Of a DNA stretch of 64,000 bases, positions 1 to 64,000 are shown in pieces. Source of the DNA: Myxococcus guangdongensis (lineage in GTDB: Bacteria; Myxococcota; Myxococcia; Myxococcales; Myxococcaceae). How positions within the stretch are numbered: position 1 is the stretch's first letter; each line of letters starts with the position of its first letter. A program made the position numbers and the translations under genes. The stretch lies in NCBI RefSeq assembly GCF_024198255.1, contig NZ_JAJVKW010000001.1:930001-994000 (forward strand). Direction: 5' to 3'. Under the pieces are notes generated by a model. The model was not told the DNA's origin. It did not search any database and saw only the letters and a list, made by a program, of their open reading frames with translations.

Positions 1-5
1 AGACC

Positions 6-2948
6 ATGACCGAGCAGTGCGACAGATTGGAGTCCTTCATCGACGGCGAGCTGGTGCCGGCGGATGCGGAGAACTTCCGCCACCACCTGACCGGCTGCGC
101 CGCGTGCGAAACACGGATGAAGGAACTGCTCGCGCTCGAGCTCCTCGCCGACGACGCCCTGCACGAACCCGGGGACGCCACGCTGGCCTTCGTCCCTCCA
201 CCTCCCCAGCTCAAGCGGCGCCGGAGCTGGATGATGGTGGTGCCGCTGGCGCTGGCCGCGGGCCTGGCGGCGTTCGTTCTCGTGACGCGGACCGATTCGT
301 CCTCCACCTCCCCCGAGCTGTGGCTGGGGCAGGACCCGGGCCGCACGCTCGAGGCCCGCCTCACCCATCCGGGCGCCGACCGCCATCGTCCCTACGAGGT
401 GATGCGCAGCGGCGGCAACTCGCCCCGCGCGTTGTCCCTGCGCGAGCTGGCGAAGCTGGAGGAGGCTGGTGACGAGCGGGGCATCGCGTCCGCGTACCTG
501 CTGCGCGGAGACCCCGCCCAGGCCGGCGCGTTCCTCGACAAGCTGCCCGCGTCCCCCGACCTGGACTCGGACCGCGCGGCGCTCGCCCTCCAGCGCGGCG
601 CCCACGAAGAGGCCCTGGCCCTGGTGGACCGCGCGCTGAAGCTGAAGCCCGGCCACCCCCAGGCGCTGTGGAACCGGGGCCTCGCGCTCGAGAAGCTGGG
701 ACTGTCCCTGCAAGCCGCGGAGGCCTTCGAGCAGGTGGCCGCGCAGCAGGAGCCGGGCTGGAGCCAGGAGGCCGCCGAGCGCGCCGCCGACCTGCGTCGT
801 CAGGAGGAGACCCAGCGCAAGGGATGGAAGGGCACCAAGGAGGACTGCGACCGGATGGTGGCCGGCGGTCCCGTGCTCGCCCAGGCCCAGGTGGAGCAGC
901 ACCCCGGCCTGTCCCGCCTGTGCTTCTACGATGCGCTGCGCACCGCCACCTCCGCCGAGCGCGTCGAGTCGCTGCGCCCCCTGGCCCGCCAGCTCGACAC
1001 CGTGGACGGCGGCACGCACCTGGAGGACGCCCTCCTGCGCGCGGCCCGCACGGACTTCCCGGCGCGCGCGCCCTTCGTCGCGGACTACGTGCGGCTGACG
1101 CGCAACGCGCTGTCTCCGACCGAGCTCGACGCCTTCATCGTGAAGCTGCGCGAGGCCCGCCAGGAGGACCTGCTCCTGGGCGCCCTGCTCTTCCCCAAGG
1201 ACTTGCGGCAGCACGAGCGTGAGTACCGCGAGCTCGCGCTGGCCACCCGGGACCCGTGGTTCGCGCTGCTCGCCGAGGAGCGCCAGGCCCGCGCGGACCT
1301 CCAGCGCGGTCAGGTTCCGCAAGCACGCACGCGGCTGGCCGAGGCGTTGCGCACCTGTCCTCCCGGCGCGCGCTTCAACTACCGCTGCCTGGAGCTCGAG
1401 CGGAACCTGGCCCTCGTGGAGCGGCAGCTCCACCGCCCCGTCGAGTCCCGCGCGCACGGACTTTTGGCGCTCGCGCGAGCCCGCGCGGGGCATGAGTGGA
1501 CCAAGGAGTGGAGGCTGCTCCAGGAGCTGGGCCAGGTGGCCCTCTTCCATGGAGACCTGTCCCTGGCGCGCGCCTACCTGGAGGAGAACATCCAGCGGCT
1601 GCCCGAGCGCTGCGCCGACCACGAGTCGGCCTACGTCAACCTCGCGCTCGCGTTCCACCGCACGCTCGACTTCACCAGCGCCCGGGAGCAGCTGGACCGC
1701 GCCGCGCGCTGTGGCAATCCGCCCTCGCTGGCGCGCGCCTTCGCCATCGCGGACCTGGCCCACACGCAGGCTCGCCGCGCCGAGGACACCGAGGTGCTGA
1801 CGCGGGGCCTGGAGGCGCTCAGGGCCACGCCGGCCCGACTGGAGACCGCGGGCGAGGGCGCGATGCTGCGCCACATCGAGGGCCGCTTCTTCGTCGAGCA
1901 GGACCGCCGTCGGGGACAGGCGCTACTGCGTCAGGCCATCGATGAAGCGGCGCCGCTCGTGGCGTCGGACGTCAACGCCCGCAAGGCGCGCGTGTACAGC
2001 TTCACGTCCCTCATCCTCGACGCCTCCCGACACGAGGAGCTGGAGCGGGCCATGGCCCTCTTCGCCGAGGAGCGCGCCCTGCCCCTGCCCGAGCGCTGCG
2101 CGCTGGGCGTCACCGTGGACGACGAGCGCACGGCCCTGGTGGCCCGCGACGCATCGGGGCGATGGGTCGGCCACTTCGACACCCAGCGCCGCCAGCGGCT
2201 GGAGAGCGTGGAGGGGCTGGTCCCCGAGCGCCTCGCCGCGGCCCTGCGCGACTGCCCGCATGTGGACGTTCTCGCGCGGCCGCCCGTGCTCGGCAAGCCG
2301 GACCTGCTGCCGCCGGACGTCGCCTGGGCCTACCGCGTGGGACCGACGCCCGCCGAGCCCACCGGACAGCCCTCGCGCCGGCTGGTGGTCGCGGATGTGA
2401 ACGCCCCCGCGGAGCTGCGCCTGCCCTCGCTGCGCGCCTGGCGCCCCTCGGAGAACGAGGACGCGACGCTGGCCACCCTGCGAGGCGCCTCCGCCACGCC
2501 GTCACACGTGCTGCAGGCGATGCGCGAGGCCACGGAGGTGCAGATTCACGCGCACGGCGTGGTCGACCCGAGCGCCGTGGATGGCTCGCTGCTCGTGCTG
2601 TCCCCCGAGGCGCAGGGCGGCCGCTACGCGCTGACGGCTTCGGACCTGCACGGGGAGCGGCTCGAGGGCCGGCCCGTGGTGCTGCTCGCGGCGTGTCATG
2701 CCGCGCACAGCAAGGCGTACTTCCACGAAACGTTCGGCCTGCCGGTGGCGTTCGTCGAGTCCGGCGCCCGGGCCGTGCTCGCCGCCACGCAGGAGATTCC
2801 CGACGCCGAGGCGTCGGACTTCTTCGAGCCGGTGCTGGCGCGCATTCGCGAGGGGCTGCCCGCGGCCCGCGTCCTTCGCGATGCACGACAGGACTGGCTC
2901 CGCAGCCGGGGAAGCGCCTGGGTCCGCCAGGTGCTCCTCTTCGAGTAG
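6..2948 (+). CDS. Membrane-anchored zinc-finger/TPR/CHAT-domain protein
   Basis: This 980-residue protein begins with a zf-HC2 (anti-sigma-like) zinc finger: C5, then H27-x3-C31-x2-C34. One hydrophobic segment follows at about residues 75-94. A long helical region has recognisable TPR units near 190-260. The C-terminus is a CHAT (caspase-like) domain, with the catalytic dyad candidates H848/H850 in a beta-strand ending His-Gly and C897 in the motif LLAACHA. CHAT proteins are cysteine-protease relatives used in signalling and defence. The zf-HC2 finger usually sits in the cytoplasm and binds an ECF sigma factor, so the CHAT part would be periplasmic if the single membrane span is real. The ATG at 6 lies at the window edge, so a sigma-factor gene may sit just upstream. 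The next gene starts 33 bases downstream. Domain calls are fairly secure; the target of the peptidase is unknown. Confidence 0.85.
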   Translation: MTEQCDRLESFIDGELVPADAENFRHHLTGCAACETRMKELLALELLADDALHEPGDATLAFVPPPPQLKRRRSWMMVVPLALAAGLAAFVLVTRTDSSSTSPELWLGQDPGRTLEARLTHPGADRHRPYEVMRSGGNSPRALSLRELAKLEEAGDERGIASAYLLRGDPAQAGAFLDKLPASPDLDSDRAALALQRGAHEEALALVDRALKLKPGHPQALWNRGLALEKLGLSLQAAEAFEQVAAQQEPGWSQEAAERAADLRRQEETQRKGWKGTKEDCDRMVAGGPVLAQAQVEQHPGLSRLCFYDALRTATSAERVESLRPLARQLDTVDGGTHLEDALLRAARTDFPARAPFVADYVRLTRNALSPTELDAFIVKLREARQEDLLLGALLFPKDLRQHEREYRELALATRDPWFALLAEERQARADLQRGQVPQARTRLAEALRTCPPGARFNYRCLELERNLALVERQLHRPVESRAHGLLALARARAGHEWTKEWRLLQELGQVALFHGDLSLARAYLEENIQRLPERCADHESAYVNLALAFHRTLDFTSAREQLDRAARCGNPPSLARAFAIADLAHTQARRAEDTEVLTRGLEALRATPARLETAGEGAMLRHIEGRFFVEQDRRRGQALLRQAIDEAAPLVASDVNARKARVYSFTSLILDASRHEELERAMALFAEERALPLPERCALGVTVDDERTALVARDASGRWVGHFDTQRRQRLESVEGLVPERLAAALRDCPHVDVLARPPVLGKPDLLPPDVAWAYRVGPTPAEPTGQPSRRLVVADVNAPAELRLPSLRAWRPSENEDATLATLRGASATPSHVLQAMREATEVQIHAHGVVDPSAVDGSLLVLSPEAQGGRYALTASDLHGERLEGRPVVLLAACHAAHSKAYFHETFGLPVAFVESGARAVLAATQEIPDAEASDFFEPVLARIREGLPAARVLRDARQDWLRSRGSAWVRQVLLFE

Positions 2949-2981
2949 TTGCCTCGTCTCATCCCAGAGTCTCGAATACCC

Positions 2982-3536
2982 ATGAAGAAAGTCCTCCTGT
3001 TGGTTCCCCTGCTGCTCGGCGTCGCGGCGTGCCGCCACATCGAGACGGTTCCGTCGACCGAGCAGATTCAGCGCAAGGCGCCCAAGGGTGCGCTCGTCCG
3101 CGTCATCCTCCGCGACCGGGCCAACCCCCAGCGGCTCACCACCTACCTGGTGGACGTCAGCCGCAATGAAATCGTCGGCCAGACCAACCGCGATGCCAAC
3201 GCGACGCGGGGCGCCCAGGAGGAGACCTCTTCGGAGGAGGTTGGCACCTCGGAGGGCAGCACCTCCGCGCAGCAGTCGGGCGGACAGCTCTACGTCGGTG
3301 ACGTGGAGCTGCTCACCGATTGCGTCCCCAGGACGGACAAGGAGGGCTGCCTGGGCGTCGCCGACCTGCGGGACGGAGACCCGGGTGGTGCGTCGGGCGG
3401 CGGCGGTGACCCCACGGGCCACCAGCAGCTGGTCGAGAAGGTGAAGCGGCTGGCCGCGCTGACCTACTGGTCCACGCTCGAGGTGGGCATCCCGACGGTC
3501 CGGAAGACGGCGGCCCCCGTCCGCGTGAATCAGTAA
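2982..3536 (+). CDS. Hypothetical lipoprotein
   Basis: The 184-residue product opens with a lipoprotein signal peptide: a Lys-Lys start, a leucine-rich core, and lipobox LGVAAC with Cys near residue 16. I chose the ATG at 2982 because this signal begins exactly there; an in-frame TTG directly after the upstream stop would add 11 residues before it. The mature part holds a glycine/serine/glutamate-rich low-complexity stretch (residues about 75-100) and two cysteines around a Asp/Lys-rich turn. I recognise no domain. It follows the CHAT gene by 33 bases and is probably cotranscribed with it, which suggests a shared envelope function. A hairpin terminator follows. Confidence 0.75.
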   Translation: MKKVLLLVPLLLGVAACRHIETVPSTEQIQRKAPKGALVRVILRDRANPQRLTTYLVDVSRNEIVGQTNRDANATRGAQEETSSEEVGTSEGSTSAQQSGGQLYVGDVELLTDCVPRTDKEGCLGVADLRDGDPGGASGGGGDPTGHQQLVEKVKRLAALTYWSTLEVGIPTVRKTAAPVRVNQ

Positions 3537-3558
3537 TCACCCGGTGCGCTGAGGACAG

Positions 3559-3596
3559 AAGGCTCCGGTGTCGCGAGGGTGCGGCGCCGGGGCCTT
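3559..3596 (+). terminator. Stem-loop terminator between convergent genes
   Basis: The arms AAGGCTCCGG (3559-3568) and CCGGGGCCTT (3587-3596) pair over 10 bp with one G-T wobble. On the plus strand they are followed by a T-rich run (CGTCGTTTC). It lies between the lipoprotein gene and the convergent helicase gene. Confidence 0.6.
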
Positions 3597-3603
3597 CGTC
3601 GTT

Positions 3604-6600
3604 TCAGGGGGACTTGCCGGCCTCGGCCTCGGGGGGAGACAGGCCCGAGAGCGTCTCCACGTAGGACGCGGCGACGCGCAGGAAGCGCGCGCCCTTCACG
3701 CCAGTGAGGTACTGGCGCTTCATCGCGCGGGTGGCGCCCACGTAGAACATGGCGCGGCGGATGCGCTCGTTCTCCCGCGCGTTGCGCTCCTTCGCGCCGG
3801 CCATCCAGTTCTCCACGGTGTCCAACGCGTCCAGGCCCGCGAAGAAGACGACGGGGCACTCGTGGCCCTTGCAGGAGAACACGGTGGTGGCGCGCACGTG
3901 GTCCACGCCGCTGACGCGGAAGTCCGTCACGTCGCGGCCGCCCTTGCCACCGTAGGCGTGCGCGGGCACGCCGGCCCGGTTGAGGGCCTCCGTGTACTGC
4001 GATGGCATGACGGGCGCGACGACGAGGATGTCGCCGGGGTGCACGCCTTCGTCGCGGATGAGCCGCGCCACTTCCTTGGCCACCTGCCGGGCCTCGCTCG
4101 CGCCCGAGGCGAAGCCGCGCACCTGGGGCAGCACGCCGCCGCGCTCGGTGGACTGCACGCGATAGAGCCCCTCCAGCGTCTCCTCGGGGAGCCACAGGAG
4201 CCCCTCGCGGGCGAGCTCTCCGGCCTTCATGTACTCGCGCATGCCCGGGTCGCTGGTGCCGTGCTGGCGCAGCGGGTCCAGCACCACGTTGAAGGCCACG
4301 TCGAGGATGTCGCGCGTGGCGCGGAAGGTCTCCTTGAGGATGCGGGTGCGGCCCCGGAAGGACAGCCCTTCCGGGAGCTGTTCCTTGAGCGCCTCGATGG
4401 GGACCTGGCCGTAGACGTTCTGCGAGTCGTCCATGAACAACTGGAGACAGCGCACCGGCTTGCCATCCTGCGCGACGTGGGGACGCACCAACGCGTGGAG
4501 CATGGCGAGCGCGCGGACGTCCATGTCCTGGGCCTCGTCGACGAAGACCCCGTCGAAGGACTCGGGCTCCACGCGGCGCAGCGCGCCCACGTGCTTCACC
4601 GTCACCCGGGCACGGAGCGCTCGCACACGCTCGCGGCCGGCGCGCTGGGCAATCGCCTCCACCAACAACTTCTCCACCAGGGGCGAGAGCGCGCGGTTGA
4701 AGAACGAGACGAGCACCTGCGTGTCCTCGTGCTCCAACAGATAGCGCGCCACCCAGTGGGCCAGGACGTACGTCTTGCCGCTGCCCGCGACCCCGCGCAC
4801 CAGGTGGTGTCCGTCATCGAAGCGGCGCTCGAAGAGGGACACCTGCTCGTGGGTGAACAGGGGCCGCGTGGGACGCGAGCCCTCGATTTCGCCGCCGAGG
4901 CTCGTGGGCGCGGCGGGAGGTGGTGGCGGCGGAGGCGGTGCCTCGCGCGGCAGGGGCAGCGCCTCCAGGCGGAGCGGCGAGCCGGGGAGGACTCGCAGAC
5001 GCGGCAAGAGCGAGAGGAAGCGCTGGGGGATGGTGGCGCCCCGGGCCTCGTCGCGCGAGGCGAGCACCAACAGGTAGTCGCGCGCGCGGCTGGCGGCCAC
5101 GTTGAGCATCGGCACCAGCGTGTGGGGTGGGAAAGGCCGGCCTCCAGCCACGGTGTCCACCAGCACCACGTCGTACTGGGTGCCCTGCTGACGGTGGATG
5201 GTGGAGGCGCTGAACGCGTCGCCCCGGAAGCCCGCGGAGTTGCCGAGCCTGCGCAGGAGCGAGGCCTGCGCGCGATAGGGCGTGACACACAGGACGCTGA
5301 GGCCGGCGCGCACGGCCTCGCGGGCGAGCGACACGGCGAGCTCGGCGGACAGCTCGCGCTGGTAGCCGGAGCCCGTCTCGCCTCGGCCGTGGGTGAGGCG
5401 CTTCGCGTCGCGGCTGAGGCCATCGAGCACCACCCATCCCGCGCGCGTCCCGGCGAACGCGGGCACGGGCGGGGCCTTCTCGGCGCGAGCCTTGACGATG
5501 TCGCCATCCTCGAGCGCGCCGCCGTAGCAGAAGTGGCTGACGACGCGGGCGATGTCCGGGTGCATGCGGTGCTGGGTGCGCAGCAGCAGCACGTCCGGGC
5601 GCGTGGCGTCGCGCACCGCGTCCTCCAGGTGGGACAGGCCGCTGGCGCGCAGCCACTTCTGGGAGCCGCGTCCGGCGCCCTCGGCCGCGCGGCTGACGGG
5701 GCCGATCTGCTTGGGGTCTCCAGCGAGCGTCACGCGCTCGGCCAGGGGGGCCATGAGCGCGGTGGCGGCGCGGGTCACCATGCCGGCCTCGTCCACGACC
5801 AGTCGCGCGAAGGTGCACTTGCCCTCGAGCTCCGACACCAGTCGCAGGGCGCGGTGGACGGTGAGGACCATGAGGGGGCAGTCGCCCTTCTCCGCCTCCT
5901 TGAAGGTGGGGTCCTTCATCTTGCCGCGCAGGCCGCGCAGCTCCGCCTGGAGCTTGGCGAGCTCGTGCGCGGGGCCGCCTCGGACACGCTGGAGGTACAG
6001 CTCGCGCTCGCGCTCCTCGATGCTCGCGCGCAGCTTGCCGCCCTTGGTGTCCTCGAGCGTGACGGTGGGCAGCTTCGCCAGGGCGTCGCTGGCGCCGGTG
6101 CCGCCGCGGAAGATGCTGCGCGCCAGGGGACGCAGGGGGATGGGCTGACGCTCCAGCAGGGCGCTGACGCGGAGGACGAGCTCATCGGCGGCGCGGTTGG
6201 TGGGGGCCACCGCGAGGATGCGCTCGTTGGGGAAGGCGCGCAGGGCGCGGGCGATGAGGTCGGCGACGGCGGTCGTCTTGCCGGTGCCGGGGGGGCCCCA
6301 GATGCAGCCCCAGGGCTGGGCCCAGAGACGGTCGGTCGGGAGGAGCTCGGCGTCCTGGGGACGCGGCGTGGGCGCGGGCTCGTCGCCACTGGCGCGGCGC
6401 AGGGACTGATGGAGCGCGGGCTGCCGGTCCTCGTACGCGGACGCGGCGGTGCAGAGCGCCTCGGCGAAGTCATAGGGCCGATAGCACCAGCGGTCGGCGG
6501 CGAGGGCGCGGCGGTCCACGTCGTCACCGTGGTCGGGGGCGGCGAAGACGCGGCCGGACTCGAAGTCGAGGTGGACGACGTCTCCGCCGAAGACGCACTC

Positions 6601-7122
6601 CTCACCGAGGAAGCCGAGCAGCGAGCCACCGGACCAGTCCGGGTCCGCGGCGGGCACGGGGACGAGGGACAACACGCCGGGGCCCTGGAGTGAGACCTGA
6701 CGCACGTCCTGGAGCAGCTTGGCGCGGTACTGGCTGCGCTCGGAGAGGAGCGCGTCGCTCAAGTCCTCGGGGAGGTATTCGGGAGGACGCCAGGCCTCGC
6801 GGCGCTTCCCGGTGGCGACGGCGGCCTGGATGACCTGACGCTCGGACGCGGTGACATCCGAGGGCGCGGAGACATCGCGAGCCGGTGGCTCCTCGGGTGC
6901 GGGGGCGTCCGTGCGCGGAGCAGGAGGCTTCGGGCGCTGTGACCTGGCGCGGGAGAGGGCCAGCAGCGGATTGGGCGAGCGCGGGAGGTCCTCGGGGACA
7001 GTGCGAGGGGACTTCGGTGGGATGGGCGCGTCGTCGTACTCGACGTGAAGCTCGCGGACGGAGTCATCCTTCCGTGGCGCGGGGCGCCCTTCGGAGACCT
7101 CGTTGTGCGTCCGGTGCGTCAT
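3604..7122 (-). CDS. Tandem superfamily-1 helicase (Upf1-like plus UvrD-like modules)
   Basis: This 1172-residue protein carries two full SF1 helicase motor sets. The first has Walker A GPPGTGKT (276-283), DEAG (444-447), GDPKQ near 469, QHRMHP near 517-522 and a motif VI NVAASRAR near 674; the RMHP signature is typical of Upf1-like SF1B enzymes. A polyproline linker (about 729-738) follows. The second has Walker A GVAGSGKT (777-784), DEAQD (862-866), an ETFRAT motif near 931 and YVGATRA (1127-1133), as in UvrD/Rep-type SF1A enzymes. Each motor would be an ATP-dependent translocase acting on DNA or RNA. The N-terminal 90 residues are proline-rich and probably disordered. The ATG at 7122 is the first good start. 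Most SF1 helicases have one such motor, so this is an unusual fusion. No nuclease domain is visible. Confidence 0.88.
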   Translation of the reverse strand: MTHRTHNEVSEGRPAPRKDDSVRELHVEYDDAPIPPKSPRTVPEDLPRSPNPLLALSRARSQRPKPPAPRTDAPAPEEPPARDVSAPSDVTASERQVIQAAVATGKRREAWRPPEYLPEDLSDALLSERSQYRAKLLQDVRQVSLQGPGVLSLVPVPAADPDWSGGSLLGFLGEECVFGGDVVHLDFESGRVFAAPDHGDDVDRRALAADRWCYRPYDFAEALCTAASAYEDRQPALHQSLRRASGDEPAPTPRPQDAELLPTDRLWAQPWGCIWGPPGTGKTTAVADLIARALRAFPNERILAVAPTNRAADELVLRVSALLERQPIPLRPLARSIFRGGTGASDALAKLPTVTLEDTKGGKLRASIEERERELYLQRVRGGPAHELAKLQAELRGLRGKMKDPTFKEAEKGDCPLMVLTVHRALRLVSELEGKCTFARLVVDEAGMVTRAATALMAPLAERVTLAGDPKQIGPVSRAAEGAGRGSQKWLRASGLSHLEDAVRDATRPDVLLLRTQHRMHPDIARVVSHFCYGGALEDGDIVKARAEKAPPVPAFAGTRAGWVVLDGLSRDAKRLTHGRGETGSGYQRELSAELAVSLAREAVRAGLSVLCVTPYRAQASLLRRLGNSAGFRGDAFSASTIHRQQGTQYDVVLVDTVAGGRPFPPHTLVPMLNVAASRARDYLLVLASRDEARGATIPQRFLSLLPRLRVLPGSPLRLEALPLPREAPPPPPPPPAAPTSLGGEIEGSRPTRPLFTHEQVSLFERRFDDGHHLVRGVAGSGKTYVLAHWVARYLLEHEDTQVLVSFFNRALSPLVEKLLVEAIAQRAGRERVRALRARVTVKHVGALRRVEPESFDGVFVDEAQDMDVRALAMLHALVRPHVAQDGKPVRCLQLFMDDSQNVYGQVPIEALKEQLPEGLSFRGRTRILKETFRATRDILDVAFNVVLDPLRQHGTSDPGMREYMKAGELAREGLLWLPEETLEGLYRVQSTERGGVLPQVRGFASGASEARQVAKEVARLIRDEGVHPGDILVVAPVMPSQYTEALNRAGVPAHAYGGKGGRDVTDFRVSGVDHVRATTVFSCKGHECPVVFFAGLDALDTVENWMAGAKERNARENERIRRAMFYVGATRAMKRQYLTGVKGARFLRVAASYVETLSGLSPPEAEAGKSP

Positions 7123-7326
7123 GTCGGCGGGCCCCGGGCCCCTCGGCCCAGGCCGGGTACGGGCGCGCGAAGGTAGGGGAGGCGTGGATCCACGTCAATG
7201 CACCCGCCAACAGAGTCTCGGTGTACTCACCCGTGCTCGGCTTGACAGTCCGGACGAGGGTCCGCCAGCGTCTCCGTCACGGCCTCTCGCTCACGCGCCA
7301 GGCCGCCATTCCAATGGGGGGACACC

Positions 7327-8052
7327 ATGAAAGAAGTCGAGGACCCTGAACAGGGGCGCAAGCTCCTCACAGCCGTCGAGCGCATCCTCGCGGACACGGA
7401 CAGCCTCGTGCTGATGGCGAAGCAGGAGCTGGCGAAGGCGCGCGACAAGAAGCTCCCGAGCGAGGACGCCGTGCGTGAGGACGCCTCGCTCGCGGTGGTG
7501 CGGCACTTCTCGAACCGCTCCGCCCTCTCGGGAGGACTTGCCGCGTTGCCCGCGCTGGTTCCGGGCGCGGGAACGCTGGTGGCCGCGCTGGGCGGGACCC
7601 TCGCGGACATGTGCTTCATGCTCAAGTTCGAGGTGGAGATGGCACTGGTCCTCAGCCACCTCCACGGCTTCGACATCACGCGAGAAGACGAGCGGCAACT
7701 CGCCTTCCTGCTCGCCTCGGTGAGCACCTACGACGCGAAGAAGGACCGCAACGCAGTGCTGGACCTCGCGGAGACCCAGGGCGTCGCCTTCTGGAAGTAC
7801 GCCCCCCGGGAAGCATCGAAGATGCTCGTGAGCGTGATGACGAAGCTGGCGCTCCTGTCCGTCTCCAAGGGGCTGTTGCGCGCGCTGCCGCTGGTGGGCA
7901 TCGCGGTGGGCTCCTCGATGAACAAGGTCCTCACCCAACGCGTGGGGGACCGCTGCGTCCGGGAGTTGAAGAAGCGTCGTGAGCTCGCCCCTCCCGGGGA
8001 AACCAACACCTCTCACTCCGTGGTGGATGCCCATGTCCGCAAATCCGGCTGA
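7327..8052 (+). CDS. EcsC-like family protein
   Basis: The 241-residue product matches the EcsC-like family. It has an N-terminal helical part (1-60), a glycine/alanine-rich hydrophobic hairpin around residues 60-100 (ALVPGAGTLVAALGG), and a second hydrophobic helix pair near 175-200 (LPLVGIAVGSS). EcsC-family proteins are membrane-associated and poorly understood; B. subtilis EcsC is encoded beside an ABC transporter, but no transporter is present here. The ATG at 7327 follows a G-rich ribosome site. The gene overlaps the start of the M48 peptidase by about 20 bases, which suggests translational coupling. The family call is moderately sure; the function is open. Confidence 0.65.
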   Translation: MKEVEDPEQGRKLLTAVERILADTDSLVLMAKQELAKARDKKLPSEDAVREDASLAVVRHFSNRSALSGGLAALPALVPGAGTLVAALGGTLADMCFMLKFEVEMALVLSHLHGFDITREDERQLAFLLASVSTYDAKKDRNAVLDLAETQGVAFWKYAPREASKMLVSVMTKLALLSVSKGLLRALPLVGIAVGSSMNKVLTQRVGDRCVRELKKRRELAPPGETNTSHSVVDAHVRKSG

Positions 8053-9100
8053 GCCCCGCGCGCCGCGGGATGCGGCGATGAACGAGGACCTCGTCTCGGC
8101 GCTCTGGCCGGATACGACCGACGCACCTGTCCGGCTGATCGAATGTCGTCACTGCGGCCGGCGCAACCGGGTCCGGATTGCGTCGGCGGTGATGGACCTC
8201 GCGCACTGCGAATGCGGGGCGTGCAACAAGGCGTTGTTCCTGAGGCCCGACGAAGCGCTGACGAACCTCAGCTCCACGGCCTATGAACATGCACTGGACC
8301 GGGCAACCCTCCAGGCACTCAAGTCCCTCCCGGGGTTTCCCGCCCTGATGCGCTGGTTACTCGCAAACCTGGGTGAGCGAAGCATGCGGCTCGTCAACCT
8401 CTCCACCTCCGTCCGCTGTGGAAAGGATCAGTTCCCGGAGCTGGCGGGGCTGCTGGACGTGGCGCGTCGCCGGCTCGACATTCCCTACACGCCTTCGCTG
8501 TTCCTGACCGAGTCGCCGTACGCGAACGCGGCCACCTTCGGAGTGGAGGAGCCCACGGTGATGGTGCACGCGGCACTGCTGGACCATCTGGACGACACCC
8601 AGGTGGTTTCAGTGCTCGCGCATGAGTTGGGACACCTGCATGCGGACCACGTGCTCTACCGCTCCGTGGCGACGGTGCTCGCGGGCGGGAGCCGGCTGCT
8701 GGGAAGTGTGGGGCAGCTGCTGAGCTTTCCGCTCCAGAAGGCCCTCTACAAATGGGCGCGGTGTTCCGAGCTGACCGCAGACCGCGCAGGGCTGCTGGGC
8801 TGTCGTGACCTGGCCGCATCGCTCGGGGTGTTGATGCGGCTGGCCGGCGGCAACAGGCCCGGCACCGTGAATCGGACGAAAATGAAGCTGGCGCCCTTCG
8901 TACAGCAGGCACGCGAGCTGGCCCGAATGGAGGAGTCGAGCTGGTTCGATGGCCTGCTGGCGACACTCCTCACCATGGACTCCAGTCACCCCTTCGTGGC
9001 CTGGAGGGTCATGCACCTGCTCGATTGGGTGGAGAACGGCAACTATCTGGACATCCTCGCGGGCCAGTATGAGCGGGTGAAGCGTTCCGCCGTGGCCTGA
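8033..9100 (+). CDS. M48-family zinc metallopeptidase with N-terminal zinc ribbon
   Basis: The 355-residue protein has the HExxH zinc site of M48 peptidases (H197-E198-L-G-H201, continuing LHADH) and a downstream Glu-containing helix (SELTADRAG) that supplies the third ligand. A four-cysteine zinc ribbon near the N-terminus (CRHC...CECGAC) is an added domain. M48 enzymes such as HtpX and Ste24 degrade or trim proteins at membranes. The segment between the metal sites (VATVLAGG...LLSFPL) is moderately hydrophobic and may be a membrane hairpin. Start codons at 8027 and 8033 are both possible, and both lie inside the end of the EcsC-like gene, so the two are likely coupled. A hairpin follows the stop. 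Confidence 0.85.
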   Translation: MSANPAEPRAPRDAAMNEDLVSALWPDTTDAPVRLIECRHCGRRNRVRIASAVMDLAHCECGACNKALFLRPDEALTNLSSTAYEHALDRATLQALKSLPGFPALMRWLLANLGERSMRLVNLSTSVRCGKDQFPELAGLLDVARRRLDIPYTPSLFLTESPYANAATFGVEEPTVMVHAALLDHLDDTQVVSVLAHELGHLHADHVLYRSVATVLAGGSRLLGSVGQLLSFPLQKALYKWARCSELTADRAGLLGCRDLAASLGVLMRLAGGNRPGTVNRTKMKLAPFVQQARELARMEESSWFDGLLATLLTMDSSHPFVAWRVMHLLDWVENGNYLDILAGQYERVKRSAVA

Positions 9101-9110
9101 CCTACGCCGA

Positions 9111-9139
9111 CACGCGGGCCCTCCACGGAGGGCCGCGTG
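9111..9139 (+). terminator. GC-rich hairpin after the peptidase gene
   Basis: The arm at 9111-9124 (CACGCGGGCCCTCC) pairs with 9127-9139 (GGAGGGCCGCGTG) with one bulged G. It starts 11 bases after the stop and has only a short T tract (CCCGTTTCC). Confidence 0.5.
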
Positions 9140-9256
9140 CCCGTTTCCGCCTGCGCTCCGGAGCCTTGGATTTCGAGTCACCCCCTCCGGCCGTCCGGGT
9201 GGGACGCTCCTGGAGGCGGTGCGGCGATTGCGCCACCTCCATCCCCCACCAAGCAA

Positions 9257-9292
9257 GGGTGTAGGACCTGTGCCCCTCTTGGGTGTACACCC
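9257..9292. promoter_or_regulatory. Candidate operator upstream of the radical SAM gene
   Basis: GGGTGTACACCC at 9281-9292 is a perfect 12-bp palindrome, 76 bp before the ATG. The half-site GGGTGTA also occurs 24 bp upstream (9257-9263), and GGGTGTT occurs at 9324-9330. The rest of the 9140-9367 gap shows no gene. No regulator is known; this is a sequence pattern only. Confidence 0.35.
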
Positions 9293-9367
9293 GCGCCCCG
9301 CCCTGTTTGCTTCGGGCGCCTGGGGGTGTTTAGGAGAGAAGCCCCCCGCCGACGCCGCCCCACCGCC

Positions 9368-11383
9368 ATGGCCCAGACGACGCGCTACGCCCATCCCTTC
9401 CTGCCCATCACCCGCGCCGACATGCAGGCGCGCGGCTGGGAACAGTGCGACATCATCATCGTGACGGGAGACGCGTACGTGGACCACCCGGCCTTCGGCC
9501 CGGTGCTCATCGCCCGCTTCCTCGAGGGCCGGGGCTTCAAGGTGGGCCTCATCCCCCAGCCCGACTGGCACTCGGCCGAGCCCTTCAAGGCCCTGGGCCC
9601 ACCGCGCATGTTCTTCGGGGTCGCCGCCGGCAACCTCGACTCCATGCTCAACCGGCTCACCGCGCAGAAGAAGAACCGCTCCGCCGACCAGTACAGCCCC
9701 GGCGGCCGCACCAACTGCCGGCCCGACCGCGCCACCATCGTCTACGCCCAGCGCTGCCGCGAGGCCTACCCCGACGTCCCCATCGTCCTCGGCGGCATCG
9801 AGGCCAGCCTCCGCCGCATCGCCCACTTCGACTACTGGAGCGAGAAGGTCCGCCGCTCCATCCTCTTCGACGCCAAGGCCGACCTGCTCGTCTTCGGCAT
9901 GGGCGAGCGCCCCATCATGGAGGTCGCCGACCGGATGCGGAACGGCGAGCGCATCCAGGACATCCGCGACGTGCGCGGCACCGCCTACCTCATCAACGAC
10001 GAGGAGATGCGCGCCCACGAAGCCGACCCCGCCCGCCGCGCCGCCGACCGCAAGACCGTCGTCCTCCCGCCCTACGAGGCCGTCGTCTCCGACAAGCAGG
10101 CCTTCGCGGTCATGAGCCGCGACTTCCAGATGGAGACCAACCCCGGCAACGCGCGCCCCCTCGCGCAGCGCCACGGCAACCGCGCCATCTTCATGAACGC
10201 CCCCGCCCTCCCGCTCGAGGACGGCGTGGGTGACACCGCCTCCGGCAAGGCCACGGTGGCGATGGACGAGCTGTACGACCTCCCGTTCAACCGCGTCCCC
10301 CACCCCCTCTACAAGAGCGAGGGCATCCCCGCGTACGAGACGGTGAAGCACTCCATCGTCCTCATGCGCGGCTGCTTCGGCGGCTGCACCTTCTGCTCCA
10401 TCACCGAGCACGAGGGCCGCGTCATCCAGAGCCGCTCCGCGGAGAGCGTCCTGCGCGAGGTGCGCGCCCTGCGCCGCATGGGCGACTTCCGCGGCACCAT
10501 CACCGACCTCGGCGGCCCCACCGCCAACATGTACAAGCTCAAGTGCAAGAGCGAGGACATCGAGAAGCGCTGCCGCAAGCTGTCCTGCGTGCACCCGGGC
10601 GTGTGCGAGAACCTCCAGACGGACCACGGCCCCCTCATCAGCCTGATGAAGGACGTGCGCGAGGAGGACGGCGTCAAGCACGTCTTCATCGCCAGCGGCG
10701 TGCGCTACGACCTGGCCGAGCGCTCACCTGAATACGTCAAGGAGCTCGCCGCGCACCACGTGGGCGGCCAGCTCTCCGTCGCGCCCGAGCACGTCTCGCC
10801 GCGCGTGCTGGAGAAGATGAAGAAGCCCGGCATCGAGAGCTTCGAGCGCTTCCAGCAGATGTTCGCCTGCGCCAGCGAGGAAGCCGGCAAGGAGCAGTAC
10901 GACATCCCCTACTTCATCAGCGGACACCCGGGCTCCACCCTGGAGGACATGGTGGACCTGGCGCTGTGGCTGAAGAAGAACGGCAAGCGCCCCCGTCAGG
11001 TGCAGGACTTCATCCCCACCCCCATGGCCATGGCGACGGCCATGTACTTCACCGGCATCGACCCGCTGAAGATGGAGCCCGTCTACACGGCCCAGGGTCT
11101 GCGCGAGAAGCGCCTCCAGAAGGCCCTGCTCCTCTACTGGAACCCCGAGCACTGGCCCCTGGCCCGCGAGGCCCTGAAGCAGGCCGGCCGCGCGGACCTC
11201 ATCGGCCGTGGCCCGCACGCGCTCGTTCCTCCCGAGACGCCCGCCGAGGCCGCTCGACGTCAGCGCGAGGGCGCACGCGAGCAGGACGACGCACCGCGTG
11301 AGTCCCAGGCCCCCGCGCCCCGAGGCCCCGGTGGCGCGCGTCGTCCCGGGGGGCCACGTCCCCATGGCTCCCGGGCTCGCTGA
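9368..11383 (+). CDS. ygiQ: YgiQ-family radical SAM protein
   Basis: The 671-residue protein matches the YgiQ (UPF0313) family over its length. An N-terminal Rossmann-like B12-binding-type domain (about 1-200) holds the family motif [12 protein letters not shown] radical SAM core follows, with C336-x3-C340-x2-C343 binding the 4Fe-4S cluster. The C-terminal YgiQ extension includes FIPTPM. The tail from about residue 610 is Arg/Pro/Gly-rich and probably disordered. The start at 9368 gives [11 protein letters not shown], which fits where the family normally begins; the upstream in-frame stretch is ordinary non-coding sequence. The substrate of YgiQ proteins is not established. The gene appears monocistronic. 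Confidence 0.92.
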
Positions 11384-11406
11384 GCGCACAGCGGCCCTCC
11401 AGCCGA

Positions 11407-11422
11407 CCGTTTGAATAAACGG
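11407..11422. promoter_or_regulatory. Small inverted repeat upstream of the Cys-repeat gene
   Basis: CCGTTT-GAAT-AAACGG is a perfect 6-bp stem with a 4-base loop, 24 bases after the radical SAM stop and 25 before the next ATG. It is AT-rich compared with its surroundings. It could be a weak terminator or part of a promoter. Confidence 0.3.
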
Positions 11423-11446
11423 CGGTGACGTTCGTCGGGGGGCCAC

Positions 11447-12082
11447 ATGCTCCCCTTGATTGCCCTGTTGCTGTGGACCGCAGCGCCGCCAACGCCGCCC
11501 CAGGTCACCCCCGCGCCCAAGCCGCCTCCGGAGCAGCCCAGGCCGCAGTGCATCACCGCCCAGGGGCGCGAGCTGTGCGGCTTCCAGTGCAGGACCAGCG
11601 GCTCGAAGGCGGGCTGTGCCCAGACGCCCTATGGGACGTGTCAGGTCCTCCAGGATGACGTCCACTGCTGGGACCCGCCCCGGGTGGCCATCCAGCATCC
11701 TCCCCGCACCCCGGTGCGCCCCGAGTGCAAGGCGGTGCGCGGCAAGGTCGACTGCGGCTTCAACTGCCGCATCTTCAATGGCGAGGTGGCGTGCAACTCC
11801 ACGCCCTACGGGCTGTGCGACACGCACTTCGGCAGGCTCGTCTGCTGGGACCCACCCGACAGCGTCATCCATGATTACGCGCAGGCCACCCCCGCGGCCC
11901 GCTGCCTCAACGCCTCCGAGGCGATTGCGTGCGGCTTCGACTGCAAGGCCAGCCGCACCGAGGTGCGCTGCACCAACACGCCCCGAGGCGTCTGCACGCT
12001 GAACGACCAGCGGCTGACCTGCTTCGACCCGCCCTCCCTCCTGCACTGCGACCACAGCAACCCGCCACCACCGCCCAACTGA
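11447..12082 (+). CDS. Secreted protein of three identical-spacing cysteine repeats
   Basis: This 211-residue protein has a short signal peptide (residues 1-12, LIALLLWTA), a proline-rich spacer, and three copies of one cysteine module. The cysteines fall at 35-44-48-57-65-74, 94-103-107-116-124-133 and 153-162-166-175-183-192. That is an exact C-x8-C-x3-C-x8-C-x7-C-x8-C pattern repeated every 59 residues. Each module also shares CGF-x-C, (N/Q)TP-x-G-x-C and DPP. Eighteen paired cysteines in an exported protein imply disulfide-bonded extracellular modules. I do not recognise a named domain. Adhesion, binding or inhibitor roles are possible but unsupported. Confidence 0.85.
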   Translation: MLPLIALLLWTAAPPTPPQVTPAPKPPPEQPRPQCITAQGRELCGFQCRTSGSKAGCAQTPYGTCQVLQDDVHCWDPPRVAIQHPPRTPVRPECKAVRGKVDCGFNCRIFNGEVACNSTPYGLCDTHFGRLVCWDPPDSVIHDYAQATPAARCLNASEAIACGFDCKASRTEVRCTNTPRGVCTLNDQRLTCFDPPSLLHCDHSNPPPPPN

Positions 12083-12495
12083 AGCACCAGGGCGAACCCT
12101 GAGCACCGTCTCAGCACTCGCATCGGCGCGCGACCTCCGACGCCCGGGGGCCCGCGGCGGGCCAATGCCCCCGCGTGGGCAACTCGCGACCGCGAACCCC
12201 GGCCGCCACCAGGAAAGACAAGCACCGCCCGCTCTGGACCTTCGGGCGTCCGTCACCTTCGTCCTGCGCGCGGCCCCCCATGCCGGGCAACCCAACCCAG
12301 GCTCCCACTCCCGCTCCGCGCCGTCGGGACACGGGCGAAGTGCTCGCCTCCTCGCTCGCGCGGCGACGAATCCCTGGGGCTCCACGCAGTCTCATGACCC
12401 GAGACAAACCGGGGCACACGCGCGCGCAGCTTGCGCGCCTCGGTTGTGGCACCATGAGACATCGCATCCACTCCAGCGATGCGTGTCGTCTCACC
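12083..12495. other. Intergenic region without a recognised gene
   Basis: This 413-base gap lies between two plus-strand genes. Open frames run through it because of the high GC content, but none has a convincing start or family resemblance. In-frame extension of the next gene upstream gives Arg/Pro/Ser-rich sequence that looks non-coding. It probably holds the promoter of the DUF3142 gene; I could not locate the promoter. Confidence 0.5.
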
Positions 12496-13620
12496 ATGCG
12501 CACCCCACACCTGTCTTCGTCGCGCCGACTCGCGAGCATCTCGTTCATGGGGCTGTGCCTCATGCTCGGCTGCACGCGCGCGCCCCCGCCGCCGCCGCTC
12601 GGGCACGAAGCCTACGTGTGGCAACGGGACTGGAGCCCGACGCTCGTCGAGTCCCTCGCGGCAATGCCCTCGGAGCTGGGCGCGCTGCGCGTGCTCGCGA
12701 GGGAGCGCTCCGGCGGCGCACGCACGCCCGTCTCCATCACGGTGGATGTCGCGGCCCTCGCGAAGACGGGGCGCGACGTGGTGGCGGTGATGCGGGTGGA
12801 TGGCACCGCGCCCCTCGACGGCATCTCCCTGGAAGAAGTCGCCTCCATCGCCCGGGACTGGAAGGCGCGCGGCGTGCGCGTGCGAGGCGTGGAGCTGGAC
12901 CACGACTGCGCCACCCACGCGCTGCCCGCGTACGCGGACTGGCTCGAGCGTGAACGGAGCCTGCTCGGCGAGCTGCCCCTGTCCATCACCGCGCTGCCCA
13001 CGTGGGCGGGCTCCCCCGAGCTGGAGCGCCTGGCAGCCATCCCCGACGACCTCGTCGTCCAGGTGCACGCCATCCGCGCCCCCACCCTCTTCACCCCCGA
13101 GCAGGCGCGCGGCTTCATCGAGCGCTGGGCCCGGGCCACGCGCCGGCCCTTCCACGTCGCGCTGCCCACCTACCGCGTGCGCCTGCGCGACGGCACGCCC
13201 CTGGTCTCCGAGCCCCGTGACGTCTCGCGCTTCCTCACGGAGCTGCGCGCGCGTCCGGTGAAGGGCGTGAAGGGGCTGGTGTGGTTCCGGTGGGGCCACG
13301 CGGGCGACCCGGAGGCCTGGAGCCCGTCCACGCTGACCGCCGTCCTCCGCCAGGAGCCGCTGACGCCCCGCGTGGAGCCCCGGCTGGTGGACGCGGGCGG
13401 CGGCACGCTCGACATCGTCCTCGAGAACACGGGCCGCGTGGACGGCGTGGCCCCCGCCCGGCTCACCCTTTCTGGAAACCTGGAGGTCCTCGACGGCGTG
13501 GGCGGCTATGCCCCGTTGGGGAGCTCCCTCGTGGCGCGCAAGCCTCCCCGCCTGCGCGCCGGCGAGCGACGCGTCGTCGGCTTCGTGCGGGGAAACGAGG
13601 TGTCCCTTGTGGCTCCGTAG
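12496..13620 (+). CDS. DUF3142 lipoprotein
   Basis: The 374-residue product opens with a lipoprotein signal peptide ending in LMLGC (Cys near residue 26), which fixes the start at 12496; an ATG 42 bases upstream would push the signal inward. The body resembles DUF3142: an (alpha/beta)-barrel-like protein with AYVWQRDW near the N-terminus, VELDHDCAT in the middle and a GLVWFRWG strand. The acidic VELDHD motif and the fold recall glycoside-hydrolase-like barrels, but activity is not established. The C-terminal about 80 residues look like a small beta domain. The stop lies 11 codons' length within reach of the next gene's start, and the two overlap by 14 bases, so they form one transcript. Confidence 0.75.
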   Translation: MRTPHLSSSRRLASISFMGLCLMLGCTRAPPPPPLGHEAYVWQRDWSPTLVESLAAMPSELGALRVLARERSGGARTPVSITVDVAALAKTGRDVVAVMRVDGTAPLDGISLEEVASIARDWKARGVRVRGVELDHDCATHALPAYADWLERERSLLGELPLSITALPTWAGSPELERLAAIPDDLVVQVHAIRAPTLFTPEQARGFIERWARATRRPFHVALPTYRVRLRDGTPLVSEPRDVSRFLTELRARPVKGVKGLVWFRWGHAGDPEAWSPSTLTAVLRQEPLTPRVEPRLVDAGGGTLDIVLENTGRVDGVAPARLTLSGNLEVLDGVGGYAPLGSSLVARKPPRLRAGERRVVGFVRGNEVSLVAP

Positions 13621-15661
13621 CCTGCTGTCCGCCGTGGTCATCCTGGTCTGCCTGACCCCCATCCGCTCCGCGAAGGCCTGTGGCCCCGGCTTCCAGGACC
13701 GCCTCCTCGCCGACCGCGCGCTCACGCTCGGCGAGCTTCCGGGTGGGCTCTTCGCGCTCGAGGTCCACCGGCTCCTGCCGAAGCCCACGGACGTGTTCGC
13801 GGTGAACGAGTTCTACGACGAGCCCCCCGACGCGCGTCAGGGTGGTGGTGCGCGGGAGACCGAGCTGTACCTGGCGGGCGCCAAGGCCTTCAACGAAGGA
13901 CACGCCGAGACGGCGCGGGCCCGCTTCCTCGAGGTGCTCGCGCTGCCGACCGCGGAGCGGCGCCGCTTCTCCACCTTCGCCGCGTACATGCTGGGCCGCA
14001 ACGCGGGCGTCGGCTTCGAGGAGGACGCGCAATACGGCTTCGAGCTCACCCGGCAGCTGGTGCGCGAGGGCTTCGACGACCCGCTGGGCCTCGCGGTCTC
14101 CAGCCTGGGCATGCAGGCGCGCGTGCTGCTCCAGCGGGGGGACGACGTGGGCGCCATCAAGCTGTACGCGGAGCAGGCCTCGCACGGCAGCGGCGGAGCG
14201 GAGGTGTCGCTGCTCTTCGTCGCGCGAGCGCTCGCCCGAGACGCCGCGCGCCTCCAGGTCGCGCTGAAGGACCCGCTGGCGCAGCGGCTGATGGCCACCT
14301 TCGTGTGGACGCGCGGTCGCGAGTACGCGTGGACCGAGGAGCCCTCGGCCGGAGGGCTCGGCATGGTGCTGGACGCGCTGGCCGCGGTGCCGAACCTGGC
14401 GGGCGCGGACCGGCTGGCCGCGGGCGCCTGGCGCGCGGGCCGCTTCGACCTGGCCGAGCGCTTCGTCGCCTCCGAGCAGACACCGCTGGCCTCCTGGGTG
14501 AAGGCCAAGCTCGCGCTGCGCCGGGGCGACGCCGCCTCCGCGGAGACGTACCTGGCCGAGGCCGTGCGAGGGCTCCCCGAGCGGGAGTGGTGGCATGACT
14601 GGTACCTGGACGACACCTCCCGGCCCCTGTGCCGCGCGGAGGGAGAGCGCGGCGTGCTCGCGCTGACGCAGGGCCAGTTCATCCGCGCCGCCGAGCGGCT
14701 GTGGGCGGGCTGCTCCTGGCCGGACGTCGCCTACGTCGCGGAGCGGACGTTGAGCATGGAGGAGCTCCAGCGCTTCGCGGCCGCGCACCCGCGCACGGAG
14801 AAGAGCCACTGCGACCTGGCGCCGGAGTCGGAGCCGGAGTCACCCGACAGCATCGCCGCCAGCAACACGTCGCTCGGGATGCCCGAGCGGCTCCACCTGC
14901 TGCTCGCGCGGCGGCTCCTGAGGGAGGGCCGGTTCGACGAGTCGCTGGAGGCCTTCCGCGGCACGGCGGTGGAGGACGCCGCGCGCCGGTACGTGGAGGC
15001 GCTGCGGCGCGCCGACAGCGCGTGGGACGACCTGGACCGGGCCGAGGCGCTCTTCGCGGCGGCGAAGCTCGCGCGCTCCGAGGGCATGCGCCTGCTGGGG
15101 ACCGAGGCCGCGCCGGACTGGGGCTGGGTGGACGGCAACTACGACGTCTCGAACTATGACCGGGACGACGAGGAAGGAGACGCCACCGACGACGAGAAGC
15201 GGGCCCGGGCGATGTTCCCCCGCGCGTCGCTCCTCGGCGCGGAGGAGCAGCGGCTCGCGACCCTCCACGGCCCTCCCCTCACCGAGCGCTTCCACTACCG
15301 GCTCGTGGCCGCGCGGCTCGCGCAGCGTGGCGCGGAGCTGCTGCCTCCGCGCAGTCAGGCCTACGCCATGACGCTGTGCCACGCCGCGCTCCACGCCGCC
15401 AACCGCGACCAGGCGCTGTTCGAGCGCCTGTACCTGACGTACATCCGCAACGGCGCGCGCATCGACAACGTGACGTGGTCCTTCGGGGCGTCGTGCCTGG
15501 AGCCGAACTTCGCGAAGGTGCGCGCCGAGCGCCCCTTCTACGCCCAGGCCGTGCCCCAGCGGCACCGGGTCAAGCTGATGGTCGGCGGGGGCATGCTGCT
15601 GCCGACGATGATGGGCTTCGCCTTCTTCCTGCGCCGCAAGCGCCGCGCCCCCGCCGCATGA
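13607..15661 (+). CDS. Large exported protein with C-terminal membrane anchor
   Basis: Starting at TTG 13607, the 684-residue product begins with a clean signal peptide (WLRSLLSAVVILVCLTPIRS then AKA). I preferred this start over the ATG at 13508 because the latter would place about 33 polar residues before the signal and overlap the upstream gene by over 110 bases. The body is alpha-helical and alanine/leucine/arginine-rich, with repeated A-x-x-L-A-R-G-D-style helices like TPR or Sel1 solenoids. Near the C-terminus a hydrophobic helix (VGGGMLLPTMMGFAFFL) is followed by RRKRR. Hence it is probably anchored in the inner membrane facing the periplasm. No family was recognised. It overlaps the DUF3142 gene and is likely cotranscribed. 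Confidence 0.7.
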   Translation: MWLRSLLSAVVILVCLTPIRSAKACGPGFQDRLLADRALTLGELPGGLFALEVHRLLPKPTDVFAVNEFYDEPPDARQGGGARETELYLAGAKAFNEGHAETARARFLEVLALPTAERRRFSTFAAYMLGRNAGVGFEEDAQYGFELTRQLVREGFDDPLGLAVSSLGMQARVLLQRGDDVGAIKLYAEQASHGSGGAEVSLLFVARALARDAARLQVALKDPLAQRLMATFVWTRGREYAWTEEPSAGGLGMVLDALAAVPNLAGADRLAAGAWRAGRFDLAERFVASEQTPLASWVKAKLALRRGDAASAETYLAEAVRGLPEREWWHDWYLDDTSRPLCRAEGERGVLALTQGQFIRAAERLWAGCSWPDVAYVAERTLSMEELQRFAAAHPRTEKSHCDLAPESEPESPDSIAASNTSLGMPERLHLLLARRLLREGRFDESLEAFRGTAVEDAARRYVEALRRADSAWDDLDRAEALFAAAKLARSEGMRLLGTEAAPDWGWVDGNYDVSNYDRDDEEGDATDDEKRARAMFPRASLLGAEEQRLATLHGPPLTERFHYRLVAARLAQRGAELLPPRSQAYAMTLCHAALHAANRDQALFERLYLTYIRNGARIDNVTWSFGASCLEPNFAKVRAERPFYAQAVPQRHRVKLMVGGGMLLPTMMGFAFFLRRKRRAPAA

Positions 15662-15671
15662 CCCAGGCCCT

Positions 15672-16337
15672 TCAGCGCGCGCGGAGGATGGCGCGCGCTG
15701 GAGCCCCGTCGCCCCCCGCGATTCGCAAGGGCAGACACACCAGCTCGTACGTCCCCTCGCGCACCTGGGACAAATCCAGTCCCTCGATGATGCAGATGCC
15801 CGCGTCCAGCAGGGCCCGGTGCGTGGGCACGCCCTCGTCCGGGCTGCCGATGGACAGGTAGTCGATGCCCACCGTGCGCACGCCGAGTTCCGCCAGGTAG
15901 CGCGCGCCGTCCAGCGACAGGTACACGAAGTCCGGCTGGAACGGCTGGGAGGGCCACCGCCGCGCGGAGTTCGCCGTCTTGAAGAGCAGCCGCTCCCCCG
16001 ACTCAATCGCGTGGCCCCTCAGCTCCTCCACCTGGATGGCGCGCGCGTCGCGAATCTCCAGCACGCGGGCCGCCCCTATCAACCGGTCGAAGGACAGCGC
16101 GTCCACGCCCTCGGCGCCCTTGACGAAGTGCACGGGCGCGTCGACGTGGGTGCCCGAGTGCGCGCCGAAGGACAGGTCCGACACGTTGGCGTCGTCCCCC
16201 TTGTCCAAGTCCTGGGAGCGGGTGATGCGCACCTCGGGGTTGTCCGGCCAGTGCACCATGCCGTCGCGCAGCGGCACGGAGATGTCCACCCACGGCGACG
16301 CGTGGGCGGAGCGGCTCGTCTCGGCAGCGGTCTCCAT
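15672..16337 (-). CDS. Cyclase-family (kynurenine formamidase-like) metal hydrolase
   Basis: The 221-residue protein carries the cyclase-family metal motif HSGTHVDAP and the nearby DISVPLRDGMVHWP strand. Later conserved blocks include GIDYLSIG and a Pro-Thr-His (PTHRALL). Members are Mn/Zn-dependent hydrolases, among them kynurenine formamidase (KynB) and isatin hydrolase. Substrates cannot be told from the sequence. The ATG at 16337 gives the usual family N-terminus; an extension to 16424 adds non-conserved residues. It is convergent with the preceding exported-protein gene (10-base gap) and 99 bases downstream of the pilin-like gene on the same strand. No kynureninase or tryptophan dioxygenase gene is adjacent. 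Confidence 0.85.
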   Translation of the reverse strand: METAAETSRSAHASPWVDISVPLRDGMVHWPDNPEVRITRSQDLDKGDDANVSDLSFGAHSGTHVDAPVHFVKGAEGVDALSFDRLIGAARVLEIRDARAIQVEELRGHAIESGERLLFKTANSARRWPSQPFQPDFVYLSLDGARYLAELGVRTVGIDYLSIGSPDEGVPTHRALLDAGICIIEGLDLSQVREGTYELVCLPLRIAGGDGAPARAILRAR

Positions 16338-16436
16338 GACTCTCAATCCTGGCCATCCGCGGCGCGCCTCGCCGACGGCCAGCGGGCCCCGGTCCCCCGC
16401 TCGCTCCGGAGCCGGACGGGCCACCGCTCGCGCGGC

Positions 16437-16628
16437 TCAACCCACCGCGAGGTCGAGGGCGAAGAAGTACAGGTCCACGTAGGACTGGAGCGCCTGGAAG
16501 AGCCGTTGGGTGAACGGCCATCCGCCGAACGCCAGCATCGTGCTCAGCACCATCAGCGTGAGCAGCAGCGTGTACTCCATCATCGCCTGGCCCCTCTGCG
16601 AGGCGCGGCGTCGGGTGATGGGCTTCAT
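16437..16628 (-). CDS. Flp-type prepilin-like small protein
   Basis: This 63-residue protein fits the Flp (type IVb) prepilin pattern. A short basic leader (KPITRRRASQR) ends in G13, followed by QAMM and then E18-Y19. That matches the G|xxxxEY cleavage site of TadV-type prepilin peptidases, and it continues into a hydrophobic helix (TLLLTLMVLSTMLAF). The mature peptide would be 50 residues, typical of Flp pilins, though its C-terminus is unusually aromatic (VDLYFFALDL). Its ATG overlaps the stop of the upstream gene by 4 bases, marking it as the last gene of the TadE/TadG operon. Confidence 0.75.
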   Translation of the reverse strand: MKPITRRRASQRGQAMMEYTLLLTLMVLSTMLAFGGWPFTQRLFQALQSYVDLYFFALDLAVG

Positions 16629-17548
16629 GGAGCTCCCCCCTCGTTCTCGCTCGCGTCCGATGTGGACACGGCATCCGGCGCCAGGCCCTGCGCGGTGATG
16701 GCGGTCCGAGCGCCCTCTCGTGAGAGCGCGAGGCTCCACTGCCGTCCCGCGCGCGTGGAGAAGCGCAACCGCCGCGCGCCCTCCGCGGGCTCCGAGGGAA
16801 CATCCTCTTCCGGGAGCTCCGCGTAGCCCTGCTCGGCCAGGGCGCCGCGATAGAACGCCTCCACCTTCGTCAGCGGGTCGGCCGTGTCGAAGCTCACCGT
16901 GACGGCCTCGCTGCCCTCGCCGCTCGAGCGCACCGCCAAAGGATGCGTGCCCGGATAGGGCGGCAGGTCCGCCAGGTCCTCGCCGCGCGAGCCGCTCCGC
17001 CACGCCTCCATGTCCGCCTGTCCGAGCACCACCGTGAGCCCCTTGTCGTCATGGTGCGGCATCACCATCACCGTGAGCTGGAGTCCCTCGTCGAACAGCG
17101 TCGCGCCGAGCGCCGGATACGGCACCAACCCCTCTGGCACCACCAGCCGCCCGTGCGGCCACCCCTTCGACTCGAAGTACCGCGAGTAGAAGGCGAACAC
17201 GTCCTCCAGCGACGCCTGGGTCTCGAAGGCCGCCAGGTTCATGGGCACGCCGTGCGCGTCGAGCTGCTGACCGATGGGGACCCTCCGCCCCGCGCGCGGA
17301 GGCAAGGGCAGCCGGCGCTTCAACCCGGCCTGCCCCAGACGCCGTGCATCCTCTCCCGAGCGCGCCACGCGACTCGGCACCGGGGGCGCCGAGGGCTCCT
17401 GCTCCCAGGGTCCGGCGAGGAGCTCGGAGTCCATCGGCTCGACGGGCTCCGCGTCGAGCCGGGCCGTGTAGAGCCGGCCCAGCGACGAGCCGAGCACGGC
17501 GCTCAGGCCCAGTGCCACCACGAATCGGCGTCGTGTGCGTGTGCTCAT
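16625..17548 (-). CDS. Hypothetical exported protein in the Tad-like operon
   Basis: The 307-residue protein has a basic N-terminus and hydrophobic signal (RRRFVVALGLSAVLGSSLG), a proline-rich spacer, then two repeated alpha/beta modules. Each module contains a 'FYSRYFESKGW' / 'FYRGALAEQGY'-type helix, near residues 120-140 and 225-240. This duplicated pattern, in which a helix ends in aromatic-Gly-aromatic and is followed by strands, suggests a tandem small domain facing the periplasm. I do not recognise a family. It is coupled by 4-base overlaps to the TadE-like gene upstream and the pilin-like gene downstream, so a role in the same surface structure is likely. Confidence 0.7.
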   Translation of the reverse strand: MSTRTRRRFVVALGLSAVLGSSLGRLYTARLDAEPVEPMDSELLAGPWEQEPSAPPVPSRVARSGEDARRLGQAGLKRRLPLPPRAGRRVPIGQQLDAHGVPMNLAAFETQASLEDVFAFYSRYFESKGWPHGRLVVPEGLVPYPALGATLFDEGLQLTVMVMPHHDDKGLTVVLGQADMEAWRSGSRGEDLADLPPYPGTHPLAVRSSGEGSEAVTVSFDTADPLTKVEAFYRGALAEQGYAELPEEDVPSEPAEGARRLRFSTRAGRQWSLALSREGARTAITAQGLAPDAVSTSDASENEGGAP

Positions 17549-18594
17549 GGCCGGTTGTAGTTCGCGTCTTCATGTCCCAGGTAGTTGTGCGGCGAGCGGT
17601 TCGCCTCGCTGCCTGGCGCGATGTCCCGGTGGTCGTCGTCATCCCACGGGGTCAGGTGCCCCATCTCTTCCCGGCCCGGGCGGTCCACGTCGAACCGCTG
17701 CATCTGCTTGGAGGGGTTCAAGAACCCGAACCTGAACTCGGACGTGTTCCCGAAGTCCTTGGGTGTATCCAACAGGAACAGCATGGCCTCGCGAACCTGC
17801 TGCGTGCCGATGGCCTTGTCCGTGAGCACGTCCTTCGGATGCAGCCGCGTGGGCGTGTTCATGTAGACGGCCTCGCCGACGTTCGCGTACTTGCGATTCC
17901 GGGCATGCTCCGCGGTGGTCACCGGGCTCTCGCGCGCATCCTCCAGCGCCCAGTCGTCGGTGAGCACCATGAAGCCAGGGTCTCGTGCACCCGGAGCCTT
18001 CTGTCCGGGACGACAGCCGCTCAGGGACCGCCCCATTCCGCAGACGGACATGCCGCCGCGCACGGCCTGCGGCAGACTCGCGGGGAGGAACGACGACTGG
18101 ACCTCCACCTGCGCGCGGCAGGCCATGTAGCTGCCGCGATGCAGGTAGGCGCGGACCTTGGCGCCCACGCCATCGAAGGTCAGCAGCCGACCTTGTGCGT
18201 AGGCACGCACGTCCACCGGCTCGCAGCGCACGTCCGTGAGCTCCTGCTCCGCCACCACCATGCGCCGCTTCGCGGGCGACGAGCCCGCGCGCCCGAAGCT
18301 GTCCATCCCCGCCAGGGCCTTCATCACCCGAGGCCCCGTCACGGAGGTCACCTGGCGCTGCAAGCCGAAGGCGCCGTCGTCGTCCGCCTTGTCCGCGCCG
18401 GTGTAGCCCACCGCGTAGTCGTGCCCCAGGTGGGCCGTCAGGTTCCAGGTGGCCATCATCTCCGCCTCCTGGGCCCGCGTGGACGCGATGAACGCCTCAC
18501 CGGCGTACAAGGCATAGAGCAGCACCGGGACGAGCACGAGCATCGCCAGGGCCAGCTCCACGGTCGCGGCACCGCGCGCGCGTGGGTTCTTCAT
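17545..18594 (-). CDS. TadE-like pseudopilin protein
   Basis: The 349-residue protein begins with a TadE-type N-terminus: KNPRARGAATVELALAM and then a leucine-rich membrane helix (LVLVPVLLYALYAGEAF). The G-A-A-x-V-E-L signature is the TadE/TadG family site. The soluble part is long for TadE (usually about 150-200 residues) and has no recognised domain. The ATG at 18594 was chosen because the family N-terminus starts there. It lies 19 bases after the TadG-like gene and overlaps the next gene by 4 bases. Confidence 0.75.
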   Translation of the reverse strand: MKNPRARGAATVELALAMLVLVPVLLYALYAGEAFIASTRAQEAEMMATWNLTAHLGHDYAVGYTGADKADDDGAFGLQRQVTSVTGPRVMKALAGMDSFGRAGSSPAKRRMVVAEQELTDVRCEPVDVRAYAQGRLLTFDGVGAKVRAYLHRGSYMACRAQVEVQSSFLPASLPQAVRGGMSVCGMGRSLSGCRPGQKAPGARDPGFMVLTDDWALEDARESPVTTAEHARNRKYANVGEAVYMNTPTRLHPKDVLTDKAIGTQQVREAMLFLLDTPKDFGNTSEFRFGFLNPSKQMQRFDVDRPGREEMGHLTPWDDDDHRDIAPGSEANRSPHNYLGHEDANYNRP

Positions 18595-18613
18595 GGGGCG
18601 TGCTCCCGTCTCG

Positions 18614-20644
18614 TCAGTAATTGAGCGCGGACCATCGGTGGAGATCCAACAGGACGAAGTACGTCGCGGGGTGGCCTTGCTCGGCCGCGTCCCTGGCATC
18701 CGTCTGCTTCACCGGGTGCAGCTTGGCGCGCCAGAAGGGATTCCAGAGGTTGGGGGGCTCGCCGTACTCCTCGTCGATTTCACTGGCGAGCAGGACCCGG
18801 GGCTTGTGGAAGTAGACGAGCCCTCCGGCGAGCGCGGCCATCCGCTCCCCCGCCGCCAAGTCCCCCGGCGCCTTCCAGGTGGAGAAGCGGACGGGCCCCG
18901 GCAGCCGGGCGCGGAAGTCGAAGTCCCAGGGCATGCGGAGGTCCTCCGCGGACGTCGGGCGCTGCTCCGCGACAGGTCGGGTGATGAGCGTCAGCGTGCG
19001 CGGCATGTTCCAGAGGTCCACGTCACGCTCCACGCGGGCCAGCTTGAAGCGCATGTGCCCGCGGTAGAACCCGCGCCGGGGACCCGCGCAGCGTGGGCCG
19101 TCGCAGTCACCCAGCTCCCGGCCGTGCCCCGTCCTGCGCATCAGGTCGCCATGGAAGATGTGATGGCTGTGCTGGGACGCGTCCCCGTTCAGGTCATGGT
19201 CATGGGGGTCGGCCCAGATGCCGTTGCGGCCAGGCTGGATGACCGTCGTCTGGGAGAACGTCTCCCCCGAGCCGAGCCGGTAGGTGCTGCTCACGCGGCC
19301 GTGGTCCTCGCTCGCGAGGCCATCCCCATCGCCCATGTCCTCCTTGAAATCGTGCCGGGCCCGGTGCGCCAGCTTCGCCAGCTGCGTCCCCGCCCTCGGC
19401 TTCGCCGCGCCGTGGTGGAAGGGGAACCCCACGTTGATGGACGGGTTGTGGGCATTGGCGAGCCCGGGGTCCTCGCCCGTGCCACCCCTGTTCGTGGTGT
19501 AGCGGGTGGTCCCGTGGTTGACGAGGACGGTGGTCACCGTGGCGCCATGGCTCCTCGCGGCGAGCTGGGCCCCCCGCTCCAGGCGGACCAGGTTCGTGTC
19601 CTTGTCGTTGGCCGAGGGAGACTCGCCGCCCTGCTCATAGCCGCGGCGGGTGATGAAGCTGGGGTAGCGCGTCGCGGAGAGGATTTCGTCGTAGTCGCGG
19701 TGGAGCCGCAGCTCGAGGCCGTTGTCCAGGGCGTCCTTGTAATACGACAGGGAGACCTGCCCCGCGCCTGCTTCCGCGCGCAGCTCCGGCGCCGTCATCG
19801 CGACCATCAACTGGGGCAGGGACTGCTGCGTCGGCGGGCGGACGTACATGTCCTCGCCCTGCCGCTCCACCCGCATCTCGGTGTTGGCGCGCAGCAGGAA
19901 CTGCTCGTTGCCGCCCTTCGACAGCCGGGCGTCCTCCGCCTCGCCGGTCATCATCATCCGCAGCTGCGCATCCACCATGAGCTGCCGGGAGCGCAGGTAC
20001 TGCACCTTCTTGAAGTGGTCCCTCGAGCCCTCCACCATCCGCAGGCAGCTGTTGCTGTTGTCCTTGCGGTGCCATTCGTCGTGGAACCAGCCGGCGCCAC
20101 GGCGGTGGTGGTCCGACTCATCCAGGCACGTCTTGCCGTCCATGCAGTCCTTGTCCACGCGGCACACCCGCTGGCCATTCACCGGGGAGCACTGCCTGGC
20201 ACCGAACCCGCCCGCCGGGTCGAACTCGCTCAGCCAGTAGATGTCGCGGATGCGCCGCGCGTTGGCCGCGCCCTCACACGCGTCCCTCACGCCCGCGCCG
20301 CACCGCCGCTGGAGCTTCTCCGCGATGCGGTCGAAGTTCCGCCCCGTGGCGCCGAGCATGTCCTCGTAGAAGGTGACGTAGCTCTGGTGCGCGTGGACGG
20401 AGAGGATGCTCACGTGGTGGGCCACCAGCGCCCGGTTGCTCCACGCGTAGAAGTTGAACGCCCGCGCCTCGGCCACCGCCAGGCTGTACGCGGTGGAGTC
20501 CGCCATCGCCTGCAGCTGAATCTTGCGCCGCGTCCTCGCGCCGATGGCGAACGTGAGGAACGTCGTCAGCACCACCACCAGCATCAACAGCACGGCCAGC
20601 ACCAGGGACTGGCCCCGCGCCGAGCGAGCCTGTCTCGGACTCAT
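18614..20644 (-). CDS. TadG-like pilus-assembly protein
   Basis: The 676-residue protein opens with SARGQSLVLAVLLMLVVVLTTF, a single N-terminal membrane helix preceded by the R-G-Q motif of TadE/TadG-like proteins. A GARTRRKIQLQAMADSTAYS segment follows, matching the start of the putative Flp-assembly TadE/G-like family. The large remainder should be periplasmic and has ten or so cysteines around residues 140-220. No von Willebrand domain motif could be confirmed. The start at 20644 overlaps the stop of the upstream TadE-like gene as ATGA; an in-frame ATG at 20650 is the alternative. Confidence 0.75.
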   Translation of the reverse strand: MSPRQARSARGQSLVLAVLLMLVVVLTTFLTFAIGARTRRKIQLQAMADSTAYSLAVAEARAFNFYAWSNRALVAHHVSILSVHAHQSYVTFYEDMLGATGRNFDRIAEKLQRRCGAGVRDACEGAANARRIRDIYWLSEFDPAGGFGARQCSPVNGQRVCRVDKDCMDGKTCLDESDHHRRGAGWFHDEWHRKDNSNSCLRMVEGSRDHFKKVQYLRSRQLMVDAQLRMMMTGEAEDARLSKGGNEQFLLRANTEMRVERQGEDMYVRPPTQQSLPQLMVAMTAPELRAEAGAGQVSLSYYKDALDNGLELRLHRDYDEILSATRYPSFITRRGYEQGGESPSANDKDTNLVRLERGAQLAARSHGATVTTVLVNHGTTRYTTNRGGTGEDPGLANAHNPSINVGFPFHHGAAKPRAGTQLAKLAHRARHDFKEDMGDGDGLASEDHGRVSSTYRLGSGETFSQTTVIQPGRNGIWADPHDHDLNGDASQHSHHIFHGDLMRRTGHGRELGDCDGPRCAGPRRGFYRGHMRFKLARVERDVDLWNMPRTLTLITRPVAEQRPTSAEDLRMPWDFDFRARLPGPVRFSTWKAPGDLAAGERMAALAGGLVYFHKPRVLLASEIDEEYGEPPNLWNPFWRAKLHPVKQTDARDAAEQGHPATYFVLLDLHRWSALNY

Positions 20645-21375
20645 CTGCATTGCCCCTCCAGGGGGACATCCGGCAGCGGGTCGCTCATCATCCGCAGCGT
20701 CCACGACGAGACCAGCGGCACCGTGAAGTACCCCTGGTCGATGCCCATCCGCGCGATGGCCCAATCCGGGCTGCGCTCGCGCGCCGTCGTCACCTCACCC
20801 GGCCTGCGCCGCACCGGCATCAGCGGGTCCGCCCCCCGCGTCCACGCCCGCCCCGTCTGCGACGCCAGCCACACCCGGCTGATGACCCAACCGGCGAACG
20901 GGACACGGAACTCGTAGAAGTACGCCAGCCGCACGTGCACCTGGGTGGGCCGCTGGTCCGGCGTGAGCTGCAAATCGAAGGAGGCGTTGGGCCGGTAGTC
21001 GCTCAGCCGGTAGTCCACCTGCACCAACGGGATGGGACCGGCGCCCTGGAAGCGGAAGGCCAGCGGCTTGTTCTCCCCCAGCACCCGGCGCGCCGCCCGC
21101 GTGAAGCGCTCCTGCGGCGTGCCTGACTCCCCCACCCCGCTCAGCGACGGAATCAGCGCCATCAGCGCCGCGCGCACCATCGGCTTGCAGTCCAGCCGGT
21201 AGACACTCGCCGACCGCGCCACCTTGTACGCGGCGTATTCGTTGAGCAGCCTCGCGTGATGGGCCAGCCCCAACTGGAGCACGCCCAGGAACACGAACAC
21301 CGTCATCGGCAGGACGATGGCGCTCTCCACCGCCGCCTGGCCACGCTGTCCGACTCCACCCGACCTTCGGCGCAT
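20641..21375 (-). CDS. TadE-like pseudopilin protein (first gene of operon)
   Basis: The 244-residue product has a TadE-like N-terminus: GQRGQAAVESAIVLPM followed by a hydrophobic helix (TVFVFLGVLQLGLAHHARL). TadE proteins are pseudopilins processed like Flp and help assemble Tad pili. The ATG at 21375 is preferred to an upstream GTG at 21393. It is the first gene of a five-gene minus-strand operon ending in a Flp-like pilin. Its promoter must lie in the 195-bp gap shared with a divergent gene. Confidence 0.75.
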   Translation of the reverse strand: MRRRSGGVGQRGQAAVESAIVLPMTVFVFLGVLQLGLAHHARLLNEYAAYKVARSASVYRLDCKPMVRAALMALIPSLSGVGESGTPQERFTRAARRVLGENKPLAFRFQGAGPIPLVQVDYRLSDYRPNASFDLQLTPDQRPTQVHVRLAYFYEFRVPFAGWVISRVWLASQTGRAWTRGADPLMPVRRRPGEVTTARERSPDWAIARMGIDQGYFTVPLVSSWTLRMMSDPLPDVPLEGQCR

Positions 21376-21415
21376 GCGGGGTCCCCTCCCCACGGACGCC
21401 AGGAAGATTCCTGGA

Positions 21416-21480
21416 TTGACTCACTCTACAGGCAAATCCACGCTTAACCAGATAGATGCCAAGTTGATTGCTTGAGTCAA
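21416..21480. promoter_or_regulatory. Divergent intergenic inverted repeat
   Basis: TTGACTCA (21416-21423) and its exact complement TGAGTCAA (21473-21480) face each other 49 bases apart, in the 195-bp gap between the Tad-like operon and the divergent gene. The second copy is itself a TTGA-G-TCAA palindrome. Such a match could arise by chance, so this is a weak call. Confidence 0.25.
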
Positions 21481-21570
21481 ACGTTGACCGGTCGACATCC
21501 GCCCACCTTTTCTCCTCGGGAGGGGTCGGCTAGGGTGCGCCGCCCTTCACGGTTCACAGGAGCACAGAAG

Positions 21571-22056
21571 ATGCCGAGGACGTCCCAGGAGCAGACCCAG
21601 GAGCGACACGCGTTCCTGCTCACCCTCTTCCGCCAGCAGCCGGACATCAGCAGCAAGGATGCGCTGGAGTCCTTCAAGACGAAGTTCGGGGCGACCATCA
21701 ACCTGAAGACCTTCAACCAGCTGCGCGCGGAGGCCGAGGAGGAGGTGGCCGCCGTCGCCCCGGTGGCCGAGGAGCCCGAGCCGGAGGTGGAGAGCGCGCC
21801 CGAGCCCGCCGCCGATGACGCCGCCGCCCAGCTCAAGGCCGCCGCCAACCCGGAGGCCCTCAACGGCGCCGCCGCCCCGGCCAAGAAGCCGAAGGTCAAG
21901 AGCAACGGCCCGAAGAACGTCTTCGTGGACGCGCCCAAGGAGCACCTGACGTTCCTGGAGAGCATCGTGCAGCAGCTCCAGGAGGCGGGCGCCGCCAACG
22001 TCCGCATCGACCACTCCACGGACCGCTGGATGGTCCTCGTGGTGGACTCGAAGTAG
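21571..22056 (+). CDS. Small hypothetical protein with disordered linker
   Basis: The 161-residue protein has an N-terminal helical part (residues 1-60) resembling a small HTH-like fold (ISSKDALESFKTKFG). A Glu/Pro/Ala-rich linker (60-110) comes next, then a C-terminal alpha/beta part (FVDAPKEHLTFLESIVQQLQ followed by strands). The ATG at 21571 is preceded by AGGAG. It stands alone, divergent from the Tad-like operon and convergent with the RluA gene. I recognise no family, and the DNA-binding suggestion is weak. Confidence 0.75.
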   Translation: MPRTSQEQTQERHAFLLTLFRQQPDISSKDALESFKTKFGATINLKTFNQLRAEAEEEVAAVAPVAEEPEPEVESAPEPAADDAAAQLKAAANPEALNGAAAPAKKPKVKSNGPKNVFVDAPKEHLTFLESIVQQLQEAGAANVRIDHSTDRWMVLVVDSK

Positions 22057-22067
22057 TCCCCGACGGC

Positions 22068-22097
22068 CCGGGCTCCCCGTCGAACACGGGAGCCCGG
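22068..22097. terminator. Bidirectional stem-loop between convergent genes
   Basis: CCGGGCTCCC (22068-22077) and GGGAGCCCGG (22088-22097) form a perfect 10-bp stem with a 10-base loop. It sits between the plus-strand gene ending at 22056 and the RluA gene ending at 22102. There is no T tract. Confidence 0.6.
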
Positions 22098-22101
22098 CGC
22101 G

Positions 22102-23019
22102 TCAGCGACGCAAGAGCGCCAGGGCGCGCTGGAAGTCCTCCGGGAGCGCAGCCTGGACTCGCACCCGCTCCCCGTTCAGCGGGCCCGGCAGCTCCAGCTG
22201 GAACGCATGGAGCGCCTGTCGGCCCAGGGCCTTCGCCGCGGGATGCTCGCGGGCCGCCTCGGTGCCGTAGAGCGAATCCCCCAGCACCGGGAAGCCCGCC
22301 TCGGAGAGCTGCACGCGAATCTGGTGCGTGCGCCCCGTGTCCAGGTCCACCTCCAGGAGCGCGGCCCCGGCGAAGCGCTCGCGCACCTCGAACGAGAGCG
22401 CCGCGCGCCGGGCCGAGTGCACCCGGGTGGTGAAGCGGCGCGGGTCCTTCGGGTCTCTCGTGTAGGGCCCCTCCAGGCGCCCGTGCTCCGGCGGGTGCCC
22501 CAGGACGAGCGTCCGGTAGCGCTTGTCCACCTGCTTCTGCTGGAAGGCGCGCAGGAGCGCCGCCGCCGCCGTGTCCGTGCGCGCGAAGGCCAGACATCCG
22601 CTGGTCTCGCGGTCCAACCGGTGCACGACGCCGGGCAGCGCCTGGCCCTCCACGTCGAAGGGTGGGCGCTGGCTCGCGAGCAGGTCCACCACGGAGGCGG
22701 CGCGGCCCTCGGGCTCCACCACGAGGCCGGGCGGCTTGTCGATGATGACCAGGGCCGCGTCGTCGTGGAGCACCGTCAGCGGGGGCCCCTCGACGTGCGG
22801 GCGGGTGGGGGCCTTGGGCTCCGGCCGTTCGAGCTCGAGCTCCTCGCCGCCCCACAGCTTGCGCGTGGGCTGACACTTCTTGCCGCGGATGCGCACCCCG
22901 CCCGACTCGATGAGGGCGCGGGCGCGCTCCAGCGAGAAGCCGGGCACGTGCTTGGAGACGAAACGGTCCAGCCGCTCTCCCGCGACCTCCTGCGGGACGA
23001 GGAGTTTCTGCTGCGCCAT
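22102..23019 (-). CDS. RluA-family 23S rRNA/tRNA pseudouridine synthase
   Basis: The 305-residue enzyme has an N-terminal S4 RNA-binding domain (about 10-70; GERLDRFVSKH, SLERARALIESGGVRIRG) and an RluA catalytic domain. The active-site motif HRLDRETSG contains the catalytic aspartate. Other family blocks are KPPGLVVEP, DKRYRTLVLG and GRTHQIRVQL. It converts specific uridines to pseudouridine in rRNA or tRNA; which site is modified (RluA, RluC or RluD type) cannot be told. The S4 domain is typical of RluC/RluD rather than RluA. The ATG at 23019 begins MAQQKLLVPQEVAGERLD; the longer frame upstream is unlikely. Confidence 0.92.
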   Translation of the reverse strand: MAQQKLLVPQEVAGERLDRFVSKHVPGFSLERARALIESGGVRIRGKKCQPTRKLWGGEELELERPEPKAPTRPHVEGPPLTVLHDDAALVIIDKPPGLVVEPEGRAASVVDLLASQRPPFDVEGQALPGVVHRLDRETSGCLAFARTDTAAAALLRAFQQKQVDKRYRTLVLGHPPEHGRLEGPYTRDPKDPRRFTTRVHSARRAALSFEVRERFAGAALLEVDLDTGRTHQIRVQLSEAGFPVLGDSLYGTEAAREHPAAKALGRQALHAFQLELPGPLNGERVRVQAALPEDFQRALALLRR

Positions 23020-23214
23020 GTCCACCCCGTCCCTCATGCGCCGCGGGGAGTCAACGCCCGCGTGGCGCCACCTACCCCTGGAGTCCCTCGTCGCCCGGAG
23101 CCCCGAGCCCCGGCGCCTGGCTCGCCGCGCGTGTCGCACCCGGCAAGGCTCATGATGTGACAGGCCGGGTCGTGGCTGACCAGCGAGGTCCATGGCTTGT
23201 CATTCGTTGACTTT

Positions 23215-23241
23215 TAAACACGGAGCGTATGACAGTGTTTA
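23215..23241. promoter_or_regulatory. Inverted repeat in the Hint-lipoprotein promoter region
   Basis: TAAACAC (23215-23221) and GTGTTTA (23235-23241) form a perfect 7-bp inverted repeat with a 13-base spacer. The repeat lies in an AT-rich patch 38-64 bases before the ATG at 23279. A TTGACT (23207-23212) and TATGAC (23228-23233) pair, spaced 15, could be a promoter overlapping it. Confidence 0.4.
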
Positions 23242-23278
23242 TCCCGGGCTCAACCAGGCCCGCTCTGAGGGGGAGCTC

Positions 23279-25156
23279 ATGGATTTGACGCACAGTCGCA
23301 TCGCGACACGTCTCGTCGTTCTCGCAGGATGCCTGTCTTTGCTGCCCGGATGTCCTTGGGTCATCAAGCCCACGCCCAAGCCCAAGACGGTGGAGGAGCA
23401 GCGCGAGGTCGTGATGGCGGCCTTCCAGAAGCGTCCGCCTCACGAGGACTTCGTGATGCTGGACCTGGCCGATGACGACCAGTACGAGTACGCGCGCCAC
23501 CGGCTGCAGGAGGCCGCCGCCGCGCAGGTCGCCCAGGGTGGCCAGGACACGCCGGGACCGACGGTGGCTCGCGACTTCGCGCGCGCGCTGAAGACGCTGG
23601 ACGTCGCCCGGGCCAAGGCGGTGCGAGGCGGCCCGCGCCCCAAGCCCACCGACTGGGACTGCGACCACTTCATCCACGTGAACGACTCGCGCACGGTGGG
23701 CGGCGGCAAGGCGCAGCAGGCGGACAAGGCGCAGCAGGACAACCGTCCTTCGTTGATCCTCAACCCCTACGCCACGTGTGCGGGCGGCGCCACCCACGTC
23801 TTCACGGACGTGACGGCGTACGACAGTGACCTGTCCGGCAAGAAGCTGACGGTGCTGGCCAAGAGCGCCAACGAGGAGCACCACGACGGCAAGACGTTCG
23901 ACGACACGGCGGTGTCGGTGCGGCCGTCGATGGCGCCCGAGAGCAAGGTCGTCGTGGAGTCGCTGATGGTGGCGCACAACGAGCAGACGGGCGAGGAGCA
24001 CGTCTCGTTCGCGAGCCTGGACACGACGCTGACGCCCGAGCCGGTGAGCTTCACGATGGACCACCCCCGCTTCGCGAGCAACGAGCCCCGCTCGAACATC
24101 AACCTCACCACGTGCCAGCTGCGCGGCGGCGCGGACTGTGACTACGCCATGGTGACCAACGCCCAGGGCACCCTGGCGCCCTACCCCCAGCAGCCGGTGG
24201 GGCTGGCGCTGCGCAAGACGGGCAACCCCTGGACGGGAGACCCCGCGGCCTACTTCCCGTTCCAGGCGGGGCAGACCTTCGACATCACCAACATCTACGT
24301 CCCCACGCAGCTCACGTTCGACGCGGGCGCGATGTCGCAGCCCTGCGTCATCCAGGCGATGAAGAACGGCCCGACGACGACGCGGATGCGCCTCATCAAG
24401 ACGGACTCGGGCGGCACCTGCACGACGCTCGCGGACCTGTCGGACCTGTTCGTCATCAATGGGAAGACGGCGAGCATCCAGCGGCTGGTCAACCTCTCGC
24501 AGAACACCACTGCCAACGGTGGCGCGGGCTGCACGATGGAGAAGATCGTCAACGAGCCCGTGGTGATGTCGATGACCCTCTACTCGATGGCGACGTGTGG
24601 CGGCGCCGCCGCGGTGCCGCGCCTGACGACCTTCACGAGCACGGCGCTGCCCACCAACCCCTTCAACCTCAACGTGCTCAACAGCTGCATGGCGGAGGGC
24701 ACGAAGGTGACGCTCGCGGACGGGACGCGGGCGGCCATCGAGACGCTGAAGGTGGGCGACAAGGTCCGCTCCAACGCGAGCGGCCGGGTGCTGACGGTCC
24801 AGGACTTCATCTTCGGGCGGGAGCCCAAGCCGCTGGTGCGGCTGCGCGATGACCAGGGCCACGACCTGCGGCTGACGGAGAAGCACCCGGTGCTGCTCAC
24901 CTCCGGGCTCGTGGTGCCCGCGGACAAGGTCCAGGTGAAGGACCAGGTGCGCACCGAGTCCGGCACGGCCTTCATCACGGCCACCGAGCGCGTGCCGTAC
25001 GACGGCAAGGTCTACAACCTCAAGCTGGGCACGCCCGAGGAGCTCGAGTCGCTCGGGCCCAACGAGCGGACGCTGTTCGCCGATGGCGTGCTCGTGGGCG
25101 ACGACACCATGCAGCGCGAGCTGACCTCGCCGCGCCGCGCGTCCGCCACGCCGTAG
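23279..25156 (+). CDS. Lipoprotein with C-terminal Hint (hedgehog/intein-type) domain
   Basis: The 625-residue protein has a lipoprotein signal ending LLPGC (Cys near residue 24), which fixes the start at 23279. A large unrecognised exported region spans about 30-465 and is rich in Thr, Asn and Asp. The C-terminal 155 residues are a Hint domain. C470 in NSCMAEGTKV is the block A nucleophile and T533-E-K-H536 is the block B TxxH, so the residues for an N-S acyl shift are present. The C-terminal intein His-Asn pair is absent, and the domain ends in LFADGVLVGDD, as in other bacterial Hint proteins. Hence it may self-cleave or attach to a nucleophile, as hedgehog does, rather than splice. A strong hairpin follows the stop. 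Confidence 0.85.
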   Translation: MDLTHSRIATRLVVLAGCLSLLPGCPWVIKPTPKPKTVEEQREVVMAAFQKRPPHEDFVMLDLADDDQYEYARHRLQEAAAAQVAQGGQDTPGPTVARDFARALKTLDVARAKAVRGGPRPKPTDWDCDHFIHVNDSRTVGGGKAQQADKAQQDNRPSLILNPYATCAGGATHVFTDVTAYDSDLSGKKLTVLAKSANEEHHDGKTFDDTAVSVRPSMAPESKVVVESLMVAHNEQTGEEHVSFASLDTTLTPEPVSFTMDHPRFASNEPRSNINLTTCQLRGGADCDYAMVTNAQGTLAPYPQQPVGLALRKTGNPWTGDPAAYFPFQAGQTFDITNIYVPTQLTFDAGAMSQPCVIQAMKNGPTTTRMRLIKTDSGGTCTTLADLSDLFVINGKTASIQRLVNLSQNTTANGGAGCTMEKIVNEPVVMSMTLYSMATCGGAAAVPRLTTFTSTALPTNPFNLNVLNSCMAEGTKVTLADGTRAAIETLKVGDKVRSNASGRVLTVQDFIFGREPKPLVRLRDDQGHDLRLTEKHPVLLTSGLVVPADKVQVKDQVRTESGTAFITATERVPYDGKVYNLKLGTPEELESLGPNERTLFADGVLVGDDTMQRELTSPRRASATP

Positions 25157-25163
25157 TCCCCTG

Positions 25164-25195
25164 CGTCGGGGTGGAGGCGCCTCTCCACCCCGACG
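25164..25195 (+). terminator. Strong hairpin after the Hint lipoprotein gene
   Basis: CGTCGGGGTGGAG (25164-25176) pairs perfectly over 13 bp with CTCCACCCCGACG (25183-25195), with a 6-base loop. It starts 8 bases past the stop and is followed by TGTCTT. Confidence 0.7.
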
Positions 25196-25434
25196 TGTCT
25201 TCCGAGCCGGTCAGCCGAGGGCCGTGAGCCGCGACGCCCCAGGAGGGCCGCCGCAGTGCTCCTGCCCGAGAGCCGCAGCGCCGGAGCACCCGCCCGCGCG
25301 CGCCACACCGGCCCCTGGCAGCCCCCCCCATCCTCTTCGCGTTGGCGCCGCGGAGGTGCACGTCACCAGACATCCGAGCGTGCCGCGACGAGCCCTGCCT
25401 CGCCCGCCAGCCATCCGAACCGCGGCTGGGTTCA

Positions 25435-25465
25435 GTCAAATTGACAAAAAATGCGCCAGTTGTCA
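25435..25465. promoter_or_regulatory. Candidate TetR operator/promoter
   Basis: Two overlapping palindromes lie just before the TetR ATG at 25476: GTCAA-A-TTGAC (25435-25445), and TGACAA (25442-25447) facing TTGTCA (25460-25465) with a 12-base spacer. TTGACA at 25441 could be a -35 box. The patch is much more AT-rich than the surroundings. The gap from 25196 to 25434 shows no gene. Confidence 0.45.
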
Positions 25466-25475
25466 CATTGCAACA

Positions 25476-26042
25476 ATGCCAGCGACACTGAAAGACGACG
25501 AAGCAACAGCCCGACGCGCGAAGGTCCTCGTTGCCGCTCGCTGGTGCTTCCTCAACTTCGGCTTCGCCAAGACGTCATTCGAGGACATCGCCCGGCGCGC
25601 CACGCTCTCGCGCACGCTGCTGTATCGGATCTTCAAGGACAAAGAGGACATCTACCGAGCCGTCTTCGTGGACTGGCTGGTGTCCAGGCACCCCGACGCG
25701 AGGAAGGCAGCAAAGGGGCCCGGCAGCCCGTATGAGCGCCTGCTCGGGGTGTGCCGGCTGCTGGTGATGGAGCCTTGGGGAGAGATGGTCGGCGCCCCCA
25801 TGGGGAGCGAGTTCCTGGAGGCATGCGAGCGGATCGACCCGGAGAGCGAAGCGCTCCATCGACAGGTCGCGCGGGAGTGCGTCACCACCATCCTGGCTGA
25901 CTCGACGAGTGCCGAGGTCTTCCTCCTCGCGCTCGACGGGCTGCTCGCGGACCAGCCCTCAGTCGAGCAGCTCGAACAGCGCACGCAGGTTCTCGCGGCG
26001 CGTTTCGCCCCCAGCGCGTCGAAGAAGGGAGCGAGGTCATGA
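25476..26042 (+). CDS. TetR-family transcriptional regulator
   Basis: The 188-residue protein has an N-terminal TetR helix-turn-helix (about residues 15-60; FAKTSFEDIARRATLSRTLL then YRIFKDKEDIYRAVF) and a variable ligand-binding C-terminal domain. The ATG at 25476 starts 10 bases after a palindromic patch, which suggests autoregulation. Its stop overlaps the next start as ATGA, so the regulator is translated with the downstream operon. It probably represses the NAD-binding/VTT/SDR genes that follow. The inducer is unknown. Confidence 0.88.
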   Translation: MPATLKDDEATARRAKVLVAARWCFLNFGFAKTSFEDIARRATLSRTLLYRIFKDKEDIYRAVFVDWLVSRHPDARKAAKGPGSPYERLLGVCRLLVMEPWGEMVGAPMGSEFLEACERIDPESEALHRQVARECVTTILADSTSAEVFLLALDGLLADQPSVEQLEQRTQVLAARFAPSASKKGARS

Positions 26043-26161
26043 GGGCGATGTGGCCCTTCCTTGGCGAAGACGTCGCCACGGGCCTCCCGCGCAATGAGCC
26101 CCCCGCGCACATCCGGCATGGGCTCGGGCCCGACAGTGCTCCCGAGAGGTGCGTGCGATGA
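26039..26161 (+). CDS. 40-residue micro-ORF coupled on both sides
   Basis: A 40-codon frame begins at ATG 26039, overlapping the TetR stop as ATGA. It ends with TGA at 26159-26161, overlapping the ATG of the next gene, again as ATGA. Nothing in its sequence (MRAMWPFLGEDVATG...) is recognised. The double coupling suggests it is translated, if only to carry ribosomes from the regulator to the next gene. It might also be a relic of a longer gene. Low confidence as a functional protein. Confidence 0.4.
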   Translation: MRAMWPFLGEDVATGLPRNEPPAHIRHGLGPDSAPERCVR

Positions 26162-26820
26162 AGGTCATCCTCTTCGGGGCGACGGGCATGGTCGGCATGG
26201 GTTGCCTGCGCGAAGCGCTCGCTTCGCCCGACGTCGAGGCGGTACTCAGCATCAGCCGGCAGTCATGTGGCGTCGAGCACCCGAAGCTGCGCGAGCTCCT
26301 GCTCCCCGACCTCTTCGAGGTCGCGGCCGTCGAGCAGCAGCTCGTCGGCTACGATGCGTGCATCTGGGCAATTGGCGTCAGCTCCGTCGGTCTCGACGAA
26401 GCGGCCTACGCCCGAATCACCGAGGAGCTGACGCTGCGCTGGGCGCGCACGCTCCTCCGGCTCAACCCGGGCATATCCTTCTGCTACTGCTCGGCGGGGG
26501 GCGCAGGCGGGCCGGGAATGTGGGCGCGGGTGAGGCGCCGTGTCGAAGGTGTGCTGAACGAGATGCCGTTCCGGCACGTTGGCGCGGTCCGCCCTGGATT
26601 CATCCGACCGGGCCCTGGCATCCGGAGCAAGACGCGCGGCTACCAGCTCGGCATCGTCCTGCTGAAGCCGCTGTTCTTGATGACGCCGCTGCTGGTCCGT
26701 GCCTTCCCCGGGCTGTTCACGACGTCGGAGCGCCTCGGCCGCGCGATGCTGAGTGTCGTCCAGGGGCAGGCCGACGGGTTCATCCTCGAATCAGCCGACA
26801 TCAACCGAGTGGGCGGGTGA
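26158..26820 (+). CDS. NAD(P)-binding Rossmann-fold epimerase-like protein
   Basis: The 220-residue protein opens with VILFGATGMVGMG, the GxxGxxG dinucleotide-binding loop of atypical SDR/NmrA-like proteins. Further family-like segments are CIWAIGVSS and SFCYCSAGGAG, where a Ser-x-Tyr replaces the usual catalytic arrangement, and HVGAVRPGFIRPGPG. Compact proteins of this kind are annotated as NAD-dependent epimerase/dehydratase relatives; the reaction is unknown. Residues about 160-190 are hydrophobic (LGIVLLKPLFLMTPLLVRAF), so membrane association is possible. The ATG at 26158 overlaps the micro-ORF stop, and its own stop overlaps the next start as GTGA. Confidence 0.8.
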   Translation: MKVILFGATGMVGMGCLREALASPDVEAVLSISRQSCGVEHPKLRELLLPDLFEVAAVEQQLVGYDACIWAIGVSSVGLDEAAYARITEELTLRWARTLLRLNPGISFCYCSAGGAGGPGMWARVRRRVEGVLNEMPFRHVGAVRPGFIRPGPGIRSKTRGYQLGIVLLKPLFLMTPLLVRAFPGLFTTSERLGRAMLSVVQGQADGFILESADINRVGG

Positions 26821-27524
26821 GCGCGGCGCCTCGCGGTCCCCTCGGCGCGAAGCTCGGCGTCATCGGGGGAGTGCTCCTCATGCTCGCTGGCGCCTGGCTC
26901 TTCGGCGTCTTCGCGTGGGTGGGAGCACCTGGCGGACTGGCGCAGAAGCTCGTCGGGCTGGGGGCATGGGGTTACCTCGCGTTCATCCTCGTGTACACGG
27001 CACTGCAGCCATTCGGTGTCCCTGGCACCTTCTTCGTGGTGGCGGCGCCGCTCATCTGGCCGTGGCCGACCGCGTTCGCGCTCTCGATGGTCGGGACGAT
27101 GTCTGCGAGCGTCGTCGGCTTTTCGTTCGCGCGATTCGTCGCGCGAGAGTGGGTCTCCGCGCGCATCCCCGCCAGGCTGCGCAAGTACGACGCGGCCCTC
27201 GAGCGGAGTTCCTTCCGAACCGTCGTCATCCTGCGACTCATCTTGTGGATGCCGCAGGTGCTCCACTCGTTCTTCGGCGTCTCGAAGGTCGGGTTCTGGA
27301 CCCACTTCTGGGGCTCGCTCATCGGCTACGCACCGCCGCTGCTACTCGTGAGCTACCTGGGCGCGGAGATGTTCGACGCGTCGGGGAAGATGCAACCCGC
27401 CGCGTGGCCCATCATGGCCGGGCTGCTCACCGCATCACTCGTCATCGCCGCGCTCGCGCGAGCCTGGGAGCGCCATCGCCTCCCAGGGAGAACCCTCCCA
27501 TTCTCCTGGAGCAAGAAACCATGA
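26817..27524 (+). CDS. VTT/DedA-type (TVP38/TMEM64) membrane protein
   Basis: The 235-residue protein starts at GTG 26817, overlapping the preceding TGA. It has five or six hydrophobic segments and the VTT signature: FGVPGTFFVVAAPLIWPWPT, then SVVGFSFARFVARE, with the re-entrant region followed by LRLILWMPQVLHSFFGVSKV. VTT-domain proteins (DedA, TVP38, TMEM41/VMP1) act as lipid scramblases or flippases in the inner membrane. Here it sits between two Rossmann-fold enzymes, which hints at a lipid or hydrophobic substrate. Its stop overlaps the SDR start as ATGA. Confidence 0.85.
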   Translation: MSAAPRGPLGAKLGVIGGVLLMLAGAWLFGVFAWVGAPGGLAQKLVGLGAWGYLAFILVYTALQPFGVPGTFFVVAAPLIWPWPTAFALSMVGTMSASVVGFSFARFVAREWVSARIPARLRKYDAALERSSFRTVVILRLILWMPQVLHSFFGVSKVGFWTHFWGSLIGYAPPLLLVSYLGAEMFDASGKMQPAAWPIMAGLLTASLVIAALARAWERHRLPGRTLPFSWSKKP

Positions 27525-28396
27525 CGCAGGACCTCCTAGGCAAAGTCATCCTCATCACCGGCGCGACGGACGGCATCGGCAAGGCGGCCGCCGCCGTGCT
27601 CGCCAGACGCGGAGCGACGTTGACGATTGTCGGCCGAGACAAGCAGAAGACCGAGAAGGTGCTCTCGGAGCTGAAGTCGACAAGTGAGAACCCGAACCTG
27701 GACCTCCTCCTCTGCGACTTGTCGCGGCTGGCCGACGTCAGGCGTGCCGCGGAGGAGTTCAAGGCCAGGCACGAGCGGCTGGACGTCCTCGTGAACAACG
27801 CGGGCGCCACCTTCAAGAAGCCAACGATGGGGCCCGACGGGTTCGAGCTGACGTTCGCGCTCAACCACCTCGCGTACTTCCAGCTCACGACGTCGCTGCT
27901 CGACCTGTTGCGCAAGACGCCCGATGCACGAGTCGTCTCGACCTCGAGCAGCATGCAGGCGCGAGGGAAGCTCGACCTCGCGAAGACACCGACATCCCTG
28001 GCCGGGTCGGGCCCGGCTGCCTACGCGACCTCGAAGCTCGCGAACATTCTCTTCACCCGGGAGCTCCAGCGACGCCTGGGAGGAACGACGGCCATCGCCA
28101 ACTGCTTCGAGCCAGGCACGGTGCGGACGCAGTTCGGTGGTTTCGGCTCTGACCAGGGGTTCTTGCTGAACCTCGTGTACACACTCGCGAAGCCGTTCTC
28201 GAGCACGCCCGAGCAGGGCGCCGACTCCCTCATCTGGCTCGCCACGGCACCCGAGGCGGCCACGCTCCGAGGTGAGTATGTCTCGAAGCGCCGGGCCGTG
28301 ACGCCGCAGAAGCAGGCGCTAGACCCAAAGCTCGCGGCCGACCTGTGGACACTGAGTGAAGAGCTCTGCGCCAAGGCAGTAGCGCGCGCCGACTGA
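27521..28396 (+). CDS. Short-chain dehydrogenase/reductase
   Basis: The 291-residue enzyme is a classical SDR. It has the cofactor loop TGATDGIG (13-20), NNAG (92-95), a serine cluster STSSS (140-144) and the active-site Y168-x3-K172. Arg/Lys residues after strand 2 (GRDKQK) suggest NADP preference. It most resembles retinol-dehydrogenase/WW-oxidoreductase-like SDRs acting on lipophilic alcohols or ketones (FALNHLAYFQLT, PGTVRTQF). It is the last gene of the TetR operon and is followed by a hairpin inside the converging gene's 3' end. Confidence 0.9.
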   Translation: MTQDLLGKVILITGATDGIGKAAAAVLARRGATLTIVGRDKQKTEKVLSELKSTSENPNLDLLLCDLSRLADVRRAAEEFKARHERLDVLVNNAGATFKKPTMGPDGFELTFALNHLAYFQLTTSLLDLLRKTPDARVVSTSSSMQARGKLDLAKTPTSLAGSGPAAYATSKLANILFTRELQRRLGGTTAIANCFEPGTVRTQFGGFGSDQGFLLNLVYTLAKPFSSTPEQGADSLIWLATAPEAATLRGEYVSKRRAVTPQKQALDPKLAADLWTLSEELCAKAVARAD

Positions 28397-28463
28397 CCAC
28401 CTTCGCATCAGCAAGAAACAGAGCCACCGCACTCTTCGGCCCCCAAGCCACACCGCGCACCTT

Positions 28464-28484
28464 CGCGGGCCTATGCGGCCCGCG
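28464..28484 (+). terminator. Hairpin at the end of the TetR operon
   Basis: CGCGGGCC (28464-28471) and GGCCCGCG (28477-28484) pair over 8 bp around a TATGC loop. The hairpin spans the stop codon of the convergent minus-strand gene. It has no T tract and is a modest candidate. Confidence 0.35.
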
Positions 28485-28860
28485 CGCCCGGGCCACGTCG
28501 GCCTTCCGCGTTGCGCCAGCCCGTGTCGCGGTGAGGCCGTCCCCCGTTGAGCCGGTGCTTCGACTTGCGGCGCAGGAAGCTGCTCGCATCCTCGCGGCGG
28601 TAACAGGTGAGGAGGCGCTCGTCGTCACTCACCAACAGAATCCAGCCACGCGCCTGCCGCGCGAGTGACGATTCGCGCAGGGTCCGCGAGAGGTCTCGCT
28701 CCAGCACCGTGACGTGCGTCGCCCCCGCAGCGCGGACCCGCAGGCCATGGTCGAGGATGAAGTCCAGGACCTCCTGACGCAGCATCCCGCGCGCGCTGTG
28801 TTCGAGGAACGTGAAGGTGGGAAGAGTCGGGCGGGAACTGGACGGGCGACACCGGGCCAT
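28471..28860 (-). CDS. Small hypothetical protein, DUF4258-like
   Basis: The 129-residue protein has the layout of DUF4258-type proteins. An F-L-E-H-S-A-R-G-M-x-R-x-E-V-L-D-F-I-L-D-H-G helix near residues 18-40 precedes strands ending in WILLVSDDERLLTCYRRED (about 73-91), and a basic tail follows. Related small proteins include RelE-fold toxins, but no antitoxin partner is seen. The ATG at 28860 follows a good AGGAGG ribosome site. The family call is tentative. Confidence 0.55.
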   Translation of the reverse strand: MARCRPSSSRPTLPTFTFLEHSARGMLRQEVLDFILDHGLRVRAAGATHVTVLERDLSRTLRESSLARQARGWILLVSDDERLLTCYRREDASSFLRRKSKHRLNGGRPHRDTGWRNAEGRRGPGARAA

Positions 28861-29015
28861 GGGGCTTCCTCCTGTTGCCTCCCCTCCTCTTCACATGTCG
28901 TTCCAAGCCACCCCACACGCGATTCCAGGGGGTTGCGGGCACAACGCCCGGGCCCCGCGGGACATTTCGTCAATGTGCCGCCGAGCGCGTGACAGCGCGA
29001 CGCACGCACCTTCGG

Positions 29016-29912
29016 TCACCCCGGCGGAAGCACCACCGCGGTCTCCACGCCGCGCCTCCGCCGCCAGGACTCCCACGCACGCAGCAGTCGCGGATACAGC
29101 GCGCGGAAGGCGACGAACCACACGACACCCGCGAGCAGGTCGACCGCGTAGTGGTAGCGCAGCACCAGCGTGGAGACGAAGAGCATCACCGCCACCGGCA
29201 ACATCCCCCGGAAGCGCCACGGATGCGCGAGCCTGTCGTGCGCGAGCAACACCAGCGTGATGTACACGTGCAGGCTCGGGAACACATCGAAGGTCGACGA
29301 GCCGTGGGCCACGACGGCCGCGTTCAGCCGCGTCACCCACCCGCCCTCCACGGGCACGGTGAACAGCTCGGGATACGCCACCAGGGGCCCCACCGCGGGC
29401 ACCAGGTAGTAGCCCACGAGCCCCGGCACGTAGGCGGAGAAGACCTGACCGAAGAAGGCCTCCGCGCGCTCCCGCGAGCCCACCACCGCCCACGCCATGG
29501 CCAGGTGCAGGTAGACGTGGAACGACAGGTAGCTCGCGCTGAACACGTCGCTCACCGCCGCCGAGCTCCAGCGCTGCAGCCACACCGACGGCGTGCTCCC
29601 TCCGAACACCCACGCGTCCACGGCGAACAACGCGGCATCCCGCGTCGGAAGCCCGAGCACGGGGACGGTGTCCTTCACCGAGGCATAGAAGAAGAACGTC
29701 ACCCCATAGGCCAGGAGCAACCGCACGCGGAAGAGGTGCCCCCAGCGCTCCAGGCGTGAGAGCCCCGCCACCGCGAGGATGAACAGGAGCGTCGCGCCGA
29801 GCACCTGGAGGAAGACCACCGAGCGCGCACCCGCGACGACGAGGAGCCCGCACGACAGCGCCCCCCCGAAGCCCGTGAGCAGCACCTCGTGCAGGAAGGG
29901 ACGCTCAGACAT
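29016..29912 (-). CDS. PAP2-superfamily membrane phosphatase/transferase
   Basis: The 298-residue polytopic protein carries the late PAP2 motifs FPSLHVYITLVLL (Ser-Leu-His) near residue 210 and RYHYAVDLLAG (the second catalytic histidine) near 250. The early K-x6-RP motif is not evident, which fits the AUR1/Ipt1-like branch of PAP2 enzymes. Members remove or exchange phosphate groups on lipid phosphates at the membrane, for example phosphatidate to diacylglycerol or inositol-phosphate transfer. The ATG at 29912 lies 8 bases inside the end of the desaturase gene, so the two are translated together. Confidence 0.82.
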   Translation of the reverse strand: MSERPFLHEVLLTGFGGALSCGLLVVAGARSVVFLQVLGATLLFILAVAGLSRLERWGHLFRVRLLLAYGVTFFFYASVKDTVPVLGLPTRDAALFAVDAWVFGGSTPSVWLQRWSSAAVSDVFSASYLSFHVYLHLAMAWAVVGSRERAEAFFGQVFSAYVPGLVGYYLVPAVGPLVAYPELFTVPVEGGWVTRLNAAVVAHGSSTFDVFPSLHVYITLVLLAHDRLAHPWRFRGMLPVAVMLFVSTLVLRYHYAVDLLAGVVWFVAFRALYPRLLRAWESWRRRRGVETAVVLPPG

Positions 29913-30840
29913 CCGGGGATGCGGCGCGGCGGGCCTCGCGCATCAGCGAGCCACTCAGCACGCCCCACACGAACGAGAAGTACGACGGGATGAAGGGCGC
30001 GCCCTGCGCGACGAGCTCGGCCCGCAGGGACTGGTGCAGCGCGGGCAGGTTGTACCAGGGCACCCTCGGATACAGGTGGTGCTCCAGGTGGTAGTTCTCG
30101 TTGCACATGAAGAAGCGCGTCACCGGATTGGACAGGATGGTCCGCGAGCCCCGGACGGGATGCGTGTTCTCCGTCAGGAAGGTGTGCTGGCTCATGCCCC
30201 GGATGTTGACCAGCGTGTTGATGATGACCATGGGCAACACCCAGGCCTGCAGCAACACCGGCCACGGCACGAAGCGCGCCGCGAGCACGCCCGCCACGAG
30301 CACCATCGCGACCTCGAACCCAATCCATCGCCGCTCGGACGGCGTGCCGTGCTTCCAGCCCAGGATGGGAATCATCGTGATGTACGCGGGGTAACCGAGC
30401 AGCAGTCGCCCAAGGTGCATCGCCAGCTCCAGCCAGCGCCGCCCCGTGTAGTTCGCGTAGTGGTCGGGGTCCAGGCCACCGCCCAGGTCCCGGTGGTGCC
30501 GCAGGTGCAACACCTTGTACGCCGCGAAGTTCTGGAGCACGGGCCAGGCGCACAGCATCCCGCCCAGGCGATTCAGCCAGGGCCGCGGGGACAGCCCACC
30601 GTGCACCGCCTCGTGGGTGAACAGGCTGATGCCATGGAGCGCGGCCGCCGAGACCAGGTAGAGCGGCAGCCGGATGAGCCAGCTCGCCACCGAGTCGCCG
30701 TGCCTCGCGAGCAGCACGAGGAGCCACGCCGACACGCCCTGGAGCAGGAGGAACAGGGCGAGCCGGGGCAGATGACGGGCGTCGATTCGCTCCAGCTCGC
30801 GCAGGGACTCGGGAGACAGGGCTGCGGAGGGCGTGGGCAT
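29905..30840 (-). CDS. Membrane fatty acid desaturase
   Basis: The 311-residue protein has the three histidine boxes of membrane diiron desaturases/hydroxylases: HEAVH (76-80), HLRHH (112-116) and NYHLEHH (250-255), each next to hydrophobic helices. It would introduce a double bond or a hydroxyl into an acyl chain or another lipid, using O2 and an electron donor. The box spacing and the HxxHH third box fit the FADS/DesA family, though carotenoid ketolase-like or sphingolipid enzymes share it. It is first in a two-gene operon with PAP2 and divergent by 63 bp from the DUF3419 operon. Confidence 0.88.
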   Translation of the reverse strand: MPTPSAALSPESLRELERIDARHLPRLALFLLLQGVSAWLLVLLARHGDSVASWLIRLPLYLVSAAALHGISLFTHEAVHGGLSPRPWLNRLGGMLCAWPVLQNFAAYKVLHLRHHRDLGGGLDPDHYANYTGRRWLELAMHLGRLLLGYPAYITMIPILGWKHGTPSERRWIGFEVAMVLVAGVLAARFVPWPVLLQAWVLPMVIINTLVNIRGMSQHTFLTENTHPVRGSRTILSNPVTRFFMCNENYHLEHHLYPRVPWYNLPALHQSLRAELVAQGAPFIPSYFSFVWGVLSGSLMREARRAASPDV

Positions 30841-30857
30841 GGCGCGTCCTGATGACT

Positions 30858-30863
30858 TACAAT
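30858..30863 (+). promoter_or_regulatory. Possible -10 box for the DUF3419 operon
   Basis: TACAAT lies at 30858-30863, about 40 bases before the TTG start at 30904, in the 63-bp divergent gap. No clear -35 box is seen. Confidence 0.25.
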
Positions 30864-30903
30864 CCCGCTCCGAGTCGAAGCAACCCTCGCCCCCACACCG
30901 ACC

Positions 30904-31878
30904 TTGAGCGCACCTCCTCCTCGTCTGAAGTTCGCGGTCGTCCGTGAAGACCCGGCGCTGGAGCAGGTGCTCATCGAGCACACCCGGGCACGCGCGCTCC
31001 TCACCGTCGCCTCCGGCGGCTGCACGCTCCTCACGCTGGCGCGAGACAACCCCACGCTCGAGCTGGTGGGCTTCGACTTCAACCCCAGGCAGCTCGAGCA
31101 CGTGAAGGAGAAGGCGCGCTGCCTCGGCACCGCCGCGCCCCAGCACTTCAACGTGCTCTCCCACGACGCCGCGGGGCTGAATCAGCGCGGCGAGTTCGAG
31201 GGCCTGTTCCGCACGCTGCGCCTGTTCGTGGAGGAGTTCGTGGCCCCTCGCCGCGAGCTCAACACGTTCTTCGACCCCGGGGTCGCCGAGTCGGAGCGCG
31301 AAGCGCTGCGCGCGGGTTGGTTCGCTTCGCACTACTGGCCCGTCGCCTTCCAGCTCGCGTTCGCGGACCCGTTCCTGCACGCCATGTTCGGTCCCGCGGC
31401 CACCCAGCACGCCCGCCCGGGCTCCTACCCTGGTTACTTCCAGGCCCTGTTCGAGCGGGGACTCCGACGCGAGGACGCCTGCCGCAATCCGTATCTGCAA
31501 CACGTGCTGCTCGGCGCCTACCGCCCCGGCGACGCGCCCGGTTATCTGCGCGCCACCGCGCCGCTCCAGGTCTCCCTCGTCCAGGGCTCGCTGCCGGATG
31601 TGCCCGACCTGGGCCGCTTCGATGTCATCTCCCTGTCCAACATCTTCGACTGGTCCGATGACTCGCTCGTCGAACAGTGGGCCACGCTGCTGTCCCAGAA
31701 GGCGCGCCCCGGCTGCGCGGTGCTGCTTCGCCAGCTCAACAACCAGCGCGACTTGAGGCGCTTCTTCCACCCCGCCTTCGCGTTCGACGACGCGCTCGGC
31801 GCGCGGCTCCAGGCCCAGGACCGCAGCCTGTTCTACGAGCGCGTCGAGGTCGGCTTCCGACGGACGTCGGGTCCATGA
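30904..31878 (+). CDS. DUF3419 protein, BtaA-like aminocarboxypropyl transferase
   Basis: The 324-residue protein has the DUF3419/BtaA signature. The SAM-binding loop TVASGGCTLLTLA (34-46) is followed by the strand end VGFDFNPRQLEHV (55-67), and a late ISLSNIFDWSDD segment lies near 240. BtaA moves the 3-amino-3-carboxypropyl group of S-adenosylmethionine onto diacylglycerol, making diacylglycerylhomoserine, the precursor of betaine lipids. Whether this shorter relative uses diacylglycerol is unknown. The start is TTG at 30904 with no upstream alternative in frame. The usual partner BtaB (N-methyltransferase) is absent; instead a GNAT and an HDO follow in coupled frames. Confidence 0.82.
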   Translation: MSAPPPRLKFAVVREDPALEQVLIEHTRARALLTVASGGCTLLTLARDNPTLELVGFDFNPRQLEHVKEKARCLGTAAPQHFNVLSHDAAGLNQRGEFEGLFRTLRLFVEEFVAPRRELNTFFDPGVAESEREALRAGWFASHYWPVAFQLAFADPFLHAMFGPAATQHARPGSYPGYFQALFERGLRREDACRNPYLQHVLLGAYRPGDAPGYLRATAPLQVSLVQGSLPDVPDLGRFDVISLSNIFDWSDDSLVEQWATLLSQKARPGCAVLLRQLNNQRDLRRFFHPAFAFDDALGARLQAQDRSLFYERVEVGFRRTSGP

Positions 31879-32795
31879 GCGACCTCCGCTACGTGGTGCT
31901 CCGGCCCGACACGCTCGGGCCCTACGTCGAGCGGCTGCGAGGACTCGAGCGCGGAATCGAGTACCCCATCGCCGACGGCGCCGACCACTTCTTCATCGAC
32001 CACGGCCCCGACTACCACCCGTTCTTCTCGTCCATGGGAGAGGCGTACTTCCTGCTCGCCCTGCGCGGCGAGGAGCTGCTCGGCTCGGTGACGGGAATCC
32101 TGAGGCAGGTCCACCGGGGCGCCCGCGCCCTGCCCGGGTTCTACATCTGCGACCTCAAGGTGGCGCCCCACGCGCGCGGCTCGGGGCTGGCGCGCGGACT
32201 CATCCTCCGGGGGCTCACCCACCTGTTCCGCATCCCCGCCCTGCGCGGCATCCGGTTCCTCTACGGCGCCGCCATGCGAGGCGCGCGGGGCGACGTGATG
32301 CGCACCGCGCGCGGCTGGAACCCGCTGCGGATGGGCCGCCCCCAGAGCCGGCTCGCGCTCTACTTCACGCCCCCCTCGCGCCTCGCCACGTTGGAACCGG
32401 GAGACGCGCCCGGGTGTCCGCGGGGTGAGGGGCTGGTGCTCGGCCCCGCACCGTCCCGCCGGCTCGAGGGCGCGGGGTGGTGCGCCACGTCCGGGAGCAA
32501 GGACCTCCAGTTGATGTCGACGCAAGCCCCTTGGCCGCTCGTGCACCTGGCCGCGCCACCCTCCGCGTGGACCCGAGGCTGGGGGCACTACCTCCAGACC
32601 TGTGGCGAGGAGCTCACCGCGCAGAGCCCCCAGTCGCTCGCCTGCTTCGTCATCGACGAGCGCTTGGAAGACCACGTCCACTGGCTGCGAGGACAAGGGG
32701 TTTCCCCCGACGCGGTGTGCACCGTCTACTCTCTCGACCTCACCCGACTCAAAGGGTCCCCGGCATGGGTGCACCTTCCCTCCTCCGAAATCTGA
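31875..32795 (+). CDS. GNAT-family N-acyltransferase with extra C-terminal domain
   Basis: Residues 1-150 form a GNAT domain with the core strand FYICDLKVAPHARGSGLARG (89-108), which includes the acyl-CoA-binding R/Q-x-x-G-x-G/A loop ARGSGLA. The remaining 155 residues match no domain I know and contain a GWCATSGSKDLQ segment. It acylates an amine from acyl-CoA; the substrate is unknown. Its ATG overlaps the DUF3419 stop as ATGA, and its 3' end overlaps the HDO gene by 31 bases. It probably acts on the product of one of these enzymes. Confidence 0.8.
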   Translation: MSDLRYVVLRPDTLGPYVERLRGLERGIEYPIADGADHFFIDHGPDYHPFFSSMGEAYFLLALRGEELLGSVTGILRQVHRGARALPGFYICDLKVAPHARGSGLARGLILRGLTHLFRIPALRGIRFLYGAAMRGARGDVMRTARGWNPLRMGRPQSRLALYFTPPSRLATLEPGDAPGCPRGEGLVLGPAPSRRLEGAGWCATSGSKDLQLMSTQAPWPLVHLAAPPSAWTRGWGHYLQTCGEELTAQSPQSLACFVIDERLEDHVHWLRGQGVSPDAVCTVYSLDLTRLKGSPAWVHLPSSEI

Positions 32796-33475
32796 ACCTG
32801 CGCCACCACATCGGCGCGCTGAAGGCCGAGTGGAACGCGCGGGAGTCCTGCGCGTACCTGCGCGCGCTGCGCGACGGCACCTTCGAGCGAGGGGACTTCG
32901 TCGAGACGCAGCGGCAGTTCTTCCACGCGGTGGCGCACTTCACGCGGCCCATGGCCGTGCTCGCCAGCCGACTCCCCCGCCCCGAGCTCCGCCTGCCGCT
33001 GGTGGAGAACGTCTTCGACGAGCATGGGCGGGGCACGCTCTCCCACGGCCATGAGCACACGTTCCGCTTGCTGCTCGAGCGGCTCGGCGCCTCGCTCGAC
33101 GGGCTCCACGACGAGACGTGCTGGCCGGAGGTGCGCAAGTTCAACGTCGCGCTGACGGGCATCGCCGCCTTCGAGGCCACGCACACCGGGCTGGCCGTGT
33201 TCGGCATCATCGAGGACCTGTTCAGCGGCATCTCCCTGGAGCTGGGCCAGGGCATCATCGCGCGCGGGTGGCTCCCGGCGGAGCAGGTGGTGCACTACCC
33301 CACGCACGCGACGCTCGACGAGGAGCACGCGGACGGGTTCTACCGCCAGCTCGACGCGCCCTTCGCGAGCGACGCCTCGGCCCGGCGGGACATCCAGCAG
33401 GGCCTCCTGCTCGGAGGTCACCTCTTCCTCGGCCTCTACGACGACCTCCACCGGGCCCGCCGCCGTCGGGCGTGA
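32765..33475 (+). CDS. Haem-oxygenase-like diiron oxidase (HDO) family enzyme
   Basis: The 236-residue all-helical protein shows the metal-ligand pattern of the TENA/CADD-like HDO enzymes: a VENVFDEHGRG helix (E81/E86) with H94/H96, an E150 in AVFGIIEDL, and H181-x3-D185-x2-H188 (HATLDEEH). Members use a diiron centre and O2 for N-oxygenation, C-C cleavage or olefin formation on amino acids or fatty acids. The start ATG at 32765 lies inside the GNAT gene. Sequence alone does not tell which reaction it performs. Confidence 0.8.
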   Translation: MGAPSLLRNLNLRHHIGALKAEWNARESCAYLRALRDGTFERGDFVETQRQFFHAVAHFTRPMAVLASRLPRPELRLPLVENVFDEHGRGTLSHGHEHTFRLLLERLGASLDGLHDETCWPEVRKFNVALTGIAAFEATHTGLAVFGIIEDLFSGISLELGQGIIARGWLPAEQVVHYPTHATLDEEHADGFYRQLDAPFASDASARRDIQQGLLLGGHLFLGLYDDLHRARRRRA

Positions 33476-33532
33476 CACAGCCCACCCTCGTCCACCCTGG
33501 CCCGGACGCCCGGGTTGGGCTAGCAGGAGGCC

Positions 33533-34141
33533 ATGCCCCTGCTCGCGCTCGTCCGTCATGGCCAGTCCCTGTGGAACCACGAGAACCGCTTCACGGGCCT
33601 CGTGGACGTGCCCCTGACCGACAAGGGCCGCGAGGAGGCGCGCCTCGCCGCGCGCTCGCTCCAGGGGCTCACCTTCGACGTGGCCTACACGTCCGTCCTC
33701 ACCCGAGCCCAGGAGACGCTGGCGCTCATCCTGGAGGCCCTGGGCCAGCGCCCTCCCATCATCCGCGACGCGGCCCTCAACGAGCGCCACTACGGCGACC
33801 TGCAGGGCCTCAACAAGGCGGACGCGGCCCAGCGCTTCGGCGAGGCCCAGGTGAAGCTGTGGCGGCGCTCCTACGACGTGCCGCCCCCCAATGGCGAGTC
33901 CCTGGAGATGACCGCCCGCCGGGTCCTGCCCTTCTACGAGCGCGCCATCAGCGGCGACCTGCGCCTGGGCAAGAACGTCCTCGTCGTCGCGCACGGCAAC
34001 TCCAACCGCTCCCTGGTCATGAAGCTGGACCAGCTCACCGGCGAGCAGGTGGTGGGGCTGGAGCTGGCGACCGGCGTTCCCCTCGTCTACGAGCTGTCCC
34101 CCGAGGGAAAGGTGCTGTCCAAACGAACCCCCTCCCCCTGA
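33533..34141 (+). CDS. gpmA: 2,3-bisphosphoglycerate-dependent phosphoglycerate mutase
   Basis: The 202-residue protein has the histidine phosphatase motif [10 protein letters not shown] (residues 6-15, His as phosphate acceptor), the GpmA-specific [13 protein letters not shown] segment and the second catalytic histidine in [12 protein letters not shown]. It interconverts 3- and 2-phosphoglycerate in glycolysis. The length is somewhat below the approximately 230-250 of enterobacterial GpmA but usual for short bacterial forms. The ATG at 33533 follows GGAGG. It appears independent of its neighbours. Confidence 0.93.
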
Positions 34142-34228
34142 GGGTAGGGGTCTTGTCGACAGGGCGGAATGAATGCGAAGAGGGACGGCTCGTCTGAGAT
34201 GTTGAGTACACGAACAAGGAAGCCCCCG

Positions 34229-34924
34229 ATGAAGGCCCTCGCGCTCGCTGTCGCCCTGCTGTCCGCCTCCACCTCCTTCGCGCAAGACGCGGCCGCCGAG
34301 AAGTTCCGTCCGCCCCCGCCGGGCCGGCCGATGCCGCAGCCCCAGCCCCAGCCCCAGCAGCCGAACTACCCGCCGCGCCACAACCCGGGGCAGAACTACC
34401 CGCCGCAGAACCCCACCGGCACGCTGGTGGTGGTGAGCCGCGAGGAGCTGGCGCAGCGGCTGGCGCGCCTGGAGAAGCTGCTCGAGGACATCGAGGACCG
34501 CGCCGACCGTGACACCCGCGCCAAGGTCCGCAAGGCGCAGGACCTGCTCGACGGCGTGGCCCGCAGTGTCGAGGAGGCCCCGCTGCTCGCCACGGTGATG
34601 CCGCGCCCGCCGCCCCCGCCGCCGGAGCCGATGGTCCGGCCGATGAGCGACACCTCCTTCCAGCGCTGGTACGACGCCATCTCGCGGGAGACCTTCACCG
34701 ACGACAAGATGCGCGTCCTCCAGATGGGCCTCCAGGACAACTACCTCCTGGTCTCCCAGGTGCTGCGGCTGATGGAGCGCATGCAGTTCAACGACGACAA
34801 GATCAACGTGCTGCGCATCGTGAAGCCGCGCATCCTCGACACGGAGAACAACTACCTGCTCTTCAACGCCTTCACGTTCTCCGCCGACAAGAAGCGCGCC
34901 CAGGACATCCTGTCCGCGCGCTGA
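34229..34924 (+). CDS. DUF4476 exported protein
   Basis: The 231-residue protein starts with a signal peptide (MKALALAVALLSASTSFAQ), which fixes the ATG at 34229. A Pro/Gln repeat (PMPQPQPQPQQPNYPP) and a helical stretch (about 75-125) follow. The C-terminal 95 residues form a DUF4476 domain: ISRETFTDDKMRVLQMGLQ, then helices with LRIVKPRILDTENN. DUF4476 proteins are exported and uncharacterised. Low-complexity Pro-Gln links suggest a flexible surface or envelope protein. A hairpin follows. Confidence 0.82.
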   Translation: MKALALAVALLSASTSFAQDAAAEKFRPPPPGRPMPQPQPQPQQPNYPPRHNPGQNYPPQNPTGTLVVVSREELAQRLARLEKLLEDIEDRADRDTRAKVRKAQDLLDGVARSVEEAPLLATVMPRPPPPPPEPMVRPMSDTSFQRWYDAISRETFTDDKMRVLQMGLQDNYLLVSQVLRLMERMQFNDDKINVLRIVKPRILDTENNYLLFNAFTFSADKKRAQDILSAR

Positions 34925-34949
34925 GCTGAGCGCACCGAGAGGCACCGGG

Positions 34950-34976
34950 GCGTCGCGGGAATCCCTCCCGCGGCGC
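34950..34976 (+). terminator. Hairpin terminator after the DUF4476 gene
   Basis: GCGTCGCGGGA (34950-34960) pairs with TCCCGCGGCGC (34966-34976) with one wobble, then CCTTCGTCTTTC. It also lies before the convergent thioredoxin-like gene. Confidence 0.6.
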
Positions 34977-34987
34977 CCTTCGTCTTT

Positions 34988-35530
34988 CTAGGGTCGCGTC
35001 AACAGCTCCAGCAGCGCCTTCGCCTCCGGGGAGTCCGCCTCGCCGTGCACGGCGGCGAGCACCCGCCCCTCCTCGTCCAGCGCGAAGGCATACGGCGTGG
35101 GACTGGAGGCCAGCGCCAGCTTCTTTCCCATGGCGCCGTCCTTGTCGAGCCAGGTGTCGGACCAGGAGTCCTGGGGCACCTTCTTCCGGGCCTTCTCGCG
35201 CACCGTGCCCAGGCCCACGAAGAAGGGCAGCTTGAAGGAGAGCAGCGAGGCGCGGTGCACGGAGTCGGGCACGCGCGATTCCGCGGCCTCCTCGAACCAG
35301 CGGCGCATCGCCTCGCCGCCGTCCTTGTCGGTGAGGACCACCAGCAGCGTGCGCCGGCCCCGCCACTCCTGGCTGCGGTGCGTCTGTCCCTGCAGGTCCT
35401 CCGCGGAGAACGACGGCACCACCTCACCCTTCTTCAGCGCGGCGCTCGCCAGCGTCGCCACCAGGAGCGTGGCCACCAGGCCAGAGGCCCCGAGGGCCCG
35501 TCGAACGGTCCTTCGCTCACCGCCAGCCAT
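34988..35530 (-). CDS. Exported thioredoxin-like (YtfJ-type) protein
   Basis: The 180-residue protein has a signal peptide (VATLLVATLASAAL), then a thioredoxin-like fold starting KKGEVVPSFSAEDLQGQ and RRTLLVVLTDKDGGEAMRRW. It lacks the CxxC redox motif. The segment DTWLDKDGAMGKKLAL and the closing PYAFALDEEGRVL resemble YtfJ-like periplasmic proteins. Hence it is probably a binding or structural protein, not a disulfide exchanger. The ATG at 35530 is preferred to a GTG at 35536. It lies 102 bases after hemN on the same strand and might be cotranscribed, but no haem link is visible. Confidence 0.65.
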   Translation of the reverse strand: MAGGERRTVRRALGASGLVATLLVATLASAALKKGEVVPSFSAEDLQGQTHRSQEWRGRRTLLVVLTDKDGGEAMRRWFEEAAESRVPDSVHRASLLSFKLPFFVGLGTVREKARKKVPQDSWSDTWLDKDGAMGKKLALASSPTPYAFALDEEGRVLAAVHGEADSPEAKALLELLTRP

Positions 35531-35632
35531 GCCCACCTCCCTGTCGCGCGCGAGGGCGCCAGGGTGAGGTGGTCATCCCTTGGCGCGCACGCCAGGGGAG
35601 CGGACACCCGCGGGGCCCGCCTGCCCGCCCTG

Positions 35633-37003
35633 CTACACCGTCCGGGAGAAGCGCGGGCGCTCGGCCCGGGCGAGCCGGGCATCGAACACCATGGCCACGT
35701 TGCGCACGAACAGGCGGCCCAGCGCGGTCAGCTCCAGCTGCGAGCCCGAGCGCACCAGCAGCCCGTCCTCCTCGAACGTCCCGAGCCGCTCCAGCTCCGG
35801 CGCGAAGTCGCGCACGCCCTGCTCGCCCAGGTCCACCCAGGCGTTGCACATCAGCTGGGTGATGACGACGCGGCGCTTGCGGTCATCCTCCGTCAACAAG
35901 AGCCCGCGCTCCGTGGCCAGCCGGCCGTGGGCGATGCGCTCGTAATAGGCGGGCAGCGGGCGGACGTTCTGCGCATACGCGCCCGCCACGTCGCTGATGC
36001 CCGTGCTGCCCAGCGCCACCACGTCCGAGGCCGCCTTCACCGTGTAGCCCTGGAAGTTGCGCCCCAGCCGACGCTCGGAGAGGGCGCGCGCCAGTTCGTC
36101 CTCGGGCACCGCGAAGTGGTCCATGCCGATGGCCTGGTAGCCCGCGCCCACGAACCCCGCGTAGGCCGCGCGGAACAGCTCCATCTTCACCTCCGCGCTC
36201 GGGAGCGCCTCGGTGGGCATCCGCTTCTGGTGCTTGAGCACGTCCGGCATGAAGGCGAAGGAGTAGACGGCCAGCCGGTCCGGCCGCATCGCCAGCACCG
36301 TCTCCAGCGTGCGCGCCCAGCGCTCCGGCTCCTGGTACGGCAGGCCGTAGATGAGGTCGAAGTTCACGCCGGTGAAGCCCAGCTCCCGCGCGTGGTCCAA
36401 CAGCGCGCGCGTGCGCTCGGGCGTCTGCAGCCGGTGGGTCACCTCCTGCACGCGCGGGTCGAAGTCCTGCAGCCCCATGGACAGCCGGTTGAAGCCGAGC
36501 TGCCGGAGCAGCGACACCTGCCCCGTCGTCGTCACGGACGGGTGCACCTCGATGGCGACCTCCGCGTCCGGCAGCAACGTGAAGCGGCGCATCAGCTCCG
36601 TCCAGAGCCGCTCCAGCTGCGCCTCGGTGAGGAACGTGGGCGTGCCGCCGCCCCAGTGGATTTGCGACAGCGCGCGCCGGGGCCCCAGCTGCTCCGCCAC
36701 CAGGTACAGCTCCATCACCAGGTGGTCCAGGTACCGGTCCGCCGCGCTCGAGTCCTTGCTGATGACCACGTTGCAGCCGCAGTACCAGCACAGGCTGTGG
36801 CAGAACGGCAGGTGGACATACAGCGACAGGGGCGAGGACGCGTCCTGTTCTCCGGCGACTCGCAGCCGGGCCTCCAGCGCCTCGGGTCCGAAGTCCGGCC
36901 GCCACTCCGGCGCGGTGGGATAGCTGGTGTAGCGCGGCCCGGAGACGTTGTACCGGCCCAGCAGCTCCGGCGACGGACGGGGGACTCCTGGAAGCATGTC
37001 CAT
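35633..37003 (-). CDS. hemN: Oxygen-independent coproporphyrinogen III dehydrogenase
   Basis: The 456-residue radical SAM enzyme has the HemN cluster motif C68-x3-C72-x2-C75-x-C77 and the HWGGGTPTFL strand. It also has the family N-terminus SGPRYTSYPTAPEW and a C-terminal winged-helix-like part. It oxidatively decarboxylates coproporphyrinogen III to protoporphyrinogen IX without O2, supplying haem under low oxygen. The start at 37003 or 36997 is supported by the match to HemN N-termini; a longer frame to 37108 is not. It lies 111 bases downstream of ccoG, which makes sense because a low-oxygen oxidase needs haem. Confidence 0.93.
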   Translation of the reverse strand: MDMLPGVPRPSPELLGRYNVSGPRYTSYPTAPEWRPDFGPEALEARLRVAGEQDASSPLSLYVHLPFCHSLCWYCGCNVVISKDSSAADRYLDHLVMELYLVAEQLGPRRALSQIHWGGGTPTFLTEAQLERLWTELMRRFTLLPDAEVAIEVHPSVTTTGQVSLLRQLGFNRLSMGLQDFDPRVQEVTHRLQTPERTRALLDHARELGFTGVNFDLIYGLPYQEPERWARTLETVLAMRPDRLAVYSFAFMPDVLKHQKRMPTEALPSAEVKMELFRAAYAGFVGAGYQAIGMDHFAVPEDELARALSERRLGRNFQGYTVKAASDVVALGSTGISDVAGAYAQNVRPLPAYYERIAHGRLATERGLLLTEDDRKRRVVITQLMCNAWVDLGEQGVRDFAPELERLGTFEEDGLLVRSGSQLELTALGRLFVRNVAMVFDARLARAERPRFSRTV

Positions 37004-37114
37004 GAACCACCTGCACTCCAAGGCGCGTGCCACGCCCCGCGCCCGGAGGACCTGGGGCCTCACGCAGAATCTGCGGAGGCCCCCGGGTGACGCGCACGAC
37101 TTTCGCACGCCGCC

Positions 37115-38536
37115 TCAGCGGGGCTTGGACGGAGGCCCCAGGAAGCGCGCCTCCATCCGCTTCACCTCGCCCGACGCGGAGTCGGCCACCTCCACGATGA
37201 AGTTGAAGGGCACCTCGGTGCTGCCTTGTGGCACCAGGATGAACAGCGGCACCCGGAAGCTCTCCAGCGAGCCGAGCTGCACCTGGGACTGCGGAATCAC
37301 GCCCCGCGCGGCCGGCGGCGCCTGGATGGACAGCGTGAAGGTGGTGGGCTCCGGGTTCTTGTTCACCAGGTGCAGCTCGAACTGGTTTCGCACCTGCCCC
37401 TCCTCGACGAGGTAGGGCATGCCCTGGAAGCGCAGCAGGTTCGCCTCGAACGGCACCCGGCGGGCCAGCGTCCACACCAGCCCCACCACCGAGGCGGCGA
37501 ACAGGAGGCCATACAGCGCGAGCCGGGGGCGTGCGATGCGATGAGGCTCTCCAGCCAGGCCCTTGAGCGAGTCGTAGCGGATGAGCCCGCGCGGCCGGCC
37601 AATCCGGTCCATCACCTCGTCGCACGCGTCGATGCACTGCGCGCAGGCCAGACACTCCATCTGCAGGCCGTTGCGGATGTCGATGCCCGTGGGGCACGCG
37701 GTGACGCACTTGCGGCAGTCCACGCAGTCGCCCCTCGGCGGCGCGGCGTGCGCGGGCAGCACCTTCACCATCCGTCCCCGGGGCTCCCCTCGCCGCGTGT
37801 CATAGCCGACGATGAGCGAGTCCCGGTCCTGCATCGCCGACTGGAGCCGGCCATAGGGACACACCACGATGCAGAGCTGCTCGCGGAACCACGCGAAGTT
37901 GAAGTACAGCGCGCCGGTGACGGCCATGGCCCAGGTGAACGCCACCGGTGACGTGGCCGGGCCGCTGGACACCATCGACACCAGCCCGCCCGCGGACACG
38001 AAGAGGCTGAGCGCCGCGTGCGCGATGACGAGCGACACGCCCACGTAGGCCCCGTGCTTCGCTGTCGCCCGCGCCACGCGCAGCGGCGTCCACGGCGAGG
38101 TCTCCTGCTTGAGCCGCCGCTCCCGAGGGCCGTCGAAGAGCCGCTCGATGGGGCGATACAGGCCCTCCAGGAACACCGTCTGCGGACAGGCCCATCCGCA
38201 CCACGCGCGGCCCAGCCACGCGGTGACGAACAGCAGACCGAATCCCAGCGCCGTGCCCAGGAAGAGCACGCGCCAGAAGTCCTGCGCGTTGTACGTGGCG
38301 CCGAAGAGGTAGAAGCGCCGCGCCGCCACGTCCAGGTGGACGGCGGGATGCCCCCCCACCTCGACGAGCGGTAGCGCCACGTAGATGGCGAGCAGCACCC
38401 CGAACATCACCCGCCGGCGCGTGATGAAGCGCCCGCTCACGTCCGAGGGGTGGATGGCCTTGCGCGAGCCATCCGCGTTGATGGACGACAACTGGTCGAT
38501 GCGCGGGGGGCCGTCTCGCTGAGGTGCTGTCGCCAT
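37115..38536 (-). CDS. ccoG: CcoG (FixG) cbb3 oxidase assembly ferredoxin
   Basis: The 473-residue membrane protein has about five hydrophobic helices. Between them lies a cytoplasmic 2x[4Fe-4S] ferredoxin block (CVDCRKCVTACPTGIDIRNG and CLACAQCIDACD). The CxxC of the GCSWMC-type first helix region appears as GRAWCGWACPQTVF. The C-terminus carries the periplasmic Ig-like FixG domain (VNKNPEPTTFTLSIQAPP). CcoG reduces Cu(II) to Cu(I) for delivery to cbb3 oxidase. It lies 27 bases after ccoP and belongs to the same operon. Confidence 0.93.
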   Translation of the reverse strand: MATAPQRDGPPRIDQLSSINADGSRKAIHPSDVSGRFITRRRVMFGVLLAIYVALPLVEVGGHPAVHLDVAARRFYLFGATYNAQDFWRVLFLGTALGFGLLFVTAWLGRAWCGWACPQTVFLEGLYRPIERLFDGPRERRLKQETSPWTPLRVARATAKHGAYVGVSLVIAHAALSLFVSAGGLVSMVSSGPATSPVAFTWAMAVTGALYFNFAWFREQLCIVVCPYGRLQSAMQDRDSLIVGYDTRRGEPRGRMVKVLPAHAAPPRGDCVDCRKCVTACPTGIDIRNGLQMECLACAQCIDACDEVMDRIGRPRGLIRYDSLKGLAGEPHRIARPRLALYGLLFAASVVGLVWTLARRVPFEANLLRFQGMPYLVEEGQVRNQFELHLVNKNPEPTTFTLSIQAPPAARGVIPQSQVQLGSLESFRVPLFILVPQGSTEVPFNFIVEVADSASGEVKRMEARFLGPPSKPR

Positions 38537-38563
38537 GACGTGGGTTCCTGGGGGGCGCGAGGA

Positions 38564-39115
38564 CTACGGCGTCTCCGGCTCGCCCTGCGGGGCCTTTCCT
38601 CCCGCCGCGTTCGTGCCCTTGAGCGTCAACAGGTATGCGGTGACGGCCTTGACGCGCTCGGCGCCCAGCGTGCGCTCCCACGCGGGCATGCCCTTGGCCA
38701 CGGCGCCCTCGGACACCACCTTGTGGATGGCCATGGGTGAGCTGCCATGCAGCCAGAAGCCGTCCGTGAGGTTGGGGCCGATGAGCCCCTGCCCCTGCGC
38801 GCCGTGACACGCGGCGCAGTTGGCCTGGAACACGCCCTTGCCGTTCTCCAGCGACGTCGGGTCCTTCACCAGCGACAGGAGCAGCTCATCGGATGCGGGC
38901 GTGTTGCTCGCCATGCGCTGGGCATGCTCCGCGGACTCGGCGGCGTACTCGCCCAGCTGTCCCGGGCTCACCTCCGCGATGTGGTACCAGAACCAGTAGC
39001 CCGCGCCGAAGACGAGCGTGGTCCACAGGATGGCCAGCCACCAGTTGGGCAGCTGGTTGTCGTGCTCCTCGATGCCGTCATAGACGTGCAGCACCGGCGA
39101 CTTGTCGTCACTCAT
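38564..39115 (-). CDS. ccoP: CcoP, cbb3 oxidase c-type subunit III with one haem
   Basis: The 183-residue protein starts with the FixP N-terminal domain (HVYDGIEEHDNQLPNWWLAI, residues 10-29), a membrane helix, then one cytochrome c domain with C100-A-A-C103-H104 and a later Met-containing loop. Typical CcoP has about 300 residues and two haems; here the second haem domain is missing. It passes electrons from soluble cytochrome c to CcoO/CcoN. Its start overlaps ccoQ by 8 bases. One-haem CcoP may be normal in this lineage, as there is no sign of recent truncation. Confidence 0.9.
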   Translation of the reverse strand: MSDDKSPVLHVYDGIEEHDNQLPNWWLAILWTTLVFGAGYWFWYHIAEVSPGQLGEYAAESAEHAQRMASNTPASDELLLSLVKDPTSLENGKGVFQANCAACHGAQGQGLIGPNLTDGFWLHGSSPMAIHKVVSEGAVAKGMPAWERTLGAERVKAVTAYLLTLKGTNAAGGKAPQGEPETP

Positions 39116-39287
39116 GGCCGCCCTCCCCGCGCTCCGACAACGGCATCTGCGACAGCGCGTCGAAGTCCTGGCTGCGGCGCGCCACGAAGACCCAGGCGCA
39201 CACGCCCAGGAAGACGGCGATGAACAGGACGAGCGCGAAGAGCGGCAGCTCTTCCAGCGTCATCCCCTGATAGAATTGCTTGTACAT
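39108..39287 (-). CDS. ccoQ: CcoQ small cbb3 oxidase subunit
   Basis: The 59-residue protein has a single membrane helix (LPLFALVLFIAVFLGVCAWVF) and an acidic, polar C-terminal tail. This is the CcoQ/FixQ layout, which stabilises the cbb3 complex. It begins with TGATG at the end of ccoNO (1-base overlap) and overlaps ccoP by 8 bases. Position in the operon supports the call, as CcoQ sequences are poorly conserved. Confidence 0.85.
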   Translation of the reverse strand: MYKQFYQGMTLEELPLFALVLFIAVFLGVCAWVFVARRSQDFDALSQMPLSERGEGGHE

Positions 39288-41653
39288 CAGCGGCTCCCTT
39301 CCTGAACGTCCGCCGCCGACGCGGTGGGCGCGCCATCCGCCGGCGCGGGCACGTCCTGCGGTCCACGACCCAGGCGCTGGAGGTAGGCCACCAGGGCCAC
39401 CATCTCCGAGTCCCACGCCACCTGGACACCCTGCGTCGCCAGGTCCGCGGCGATGGCCTCACCCTGCGCCTTCTGCCGCGCCTCGGCCGCGTCCACCTCC
39501 GCGTTGGTGTACGGCACGCCCAGCTTCTGCATCAGCGTCAGCTTCTTGGGCGCGTCCTTCACCTTGATGGTGTTCTCCGCGAGCCACGGATAGGGCGGCA
39601 TGTTCGAGCCGGGGCTCGTCGCGCGCGGGTCCATCAGGTGCGTGTAGTGCCAGAGGTTCGGGTAGCGGCCACCCACGCGGTGCAAGTCGGGCCCCGTGCG
39701 CTTGCTGCCCCACTGGAACGGGTGGTCGTAGATGAACTCCTCCGCGCGCGACACGTCGCCGTAGCGCTGCGTCTCCGCCACGAAGGGGCGAATCATCTGC
39801 GAGTGGCACGTGTAGCAACCCTCGCGGACGTAGAGGTCACGCCCCTGCAGCTCCAGCGGCGAGTACGGCTTCTGCGACTCGCCATGCGAGGGCACCGCCT
39901 GCTGGATGAGGATGGTGGGCAGCAGCTCCGCCACGCCGCCGATGAGGATGGCGATCAACGTGAGCACGGTGAAGGCCAGCGGACGCCCCTCGATGAGCGC
40001 GAACCAGGACGGACGGCCCGCCTCGCGGTCCTTGCGGGTGACAATCCAGGCCAGCTCGCCCAGCACGATGATGCCGCCCATCAACACCAGCGCGCGCACC
40101 GGCTTCGCCCAGCCCAGGAACATCGTCACCGTGAGGATGGCGATGGCGAAGATGAGCGGACGGCCCGTGATGACCTGCACCCAGGCCGGCCGCGTGGAGA
40201 CGGGCGCGGGGGTGACGGGGTGGTGCGAATCCTCGCCCACCACGACGGTGGTCTCTCCGTCCACGGCCTTGCCCGAGCGGGCCGTCTTCCAGAGGTTCCA
40301 CGCCATCATGCAGAAGCCCACCAGGTACATGGAGCCGCCGGCGAAGCGGACGATGTACATGGGCCGGATGGCCAGCAGCGTCTCCACGAAGTTCGGGTAC
40401 ATCAGCGTGCCGTCCGGGTTGGTGGCGCGCCACATGAGGCCCTGGCTGATGCCGCTGACCCACATCGACACGATGTAGAGGAGGATGCCCACCGTCGCGA
40501 GCCAGAAGTGCGCGTCCGCCGAGCGCGTCGAGTGCAGCTTCGTGCCGTACAGCCTGGGCACCAGCCAGTAGAACATGCCGGCCGCCATGAAGCCGTTCCA
40601 CCCGAGCGCGCCGCCGTGCACGTGGCCGACAATCCAGTCCGTGTAGTGGCCCAGCGCGCTCACCGACTTGATGGAGAGCAGCGGCCCCTCGAAGGTCGCC
40701 ATGCCGTAGAACGTCACGGCCGCGATGAAGAACTTCAGGACGGGGTCATCGCGCAGCTTGTACCAGGCGCCCTTGAGCGTCAGCAGGCCGTTGAGCATGC
40801 CGCCCCACGACGGCGCCCAGAGCATGACACTGAAGACCATGCCCAACGACTGCGCCCAGTCCGGCAGCGCGGTGTAGAGCAGGTGGTGCGGGCCGGCCCA
40901 GATGTAGATGAAGACCAGGGCCCAGAAGTGGATGATGGACAGCCGGTACGAGTACACCGGCCGCTCCGCCGCCTTGGGCAGGAAGTAATACATGATGCCC
41001 AGGATGGGCGTGGTCAGGAAGAAGGCGACGGCGTTGTGGCCGTACCACCACTGCACCAGCGCGTCCTGCACGCCGGAGAAGACCGAGTAGCTCTTGAAGC
41101 CATCCAGGGGCAGCGCCAGGCTGTTGACGATGTGCAGCACCGCCACGGTGATGATGGTGGCGATGTAGAACCAGATGGCGACGTAGAGGTTCTTCTCGTT
41201 GCGCTTCGCCAGCGTCCAGAAGAAGTTGATGGCGAACACCACCCAGATGAGGGTGATGCCGATGTCGATGGGCCACTCCAGCTCCGCGTACTCCTTGGAG
41301 GTGCTGATGCCCAATGGCAGCGTTATCGCCGCCGCGACGATGATGAGCTGCCAGCCCCAGAAGTGGATGTTGGAGAGCAGGTCCGACGCCATGCGCGCCT
41401 TCAACAGGCGCTGCGTGGAGTAGTAGACGCCGGCGAACATCATGTTGCCCACGAACGCGAAGATGACCGCGTTGGTGTGCAGGGGACGCAGGCGGGAGTA
41501 CGTCAGGTAGGGGATGCCCAGGTTGGCCTGCCACCACGCGAGCTGGCTGGCCACCAGCGCTCCCACCGCCATGCCCACGATGCCGAAGATGACCGCCGCG
41601 ATGATGAAGCGGCGGACCGTGGTGTCGTCGTAGACGATTCGCTGTTGTTGCAC
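39287..41653 (-). CDS. ccoNO: CcoN-CcoO fusion, cbb3 oxidase catalytic and monohaem subunits
   Basis: The 788-residue protein joins both core subunits. Residues about 1-470 are CcoN (12 helices), with the low-spin haem ligands at the first helices (LHTNAVIFAF), the CuB region WYGHNAVAFFL and GPHHLLYT, and the VGHVHGGALGW helix. Two extra helices (near 495-555) lead into CcoO (about 570-788) with haem c site CYTCH and the SEPMI-type loop around MPPYPWL. It reduces O2 to water and pumps protons at low O2. CcoN and CcoO are separate in most proteobacteria; fusions are known in Bacteroidetes and some others. The stop overlaps ccoQ by 1 base. Confidence 0.95.
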   Translation of the reverse strand: MQQQRIVYDDTTVRRFIIAAVIFGIVGMAVGALVASQLAWWQANLGIPYLTYSRLRPLHTNAVIFAFVGNMMFAGVYYSTQRLLKARMASDLLSNIHFWGWQLIIVAAAITLPLGISTSKEYAELEWPIDIGITLIWVVFAINFFWTLAKRNEKNLYVAIWFYIATIITVAVLHIVNSLALPLDGFKSYSVFSGVQDALVQWWYGHNAVAFFLTTPILGIMYYFLPKAAERPVYSYRLSIIHFWALVFIYIWAGPHHLLYTALPDWAQSLGMVFSVMLWAPSWGGMLNGLLTLKGAWYKLRDDPVLKFFIAAVTFYGMATFEGPLLSIKSVSALGHYTDWIVGHVHGGALGWNGFMAAGMFYWLVPRLYGTKLHSTRSADAHFWLATVGILLYIVSMWVSGISQGLMWRATNPDGTLMYPNFVETLLAIRPMYIVRFAGGSMYLVGFCMMAWNLWKTARSGKAVDGETTVVVGEDSHHPVTPAPVSTRPAWVQVITGRPLIFAIAILTVTMFLGWAKPVRALVLMGGIIVLGELAWIVTRKDREAGRPSWFALIEGRPLAFTVLTLIAILIGGVAELLPTILIQQAVPSHGESQKPYSPLELQGRDLYVREGCYTCHSQMIRPFVAETQRYGDVSRAEEFIYDHPFQWGSKRTGPDLHRVGGRYPNLWHYTHLMDPRATSPGSNMPPYPWLAENTIKVKDAPKKLTLMQKLGVPYTNAEVDAAEARQKAQGEAIAADLATQGVQVAWDSEMVALVAYLQRLGRGPQDVPAPADGAPTASAADVQEGSR

Positions 41654-41657
41654 GGAT

Positions 41658-41852
41658 TCACTCCTGGGAAGCCGAAGGCGAGGTCCGCTCGTCGGACGGC
41701 CGCGCGGGGCGGGCGCTGTCCTCCTCGAGCGGGAAGAGCGCGAGCCGGTCCGCCTGCTCGTGGTCGCGGTGGCGCATGCTGTAGATGAACAGCAGCACCG
41801 AGCTGGCCACGAGCATCAGGCTCACGAAGACCTGGAGCACGAGCACGTTCAT
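41658..41852 (-). CDS. ccoS: CcoS cbb3 oxidase maturation protein
   Basis: The 64-residue protein has one N-terminal helix (LVLQVFVSLMLVASSVLLFIYS), then a basic-acidic tail with RHRDHEQADRLALFPLEED. This fits CcoS, which is needed for cofactor insertion into CcoN. Its ATG overlaps the ccoI stop as ATGA, and it lies 4 bases before ccoNO. The long Arg/Ser-rich C-terminal end is a lineage feature. Confidence 0.85.
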   Translation of the reverse strand: MNVLVLQVFVSLMLVASSVLLFIYSMRHRDHEQADRLALFPLEEDSARPARPSDERTSPSASQE

Positions 41853-44272
41853 GCGGGTACCTCCGTGGGGCGAGGGAGGCCACCCGCGTCGCGCCGGGGT
41901 GCACGGGGCGCGGACAGGCTCCACACGGTGAACAGGACGGTGGCGAGGCTGGTGGCGGGCATCGCCACCGCGGCGCGCAGGGGCGTCATCCAGCCCACCA
42001 GGCACACGGCGACGGCCACCACGTTGTAGCCGATGGCCAGCATGAGCAGCCGGCGCACCACCTGGTGCAGCTCGCGCGACAGGCGCAGCGCCTCACGCAG
42101 GGACGCGAGGCCCTCACCCACCAGGAAGAAGTCGCTCTTGCCCGGCATCACCGGACGGTCGATGGCGGGCGTTCCCGCGCACAGGGCCCGCTCGAAGGCG
42201 AGGCTGTCGTTGACGCCGTCGCCCAGGTACAGCGAGTCCGTCGAGCCCAGCCGCGACACCGTGCAGGCCTTGTCCTCCGGACGCAGCCCGCCGAGCGCCT
42301 GCGCTTCAGGGACTCCGAGCGAGCCCGCGAGTTCTCGCACCCGTGCGGGGGCGTCGCCCGAGATGAGCCACACCGCGTGGCCCTCGGCCTGAAGCGCGGA
42401 GACCTCGCGACGGGCATCGGGGCGCAGCGCCTCGCGCAGGGGGAAGGCGGCGACGGGGGTGTTGTCGCGGAAGAGCACCGTGCCGCGTGCGCCCTCGGCA
42501 CTCGCGCGGCCCACATGCCAGTCCGCGCGGCCCAACCGCCACGACACACCTTCGCGCACCCACTCGAGCCCCTGTCCCGGATGCTCGGTGACACGGGCAT
42601 CCGGAACGAAGCGGGCGCCCGTGCGCGACAGCGCCTCCGCCAGACACCGGCTCACGGGGTGATTGCTGCGCGAGGCCAGGTTGAAGGCCACATCCCGCGC
42701 CTCATCGTCGAGCGACTCCACCACGCTCCGGTCCGCCAGCTCCATCCGACCGAGCGTCAGCGTCCCCGTCTTGTCGAACAGCACCTGACGCACACGCGGC
42801 AACCGGTCCAACAGGTCCGTGGAGCGGATGAAGAAGCCTTCTCGGCGCAGGCGCGCCTGCACCAGCTCGTACGCCAGCGGCGTGGCGATGCCGATGGCAC
42901 ACGGGCACGTCACCACCAGCAGCGCCACCGCCACCTCGAGCGCCTTGTCCGGCCCCGACGGCCACCACAACACCAGCCCCAACGCCGACACGGCCAGCAC
43001 CGTCACCACCCAGCGCCGCGACACCGACTCCCAGAAGCGCGTGTGCCCCGCACTCCGCCCCGCGCCTTCCGGAGGGCGCCGCAACAGCGCCACCAGCGGC
43101 GAGTCCTGGAACGACTGCGTCGCCAGCGCCCGCACCGCCTCGCGCCCCGCGTTGAACGCGCCCGCGGGCAGCGGCTGCCCCGCGAGCACCTCGCGCTCGT
43201 CGGGCTCACCCGTCATCCAATCCGTGGAGACCCGCGCGCGAGCATCCAGCAACTCCGCGTCCACCGGCACCAGGTCACCCGGCGCGATGACGAGCAGGTC
43301 CCGCTCCGCCACCTGCGACACCCGCACGGTGACGAGCTGGTCCCCCTCCTGTCGACGGACGAAGAGCCCCTCGGCCCCGTCGTCCTCGAGCAGGAAGCGG
43401 CGGTTGCGCTCCAGCACCCGCTGCTGGAGCCAGCGCCCCACCAGCATCAACGTCACGAAGGTGTTGAGCGTGTCGAAGTACGCCAGGTCGCCGCGCCCGC
43501 CGCGCGCCTGCACCAGCGACGTGCCGAACACCAACAGGATGCCCAAGGCAATCGGCAGGTCCAGGTGCGGCACCCCGCGACGCAGCCCCTGCCACGCCGA
43601 GCGGAAGAAGGGCCAGCCTCCCACGAGCACCACCACCGAGGACAGCCACAGGCTCAGCCACGTGAAGAGCCCGAAGACCTCGCCGTCCTCGGGTGCGAGC
43701 CCCACGTAGAAGCTCACCGAGAACAACATCACGTTCATCGTCAGCGCGACGCAGATGCCCAGTCGAATGGGGAGGTCCAGGCTCGTCGGCGCCGGCCGCT
43801 TGCGACTGGGCCCGAACAGATAGCCGAAGCCCTCCACCGCGCGCAGGAAGCCCGCCACATCGAAGGCACCGTGCCGCCACTGCATCCGCGCCTTGCCCAG
43901 CGCCGGGTCCACCGTGAAGCCCGCGCCTCCGGGCTGCCGACGGAACAACTCGTTCATCAACCACACGCAGGCCGCGCAGTGGATGCCCTGCACGTCCAGC
44001 TCGAGCGAGCACAGCGCGCCCGACACCGACTCCGCCTTCGTCACCAGCGGCTCCAACCACGACAGCCCCCGCCCTCGCGCGGGCTCCGCCGCAGGCGACG
44101 TCTTCCCACCGGTGAGTTGGTAGTAGCGGGTCAGCCCCTGCGACACCAACAGGCCATGGACCACCTCACAGCCCGCGCAGCAGAACTCGCGCGTGCTGGC
44201 GCCCTCCGGAACGCGGCTGCCGCAGTGGAGGCAGAGGGCCTCGTCGGGCCGGGTTTGCGCGGGATCAGCCAT
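41849..44272 (-). CDS. ccoI: CcoI (FixI) copper-transporting P-type ATPase
   Basis: The 807-residue pump has an N-terminal cysteine-rich metal site (C14xxC and CCxxC at 31-35), then an HMA domain with GIHCAAC (C99/C102), eight membrane helices, and the actuator motif TGE (354-356). Also present are the copper CPC motif (456-458), the phosphorylation motif D500-KTGTLT and GDGVND. This matches CcoI/FixI, which exports Cu(I) into the periplasm for cbb3 CuB. It is the first gene of the operon, divergent from a SafE-like gene by 48 bp. Its ATG is at 44272. Confidence 0.95.
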   Translation of the reverse strand: MADPAQTRPDEALCLHCGSRVPEGASTREFCCAGCEVVHGLLVSQGLTRYYQLTGGKTSPAAEPARGRGLSWLEPLVTKAESVSGALCSLELDVQGIHCAACVWLMNELFRRQPGGAGFTVDPALGKARMQWRHGAFDVAGFLRAVEGFGYLFGPSRKRPAPTSLDLPIRLGICVALTMNVMLFSVSFYVGLAPEDGEVFGLFTWLSLWLSSVVVLVGGWPFFRSAWQGLRRGVPHLDLPIALGILLVFGTSLVQARGGRGDLAYFDTLNTFVTLMLVGRWLQQRVLERNRRFLLEDDGAEGLFVRRQEGDQLVTVRVSQVAERDLLVIAPGDLVPVDAELLDARARVSTDWMTGEPDEREVLAGQPLPAGAFNAGREAVRALATQSFQDSPLVALLRRPPEGAGRSAGHTRFWESVSRRWVVTVLAVSALGLVLWWPSGPDKALEVAVALLVVTCPCAIGIATPLAYELVQARLRREGFFIRSTDLLDRLPRVRQVLFDKTGTLTLGRMELADRSVVESLDDEARDVAFNLASRSNHPVSRCLAEALSRTGARFVPDARVTEHPGQGLEWVREGVSWRLGRADWHVGRASAEGARGTVLFRDNTPVAAFPLREALRPDARREVSALQAEGHAVWLISGDAPARVRELAGSLGVPEAQALGGLRPEDKACTVSRLGSTDSLYLGDGVNDSLAFERALCAGTPAIDRPVMPGKSDFFLVGEGLASLREALRLSRELHQVVRRLLMLAIGYNVVAVAVCLVGWMTPLRAAVAMPATSLATVLFTVWSLSAPRAPRRDAGGLPRPTEVPA

Positions 44273-44285
44273 GCAGGCTGTCACC

Positions 44286-44310
44286 TTGCGAACGGCATGC
44301 CTGTTGCGAA
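44286..44310. promoter_or_regulatory. Direct repeat and palindrome in the ccoI/SafE divergent gap
   Basis: TTGCGAA occurs at 44286-44292 and 44304-44310 (18-base period). It flanks the 8-bp palindrome GGCATGCC (44294-44301). These sit in the 48-bp gap between the two divergent ATGs, where any regulator of both genes would bind. No FNR/Anr consensus (TTGAT-N4-ATCAA) is present. Confidence 0.35.
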
Positions 44311-44320
44311 GGAGTCGTGC

Positions 44321-45022
44321 ATGGCCCTCGACACCTCGCTCCTGCTGACGGCGCTGACTCCCACTCCCACGCTGGTGGCGGGTGCGCTGGGTGCACTCAC
44401 CGTGGGCCTCACCGGAAGCGTGCACTGCTTCCTCATGTGTGGACCGCTGGCCTGCGCGGGCCTGCCCGCCCTCCAGGGCCCTCAGCGGCGTCGCGCCCTC
44501 GTCGCCTACCAGGGCGCGCGCTGGGCCGCGTACTCGCTCGTGGGAGGCCTCCTGGGGGCGCTCGGCGGCGGCGTCACGAGCGTGCTCGCCGTGTCCACCC
44601 GCCCCTATCTGCCGTGGCTGATGGCGGCGGCGCTGGTGGCGTCCGCCCTGGAGCTGGGAAGACGCCTGCCTCCTCTCCCAGGGCTCGCGCGGCTCACGGG
44701 CACCGTCGCGCGGTGGAGCGCAAAGTTTTCGTCGACGGCGCGAGCGGGCGCAATGGGTGCGGTGACACCGCTGCTCCCCTGCGGCCTGCTCTACGGCGTG
44801 TTCGCGGTGGCGCTCGCGAGCGGCTCGTTCAGCGGCGGCGCGCTGGTGATGGGCGCCTTCGCGTTGGGCGGGCTCCCCGCGCTGCTCGGCGCGCAGCTCC
44901 AGTCGAGCCTGTGGAGTCGTCGGCCACGGCTCTCGGATTTCCTGCTTCGTCGGGCAATGCCGCTCATCGCGGCGGCGGTGCTCGTCATGCGCGCGGTGGA
45001 CACGTCGCCACACTGCCACTGA
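44321..45022 (+). CDS. SafE/TauE-like membrane protein linked to the cbb3 locus
   Basis: The 233-residue protein has five or six hydrophobic helices and the UreH/TauE-SafE-like signature GLTGSVHCFLMCGPL (residues 27-41) with a Cys-x3-Cys, and a second LLPCGLLYG (145-153). Small proteins of this type (CcoH/CcoA-like 'cytochrome biogenesis' annotation) often neighbour ccoI and are thought to handle metal or redox chemistry during oxidase assembly. The ATG at 44321 follows GAAGGAG at the right distance. It is divergent from ccoI. Confidence 0.8.
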   Translation: MALDTSLLLTALTPTPTLVAGALGALTVGLTGSVHCFLMCGPLACAGLPALQGPQRRRALVAYQGARWAAYSLVGGLLGALGGGVTSVLAVSTRPYLPWLMAAALVASALELGRRLPPLPGLARLTGTVARWSAKFSSTARAGAMGAVTPLLPCGLLYGVFAVALASGSFSGGALVMGAFALGGLPALLGAQLQSSLWSRRPRLSDFLLRRAMPLIAAAVLVMRAVDTSPHCH

Positions 45023-45095
45023 GGGTCCCCGCCCCGCGCTTGTCGTGGGCCCCTGGCTCGGCGAGGCTCCCCCCCCTCTCTTCCGCCGAGCTGAC

Positions 45096-46859
45096 ATGAC
45101 CGCGCCACGCACCCTCGCCGCGTTGCTGCTGTTGTCCACGGGCTGCACCACGTCGCGCACCGCCACGCAGGAGGCGCCGTCGACCCAGACCGCGTCCACG
45201 CTCGCGCCCGCGCAGGTGGCGCTGCGGACCTTCGTCGACGCGCACTTCGACGAACAGTTCCGCCGCTTCCCCCTGTCCGCGACCTCGGCCGGCGTGCACA
45301 CGTATGACGGCGAGCTGCGGGGCTTCACGGCCGAGGAGCGCGCGTCCCACCTCGCCTATCTGAAGGACCGGCTCGCGGCGCTGCCGAAGTCCGTGGATCG
45401 TCGCTCGCTGCCTCCGCAGGACCGCGCCGACTACGACATCCTGGAGAACCACTTCCGCGCGCGCATCCTCGACTACGAGGTGGTGCGCTCGTGGGAGCGC
45501 AACCCCAACGCGGCGCTGGGTCAGGCGTCCAACGCCGTGTTCCAGCTCATCAACCGCGACTTCGCGCCGCTGGAGGAGCGGATGCGCTCGACGGTGGGCC
45601 GCATGGCGAAGGTGCCGGAGCTGTTCCTGGCCGCCCAGGCCGCGCTGAACAACCCGCCGCGAATCTGGACCGACATCGCGCTCCAGCAGGCCCAGGGCAC
45701 CCGCGCGCTCTATGCCCAGACGCTGCCCCAGGCCTTCGCGCCCGTGAAGGACGCTGAGCTCAATCAGGCCTTCCAGCGGGAGCAGGCGCGTTGCCTCGCG
45801 GCCATCGACGCGTACATCCGCTTCCTGCGCGAGGACCTGCTGCCGCGCTCCAAGGGCGACTTCGCCATTGGCGAGGACACCTACCGCCAGAAGCTCCTCT
45901 ACGAGGAGGGCGTGACGGAGAGCATCGACTCGCTGCTCGCGTGGGGGCACGCGGAGATGAAGCGCACCCAGGGCCAGTTCCGCGAGGTGGCGGGTCGACT
46001 CGGGCCGGGCAAGGCGCCCATGGACGTGTACCGGGAGCTGAGCAAGGAGCACCCCACGCCCGCGGAGCTGGTGCCCACCACCACCGCGACGCTGGAGGAC
46101 ATCCGCGCGTTCCTCATCCGCGAGCGCATCATCACCGTGCCCAGCGAGGTCCGCGCGCAGGTGGCGGAGACGCCGTCCTTCAACCGCTCGCTGTCCTTCG
46201 CGAGCATGAGCACGCCGGGCCCGTTCGAGCAGCGCGCGACGGAGGCGTACTACTACGTCACGCCGCCGGACCCGACGTGGAGCGCGGAGCAGACCGAGCA
46301 GCACATGAGCTTCTACAACCACCACGCGCTGCCGCTCGTGTCCATCCACGAGGCCTATCCGGGCCACTACGTGCAGTTCCTGTGGACCAACCGGGTGGAG
46401 TCCAAGGTGCGGCGGCTGCTCGGCTCCGCGTCCTTCTCCGAGGGCTGGGGCCTGTACACCGAGCAGATGATGCTCGACGAGGGCTACGGCGGACGCTCGG
46501 GGCCGGGCGCGGACAAGCTGCGGCTGAACCAGCTGGCGCTCTACCTCCAGCGACTGGCGCGCTACGTGGCGGGCCTGTCCCTGCACACGCGCGGCATGAC
46601 GTACGAGCAGGCGGTGCGCCTCTTCGAGGAGGAGGCGTTCATGACCAAGACGAACGCGGAGCGCGAGGCGCGCCGGGGGACCTCCGACCCCACGTATCTG
46701 GTCTATGCGCTGGGCAAGAAGATGCTGATGGACCTGCGCGAGGAGGCGCGCGTGAAGTGGGGCAAGGACTTCTCGCACCTGCGCTTCCACGACGAGGTGG
46801 TGTCCTACGGCTACCCGCCCGTGCCCATCGTGCGCCAGCTGCTGCTCGGCGAAGAGTAG
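45096..46859 (+). CDS. DUF885 lipoprotein (putative metallo-hydrolase)
   Basis: The 587-residue protein begins with a lipoprotein signal peptide ending LLLSTGC (Cys near 17), fixing the start at 45096. The rest matches DUF885: the metal-type motif HEAYPGHYVQF, followed by ASFSEGWGLYTEQMMLDEGY and the C-terminal YALGKKMLMDLRE. HExxPGH resembles the zinc site of M3/M32-like peptidases, and DUF885 members are considered metallo-peptidases or carboxylesterases without firm proof. It would be attached to a periplasmic membrane face. The next gene is convergent, 10 bases away. Confidence 0.88.
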   Translation: MTAPRTLAALLLLSTGCTTSRTATQEAPSTQTASTLAPAQVALRTFVDAHFDEQFRRFPLSATSAGVHTYDGELRGFTAEERASHLAYLKDRLAALPKSVDRRSLPPQDRADYDILENHFRARILDYEVVRSWERNPNAALGQASNAVFQLINRDFAPLEERMRSTVGRMAKVPELFLAAQAALNNPPRIWTDIALQQAQGTRALYAQTLPQAFAPVKDAELNQAFQREQARCLAAIDAYIRFLREDLLPRSKGDFAIGEDTYRQKLLYEEGVTESIDSLLAWGHAEMKRTQGQFREVAGRLGPGKAPMDVYRELSKEHPTPAELVPTTTATLEDIRAFLIRERIITVPSEVRAQVAETPSFNRSLSFASMSTPGPFEQRATEAYYYVTPPDPTWSAEQTEQHMSFYNHHALPLVSIHEAYPGHYVQFLWTNRVESKVRRLLGSASFSEGWGLYTEQMMLDEGYGGRSGPGADKLRLNQLALYLQRLARYVAGLSLHTRGMTYEQAVRLFEEEAFMTKTNAEREARRGTSDPTYLVYALGKKMLMDLREEARVKWGKDFSHLRFHDEVVSYGYPPVPIVRQLLLGEE

Positions 46860-46869
46860 CCACCGCGCC

Positions 46870-47877
46870 TCAGAAGCGCTCGAGGGCCACCCTCACGTGG
46901 AACGCGCGCGCGGAGCGTGACGCGTCCACGCGTGACCACTCCACGACGCCGTCGATGCCCACGCGGCCGTTCCCCGCGAACCCCAGCCAGCCCAGGTAGC
47001 CCAGACGCAGCTCGTGAGCTTGAAAGGCCCCCTTCGTGAGTTCGCGGGAGTACTGATACCCGAGGCGACTGAAGCCCCGCATGGACTGGGCGAAGAACAG
47101 CGGGTCGACCATCACGCCCCCAGCCCAGAGGCCTCGGCGCGCTCCTCCCGCGCCGAAGAGCAACCGGTAGCGGGTGTAGCCGTCGAACTCGATGGACGCG
47201 AGGTACCCACGGAACGCGAGGCCGGGCGAGACGCCCGCGTCCAGGACGTCATCCAGCGCGGCGGGGACCAGCTCCGAGGCGAAACCAAGCCCTCCGCCAT
47301 ATTCGGCCTCGAGGTCCACCAACCAGAGGAAGGTCGAGGCCAGTGGGGGCAGGTAGAACGTCGCGCCCAGCCCCACGGCCCAGGCGGAGCGGTCCATGAG
47401 GTCGTCGGGCATCGAGGACGTCGTCGTCAACCGCGAGGCGGACACCCGCGCACGGAACATGCCCGGGCTCTCACAGCCGGGCAGCACCTGGTGGAGTATC
47501 GCGCGCACCGAGGGGCCTCCGTAGGAGAAGCGAGCCCCCTCCGCCGTCTGCGAGCGCAGGCTGGAGTAGGCCGTCGAGACAGTCGCGTGCTCCACGTACT
47601 CCCAGGAGGGCACCTGCTCCGCGGGGTGCCCGCTCGGGACGGGCAGGATGGCAATCACGTTCACCGAGGGGCATTCGAACGGAGCCAGCGGCCTCTGGGG
47701 CTCTTCCCGCGGCTCTGACTGAGCGTGCGCCAGGCCCCAGGGGAGGAGCGCGGAGAGCCACAACACCGCCGCGAGGGCGCTGGCCCCGTTCCCCCAGGAG
47801 AACCCCTGGCGGTGTCGGGAGGAAGCGCCACTTGTATCCAGGCTGTCGAGCCCGGGCACGTCGGAGAGGAAGTCCAT
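46870..47877 (-). CDS. Hypothetical outer-membrane-like protein
   Basis: The 335-residue protein has an atypically long N-terminal part, with a hydrophobic signal (ASALAAVLWLSALLPWGLAHAQ) near residues 32-53. A chain of alternating, aromatic-rich short strands follows (LGATFYLPPL, LEAEYGGGLGF, YTRYRLLFGAG, LRLGYLGWLGF). It ends in VRVALERF, a terminal Phe as in BAM substrates. That pattern suggests an outer-membrane beta-barrel of about 10 strands, though no family was recognised. The start at 47877 is uncertain because the next in-frame start would trim the N-terminus. Confidence 0.6.
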   Translation of the reverse strand: MDFLSDVPGLDSLDTSGASSRHRQGFSWGNGASALAAVLWLSALLPWGLAHAQSEPREEPQRPLAPFECPSVNVIAILPVPSGHPAEQVPSWEYVEHATVSTAYSSLRSQTAEGARFSYGGPSVRAILHQVLPGCESPGMFRARVSASRLTTTSSMPDDLMDRSAWAVGLGATFYLPPLASTFLWLVDLEAEYGGGLGFASELVPAALDDVLDAGVSPGLAFRGYLASIEFDGYTRYRLLFGAGGARRGLWAGGVMVDPLFFAQSMRGFSRLGYQYSRELTKGAFQAHELRLGYLGWLGFAGNGRVGIDGVVEWSRVDASRSARAFHVRVALERF

Positions 47878-47936
47878 GGCGCAGCGTCGCCAGGACACCG
47901 GGCGCGAATCCTCATGGAATCCGCATGATTGGGTCT

Positions 47937-48752
47937 TCAGTCCAGCAGGCCCTGGGCCACGGCCTGACGCAGCACCTCGGCGAGCACGTCCATGCCGGGC
48001 AGCGAGCTCACCGTCCGCACCGACACGTTGTTCGTCGACGTCTGCGTCGAATCGCCCACCACGAAGGGCAGCGGACGTCGGCCCAGGCGCAAAAGCCGCT
48101 CGTCGTGGAAGGCCTCCGGTGCCCGCTCGCACAACATCCGCATCAGCACCGTCATGTTGGCGATTCGCGAGGGCTGCATCGCCGGCCCCAGGCAGGAGAA
48201 CTCCACGCCGTGCTCGCTCAGCAGCGCCCCCTGGCCATCGCGAGAGAAGACGTAGATGACCTGCGTCGTCTCCTCCGACTCCTGCCGCACCGTCTTGGCG
48301 CCGGTGCGCGGCAACATCAACCCATGCGAGGCGATGGCCAGCCCGTACGCCTTGGCCACCTCCATCTTGCTGGGCTGCTCCTTGTGCTCGCTGCGCGTGC
48401 GCACGGAGCTCGCGCCCCGCAGCACCACCGCCACGTCACGCCAGCTCCAGGACTGCGTCTCGCCGGAGCGCGCGCTGAACGTCACCGCGTCCTCGCCGAA
48501 CGTCACCCGCCGCGCCGCGAGCCACTCCCGCCCCAGGCCCTGTTCGTCCACCGCGAGCACCGCGAGTCCTTCGCTCCGGAGCGCCTCCACGAGCGCCTCC
48601 GCCGGCTCGGGTGCGAGCCGCGCCACCAACGCCGGGGGCTCCGGCGCCAACCGCATCCGCGCCTCCGCCAGCGCCATGCCCGTCGCCGATGCCAGCGCAT
48701 TGGCCGCCGACTGCATGTCCGGCGCGGCCTCCACGAGTGCCACGACTTTCAT
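47937..48752 (-). CDS. Hypothetical protein with L7/L12-like N-terminal pattern
   Basis: The 271-residue protein has no recognised family. Residues 1-70 (KVVALVEAAPDMQSAANALA, then TGMALAEARMRL, and EALRSEGLAVLAVD) recall the ribosomal L7/L12 C-terminal fold, which is a short alpha/beta unit. The rest mixes strands and helices with a VIYVFSRDGQGALL segment. The start at 48752 is the ATG with the family-like onset; an in-frame ATG upstream adds a polar extension. No signal or membrane segment is present. It is probably a cytoplasmic protein. Confidence 0.65.
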   Translation of the reverse strand: MKVVALVEAAPDMQSAANALASATGMALAEARMRLAPEPPALVARLAPEPAEALVEALRSEGLAVLAVDEQGLGREWLAARRVTFGEDAVTFSARSGETQSWSWRDVAVVLRGASSVRTRSEHKEQPSKMEVAKAYGLAIASHGLMLPRTGAKTVRQESEETTQVIYVFSRDGQGALLSEHGVEFSCLGPAMQPSRIANMTVLMRMLCERAPEAFHDERLLRLGRRPLPFVVGDSTQTSTNNVSVRTVSSLPGMDVLAEVLRQAVAQGLLD

Positions 48753-48812
48753 GTGCCCACCTCGCTCTGGCGGCAGTGGAGCACGTTTCGACGCGGCAGA
48801 CACGCCTTCGAC

Positions 48813-49235
48813 TCAGGAGCGTGAGCCCGCCGCTCGGGGCCGCGCCTCCTGCGCCACGGGCTCGCGCGCCAGCTCCTCCAGCTCCGTGGGCTCGAGCACC
48901 TGACGCAGCTCGATTTGAGCATCCGCGCTTCCAGGCAGGTGGGGACACCGGCGCGCCCACTCCAGCGCCTCCTCGTGCGTCTTCACCTGAATCATCCAGA
49001 ACCCGGCAATCAACGTGTCGGGCGCGGAGAACGGCCCGGTCGTCACCGTCCGCTTGCCTTGTGAGAAGTCGATACGCGCACCGCGTGACGTGGGATGAAG
49101 TCCCGCCGCGTCGAGCAACACACCCGCCCGCACCAGCTCATCGTTGTAGCGGTCCATCGCGGTGACGAGCGCTCGACTCGCGGACCCTCCCGACTCCGTC
49201 TCCAGGCTGGCCTTCAGCAACAGAATGAATCGCAT
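48813..49235 (-). CDS. YciI-family (DGPF domain) protein
   Basis: The 140-residue protein is a YciI/DGPF-type small ferredoxin-like fold protein: MRFILLLKASLE, MDRYNDELVRAGVLLDAAGL, RTVTTGPFSAPDTLIAGFWM (the DGPF-like motif reads TGPF). YciI relatives in actinobacteria and myxobacteria are often encoded beside ECF sigma factors, but none is adjacent here. Function is unknown; some catalyse dehydrochlorination-like steps. The ATG at 49235 is the natural start. Confidence 0.85.
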   Translation of the reverse strand: MRFILLLKASLETESGGSASRALVTAMDRYNDELVRAGVLLDAAGLHPTSRGARIDFSQGKRTVTTGPFSAPDTLIAGFWMIQVKTHEEALEWARRCPHLPGSADAQIELRQVLEPTELEELAREPVAQEARPRAAGSRS

Positions 49236-49566
49236 CGTCGCGCCTCCCTGCGGTGCACACGCCACGCCCCCTCGCCCGCTCACGCGGACATCGGGCCGTG
49301 GCTCCATTTGCGCGACGAATGAGACATGTCGAGATCGACACACCCGGGTTGCCCACCCACGCGCCAGGTATGCCACCCGGTGAGCGCACCGAGCCCCGCC
49401 GCTCCCCCGAATTATCCGGGCCATTTCGCGCGCGGAGATTCCCCAGCAATGCCAGGGGGTTGCACCGCACGACGCGAGAAAAACAGGGGGCGTGTCGATC
49501 CCCCGAAAGGCCGTTCGTCGCCCTTTTGAAGCCGGGATTCCAACCCACCCCACAGGGAGAACACAC
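49236..49566. other. Divergent intergenic region
   Basis: This 331-base gap separates the YciI gene from the SRPBCC gene, which are transcribed outward. It must hold both promoters, but I could not identify a clear -35/-10 pair. No gene is evident. Confidence 0.4.
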
Positions 49567-50151
49567 ATGGCCAAGAACATTGGCATCGCTATCGCCGTGC
49601 TCATCGCCGGGATGGTTGCCTTCATCGCCACCCGTCCGGACACGTTCCTCATCTCGCGCAGCCGCGAGATTCAAGCGCCGCCGGAGGCCATCCACGCGCT
49701 CATCAACAACTTCTCCCAGTGGCGGCAGTGGTCGCCCTACGAGAACGTCGACCCCAACATGACGCGCAGCTACGAGGGCCCCGCGGAGGGCGTGGGCGCC
49801 ACCTACGCCTACCAGGGCAATCGCAACATCGGCTCGGGCAAGATGACGATTCTGGAGAGCAAGCCCGGTGAGCTCGTCGCCATCCGCCTGGAGTTCATCG
49901 AGCCCTTCGCCGCCGTCAACCGCGCGGACTTCACGCTGCGCCCCGGCGAGCAGGGCACGCTCGTCACGTGGAGCATGTCTGGCCCCAACACCTTCATGGG
50001 CAAGGCGATGACGGCCTTCGGCTTCATGGAGTCCTTCGTGGGCGAGCAGCAGGAGAAGGGCCTGACGGACCTGGAGACGGCGGCGAAGGAGCTGGCGCGC
50101 AAGTCCACCCAGTCCGCGCGGAGCTCGGCCTCGCCCGCGCTCGTTCCCTGA
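49567..50151 (+). CDS. SRPBCC-fold membrane-anchored protein
   Basis: The 194-residue protein has an N-terminal membrane helix or signal anchor (NIGIAIAVLIAGMVAFIATR) followed by an SRPBCC/polyketide-cyclase-like domain. Recognisable blocks are SREIQAPPEAIHALINNFSQ, the WRQWSPYENVDPNM turn, the AVNRADFTLRP strand and the TLVTWSMSGP strand. The fold holds a hydrophobic pocket for a lipid or other ligand. It begins at ATG 49567, about 10 bases after GGGAGA. Function unknown; it stands alone. Confidence 0.82.
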   Translation: MAKNIGIAIAVLIAGMVAFIATRPDTFLISRSREIQAPPEAIHALINNFSQWRQWSPYENVDPNMTRSYEGPAEGVGATYAYQGNRNIGSGKMTILESKPGELVAIRLEFIEPFAAVNRADFTLRPGEQGTLVTWSMSGPNTFMGKAMTAFGFMESFVGEQQEKGLTDLETAAKELARKSTQSARSSASPALVP

Positions 50152-50168
50152 AGCCCTTGCTCCCCAAG

Positions 50169-50191
50169 TCCCCAGGGCCGCGCCCTGGGGA
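50169..50191. terminator. Hairpin between convergent SRPBCC and thiolase genes
   Basis: TCCCCAGGGC (50169-50178) and GCCCTGGGGA (50182-50191) form a perfect 10-bp stem with a CGC loop. It has no T tract and probably serves both directions. Confidence 0.55.
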
Positions 50192-50234
50192 GGACACCTC
50201 GATGATGCTGATGATGCTGTTGGGGCAGCTCGGC

Positions 50235-51467
50235 TCAGCCGCGCTCGAGCACCGCCGCCACCGCCTGCCCACCACTGGTGCACAACGTCACCAGCGCGAG
50301 CGACTTCCCCGTGCGCTCCAGCTCGTCCAGGGCGGTGCCGACCAGGATGCTCCCCGTCGCGCCCAGCGGATGACCCAGGGCGATGGCGCCACCGTTGACG
50401 TTGACGCGGTCGATATCAATCTCCAGCGCCCGCGCCGTCTGTAGCACCACCGCGGCGAAGGCCTCGTTGATCTCCCAGAGGTCGATGTCCCGCGCCTTCA
50501 GCCCCGCGGCGTCCAGCGCCTTGCGCGACGCCAGCGCCGGCCCGGTCAGCATCAACACCGGGTCGCTCCCCACGGCGGACACCGAGCGGACTCGCGCTCT
50601 CGGCTTCAGGCCGTGCGCGCGCACGTAGTCCTTGGACGCCACGAGGATGGCGCCCGCGCCGTCCGCGATTCCGCTCGCGGTGCCCGCGGTGTGCAGGTGA
50701 CGCACGGCGCCCGCGCGCGGGTAGGCCTGGAGCGCCAGCTCGTCGAGCGTCTCACCCTTCGGGCCCTCGACGCGTGCCCCGAGCTGCGTGAAGGCGGGCG
50801 CGAGCGCGCCCAGCTTCTCCGCGGTGGTGTCCGTGCGTGGGTGGTCATCCGCCGTGAGCAGCACCTCGCCCGTGTGCGGGTCCTTCACCGGGAACAGGCT
50901 CCGCAGGAAGCGGCCCTCCGCCTGGGCACGCGCCGCGAGCTGCTGCGAACGCAGCCCGAAGGCATCCAGTTCCTCGCGCGTGAAGCCCTCCAGCGTGGCG
51001 ATGAGGTCCGCGGAGATGCCCTGGGGGACCTGGAAGAAGCGCCGCCGCAAATCGACGTTGCCGCCGTCCGTGCCGCCCCCGTCCGCGTTGAGACCATAAC
51101 GGCTCATCTGCTCGACGCCGCCCGCCACCACCAGGCGCTGGGCACCGGAGGCCACGCCCATGGCTGCCACCGACAGCGCCTGGAGGCCGGAGCCGCAGAA
51201 GCGGTTGAGGCTGAAGCCCGGAATGGAGATGGGCCAGCCGGCGGCGAGCACCGCGTTGCGCGCGATGTTCGCGCCCTGGGCCTCGATTTGCGACACCGCC
51301 CCCACCACCACGTCGTCCACGTCCGAGACGTCCACGCCAGTGCGCAGCGGCAACTGCTTCAGCGTCTGGGCCAACAGCTCCTGCGGGTGCAGGCCACTGA
51401 GCGCTCCCTTCCCGGGCCTGGCCCGGGCACGCGGAGTCCGGACCGCATCCAAGATGTAGGCATCCAT
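50235..51467 (-). CDS. Acetyl-CoA C-acyltransferase (thiolase)
   Basis: The 410-residue enzyme has the thiolase motifs: the nucleophile C91 in [10 protein letters not shown], the [14 protein letters not shown] loop near 350-365 with the active histidine, and the second cysteine in CTSGGQAVA near the C-terminus. It condenses or cleaves acyl-CoA. Whether it is a degradative (FadA-like) or a biosynthetic acetyltransferase cannot be told; no hydratase/dehydrogenase partner is adjacent. The ATG at 51467 is preferred over 51482 because GGAGGG sits 7 bases before it. It is divergent from a TetR gene across a palindromic operator. Confidence 0.93.
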
Positions 51468-51515
51468 CGACGAGCCCTCCATTCACGGGCGGCGTCGCGC
51501 CGCCCTGTCCAAACA

Positions 51516-51533
51516 ATATTATGAGCATAATAT
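51516..51533. promoter_or_regulatory. 18-bp perfect palindrome, likely TetR operator
   Basis: ATATTATG-AG-CATAATAT (51516-51533) is an exact 8+8 inverted repeat in an AT-rich patch. It lies 48 bases upstream of the thiolase start and 99 upstream of the divergent TetR start. It is the natural binding site for the adjacent regulator. Confidence 0.7.
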
Positions 51534-51602
51534 GGTCGCAACTTGGAGGTGGCGAGGAGGCGGACAGGGCTGAACGGGAAGCGGGGTGCACCCGATGACG
51601 TG

Positions 51603-51608
51603 TATAAT
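51603..51608 (+). promoter_or_regulatory. Candidate -10 box of the TetR gene
   Basis: TATAAT at 51603-51608 lies 25 bases before the TetR ATG. It is flanked by TGTA (51601-51604) and TACA (51613-51616), a weak second inverted repeat. No good -35 box is visible. Confidence 0.4.
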
Positions 51609-51632
51609 GGTGTACAGCGAGGTGAGATTCGG

Positions 51633-52247
51633 ATGCCGCATCCCCCGGAGCAGAAGCAGTCCACGCATGAGCGAATCCTGGAGGCCGCGGGAGGGCTGTT
51701 CCGCCAGAAGGGCTTCCTGACGACGAGTGTGGAGACGGTGATGCGCGCGGCCGGGCTCACGGTGGGCGGCTTCTATGCGCACTTCGGCTCGAAGCAGGCG
51801 CTGCTCATCGAGTCGCTCCAGCGCATCATGAGTCGTCAGCGGGTGGACTGGCCGCAGGGGCTGGAGGACCTGAAGGGCGCCGAGTGGCTCAACCACCTGG
51901 TGCGCCGCTACCTCTCGCGGGCCCACCGGGATGCGCCCGTTCCGCCGTGTGCCCTGCCCGCCGTGTTGTCGGACGTGGTGCGGGGCGAGGCGGAGCTGAA
52001 GCAGGCGTTGGCGGAGGAGCTGAACCTGACGGTGGAGAGCTTCACGCCGCACCTGTCCTCGGACGAGCGCGCCACTGCGCGGGAGCGGGCCCTGGCCACG
52101 TATGCGCTGTGCGTGGGCGCGCTGACCTTGGCGAAGGCGACGGCGGGCAGCCCCATCTCGGATGAGGTGCTCAAGGCGGCCCGCCGCGTGGCCATGTTGT
52201 CGGCGGAGGACTCGCAGGTCGCGGAGAAGCGCGACCCGAAGAAGTAG
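51633..52247 (+). CDS. TetR-family regulator of the divergent thiolase
   Basis: The 204-residue protein has a clear TetR helix-turn-helix (residues about 12-58; ILEAAGGLFRQKGFLTTSVE, GLTVGGFYAHFGSKQALLIE). The C-terminal domain has the TetR_C-type motif PVPPCALPAVLSD, seen in regulators of the AcrR/NemR-like group. It likely represses itself and the thiolase through the 18-bp palindrome between them. The ATG at 51633 is preceded by GAGGTGAGATTCGG, giving a GAGGTG ribosome site. Confidence 0.9.
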   Translation: MPHPPEQKQSTHERILEAAGGLFRQKGFLTTSVETVMRAAGLTVGGFYAHFGSKQALLIESLQRIMSRQRVDWPQGLEDLKGAEWLNHLVRRYLSRAHRDAPVPPCALPAVLSDVVRGEAELKQALAEELNLTVESFTPHLSSDERATARERALATYALCVGALTLAKATAGSPISDEVLKAARRVAMLSAEDSQVAEKRDPKK

Positions 52248-52252
52248 GGGCG

Positions 52253-52303
52253 GCATCCGCGAACGCGGGGAGTCGACCGGAACAGGGTTCGACTTCCGGA
52301 TGC
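52253..52303. repeat. Nested inverted repeat downstream of the TetR gene
   Basis: GCATCCG (52253-52259) pairs with CGGATGC (52297-52303), and inside it AGTCGA (52271-52276) pairs with TCGACT (52289-52294). It could form a two-tier hairpin right after the TetR stop. Role unknown. Confidence 0.45.
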
Positions 52304-52344
52304 GTCGTCGTGCGTCCTCCTGGCGACAAGCCACGTCAGCGCTT

Positions 52345-52381
52345 GTCGCGACCTTGACCGATGGGTGGGCAAGGTCGCGAC
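52345..52381. terminator. 12-bp perfect stem-loop between convergent genes
   Basis: GTCGCGACCTTG (52345-52356) and CAAGGTCGCGAC (52370-52381) pair perfectly with a 13-base loop. It lies 31 bases before the end of the SEC-C gene (minus) and after the TetR gene (plus). It has no T tract and probably works as a bidirectional terminator. Confidence 0.5.
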
Positions 52382-52411
52382 GCCCGGGGCGTCACGGGGT
52401 GGAGCCGCGCG

Positions 52412-53701
52412 TCACTCCGGGGCGGCGGCACGCAGCGCCACCGGGTGTGTCTTCAGCCATTCCTGGCAGCGCTGGATGCGCTCGGCCGACGCCGGCAGGT
52501 TCATCTGGAACAGGAGCTGCCGGTAGGGCTCGAAGCTCTCGGGCGTCCAGGTGGTGAGCGCCTTGAGGTCCGCGAGCGCCACCATCTCCTCCGCCGAGCG
52601 GCCCTGCGCCTCCTGCCTCGCGGTGAGGAGCGCGGCCAGCAACATGCGCGCGGGCTCGGCCTCGAAGGCGATGGCGGCGTCCGCGTACCAGGCACGCAGG
52701 GCCTCGTCGACCGTGGCGTCCTGCGACTTCTGGCGCATGCGGTCCAACATCCCCGCGAGGAAGTCCGCGTCCAGCGCGCCCTTCACGCCGCGCAGCAGCG
52801 CCGTCACGGCCTCGCGGCGCTGCGCCGGCTCCGCGCCCTGCGGAAGTCCCTTCAGGGCCTGCATCGGCTCCCAGAGGACGCAGGTGAGCCAGAGCTCCTC
52901 CTCGGGCGCGAACACGGGCGGCGTCGAGGGCTCACGCAGCTTCGCCTCGACGCGCGCGGCGCGCTCCTTGGCCTCGAGAGCGATGCGCTCGGCGAGCCCG
53001 GGGTCCTCCTTCACGTAATCCACCAGCGCGTCCACGTCGCCGTCGCGCGCCTGCTGGAGCGCCTTGCGCGCCTCGTCCGACAGCGAGCCCTCCGACATCC
53101 CGCTCGCGAGCAAGTCGTACTTGGCCAGCCACTCCTTGTGGCGCGTGCTCCACTCGCGGAACTGCACGTCGAACACCACGTCGAGGATGGGGTTGTTCTC
53201 GGGGCGCAGGCGGCTGGACGCCTTCGCTGCGCTCGCGATGACGGCGCAGGCTCGCAGCGCCCGCTGGTCCTCTGCCGAGAGTCCGGACTCCTCGCTGCGC
53301 GCACGCAGCACGGCCGCGAGCCGGTCCAGGAACGACTTCGTGGCCAGGGCCTTCACGGTGCCCACGAGCAGCTCCCGGTGGGCCTGGTTGGCGTCGAGCG
53401 TCTCCACCTCGGAGATGCGCGCCAGTTCCTGGCCCACGTGCTTGTCGAACGCCTCCGCGTCGAAGCGAAGCCCGGGCCCGGGGCCCCACTCCGCGAGCAG
53501 CTTGCCGAGCCTGTCCAGCGCGACCCCCAGGTAGCTCACATCGGTGCTCTCGAGGGACTTGAGCCCATCCCGGACGGCGGTCTGCCCGGAGGTGGGAGAC
53601 GGCGCGGCGCGGGCGCGGTCCTCACTGGCGTGGCAGACCTTGTACTTCTTGCCACTGCCACACGGACACGGGTCGTTTCGGCCGGGCTTCTTCTGACTCA
53701 A
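52412..53701 (-). CDS. SEC-C motif protein
   Basis: The 429-residue protein opens with a SEC-C zinc motif (C12-x-C14-x8-C23-H24; GRNDPCPCGSGKKYKVCH), as found at the C-terminus of SecA and in many small proteins. I took TTG 53701 as start: the motif then begins within ten residues and a GAGAGG site lies about 8 bases upstream. The rest is helical and rich in acidic and basic residues, with no other recognised domain. SEC-C usually binds zinc and nucleic acid or protein partners. Function unknown. Confidence 0.75.
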   Translation of the reverse strand: MSQKKPGRNDPCPCGSGKKYKVCHASEDRARAAPSPTSGQTAVRDGLKSLESTDVSYLGVALDRLGKLLAEWGPGPGLRFDAEAFDKHVGQELARISEVETLDANQAHRELLVGTVKALATKSFLDRLAAVLRARSEESGLSAEDQRALRACAVIASAAKASSRLRPENNPILDVVFDVQFREWSTRHKEWLAKYDLLASGMSEGSLSDEARKALQQARDGDVDALVDYVKEDPGLAERIALEAKERAARVEAKLREPSTPPVFAPEEELWLTCVLWEPMQALKGLPQGAEPAQRREAVTALLRGVKGALDADFLAGMLDRMRQKSQDATVDEALRAWYADAAIAFEAEPARMLLAALLTARQEAQGRSAEEMVALADLKALTTWTPESFEPYRQLLFQMNLPASAERIQRCQEWLKTHPVALRAAAPE

Positions 53702-53863
53702 GGGCTGCGCCTCTCGGCTCGCGGGGGCGAGCGGTGGAATCCGCGCGCACCGTAGCAGGAGGCACCCGCCCCGGGCAGCCCGCTGTTGGGAACCCCGCCA
53801 GGACCGTGGACGTCTCGACAACACCGAGCGGAGTCCTCTCAGATGCTCGGCGAGGTGACACGC

Positions 53864-54631
53864 ATGGGAAAGCAGGGGCTGTTCATCGCGGTGGCGTCGG
53901 CGGTCATCCTCCTCGCGGCTCCGGGGCTGGCACGTGAACCCAGGTCCACGTCGAGGACAGGGACTGGCTGCGCGAAGACAGTCCCTCTCACCGCGCGGCT
54001 CGTCGAGGACGCGGCCGGGTCAGGGCTCCAGGGCATCGAGACGCGGGACGACCTCCTCATCGGCACGCTGAGCTACCTGCGGGAGCCACGCGAAGCCGCC
54101 GAGGCCGCGAGCGGCACCGTCCTCTTCATCAAGGGTGCGAAGGGCTGGCGCGCGGTCCTCCCCCAGCACGAGGAGAACGAAGTGGGGCTCTATCTCGCAT
54201 CCCAGGGCCGCAAGCTCGCCGTCATCACCCAGCGACAGATAGGAGACCCGGGACAGTCGTTCACCGTGGTGGTGACGAGCGATGACTTCGCCACCTCGAC
54301 GTGCGCCACCCTCCCCTTTCCGCGCGAACTGAACCAGCCCACCTGGAACGGCGAGTACCTCTCGCCGCATGACCTGGATCTCGACTCGCGCGGACGGGGG
54401 ATGCTCATCGGCTCGGCGTCGTTGGAGCGACAGGAGGAGCCACCACGCACGCTGTGGTTCACCTACGCCACGCGTGATGGCGGCAGGACCTGGGGCGCGC
54501 CCCGCTCAATCACGGGGCAGCAGGACGCGCCCTCGGGCACGCTCGTTCCGGCGCGTCGCGTGGAGGCCGCGGCCCTCATCGCGGACCTGCGCGCCTTCAC
54601 CTCGGGGATTCGAAGGGAGGAGCGGCGGTGA
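53864..54631 (+). CDS. Hypothetical exported protein with Asp-box (BNR) motif
   Basis: The 255-residue protein starts with a signal peptide (GLFIAVASAVILLAAPGLA). It is otherwise beta-rich and contains a sialidase-type Asp-box, TRDGGRTWGAP (S/T-x-D-x-G-x-T-W), near residue 210. Asp-boxes mark beta-propeller blades, and here one clear box is seen. The start at ATG 53864 follows GAGGTG; an earlier ATG at 53843 is possible. The last 11 codons overlap the 3' end of the convergent lipoprotein gene by 35 bases. Confidence 0.65.
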   Translation: MGKQGLFIAVASAVILLAAPGLAREPRSTSRTGTGCAKTVPLTARLVEDAAGSGLQGIETRDDLLIGTLSYLREPREAAEAASGTVLFIKGAKGWRAVLPQHEENEVGLYLASQGRKLAVITQRQIGDPGQSFTVVVTSDDFATSTCATLPFPRELNQPTWNGEYLSPHDLDLDSRGRGMLIGSASLERQEEPPRTLWFTYATRDGGRTWGAPRSITGQQDAPSGTLVPARRVEAAALIADLRAFTSGIRREERR

Positions 54632-55418
54632 GCCCCGCTCCCGAAAAATCCGCGCCATGGTTGAGCGCCTCGAAGAAGGCCATGCTGTCCGGGCAGCCAT
54701 CGCCGCCCGTGACGACGGCACGGCCCCACATATAGGTGGGGTCGAGGGTGCCCGCAATGACGACCTCCGAGGTCTGGAAGTGATAGGTCGGGGTTCCGAT
54801 GGGCGGAGACGTATCCCAATCGCTCTGGAAGTCGGATAGCGCATCCGTCCAGGCCTCCGCGAAGGTATGGAGCTTCCGGGTGTACGTTGACGCGTTGGTC
54901 CCACCCGTCTCCGCAATCGTGCGGACCTTGTCTGCGCCCCACGCATAGCTGAACTGAATATCCAAGTAGAAGTAGCCGCCGCACAGCATCCCGGAACGCT
55001 TCCCCCAGCCGTTGTAGGTATTCGGGGGGTACGGGGAAGCGGACGGCGGCTCCGTCGATTGTGCCTCACGGGACTCGAGGACAGCCTCCTCCATCGTGCG
55101 GAGCAGCTTTTCGTTGGCAGCCAGGCGCTTCTCGAACACCACCGGGTCGGACTTCTCCGTCCGCTGCAGTTTGAGGAACACCCGCTCCATCCGAACCGTC
55201 TGGAGCATGAACTCGAAACCCTCGACGCCCCAGGCCGAGCGCTCATAGCCGCCGTGCGCGTTCGGGCGCTCCCAGACACCGGGAGCCAGTTGCGTCCACA
55301 CCCGCATCGGAGCGCCAGAGGCCGTCTCCTGCTCCAGCTTCGCCTCCGGCTCCATGGCGCCTCCGCACGCCGTCAACAGGAAGGGGACCGTCAATCCTCG
55401 CAGCAGCATGCGTCGCAT
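54597..55418 (-). CDS. Hypothetical lipoprotein
   Basis: The 273-residue protein begins with a lipoprotein signal ending in LLTAC-GG (Cys near 18). The mature part is Tyr/Trp/Gly-rich with an SPYPPNTYNGWGKRSGMLCG segment and several cysteines, suggesting a compact extracellular domain, perhaps a lectin-like one. I recognise no family. Start at ATG 55418 or 55409. Its 3' end overlaps the convergent Asp-box gene. Confidence 0.68.
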   Translation of the reverse strand: MRRMLLRGLTVPFLLTACGGAMEPEAKLEQETASGAPMRVWTQLAPGVWERPNAHGGYERSAWGVEGFEFMLQTVRMERVFLKLQRTEKSDPVVFEKRLAANEKLLRTMEEAVLESREAQSTEPPSASPYPPNTYNGWGKRSGMLCGGYFYLDIQFSYAWGADKVRTIAETGGTNASTYTRKLHTFAEAWTDALSDFQSDWDTSPPIGTPTYHFQTSEVVIAGTLDPTYMWGRAVVTGGDGCPDSMAFFEALNHGADFSGAGLTAAPPFESPR

Positions 55419-55557
55419 CACGGGTCTGTCCTTTCGAGGTCCACCCCACTCGGGGTGGCCATCCACGGATTCAAGGACAGCCAGATTTCACATGGAAACA
55501 GACCAGACCTGAGAGTCATGGCACTGTTCGATACTCGACATCCGTGTAGAGCTGACC

Positions 55558-56661
55558 TCAGTGAGGCGCGGAGGCTTTGGCTTGGAAGCTGGAGCGCTCG
55601 GACTCGGTCAAAGACAGACGCTGCTCGCGGCCACTCCGCGCGGAGAGGACACCCGCCTCCAGCACGGCCGCGACGGCCACGGCCTGCGCGGGCGTCACGG
55701 GATTGGGGCCGATGCCACGCACGGCGTCCCGGATGCCTGCGTAGTACTGGCGATAGTCGCCACGAGGAGCCGTCGTTCCTCGTGACGCGCCCGTCGGCCC
55801 TTCGATGAGACGACCGGGCCAGACATCCTCTCCCCAGTCCTTTGCGCCCGGGAGTTCCCCCGCGATGAGACGGTCCGCTTGAGTGTCCATGCCGTGCTTG
55901 AGCCAGGAGCCCTTCGTGCCGTGCACCGCGAAGCGAGGCATTCCACCCGCGATGAGCATGGACGCCTGGAGCACGACGTGGCGCTGGGGGTACTGGAGCG
56001 TCACCTGACACCAGTCATCCACGGTGGCGCCGTCGCGGTGGATGGACAGCAGGGCGTGCACGGTGTCCGGCAGTCCGAACAGTTGCAGGGCCTGGTCCAC
56101 CAGATGCGGTCCCAGGTCGAACCAGATGCCCGCGCCGGGGACGGGCTGTTCGCGCCAGCGCTGGCGAACCTCGGGCCGGAAGCGGTCGAAGCGAGACTCG
56201 ACATGCGTCACCCGGCCCAGCGTGCCCTGGGCGAGCAGCGCCCTCAGTTCGAGGAAGTCGCTGTCCCAGCGGCGATTGTGGAACGCGGACAACAGACGCC
56301 CCTGTGACTGCGCCAGCGCCGCGAGGGAGCGCGTGTCCTCCAGCGTCACCGCCATCGGCTTGTCGACGACCACGTGCTTGCCCGCGCGCAGGGCCGCCTG
56401 GGCGAGTGGGACGTGCTGCTCGTTCGGCGTGGCCACCACGACCAGGTCCACGTCCGGATGCGTGGCCGCCTCGAGCGTGGAGGGGAGCACGGTCACGGCG
56501 GGCAGGTCCGCATGGACAGCCTCGGGCCGACTGGACGCGATGACGTGCAGCGAGAGGCCCTCGACCGTGCGCAGCAACGGGGCGTGGAAGGACTTGCCCG
56601 CGAAGCCGTAACCCAACAGGGCGACGCGGAGCGGAGGCTGGGAACGCGCGGGCTCACTCAT
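55558..56661 (-). CDS. Gfo/Idh/MocA-family oxidoreductase
   Basis: The 367-residue protein has an N-terminal Rossmann domain with GYGFAGKSFHAPLL (residues 17-30). The family motif reads DKPMA near 101 (the usual EKP becomes DKP), and the C-terminal domain has WFDLGPHLVDQAL (His as proton donor), typical of glucose-fructose-oxidoreductase-type enzymes. It is an NAD(P)-dependent sugar or cyclitol dehydrogenase; the substrate is not clear. It resembles E. coli YdgJ. The ATG at 56661 is the first in frame. It appears monocistronic. Confidence 0.92.
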   Translation of the reverse strand: MSEPARSQPPLRVALLGYGFAGKSFHAPLLRTVEGLSLHVIASSRPEAVHADLPAVTVLPSTLEAATHPDVDLVVVATPNEQHVPLAQAALRAGKHVVVDKPMAVTLEDTRSLAALAQSQGRLLSAFHNRRWDSDFLELRALLAQGTLGRVTHVESRFDRFRPEVRQRWREQPVPGAGIWFDLGPHLVDQALQLFGLPDTVHALLSIHRDGATVDDWCQVTLQYPQRHVVLQASMLIAGGMPRFAVHGTKGSWLKHGMDTQADRLIAGELPGAKDWGEDVWPGRLIEGPTGASRGTTAPRGDYRQYYAGIRDAVRGIGPNPVTPAQAVAVAAVLEAGVLSARSGREQRLSLTESERSSFQAKASAPH

Positions 56662-56722
56662 GGTGGCCGCGATTGAAGCACATCACGCGCCCCTCACCAG
56701 GGTGGAGGTCACCCACAAAAAA

Positions 56723-56761
56723 GCGATGCCATCCGCCCGAGGAGGAAGCGGATGGCATCGC
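56723..56761 (-). terminator. Rho-independent terminator of the alternative complex III operon
   Basis: GCGATGCCATCCGC (56723-56736) and GCGGATGGCATCGC (56748-56761) form a perfect 14-bp stem with an 11-base loop. Read on the minus strand, the stem is followed by TTTTTTGTG. This is the clearest terminator in the window and lies 87 bases past the actF stop. Confidence 0.88.
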
Positions 56762-56848
56762 CGCCACGGTCACAAGGAGCTGGGTTCGGAGGAGCGGGGC
56801 CGGTCCCAGGGGTCCGTGACTGCGGACTTGATTCACGCACTCAGCACA

Positions 56849-58045
56849 TCAAGTGTGGTGATGCAGGCTCTCCACCAGGTACGGGTCTCCCGCCGGCAAC
56901 ATCGGCGACGTGCGCACCGCCCGCGTCACCGCCAGCGAGAACAGCGCCGCCACGCCCACCAGCCCCGCCAGCTCATACAGGCCCAGCACCGGCCCGTGCG
57001 GCTGATGCGCCGGCGCCACCATCAGGTACAAATCCAACCAGCGTCCCACCAGCAATACCCCGGCGACGCGCAACAGATGCGACGGGTTCATCTTCGCCGG
57101 ACGCGGCAAGAGCAACACGAACGGCAGCGCCCAGTTCAACACCACGTTCGCGTAGAACGGCACCTCCCACCCACCGTGCATCCGCGCGATGAAGTACACC
57201 GTCTCCTCGGGGATGTTCGCGTACCAGATGAGCAGGAACTGCGAGAACCACAGGTACGCCCACAGCGTGGCGAAGCCGAACATCAGCTTCCCCAAATCAT
57301 GCAGGTGACTCGAGTTGAGCTGAGGCAGCGCCCCCGCCCGATGCAGGAGAATCGCCACCACGGTGATGGCACACACGCTGGAGCTCAAGAGCCCCGCCAC
57401 ATTGTAGAGCGCGTAGATGGTGCTGAACCAGTGCGGCTCCAAACTCATCAACCAGTCGAACGCCGCCAGGCAGAAGGTCAGCGAGAACAGCACCAGGAAC
57501 ACCGCCGACACCGTCACGTTGCGCCGCGTGAGCGCCTCACCGGGCTGCGCATCTTGCCGCAGCGAGTTGCGCCGCAGCATCCACGTGAAGGCCACCCACA
57601 CCGCCAACATCACCCCCATGCGAATGGCGAAGAACGGGACGTTGAGGAACGCCTCCTTCTGATGCAGCAGGTGGTCCGTCTCCATCACCCCGGGCTTCGC
57701 CCACGGGTACAGCGTCGTCGCGAACGGCAACAGCGCCAGCATCGTCGCCGCGCCCCAGGGCACATACGCCGTGAACGCCTCCGGGATGCGCTTGAACACG
57801 GTGAACCAGCCCGCGTTCGCCACGTACATCAGCGCCAGGAACACCGCGCCGCCCAACCCGAGACACAGGAAGTAGAAGCCATTGGTCAGCAGGCTCGTCA
57901 GCGCCCGCTCCCGGGCCTGCACCAGGCCGAGCACCAACACCCCCAACCCCACCCCCGCCGCCACCTGCGCGGCGCGGTGGAAGACGGGCGAGACAGCGAA
58001 GCCGCCCTGGGACTCGGGGCCGTGGGCCTGAACGGGGGCGCTCAT
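56849..58045 (-). CDS. actF: ActF, alternative complex III membrane subunit
   Basis: The 398-residue protein has about ten hydrophobic helices in the NrfD/PsrC-like ActF style: LTNGFYFLCLGLGGAVFLAL, FDWLMSLEPHWFSTIYALYN, and FSQFLLIWYANIPEET. ActF is the second integral membrane subunit of alternative complex III (menaquinol:cytochrome c oxidoreductase). It starts at ATG 58045, overlapping actE by 4 bases, and is the last gene of the operon. Confidence 0.92.
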   Translation of the reverse strand: MSAPVQAHGPESQGGFAVSPVFHRAAQVAAGVGLGVLVLGLVQARERALTSLLTNGFYFLCLGLGGAVFLALMYVANAGWFTVFKRIPEAFTAYVPWGAATMLALLPFATTLYPWAKPGVMETDHLLHQKEAFLNVPFFAIRMGVMLAVWVAFTWMLRRNSLRQDAQPGEALTRRNVTVSAVFLVLFSLTFCLAAFDWLMSLEPHWFSTIYALYNVAGLLSSSVCAITVVAILLHRAGALPQLNSSHLHDLGKLMFGFATLWAYLWFSQFLLIWYANIPEETVYFIARMHGGWEVPFYANVVLNWALPFVLLLPRPAKMNPSHLLRVAGVLLVGRWLDLYLMVAPAHQPHGPVLGLYELAGLVGVAALFSLAVTRAVRTSPMLPAGDPYLVESLHHHT

Positions 58046-58614
58046 GGCGTCTCCTTGCGCGCCGTGCGCGCGGGGTTCTGCAGCGAGCGGAGGTAGTGGA
58101 CCAGCTTCCACCGGTCCTCCGGCGCCACCTGGGAACCATGCGCCGGCATCAAGCCCTGCCCATGGGTGATGATGTGGAAGATGCGACCGTCCGGCAGCTC
58201 CATCGCGTGCTCCGCCAGCAACGACGGCGGCACCGGGAAGCGCGCCGTCACCGGGCCATCTCCCAAGCCGCCAGAGCCGTGGCACGGCGTGCAATAGCGC
58301 TGGAACGCCGTCTGCCCTCGCGCCAGCACCTCCGGCGACGCCGGATACGGATTGCGCAGCTCCTTGCCCGCCTTCTCCGCGGCCTCCGTCCCGGAGACCA
58401 GCTTCAGCGGCACGTGCCCACGCGGCACCGTGCCCTTCGCCGGCGTCAGCAGCGTCTTGCCGTCCGCCGTGTTCGGGTTGCTCGCGAAGCTGTCGTACGG
58501 CACCGAGGACACCATGTCCGGCGCGTACTCGTAATTGGGGCGCGTCTCGTCCTGCTCACACCCCGCCAGGGACAACACCCCCAGCGTCGCCACTCCCACC
58601 CAGGTCCCTTTCAC
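58042..58614 (-). CDS. actE: ActE, monohaem cytochrome c lipoprotein of ACIII
   Basis: The 190-residue protein has a lipobox ending C19 (LSLAGC), then one haem site C108-T-P-C111-H112 and a methionine in GQGLMPAHG as likely axial ligand. This is the ActE monohaem subunit, which passes electrons from ActA towards the final oxidase. Its start overlaps actD by 4 bases (ATGA). Confidence 0.92.
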   Translation of the reverse strand: MKGTWVGVATLGVLSLAGCEQDETRPNYEYAPDMVSSVPYDSFASNPNTADGKTLLTPAKGTVPRGHVPLKLVSGTEAAEKAGKELRNPYPASPEVLARGQTAFQRYCTPCHGSGGLGDGPVTARFPVPPSLLAEHAMELPDGRIFHIITHGQGLMPAHGSQVAPEDRWKLVHYLRSLQNPARTARKETP

Positions 58615-59132
58615 GACGGCACCTCCCTCACATCCGTGGCCACCGCGCCGTGGCGTCGCATCAAATCCTCCGCCGCCTCCAGCGACTCCGGCGTCTGACG
58701 CGGCGCCACGACGATGGCGAACCGGTCATCCGTCACCCGGGGCAACGTCGGCCGCTTGTTCCCCGGGAACAGCTTCGCCCGCACCAGGAACGCCGCCACC
58801 GTCGACAGCGCGGCGAACAGCACCGTCAACTCGAACGTCACCGGGATGAACGCGGGGAGCGAGTTGAACGGCTTGCCACCCACGTTCAGCGGCCAGCTCA
58901 CCACGCTGGTGTAGAGCTGGAGCGACAGCGCCAACGTGCACCCCGTCAGCCCTCCGACGAAGCACACCCACGTGAGCCGGCTGGGCTTGAGCCCCATCGC
59001 GTCATCCAGACCGTGCACCGCATAAGGCGTGTACACGTCCCGCAGGTCATGGCCCGCCTCGCGCACGGCGCGGGTGGCCTCCAGGACCTGCTCCTCCTTC
59101 TCGAAGTAACCGATGAGAACCGGGGCACTCAT
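58611..59132 (-). CDS. actD: ActD (DUF3341), ACIII membrane subunit
   Basis: The 173-residue protein has the DUF3341 layout: a soluble N-terminal part beginning [20 protein letters not shown], then two helices ([19 protein letters not shown] and [18 protein letters not shown]) and a soluble tail with FAIVV. ActD is a structural subunit that wraps the complex. It overlaps actC by 4 bases and actE by 4. Confidence 0.9.
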
Positions 59133-60613
59133 ACGGGGACATCCTTCCGGGTGGCGATGGCGAGCGGCGGGGCGTGCCGGCCCGAGGCGTCTTCCGTCGG
59201 CGCCTCGTGCGCGGCGGCCGGGCGCGACGGCGGGTGCGCATCCCCGTGTCCGGGGTCGCTCCTGGCGAAGCCGAGCACGCTCTTCACCTCGCCAATCGAG
59301 ATGATGGGCAGCACCCGGACGAAGAGCAGGAACAGCGTGAAGAAGAGGCCGAAGGTCCCGATGAAGGTCCCCACCTCCACCATCGTCGGCGTGTACATGG
59401 ACCAGCTGCTGGGCAGGAAGTCGCGGTGCAGGCTGGTGACGATGATGACGAATCGCTCGAACCACATGCCCACGTTGATGACCAACGACAGCGCGAAGAT
59501 GGCCGCGGGCGAGGTGCGAATCTTCTTGAACCAGAACAGGTGCGGCGACACCACGTTGCACGTCACCATGATCCAGTAAGCCCAGGCGTAGGGGCCGAAG
59601 GCGCGGTTCATGAAGGCGAAGCGCTCGTACGGGTTGCCCGAGTACCAGGCGATGAAGAACTCCGTCGCGTACGCCAGCGAGACGAGGCCACCGGTGACGA
59701 TGATGACCTTGGTCATGTTCTCCAGGTGGCGAATCGTAATCAGGTGCTCGTAGCCCAGCACCACCCGGGTGATGATCATCAGCGTCAGCACCATCGCGAA
59801 GCCGCTGAACACCGCGCCCGCCACGAAGTACGGCGGGAAGATGGTGGTGTGCCAGCCGGGAATCACCGACGTGGCGAAGTCCATCGACACGATGGTGTGC
59901 ACGCTGAGCACCAGCGGCGTCGCCAGGCCCGCGAGCAGCAGGTACACCGTCTCGTAGCGGCTCCACGTCCGGTGCGAGCCCGTCCACCCCAGGGACAGCA
60001 CCTTGAAGACGGCCTTCTTCACGCCCGCCTTCAGCCGGTCCCGCACCGTGGCCAGGTCCGGAATCAGGCCCACGTACCAGAACACCGCCGACACGGTGAA
60101 GTACGTGGAGATGGCGAACACGTCCCACAGCAGCGGCGAGCGGAAGTTCACCCAGAGGCTGCCGCGCGTATTCGGATACGGCAGCACCCAGAAGGCCAGC
60201 CACGGGCGGCCCATGTGGATGACGGGGAAGAGCGCCGCGCACATGACGGCGAACAACGTCATCGCCTCCGCCGCGCGGTTGATGCTCGTGCGCCACTTCT
60301 GCCGGAAGAGGAAGAGGATGGCGGAGATGAGCGTGCCGGCGTGGCCGATGCCCACCCAGAAGACGAAGTTGGTGATGTCGAACGCCCAGCCGATGGTCTT
60401 GTTCAAGCCCCACACGCCGATGCCCGTGCCCACCTGGTACGCCACGATTCCCGCGCCGGTGCCCAGGACGGACACCGCGATGGCGAACGCCGCCCACCAC
60501 TTCCACGTGGGCGCGCGCTCCATCGGCGCGCAGATCTCCTCGGTGAGCTGACCCAGGGTGCGCGACTCGCTGACCAGCGGCACGCGCAGCGGGGACAGAT
60601 GCTGGTTGCTCAT
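59129..60613 (-). CDS. actC: ActC, NrfD-like quinol-site membrane subunit of ACIII
   Basis: The 494-residue protein has about ten membrane helices of the NrfD/PsrC superfamily, with family blocks [67 protein letters not shown] and [14 protein letters not shown]. ActC carries the quinol site and probably a proton channel. It starts at 60613, overlapping actB by 4 bases. The C-terminus has a proline/alanine-rich extension of about 50 residues. Confidence 0.93.
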
Positions 60614-63594
60614 GTTCCGCTTCCCGACCCGGTGTTCCGGATCTTCGTGAGGTAGGTGATGGACGGCCCGATGTTCAGCTCCTCCAGCAACCGGAACGCC
60701 CGCCCGTCCTTCGCCAGCTTCGCCACCCGGCTCTCCGAGTCATTCAAGTCCCCGAAGTGGATGGCCTTCGCCGGGCAGCTCTGCTGACACGCCGTCTGGA
60801 TGTCGCCGTCCTTGAGCGGCCGGCCCTCGCGATTCGCCGTCGCCTTGCCCTCCTGGATGCGCTGCACGCACAAGGAGCACTTCTCCATGACACCGCGGCT
60901 GCGCACCACCACGTCCGGGTTGAGCACCATGCGCTCGAGCGGCTCGTCGTGCGGGTAGTCGAACCAGTTGAAGCGCCGCACCTTGGTGGGGCAGTTGTTG
61001 GCGCAGTAGCGCGTGCCGACGCAGCGGTTGTAGACCTGCTGGTTGAGGCCCTCCGACGAGTGCACCGTCGCGAGCACCGGGCACACCGTCTCGCATGGCG
61101 CGTTCTCGCAGTGCTGGCACATCATCGGCTGGTGCACGACCTGCGGATTCGCCGCGTCGCCCTGGTAGTACCGGTCGATGCGCATCCAGTGCATCTCGCG
61201 CTGGCGCAGCACCTCGTCGCGCCCCACGCTGGGGATGTTGTTCTCCGCCTGGCAGGACACCACGCACGCCGAGCACCCCGTGCACGCGCTCAGGTCCACC
61301 GCCAGCGCCCAGCGGTGGCCCTTGTACTCGTGGCCCGACCACATCGAGAGCGAGTGCCCGCCGTTGCCACCGCCGTGACCACCGTGGTCCTCGTTGCCCG
61401 CGCGCGGGTTGGCCAGGAACGCCGCCAGCTCCGCCTCGCGCACGTGAGGCCGTCCCTCCAGGCTCGAGTGCGTCTGCGTGAGCGCCAGCTTCTGCCGCTC
61501 CCCCGTGGCGGCCACCGTCGCCCCCGGCACCGAGCGGCGCACGCGCCCGTCCACCACCGCGGCCAGCGGGTAGACACGCTCCCCCACTCCATCGCCGATG
61601 CGTCCAGCGCGCGTGCGGCCGTAGCCCACCGCCAGACCCAGGGCGCTGGGGTGCGTGCCGGCTTGAATCAGCACGGGCAACGACACCGACTTGCCGCCCA
61701 CGCTCACCTTCACCACGTCGCCATCGGACAGGCCCAGCTCCTTGGCTCGTGCGGGCGCGATGAGCGCGGGGTTGCCCCACGTCGCCTTGGTGATGGGGTC
61801 CGGCACCTCGTGGAGCCACGCGTTGTTCGCCATCGCGCCGTCGCGCAGGCCCACTGAGGGGAACAGCACCAGCTCCCACTCCACCGAGGGACGCGCCACG
61901 CCGGCGAGCGCCTTCGCCACGCCGTCGTCACGGAAGGTCAGCGGCGCCGTCGGCACCGGAGACAGCGTCACGACGCCTCGACGAACCGAGTCATCCCAGA
62001 AGCTGGCGAAGTCCGTCCCCGTCGCGCCGGCCACCGGGAAGACCTCCGTCTCCCAGCGCGCGCGCAGGAAGTCGTGGTGGGCCTGGGCCGCGCCCGCCCA
62101 CGTCAGCAGGGACTCCACCGCGTCGCGCGTGTCATGCAGCGGAGACACCGCGGGCTGCCGCAGCGACACCACGCCCCGACGAGGCTCCGCGTCACCCCAC
62201 GCCTCCAGCGCCGTGGAGGCCGGCGCGTGAAGCCGCGTCAGCACCGCCGTCTCGTCCAGCCGGTCGTTCAGCGCCACCGTGAGGGGCACGTTCTTGAGCA
62301 GCGCACCCAGCGCGTCGCCGCGCGCGTCGGTGTGCGCCGGGTTGACGCCGAGGAAGAACACCGTGCCCACGCTCCCGGCACCCAGCTCCGCGAGCAGCTC
62401 ACCGTACGACTGCGCCTTCTCGTCCAGCGCCACGCCGTCCAGCGGGAACACCGTGGTGCCCTCGTTGCCGAGCAGCACGTTCGCCGTCGCGGCCAGCACC
62501 TGGCCCGCCACCTCGTCGCCACCGCACACCACCAGCGACTCCGTGCGGTGGGCCCACAGCGCCTCGGCGAGTTCGTCCAGCGCGGCCGACTCCAGCTTGG
62601 AGCCCGGCAGCGACTTCAGCCCCGGCACCTCGCGGCCCGCCTTCACTGCCAGCCTGCGCACCACATCGCCCAGGGCCAGCGTCACATCGGACGGCGCCAC
62701 CACGAAGCGACGGTCCGCCGCCGCGCCGGTCAGCGTCATCACCGGCTCCACCTGGAAGTGGCGCGCCATCGCCTTGTGAGCCGCCGCGTCGCGAGCCTCC
62801 GCGTACTGCCGCGTGAAGGCCACCGGCGACACCCACGTGCCCAGGAAGTCCGCGCCGAAGCTCGCGATGACCTTCGCCTTGTCGAAGCGGTAATCCGGCA
62901 CCACGCGGGCGCCGTGCGTGACGCGGTACGCATCGCCCAGCGACGACAGCTCTCCCAGGGGCTCGTAGCGCACCGTGCGCGCCGTCGGGTGCGCGGCGAG
63001 GAAGCGCGCCACCGCGGCCTCCGCCGTGGGCCCCATCACCCAGGGCAGCACCAGCCGGATGGCCTTACCGTCCTCGGTCGCCTTGGCCAGGCCCTTCTTC
63101 ACCTCCGCATCCAGGTCCGTCCACGACACCCGGCTGCTGGCGCGCGAGGGGAAGCGGGCGCGGCTCGCGTCGTAGAGCGAGAGCACGGAGGCCTGTCCCA
63201 CCGCGCACACGCCGCCGCGCGACACGGGGTGCTCGTCGTTGCCCTCGACCTTGATGGGTCGACCATCGCGCGTCTTGAGGAGCAGGCCACAGCGCGCGGG
63301 GCACGCCTCGCACGTCGACGCGTACCAGAGCGCCGTGCCCGGGGTCACCTCGTCCGGCCGCGACACGTAGGGGATGAGCTTCTGCACCGGCGCGCGCTGG
63401 CAGGCCACCATGGCCGCGGCGGCGCTCAGGCCCATCATCTTGAAGAAGTCACGGCGGCTGCTGCCATCCGGAGGCGCGGCGGCGACACCCACCGGCAGCT
63501 CCTCGGCGAACTCGTCGCGCTGCGTGTCGAGCCACGAGGAATCCGTCGCGCGCTCGGCCAGGCTCTGCCAGTACTGGGGAAGTTTGTCGGACAT
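60610..63594 (-). CDS. actB: ActB, Fe-S subunit of alternative complex III
   Basis: The 994-residue protein starts with a twin-arginine signal ([17 protein letters not shown]). A molybdopterin-oxidoreductase-like B1 domain (about 70-740) follows, then a B2 ferredoxin domain with [36 protein letters not shown] and [11 protein letters not shown] blocks. In known complexes B1 has lost its molybdenum cofactor and B2 holds one 3Fe-4S and three 4Fe-4S clusters. It conducts electrons from ActC to ActA. The ATG at 63594 begins [16 protein letters not shown], a family-typical start, and lies 13 bases after actA. Confidence 0.95.
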
Positions 63595-63607
63595 GGCGCG
63601 GGGGTCC

Positions 63608-64000
63608 TCAGCGGTGGCAGCTCGAGCAGTCCGAGGGCGGCTGGAGGGTGCGAGGGGTCTTCGAGGGCTCGGGAAGCGGCTCACCGGACATGAGGGCCAA
63701 CAGCTCCCCCTTGCGCGGCACGGATGCGATGGGCGCCGTCAGGCCTTGCGCGCCCGTCTTGCGGTGACAGTCCAGGCACCAGCCCATCGTCATGGGCTCC
63801 ACCTGCTCCACGCGCACCATCTGCTCCACCGCCCCGTGGCACGTCTGGCACTTCAGTCCCGCGGTGACGTGGCTGGCGTGGTTGAAGAAGGCGTGGTCCG
63901 GCAGCCGGTGCACGCGCACCCACTGGATGGGCGCGTTGGCCGCGACGGCCGCGGCCACCTTCTGGATTTCGGGCGAGTCCTTCTTCACCTGCGTGTGGCA
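63608..64000 (-). CDS. actA: ActA, multihaem cytochrome c of ACIII (partial)
   Basis: The reading frame is open to the window end; the visible 130 residues are the C-terminal part. Three full haem sites are present, CQTCH, CLDCH and CSSCH, and the last two residues of another (CHTQ) sit at the edge. ActA normally has five haems c, and the remaining N-terminal part lies outside the window. It accepts electrons from ActB and gives them to ActE. In this frame GTG at 63986 is not the true start. Confidence 0.9.
   Translation of the reverse strand, partial: CHTQVKKDSPEIQKVAAAVAANAPIQWVRVHRLPDHAFFNHASHVTAGLKCQTCHGAVEQMVRVEQVEPMTMGWCLDCHRKTGAQGLTAPIASVPRKGELLALMSGEPLPEPSKTPRTLQPPSDCSSCHR

Follow-up and report, generated by a model that had tools for sequence, protein, structure and literature searches.

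The window analysed here, a 64,000-nucleotide stretch of the Myxococcus guangdongensis genome, carries five genes arranged divergently about a 63-base gap (30841–30903, no strand). Three lie on the plus strand: a DUF3419 gene (30904–31878; 324 aa from a TTG start; PF11899), a GNAT gene (31875–32795; 306 aa; PF00583), and a gene for a heme-oxygenase-like diiron oxidase (HDO; 32765–33475; 236 aa; PF14518). The minus strand holds a membrane fatty-acid desaturase-like gene (29905–30840; 311 aa; PF00487) and a gene for a PAP2_3-family membrane phosphatase or phosphotransferase (PAP2; 29016–29912; 298 aa; PF14378). The DUF3419 and GNAT frames overlap by 4 bases and those of the desaturase and PAP2 by 8 bases; the GNAT/HDO overlap is 31 bases given an HDO start at the ATG where similarity to relatives begins, and the HDO frame stays open upstream of this assumed start. 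The gap presumably holds both putative promoters, and the divergent spacing is 13–163 bases between aligned starts in all 30 genomes examined. Coordinates and Pfam matches agree with the first-pass annotation, which had described three coupled plus-strand genes lying 63 bp from a divergent desaturase-PAP2 pair, and the five genes are confirmed as real and so arranged. Its observation that BtaB is absent also held, as no separate methyltransferase gene was found among nine proteins scanned with Pfam (the five cluster proteins plus four neighbours).

The five genes are a real, co-inherited unit. A strong DUF3419 match was found in 38 of 195 Myxococcota genomes, 37 of which also have GNAT and HDO; in the remaining one, the locus is interrupted by a contig end. 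DUF3419, GNAT, and HDO adjoin each other in 36 of the 37 trio genomes, and in G092 HDO sits on a separate contig. The full set, in identical order and orientation, occurs in 27 of the 27 genomes examined from the window's genus (counting the source genome) and in three genomes from two neighbouring genera. Of 96 family genomes, an identical set of 30 has orthologues of the desaturase (E≤1e-60) and of PAP2 (E≤1e-50); the trio is present in every one of them, and PAP2 has a single additional weak match (G013, 7.5e-20). In genus g8, all five genes are present in two genomes and none in five at the thresholds used. Seven of the 37 family genomes with strong DUF3419 matches have no PAP2 or desaturase orthologues, and six more loci from beyond the 195-genome set (L040–L045) each carry the trio without either gene, the upstream sequence of L044 extending only ∼1 kb. 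The core is DUF3419-GNAT-HDO, and the desaturase and PAP2 are an extension confined to some Myxococcaceae. The proposal of one lipid cluster is therefore retained insofar as the genes form a single co-inherited unit, but the desaturase and PAP2 fall outside its core.

Conservation of the trio reaches far beyond Myxococcus, to several Myxococcota lineages, loci L040–L045, and a Mycobacterium plasmid, where the order is DUF3419-HDO-GNAT and an MMPL transporter gene adjoins; a trio confined to the window would have spoken against the first-pass annotation. At 10 trio loci lacking the desaturase-PAP2 pair, a scan of 12 flanking proteins revealed no shared fourth partner; only two of the 12 belonged to clear lipid-type genes (a desaturase at L077 and an MMPL protein at L096). 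Relatives of HDO also occur on Streptomyces plasmids, and neither DUF3419 nor GNAT was present in the one such neighbourhood read. Two other HDO relatives outside any trio (L107 and L108) have an FAD or GMC oxidoreductase gene nearby. One scan found no relatives in viral contigs, and a role in anti-phage defence was rejected when PADLOC gave a single weak match, to DUF3419 only (E 0.0071).

Both extension genes exceed their Pfam cut-offs. The desaturase matches PF00487 at 162.3 bits (cut-off 29.7), and its translation holds the three histidine boxes HEAVH, HLRHH, and HLEHH. This family also includes hydroxylases. The arginine hydroxylase GntB was the top (72.3 bits) of five NCBIfam matches, all far under their cut-offs. 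PAP2 matches PF14378 (PAP2_3) at 52.1 bits (cut-off 27) and shows the motifs FPSLH and RYHYAVD.

The DUF3419 protein is of the BtaA type and SAM-dependent, and is presumed to be an aminocarboxypropyl transferase. It matches PF11899 at 69.4 bits (cut-off 28.2) and has SGGC (a SAM-type motif), ED, DW, and DRS in common with BtaA-type proteins, with DFNP present in addition to SGGC. Its predicted model (pLDDT 90.8) has the core of a class I methyltransferase, to which a helical insert is added. BtaA is an aminocarboxypropyl transferase, and the same transfer is also used in metallophore synthesis, according to PMC10491745; PF11899 membership alone is no proof of this activity. The DUF3419 profile had no match in the PDB at E≤1, and in two comparisons of the model the best 50 matches listed in each included no BtaA structure; one CntL structure (7c9k) was among the matches listed in one of them.

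The canonical BtaA-BtaB route to betaine lipids is rejected because of the placement of DUF3419 in a tree and the lack of a methyltransferase neighbour among the nine proteins scanned. The trio proteins form a clade of 19 rows (100/99), which grows to 21 rows with G156 (100/93) and to 22 with the Mycobacterium protein (95/75). This clade is separate from L142, which has an adjoining methyltransferase gene, and from L144, both being presumed BtaA; all BtaA rows of the tree are presumed rather than experimentally proven. The trio protein also lacks one segment of ∼50 PF11899 profile positions, and its partners are GNAT and HDO rather than a BtaB methyltransferase. The BtaA-like label of the first-pass annotation is supported as far as a SAM-dependent PF11899 member is concerned. 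In this tree, the clade does not lie inside a clade of known unrelated function, a grouping that would have spoken against the first-pass annotation.

In the lipid route of the first-pass annotation, diacylglycerol made by PAP2 would be the acceptor of the aminocarboxypropyl group, as it is when betaine lipids are made, after which the amine of the homoserine lipid would be N-acylated and the lipid oxidised by HDO. Acylation before oxidation is only one of several conceivable orders. The PF11899 assignment, the co-inheritance of PAP2 and desaturase with the trio in 30 genomes, and the lack of a methyltransferase gene among the nine scanned proteins are all consistent with this route. However, because DUF3419 groups apart from presumed BtaA and lacks a segment, diacylglycerol as the acceptor, as first suggested, is weakened; and because PAP2 and desaturase are missing from the seven family genomes and from loci L040–L045 noted above, PAP2-made diacylglycerol lies outside the core. 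We consider this route rather unlikely.

The GNAT assignment was supported by both family match and fold, although the PF00583 match passes narrowly (22.6 bits versus a cut-off of 20.7), and PF00583 and PF13527 are the only Pfam matches at E≤0.01. The predicted model (pLDDT 87.7, built from a 13-row alignment) superimposes on N-myristoyltransferase (NMT) with Z 17.5 and rmsd 3.6 over 256 aligned residues at ∼12% identity; model residues 2..306 align to NMT 154..496, so that the match covers the whole chain and its tandem fold. In a second structural comparison, the best 50 matches listed were all N-myristoyltransferases. The prediction of a whole tandem N-myristoyltransferase fold is an addition to the first-pass annotation, and the protein is presumed to be an amine N-acyltransferase.

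The GNAT chain also has a fixed end: the C-terminal residue is Ile in 44 of 44 readings, preceded by Glu in 42 of them, and it aligns to NMT residue 496 in the predicted model. The C-terminal carboxylate of NMT is termed the catalytic base in PMC7048800, and the conserved C-terminus of the GNAT suggests a putatively catalytic carboxylate of its own. Gene overlap was rejected as the cause of the fixed end. HDO may overlap the GNAT end in six re-checked sequences of genus g1 (the window included) and at L041, L043, L081, L082, and L083, but the ending is also kept at nine loci whose earliest possible HDO start comes after the GNAT stop (L030, L031, L032, L042, L044, L045, L076, L077, and L079; L039 is on the same contig as L030, and distinct loci are counted), as well as at L040, L096, L080, and L110, where HDO is upstream of or away from GNAT.

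Likeness to NMT raises the prospect that the target of the trio is a protein or peptide, acylated at its N-terminus, and that no free metabolite is built. The full-length predicted fold is in favour; against it, no NMT Pfam model matches the GNAT at E≤0.01, and the conserved partner genes encode metabolite-type enzymes. The GNAT further differs from NMT in its low identity, its bacterial origin, and its place in a metabolite-type gene unit. We regard protein or peptide modification as highly improbable. Other tandem GNAT structures (4my3 and 2hv2, of the Eis type) also match the model, and for this reason the transferred group could be acetyl. The product would then be a small, polar, acetylated metabolite made by an Eis-like GNAT from acetyl-CoA and a soluble DUF3419 acceptor, with the desaturase-family protein (whose top NCBIfam match, far under cut-off, is the hydroxylase GntB) and PAP2 performing unrelated tailoring. 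That the best 50 structural matches are N-myristoyltransferases argues against it, and the desaturase, PAP2, and MMPL neighbours favour a lipophilic product, making a polar metabolite unlikely.

The claim that the third plus-strand gene encodes an HDO was borne out by its PF14518 match (70.6 bits; cut-off 28.9) and by its intact predicted metal ligands. E86, H96, E150, H181, and D185 are invariant in 18 of 18 aligned relatives and H188 is found in 17 of 18; all six align with the ligands of CADD (the 3H/3C set), and by this alignment HDO retains the complete set. Searched against the PDB, the HDO profile hits CT610/CADD, BesC, and HrmI, with which the protein shares PF14518 and six ligands in register, but the trio HDO is a subfamily of its own, tied to DUF3419 and GNAT. 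A CADD-type pABA synthase was rejected, since the positions of CADD Tyr27 and Lys152 (the self-sacrificed tyrosine and a nearby lysine) hold the profile residues l and i, the former not a tyrosine. HDO reactions are too varied for prediction from sequence.

MMPL-type proteins can export siderophores, and one such transporter adjoins the Mycobacterium cassette. This would fit a hydroxamate-type metallophore or lipid chelator, in which HDO would N-hydroxylate an amine, GNAT would acylate the hydroxylamine in the manner of hydroxamate siderophores, and aminocarboxypropyl transfer, which as noted serves metallophores, would build the scaffold as it does for nicotianamine-type metallophores. Some HDOs do N-oxygenate amines (HrmI and SznF; PMC13108848), and a PDB search with the HDO sequence by itself matched only HrmI at E≤1. 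However, CADD and BesC outscore HrmI against the HDO profile, and no receptor or iron-uptake gene was found among the 12 flanking proteins of the 10 trio loci, a small sample. A metallophore is, in our judgement, quite unlikely.

On balance, we think it somewhat probable that the unit makes a SAM-derived, N-acylated, and oxidised amphiphile, either a lipid or a lipid-like amide. DUF3419 would transfer an aminocarboxypropyl rather than a methyl group from SAM, the NMT-like GNAT would acylate an amine of the product with its own C-terminal carboxylate as the base and most likely a long-chain acyl-CoA as the donor, and the diiron/O2 centre of HDO would oxidise the aminocarboxypropyl group or its acceptor. 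In Myxococcus and close relatives, the divergent desaturase presumably adjusts the acyl chain and PAP2 presumably supplies or processes a lipid phosphate. Counting against this reading are the missing segment and separate clade of DUF3419, the scarcity of lipid-type genes among the flanking proteins scanned, and the remote HDO of G092. The genes, their families, their conservation as a unit, the metal-binding residues of HDO, and the invariant end of GNAT are observed, and the folds are predicted; we infer the aminocarboxypropyl transfer, acceptor, acyl chain, HDO reaction, step order, and product class.

No description of the DUF3419-GNAT-HDO combination was found among the literature matches listed. 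The tyrazolone and N-acyl dehydrotyrosine pathways follow a similar logic of an oxidised N-acyl amino acid, but there the oxidation is assigned to a protein of the nitroreductase family, and the passages of PMC12479983 consulted name no amino acid derived from SAM. OlsB-type aminolipid pathways likewise acylate an amino acid amine with a fatty acid, as presumed for the trio, but their N-acyltransferases have PF13444 in common (PMC11631085), which is not among the Pfam matches of the trio GNAT at E≤0.01.

More tentatively, and with some doubt, we propose that the trio is a portable three-gene module (BtaA-type transferase, bacterial NMT-like N-acyltransferase with a catalytic C-terminus, and diiron HDO) making undescribed bacterial lipid amides or lipid chelators from the aminocarboxypropyl group of SAM, carried by several Myxococcota lineages and by a mycobacterial plasmid with its own MMPL exporter, and extended in Myxococcus by the desaturase and PAP2. 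If true, BtaA-type enzymes would have a role beyond betaine lipids, the substrates of HDOs would include a new class, and an amine acyltransferase with an N-myristoyltransferase-like build would exist in bacteria. Because the unit is present in all 27 genomes examined from the genus, these social predators may share a widespread product that has been overlooked.

The five genes, their places and the 63-bp divergence set out in the first-pass annotation were all confirmed. On the plus strand, the DUF3419 gene (PF11899; 30904-31878) overlaps the GNAT gene (31875-32795) by 4 bases, which in turn overlaps the HDO (heme-oxygenase-like diiron oxidase) gene (32765-33475) by 31 bases; the HDO start at 32765 is the point where similarity begins, and in the window sequence the frame stays open 5' of it. 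A divergent gap of 63 bases separates this trio from a minus-strand pair, a desaturase gene (29905-30840) and a PAP2 gene (29016-29912), which overlap each other by 8 bases. All five proteins had Pfam family matches above the curated cut-off, the GNAT by a narrow margin, and no NCBIfam model reached its own cut-off for any of the five. Elsewhere in the window (23192-25156) is a large protein whose C-terminal part resembles, by eye, a Hint (intein-type) domain.

The five genes are a real, co-inherited biosynthetic unit. A protein search of 96 genomes of the window's family found DUF3419 at E≤0.001 in 41, including all 27 of the window's genus. Across 195 Myxococcota genomes, the DUF3419 profile matched 50 at E≤0.001 and 38 at E≤1e-100; the trio, whose grouping the first-pass annotation had proposed, is conserved together in 37 of these 38, as the GNAT profile (E≤1e-100) and the HDO profile (E≤1e-87) recovered the identical 37 genomes. 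The GNAT profile gave one weak match outside the strong-DUF3419 genomes (G187), and weaker, more distant HDOs occur in 11 further genomes. Only one strong-DUF3419 genome, G094 (89% complete), is without GNAT and HDO, and there the DUF3419 contig stops 13 bases past the match. The three genes are adjacent in 36 of the 37 genomes (in G010 they lie no more than about 400 bases apart); G092 has its HDO gene on a separate contig from the other two. A contig scan for DUF3419 returned 15 loci, all with the trio; nine have the length of contigs in genomes already searched and thus add no evidence, and the other six (L040-L045) are additional, at 50-60% identity. At L040 the order is HDO-DUF3419-GNAT. 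An asparagine-synthase-type amidotransferase gene (L040 9836-11836) begins directly 3' of that GNAT gene, possibly for amidation of the product's carboxylate.

Orthologues of PAP2 (E≤1e-50) and of the desaturase (E≤1e-60, a threshold that weaker desaturase paralogues did not reach) form an exactly coincident set of 30 of the 96 family genomes: the 27 of the window's genus plus G040, G041 and G043. Because every one of these carries the trio, and because seven family genomes (G010, G012, G050, G087, G089, G092, and G094) have a strong DUF3419 match without the pair, the trio is the core of the unit, to which the pair is a co-inherited addition. In g8, a genus near the window's, two of seven genomes have all five genes and five have none at the thresholds used; G037 and G039, both among those five, do encode a distant HDO (1e-12). 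The PAP2 search also matched G013, weakly (7.5e-20). The trio at locus L077 is preceded, ∼0.9 kb upstream, by a separate and distantly related desaturase gene. The complete five-gene unit is found, at 72% identity, in BNCN01000001.1 (L038), whose record title, Comamonas sp. KCTC 72670, looks wrong.

The DUF3419 protein resembles BtaA, named as an aminocarboxypropyl transferase (PMC10491745), in that the ED, SGGC, D-W, and DRS motifs are common to most rows in an alignment of 15 proteins, but the trio proteins lack a ∼50-residue segment that BtaA-type proteins have, as do G156 and a mycobacterial protein. The PF11899 match of the window protein falls into two parts (positions 10-70 and 122-380 of the 385 in the profile), against a single long match (e.g., 8-383) for several BtaA-like proteins from other members of the phylum. 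A tree was built from 55 rows, 51 of them different (three more loci, with no blast match, were left out). The trio clade had support of 100/99 for 19 rows and 100/93 for 21 rows including G156; a pair of rhizobial rows that are presumptive BtaA, of which L142 has an adjacent methyltransferase gene, lay apart from it. The predicted model (pLDDT 90.8) has a class I methyltransferase core with a helical insert (best structural comparison Z 12.6, rmsd 2.7, 161 residues). A glycerolipid is one possible product.

Other DUF3419 genes have varied neighbors. One BtaA-like gene lies between AMP-binding ligase and MMPL genes, a lipid-like context (L085 4096-9142, G169), and another DUF3419 gene adjoins a wax ester synthase/DGAT gene (L086 4007-6752, G128). 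On a Roseinatronobacter plasmid (L098) the gene is in a row with UbiA, PEP/pyruvate-binding, and AMP-binding genes, and on a Rhizobium plasmid (L143) with CoF synthetase and MBL-fold genes. In a second myxobacterial group (L087, L088, L090, L091) it lies directly 3' of a small gene, a polyketide-cyclase/SRPBCC match in L088 (4497-5027) and alike by eye in the others.

The GNAT model (pLDDT 87.7, built from 13 sequences) matched N-myristoyltransferase (NMT) over its full length, with its best 50 structural matches all NMTs (top Z 17.5, with rmsd 3.6 and 12% identity over 256 aligned residues; residues 2..306 against NMT 154..496). Foldseek also matched 4my3 and 2hv2, which we take to be Eis-type GNATs, at lower TM-score. 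A stop codon was reached in 44 of 45 distinct GNAT readings, and all 44 end in Ile, 42 of them in Glu-Ile (the others in SDI and STI), although 27 of the 44 come from one genus and are hence not independent. In Myxococcus the end of the GNAT gene runs into the start of HDO; even so, the fixed ending is kept at nine distinct loci where overlap is impossible and at four where HDO is upstream of or does not adjoin GNAT. The stand-alone relative in G187 (L110, about 6397-7212; 27-30% identical over matched parts) ends in Glu-Val. The catalytic base of NMT has been named as the Gln496 C-terminal carboxylate, and truncated NMTs stay active through a water channel (PMC7048800). We infer that the GNAT is an amine acyltransferase using its own C-terminus. 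Because Eis enzymes likewise use a C-terminal carboxylate, acyl length is not fixed by this feature. An acetylated small molecule or a modified peptide is a possible product. PF13444, common to aminolipid N-acyltransferases (PMC11631085), was absent from the Pfam matches of the window GNAT.

The HDO profile matched CT610/CADD (E 3.5e-13), the pABA synthase 9pj4 (1.9e-8), BesC (1.2e-7), and HrmI (3.3e-7), and all six metal-ligand positions are retained in alignments. Since the CADD residues sacrificed for pABA (presumed numbering) are not, the protein is probably a conventional HDO that acts on an external substrate. Characterized HDOs mostly use amino acids and fatty acids, in N-oxygenation, C-C cleavage, desaturation, and rearrangements, and in substrate-bound structures the substrate supplies iron ligands (PMC13108848). 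Given such ligands, the target could be a free amine before acylation or a carboxylate after it. A hydroxamate chelator is also possible as the product. A second HDO copy in G056 (L106 7104-7781), 57% identical to the window's, lies apart from the trio and adjoins an NmrA-like gene.

A Mycobacterium riyadhense plasmid (NZ_OY970457.1; L096 12007-17668) carries DUF3419-HDO-GNAT followed by an RND-annotated transporter gene that matches the MMPL family. MmpL proteins are exporters of lipids and siderophores. Compared with their counterparts in the window, the plasmid proteins are 25.7% (DUF3419), 36.5% (HDO), and 32.3% (half of GNAT) identical, and the plasmid GNAT ends in AEI. The plasmid DUF3419 adjoins the trio clade (support 95/75), a placement we consider tentative because of its long branch. 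With PE/PPE genes on one flank and recombinase/integrase genes on the other, the cassette is possibly a mobile version of the module in Actinomycetota.

In the route we propose, SAM would give an amino acid unit of four carbons, an amine would receive an acyl group, and the diiron enzyme would oxidize either the product or a precursor of it. Oxidation in the pathways to N-acyl dehydrotyrosine and tyrazolone is by a nitroreductase-family protein (PMC12479983), whereas here the gene is an HDO. Consistent with the earlier statement that no described pathway has this combination, no paper on DUF3419-GNAT-HDO was found among the matches listed in the open-licence PMC literature; the enzyme families are known, and their combination is undescribed as far as literature searches show. 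Because of the NMT-like fold, the desaturase-PAP2 pair, and the MMPL neighbor, we favor a lipophilic product.
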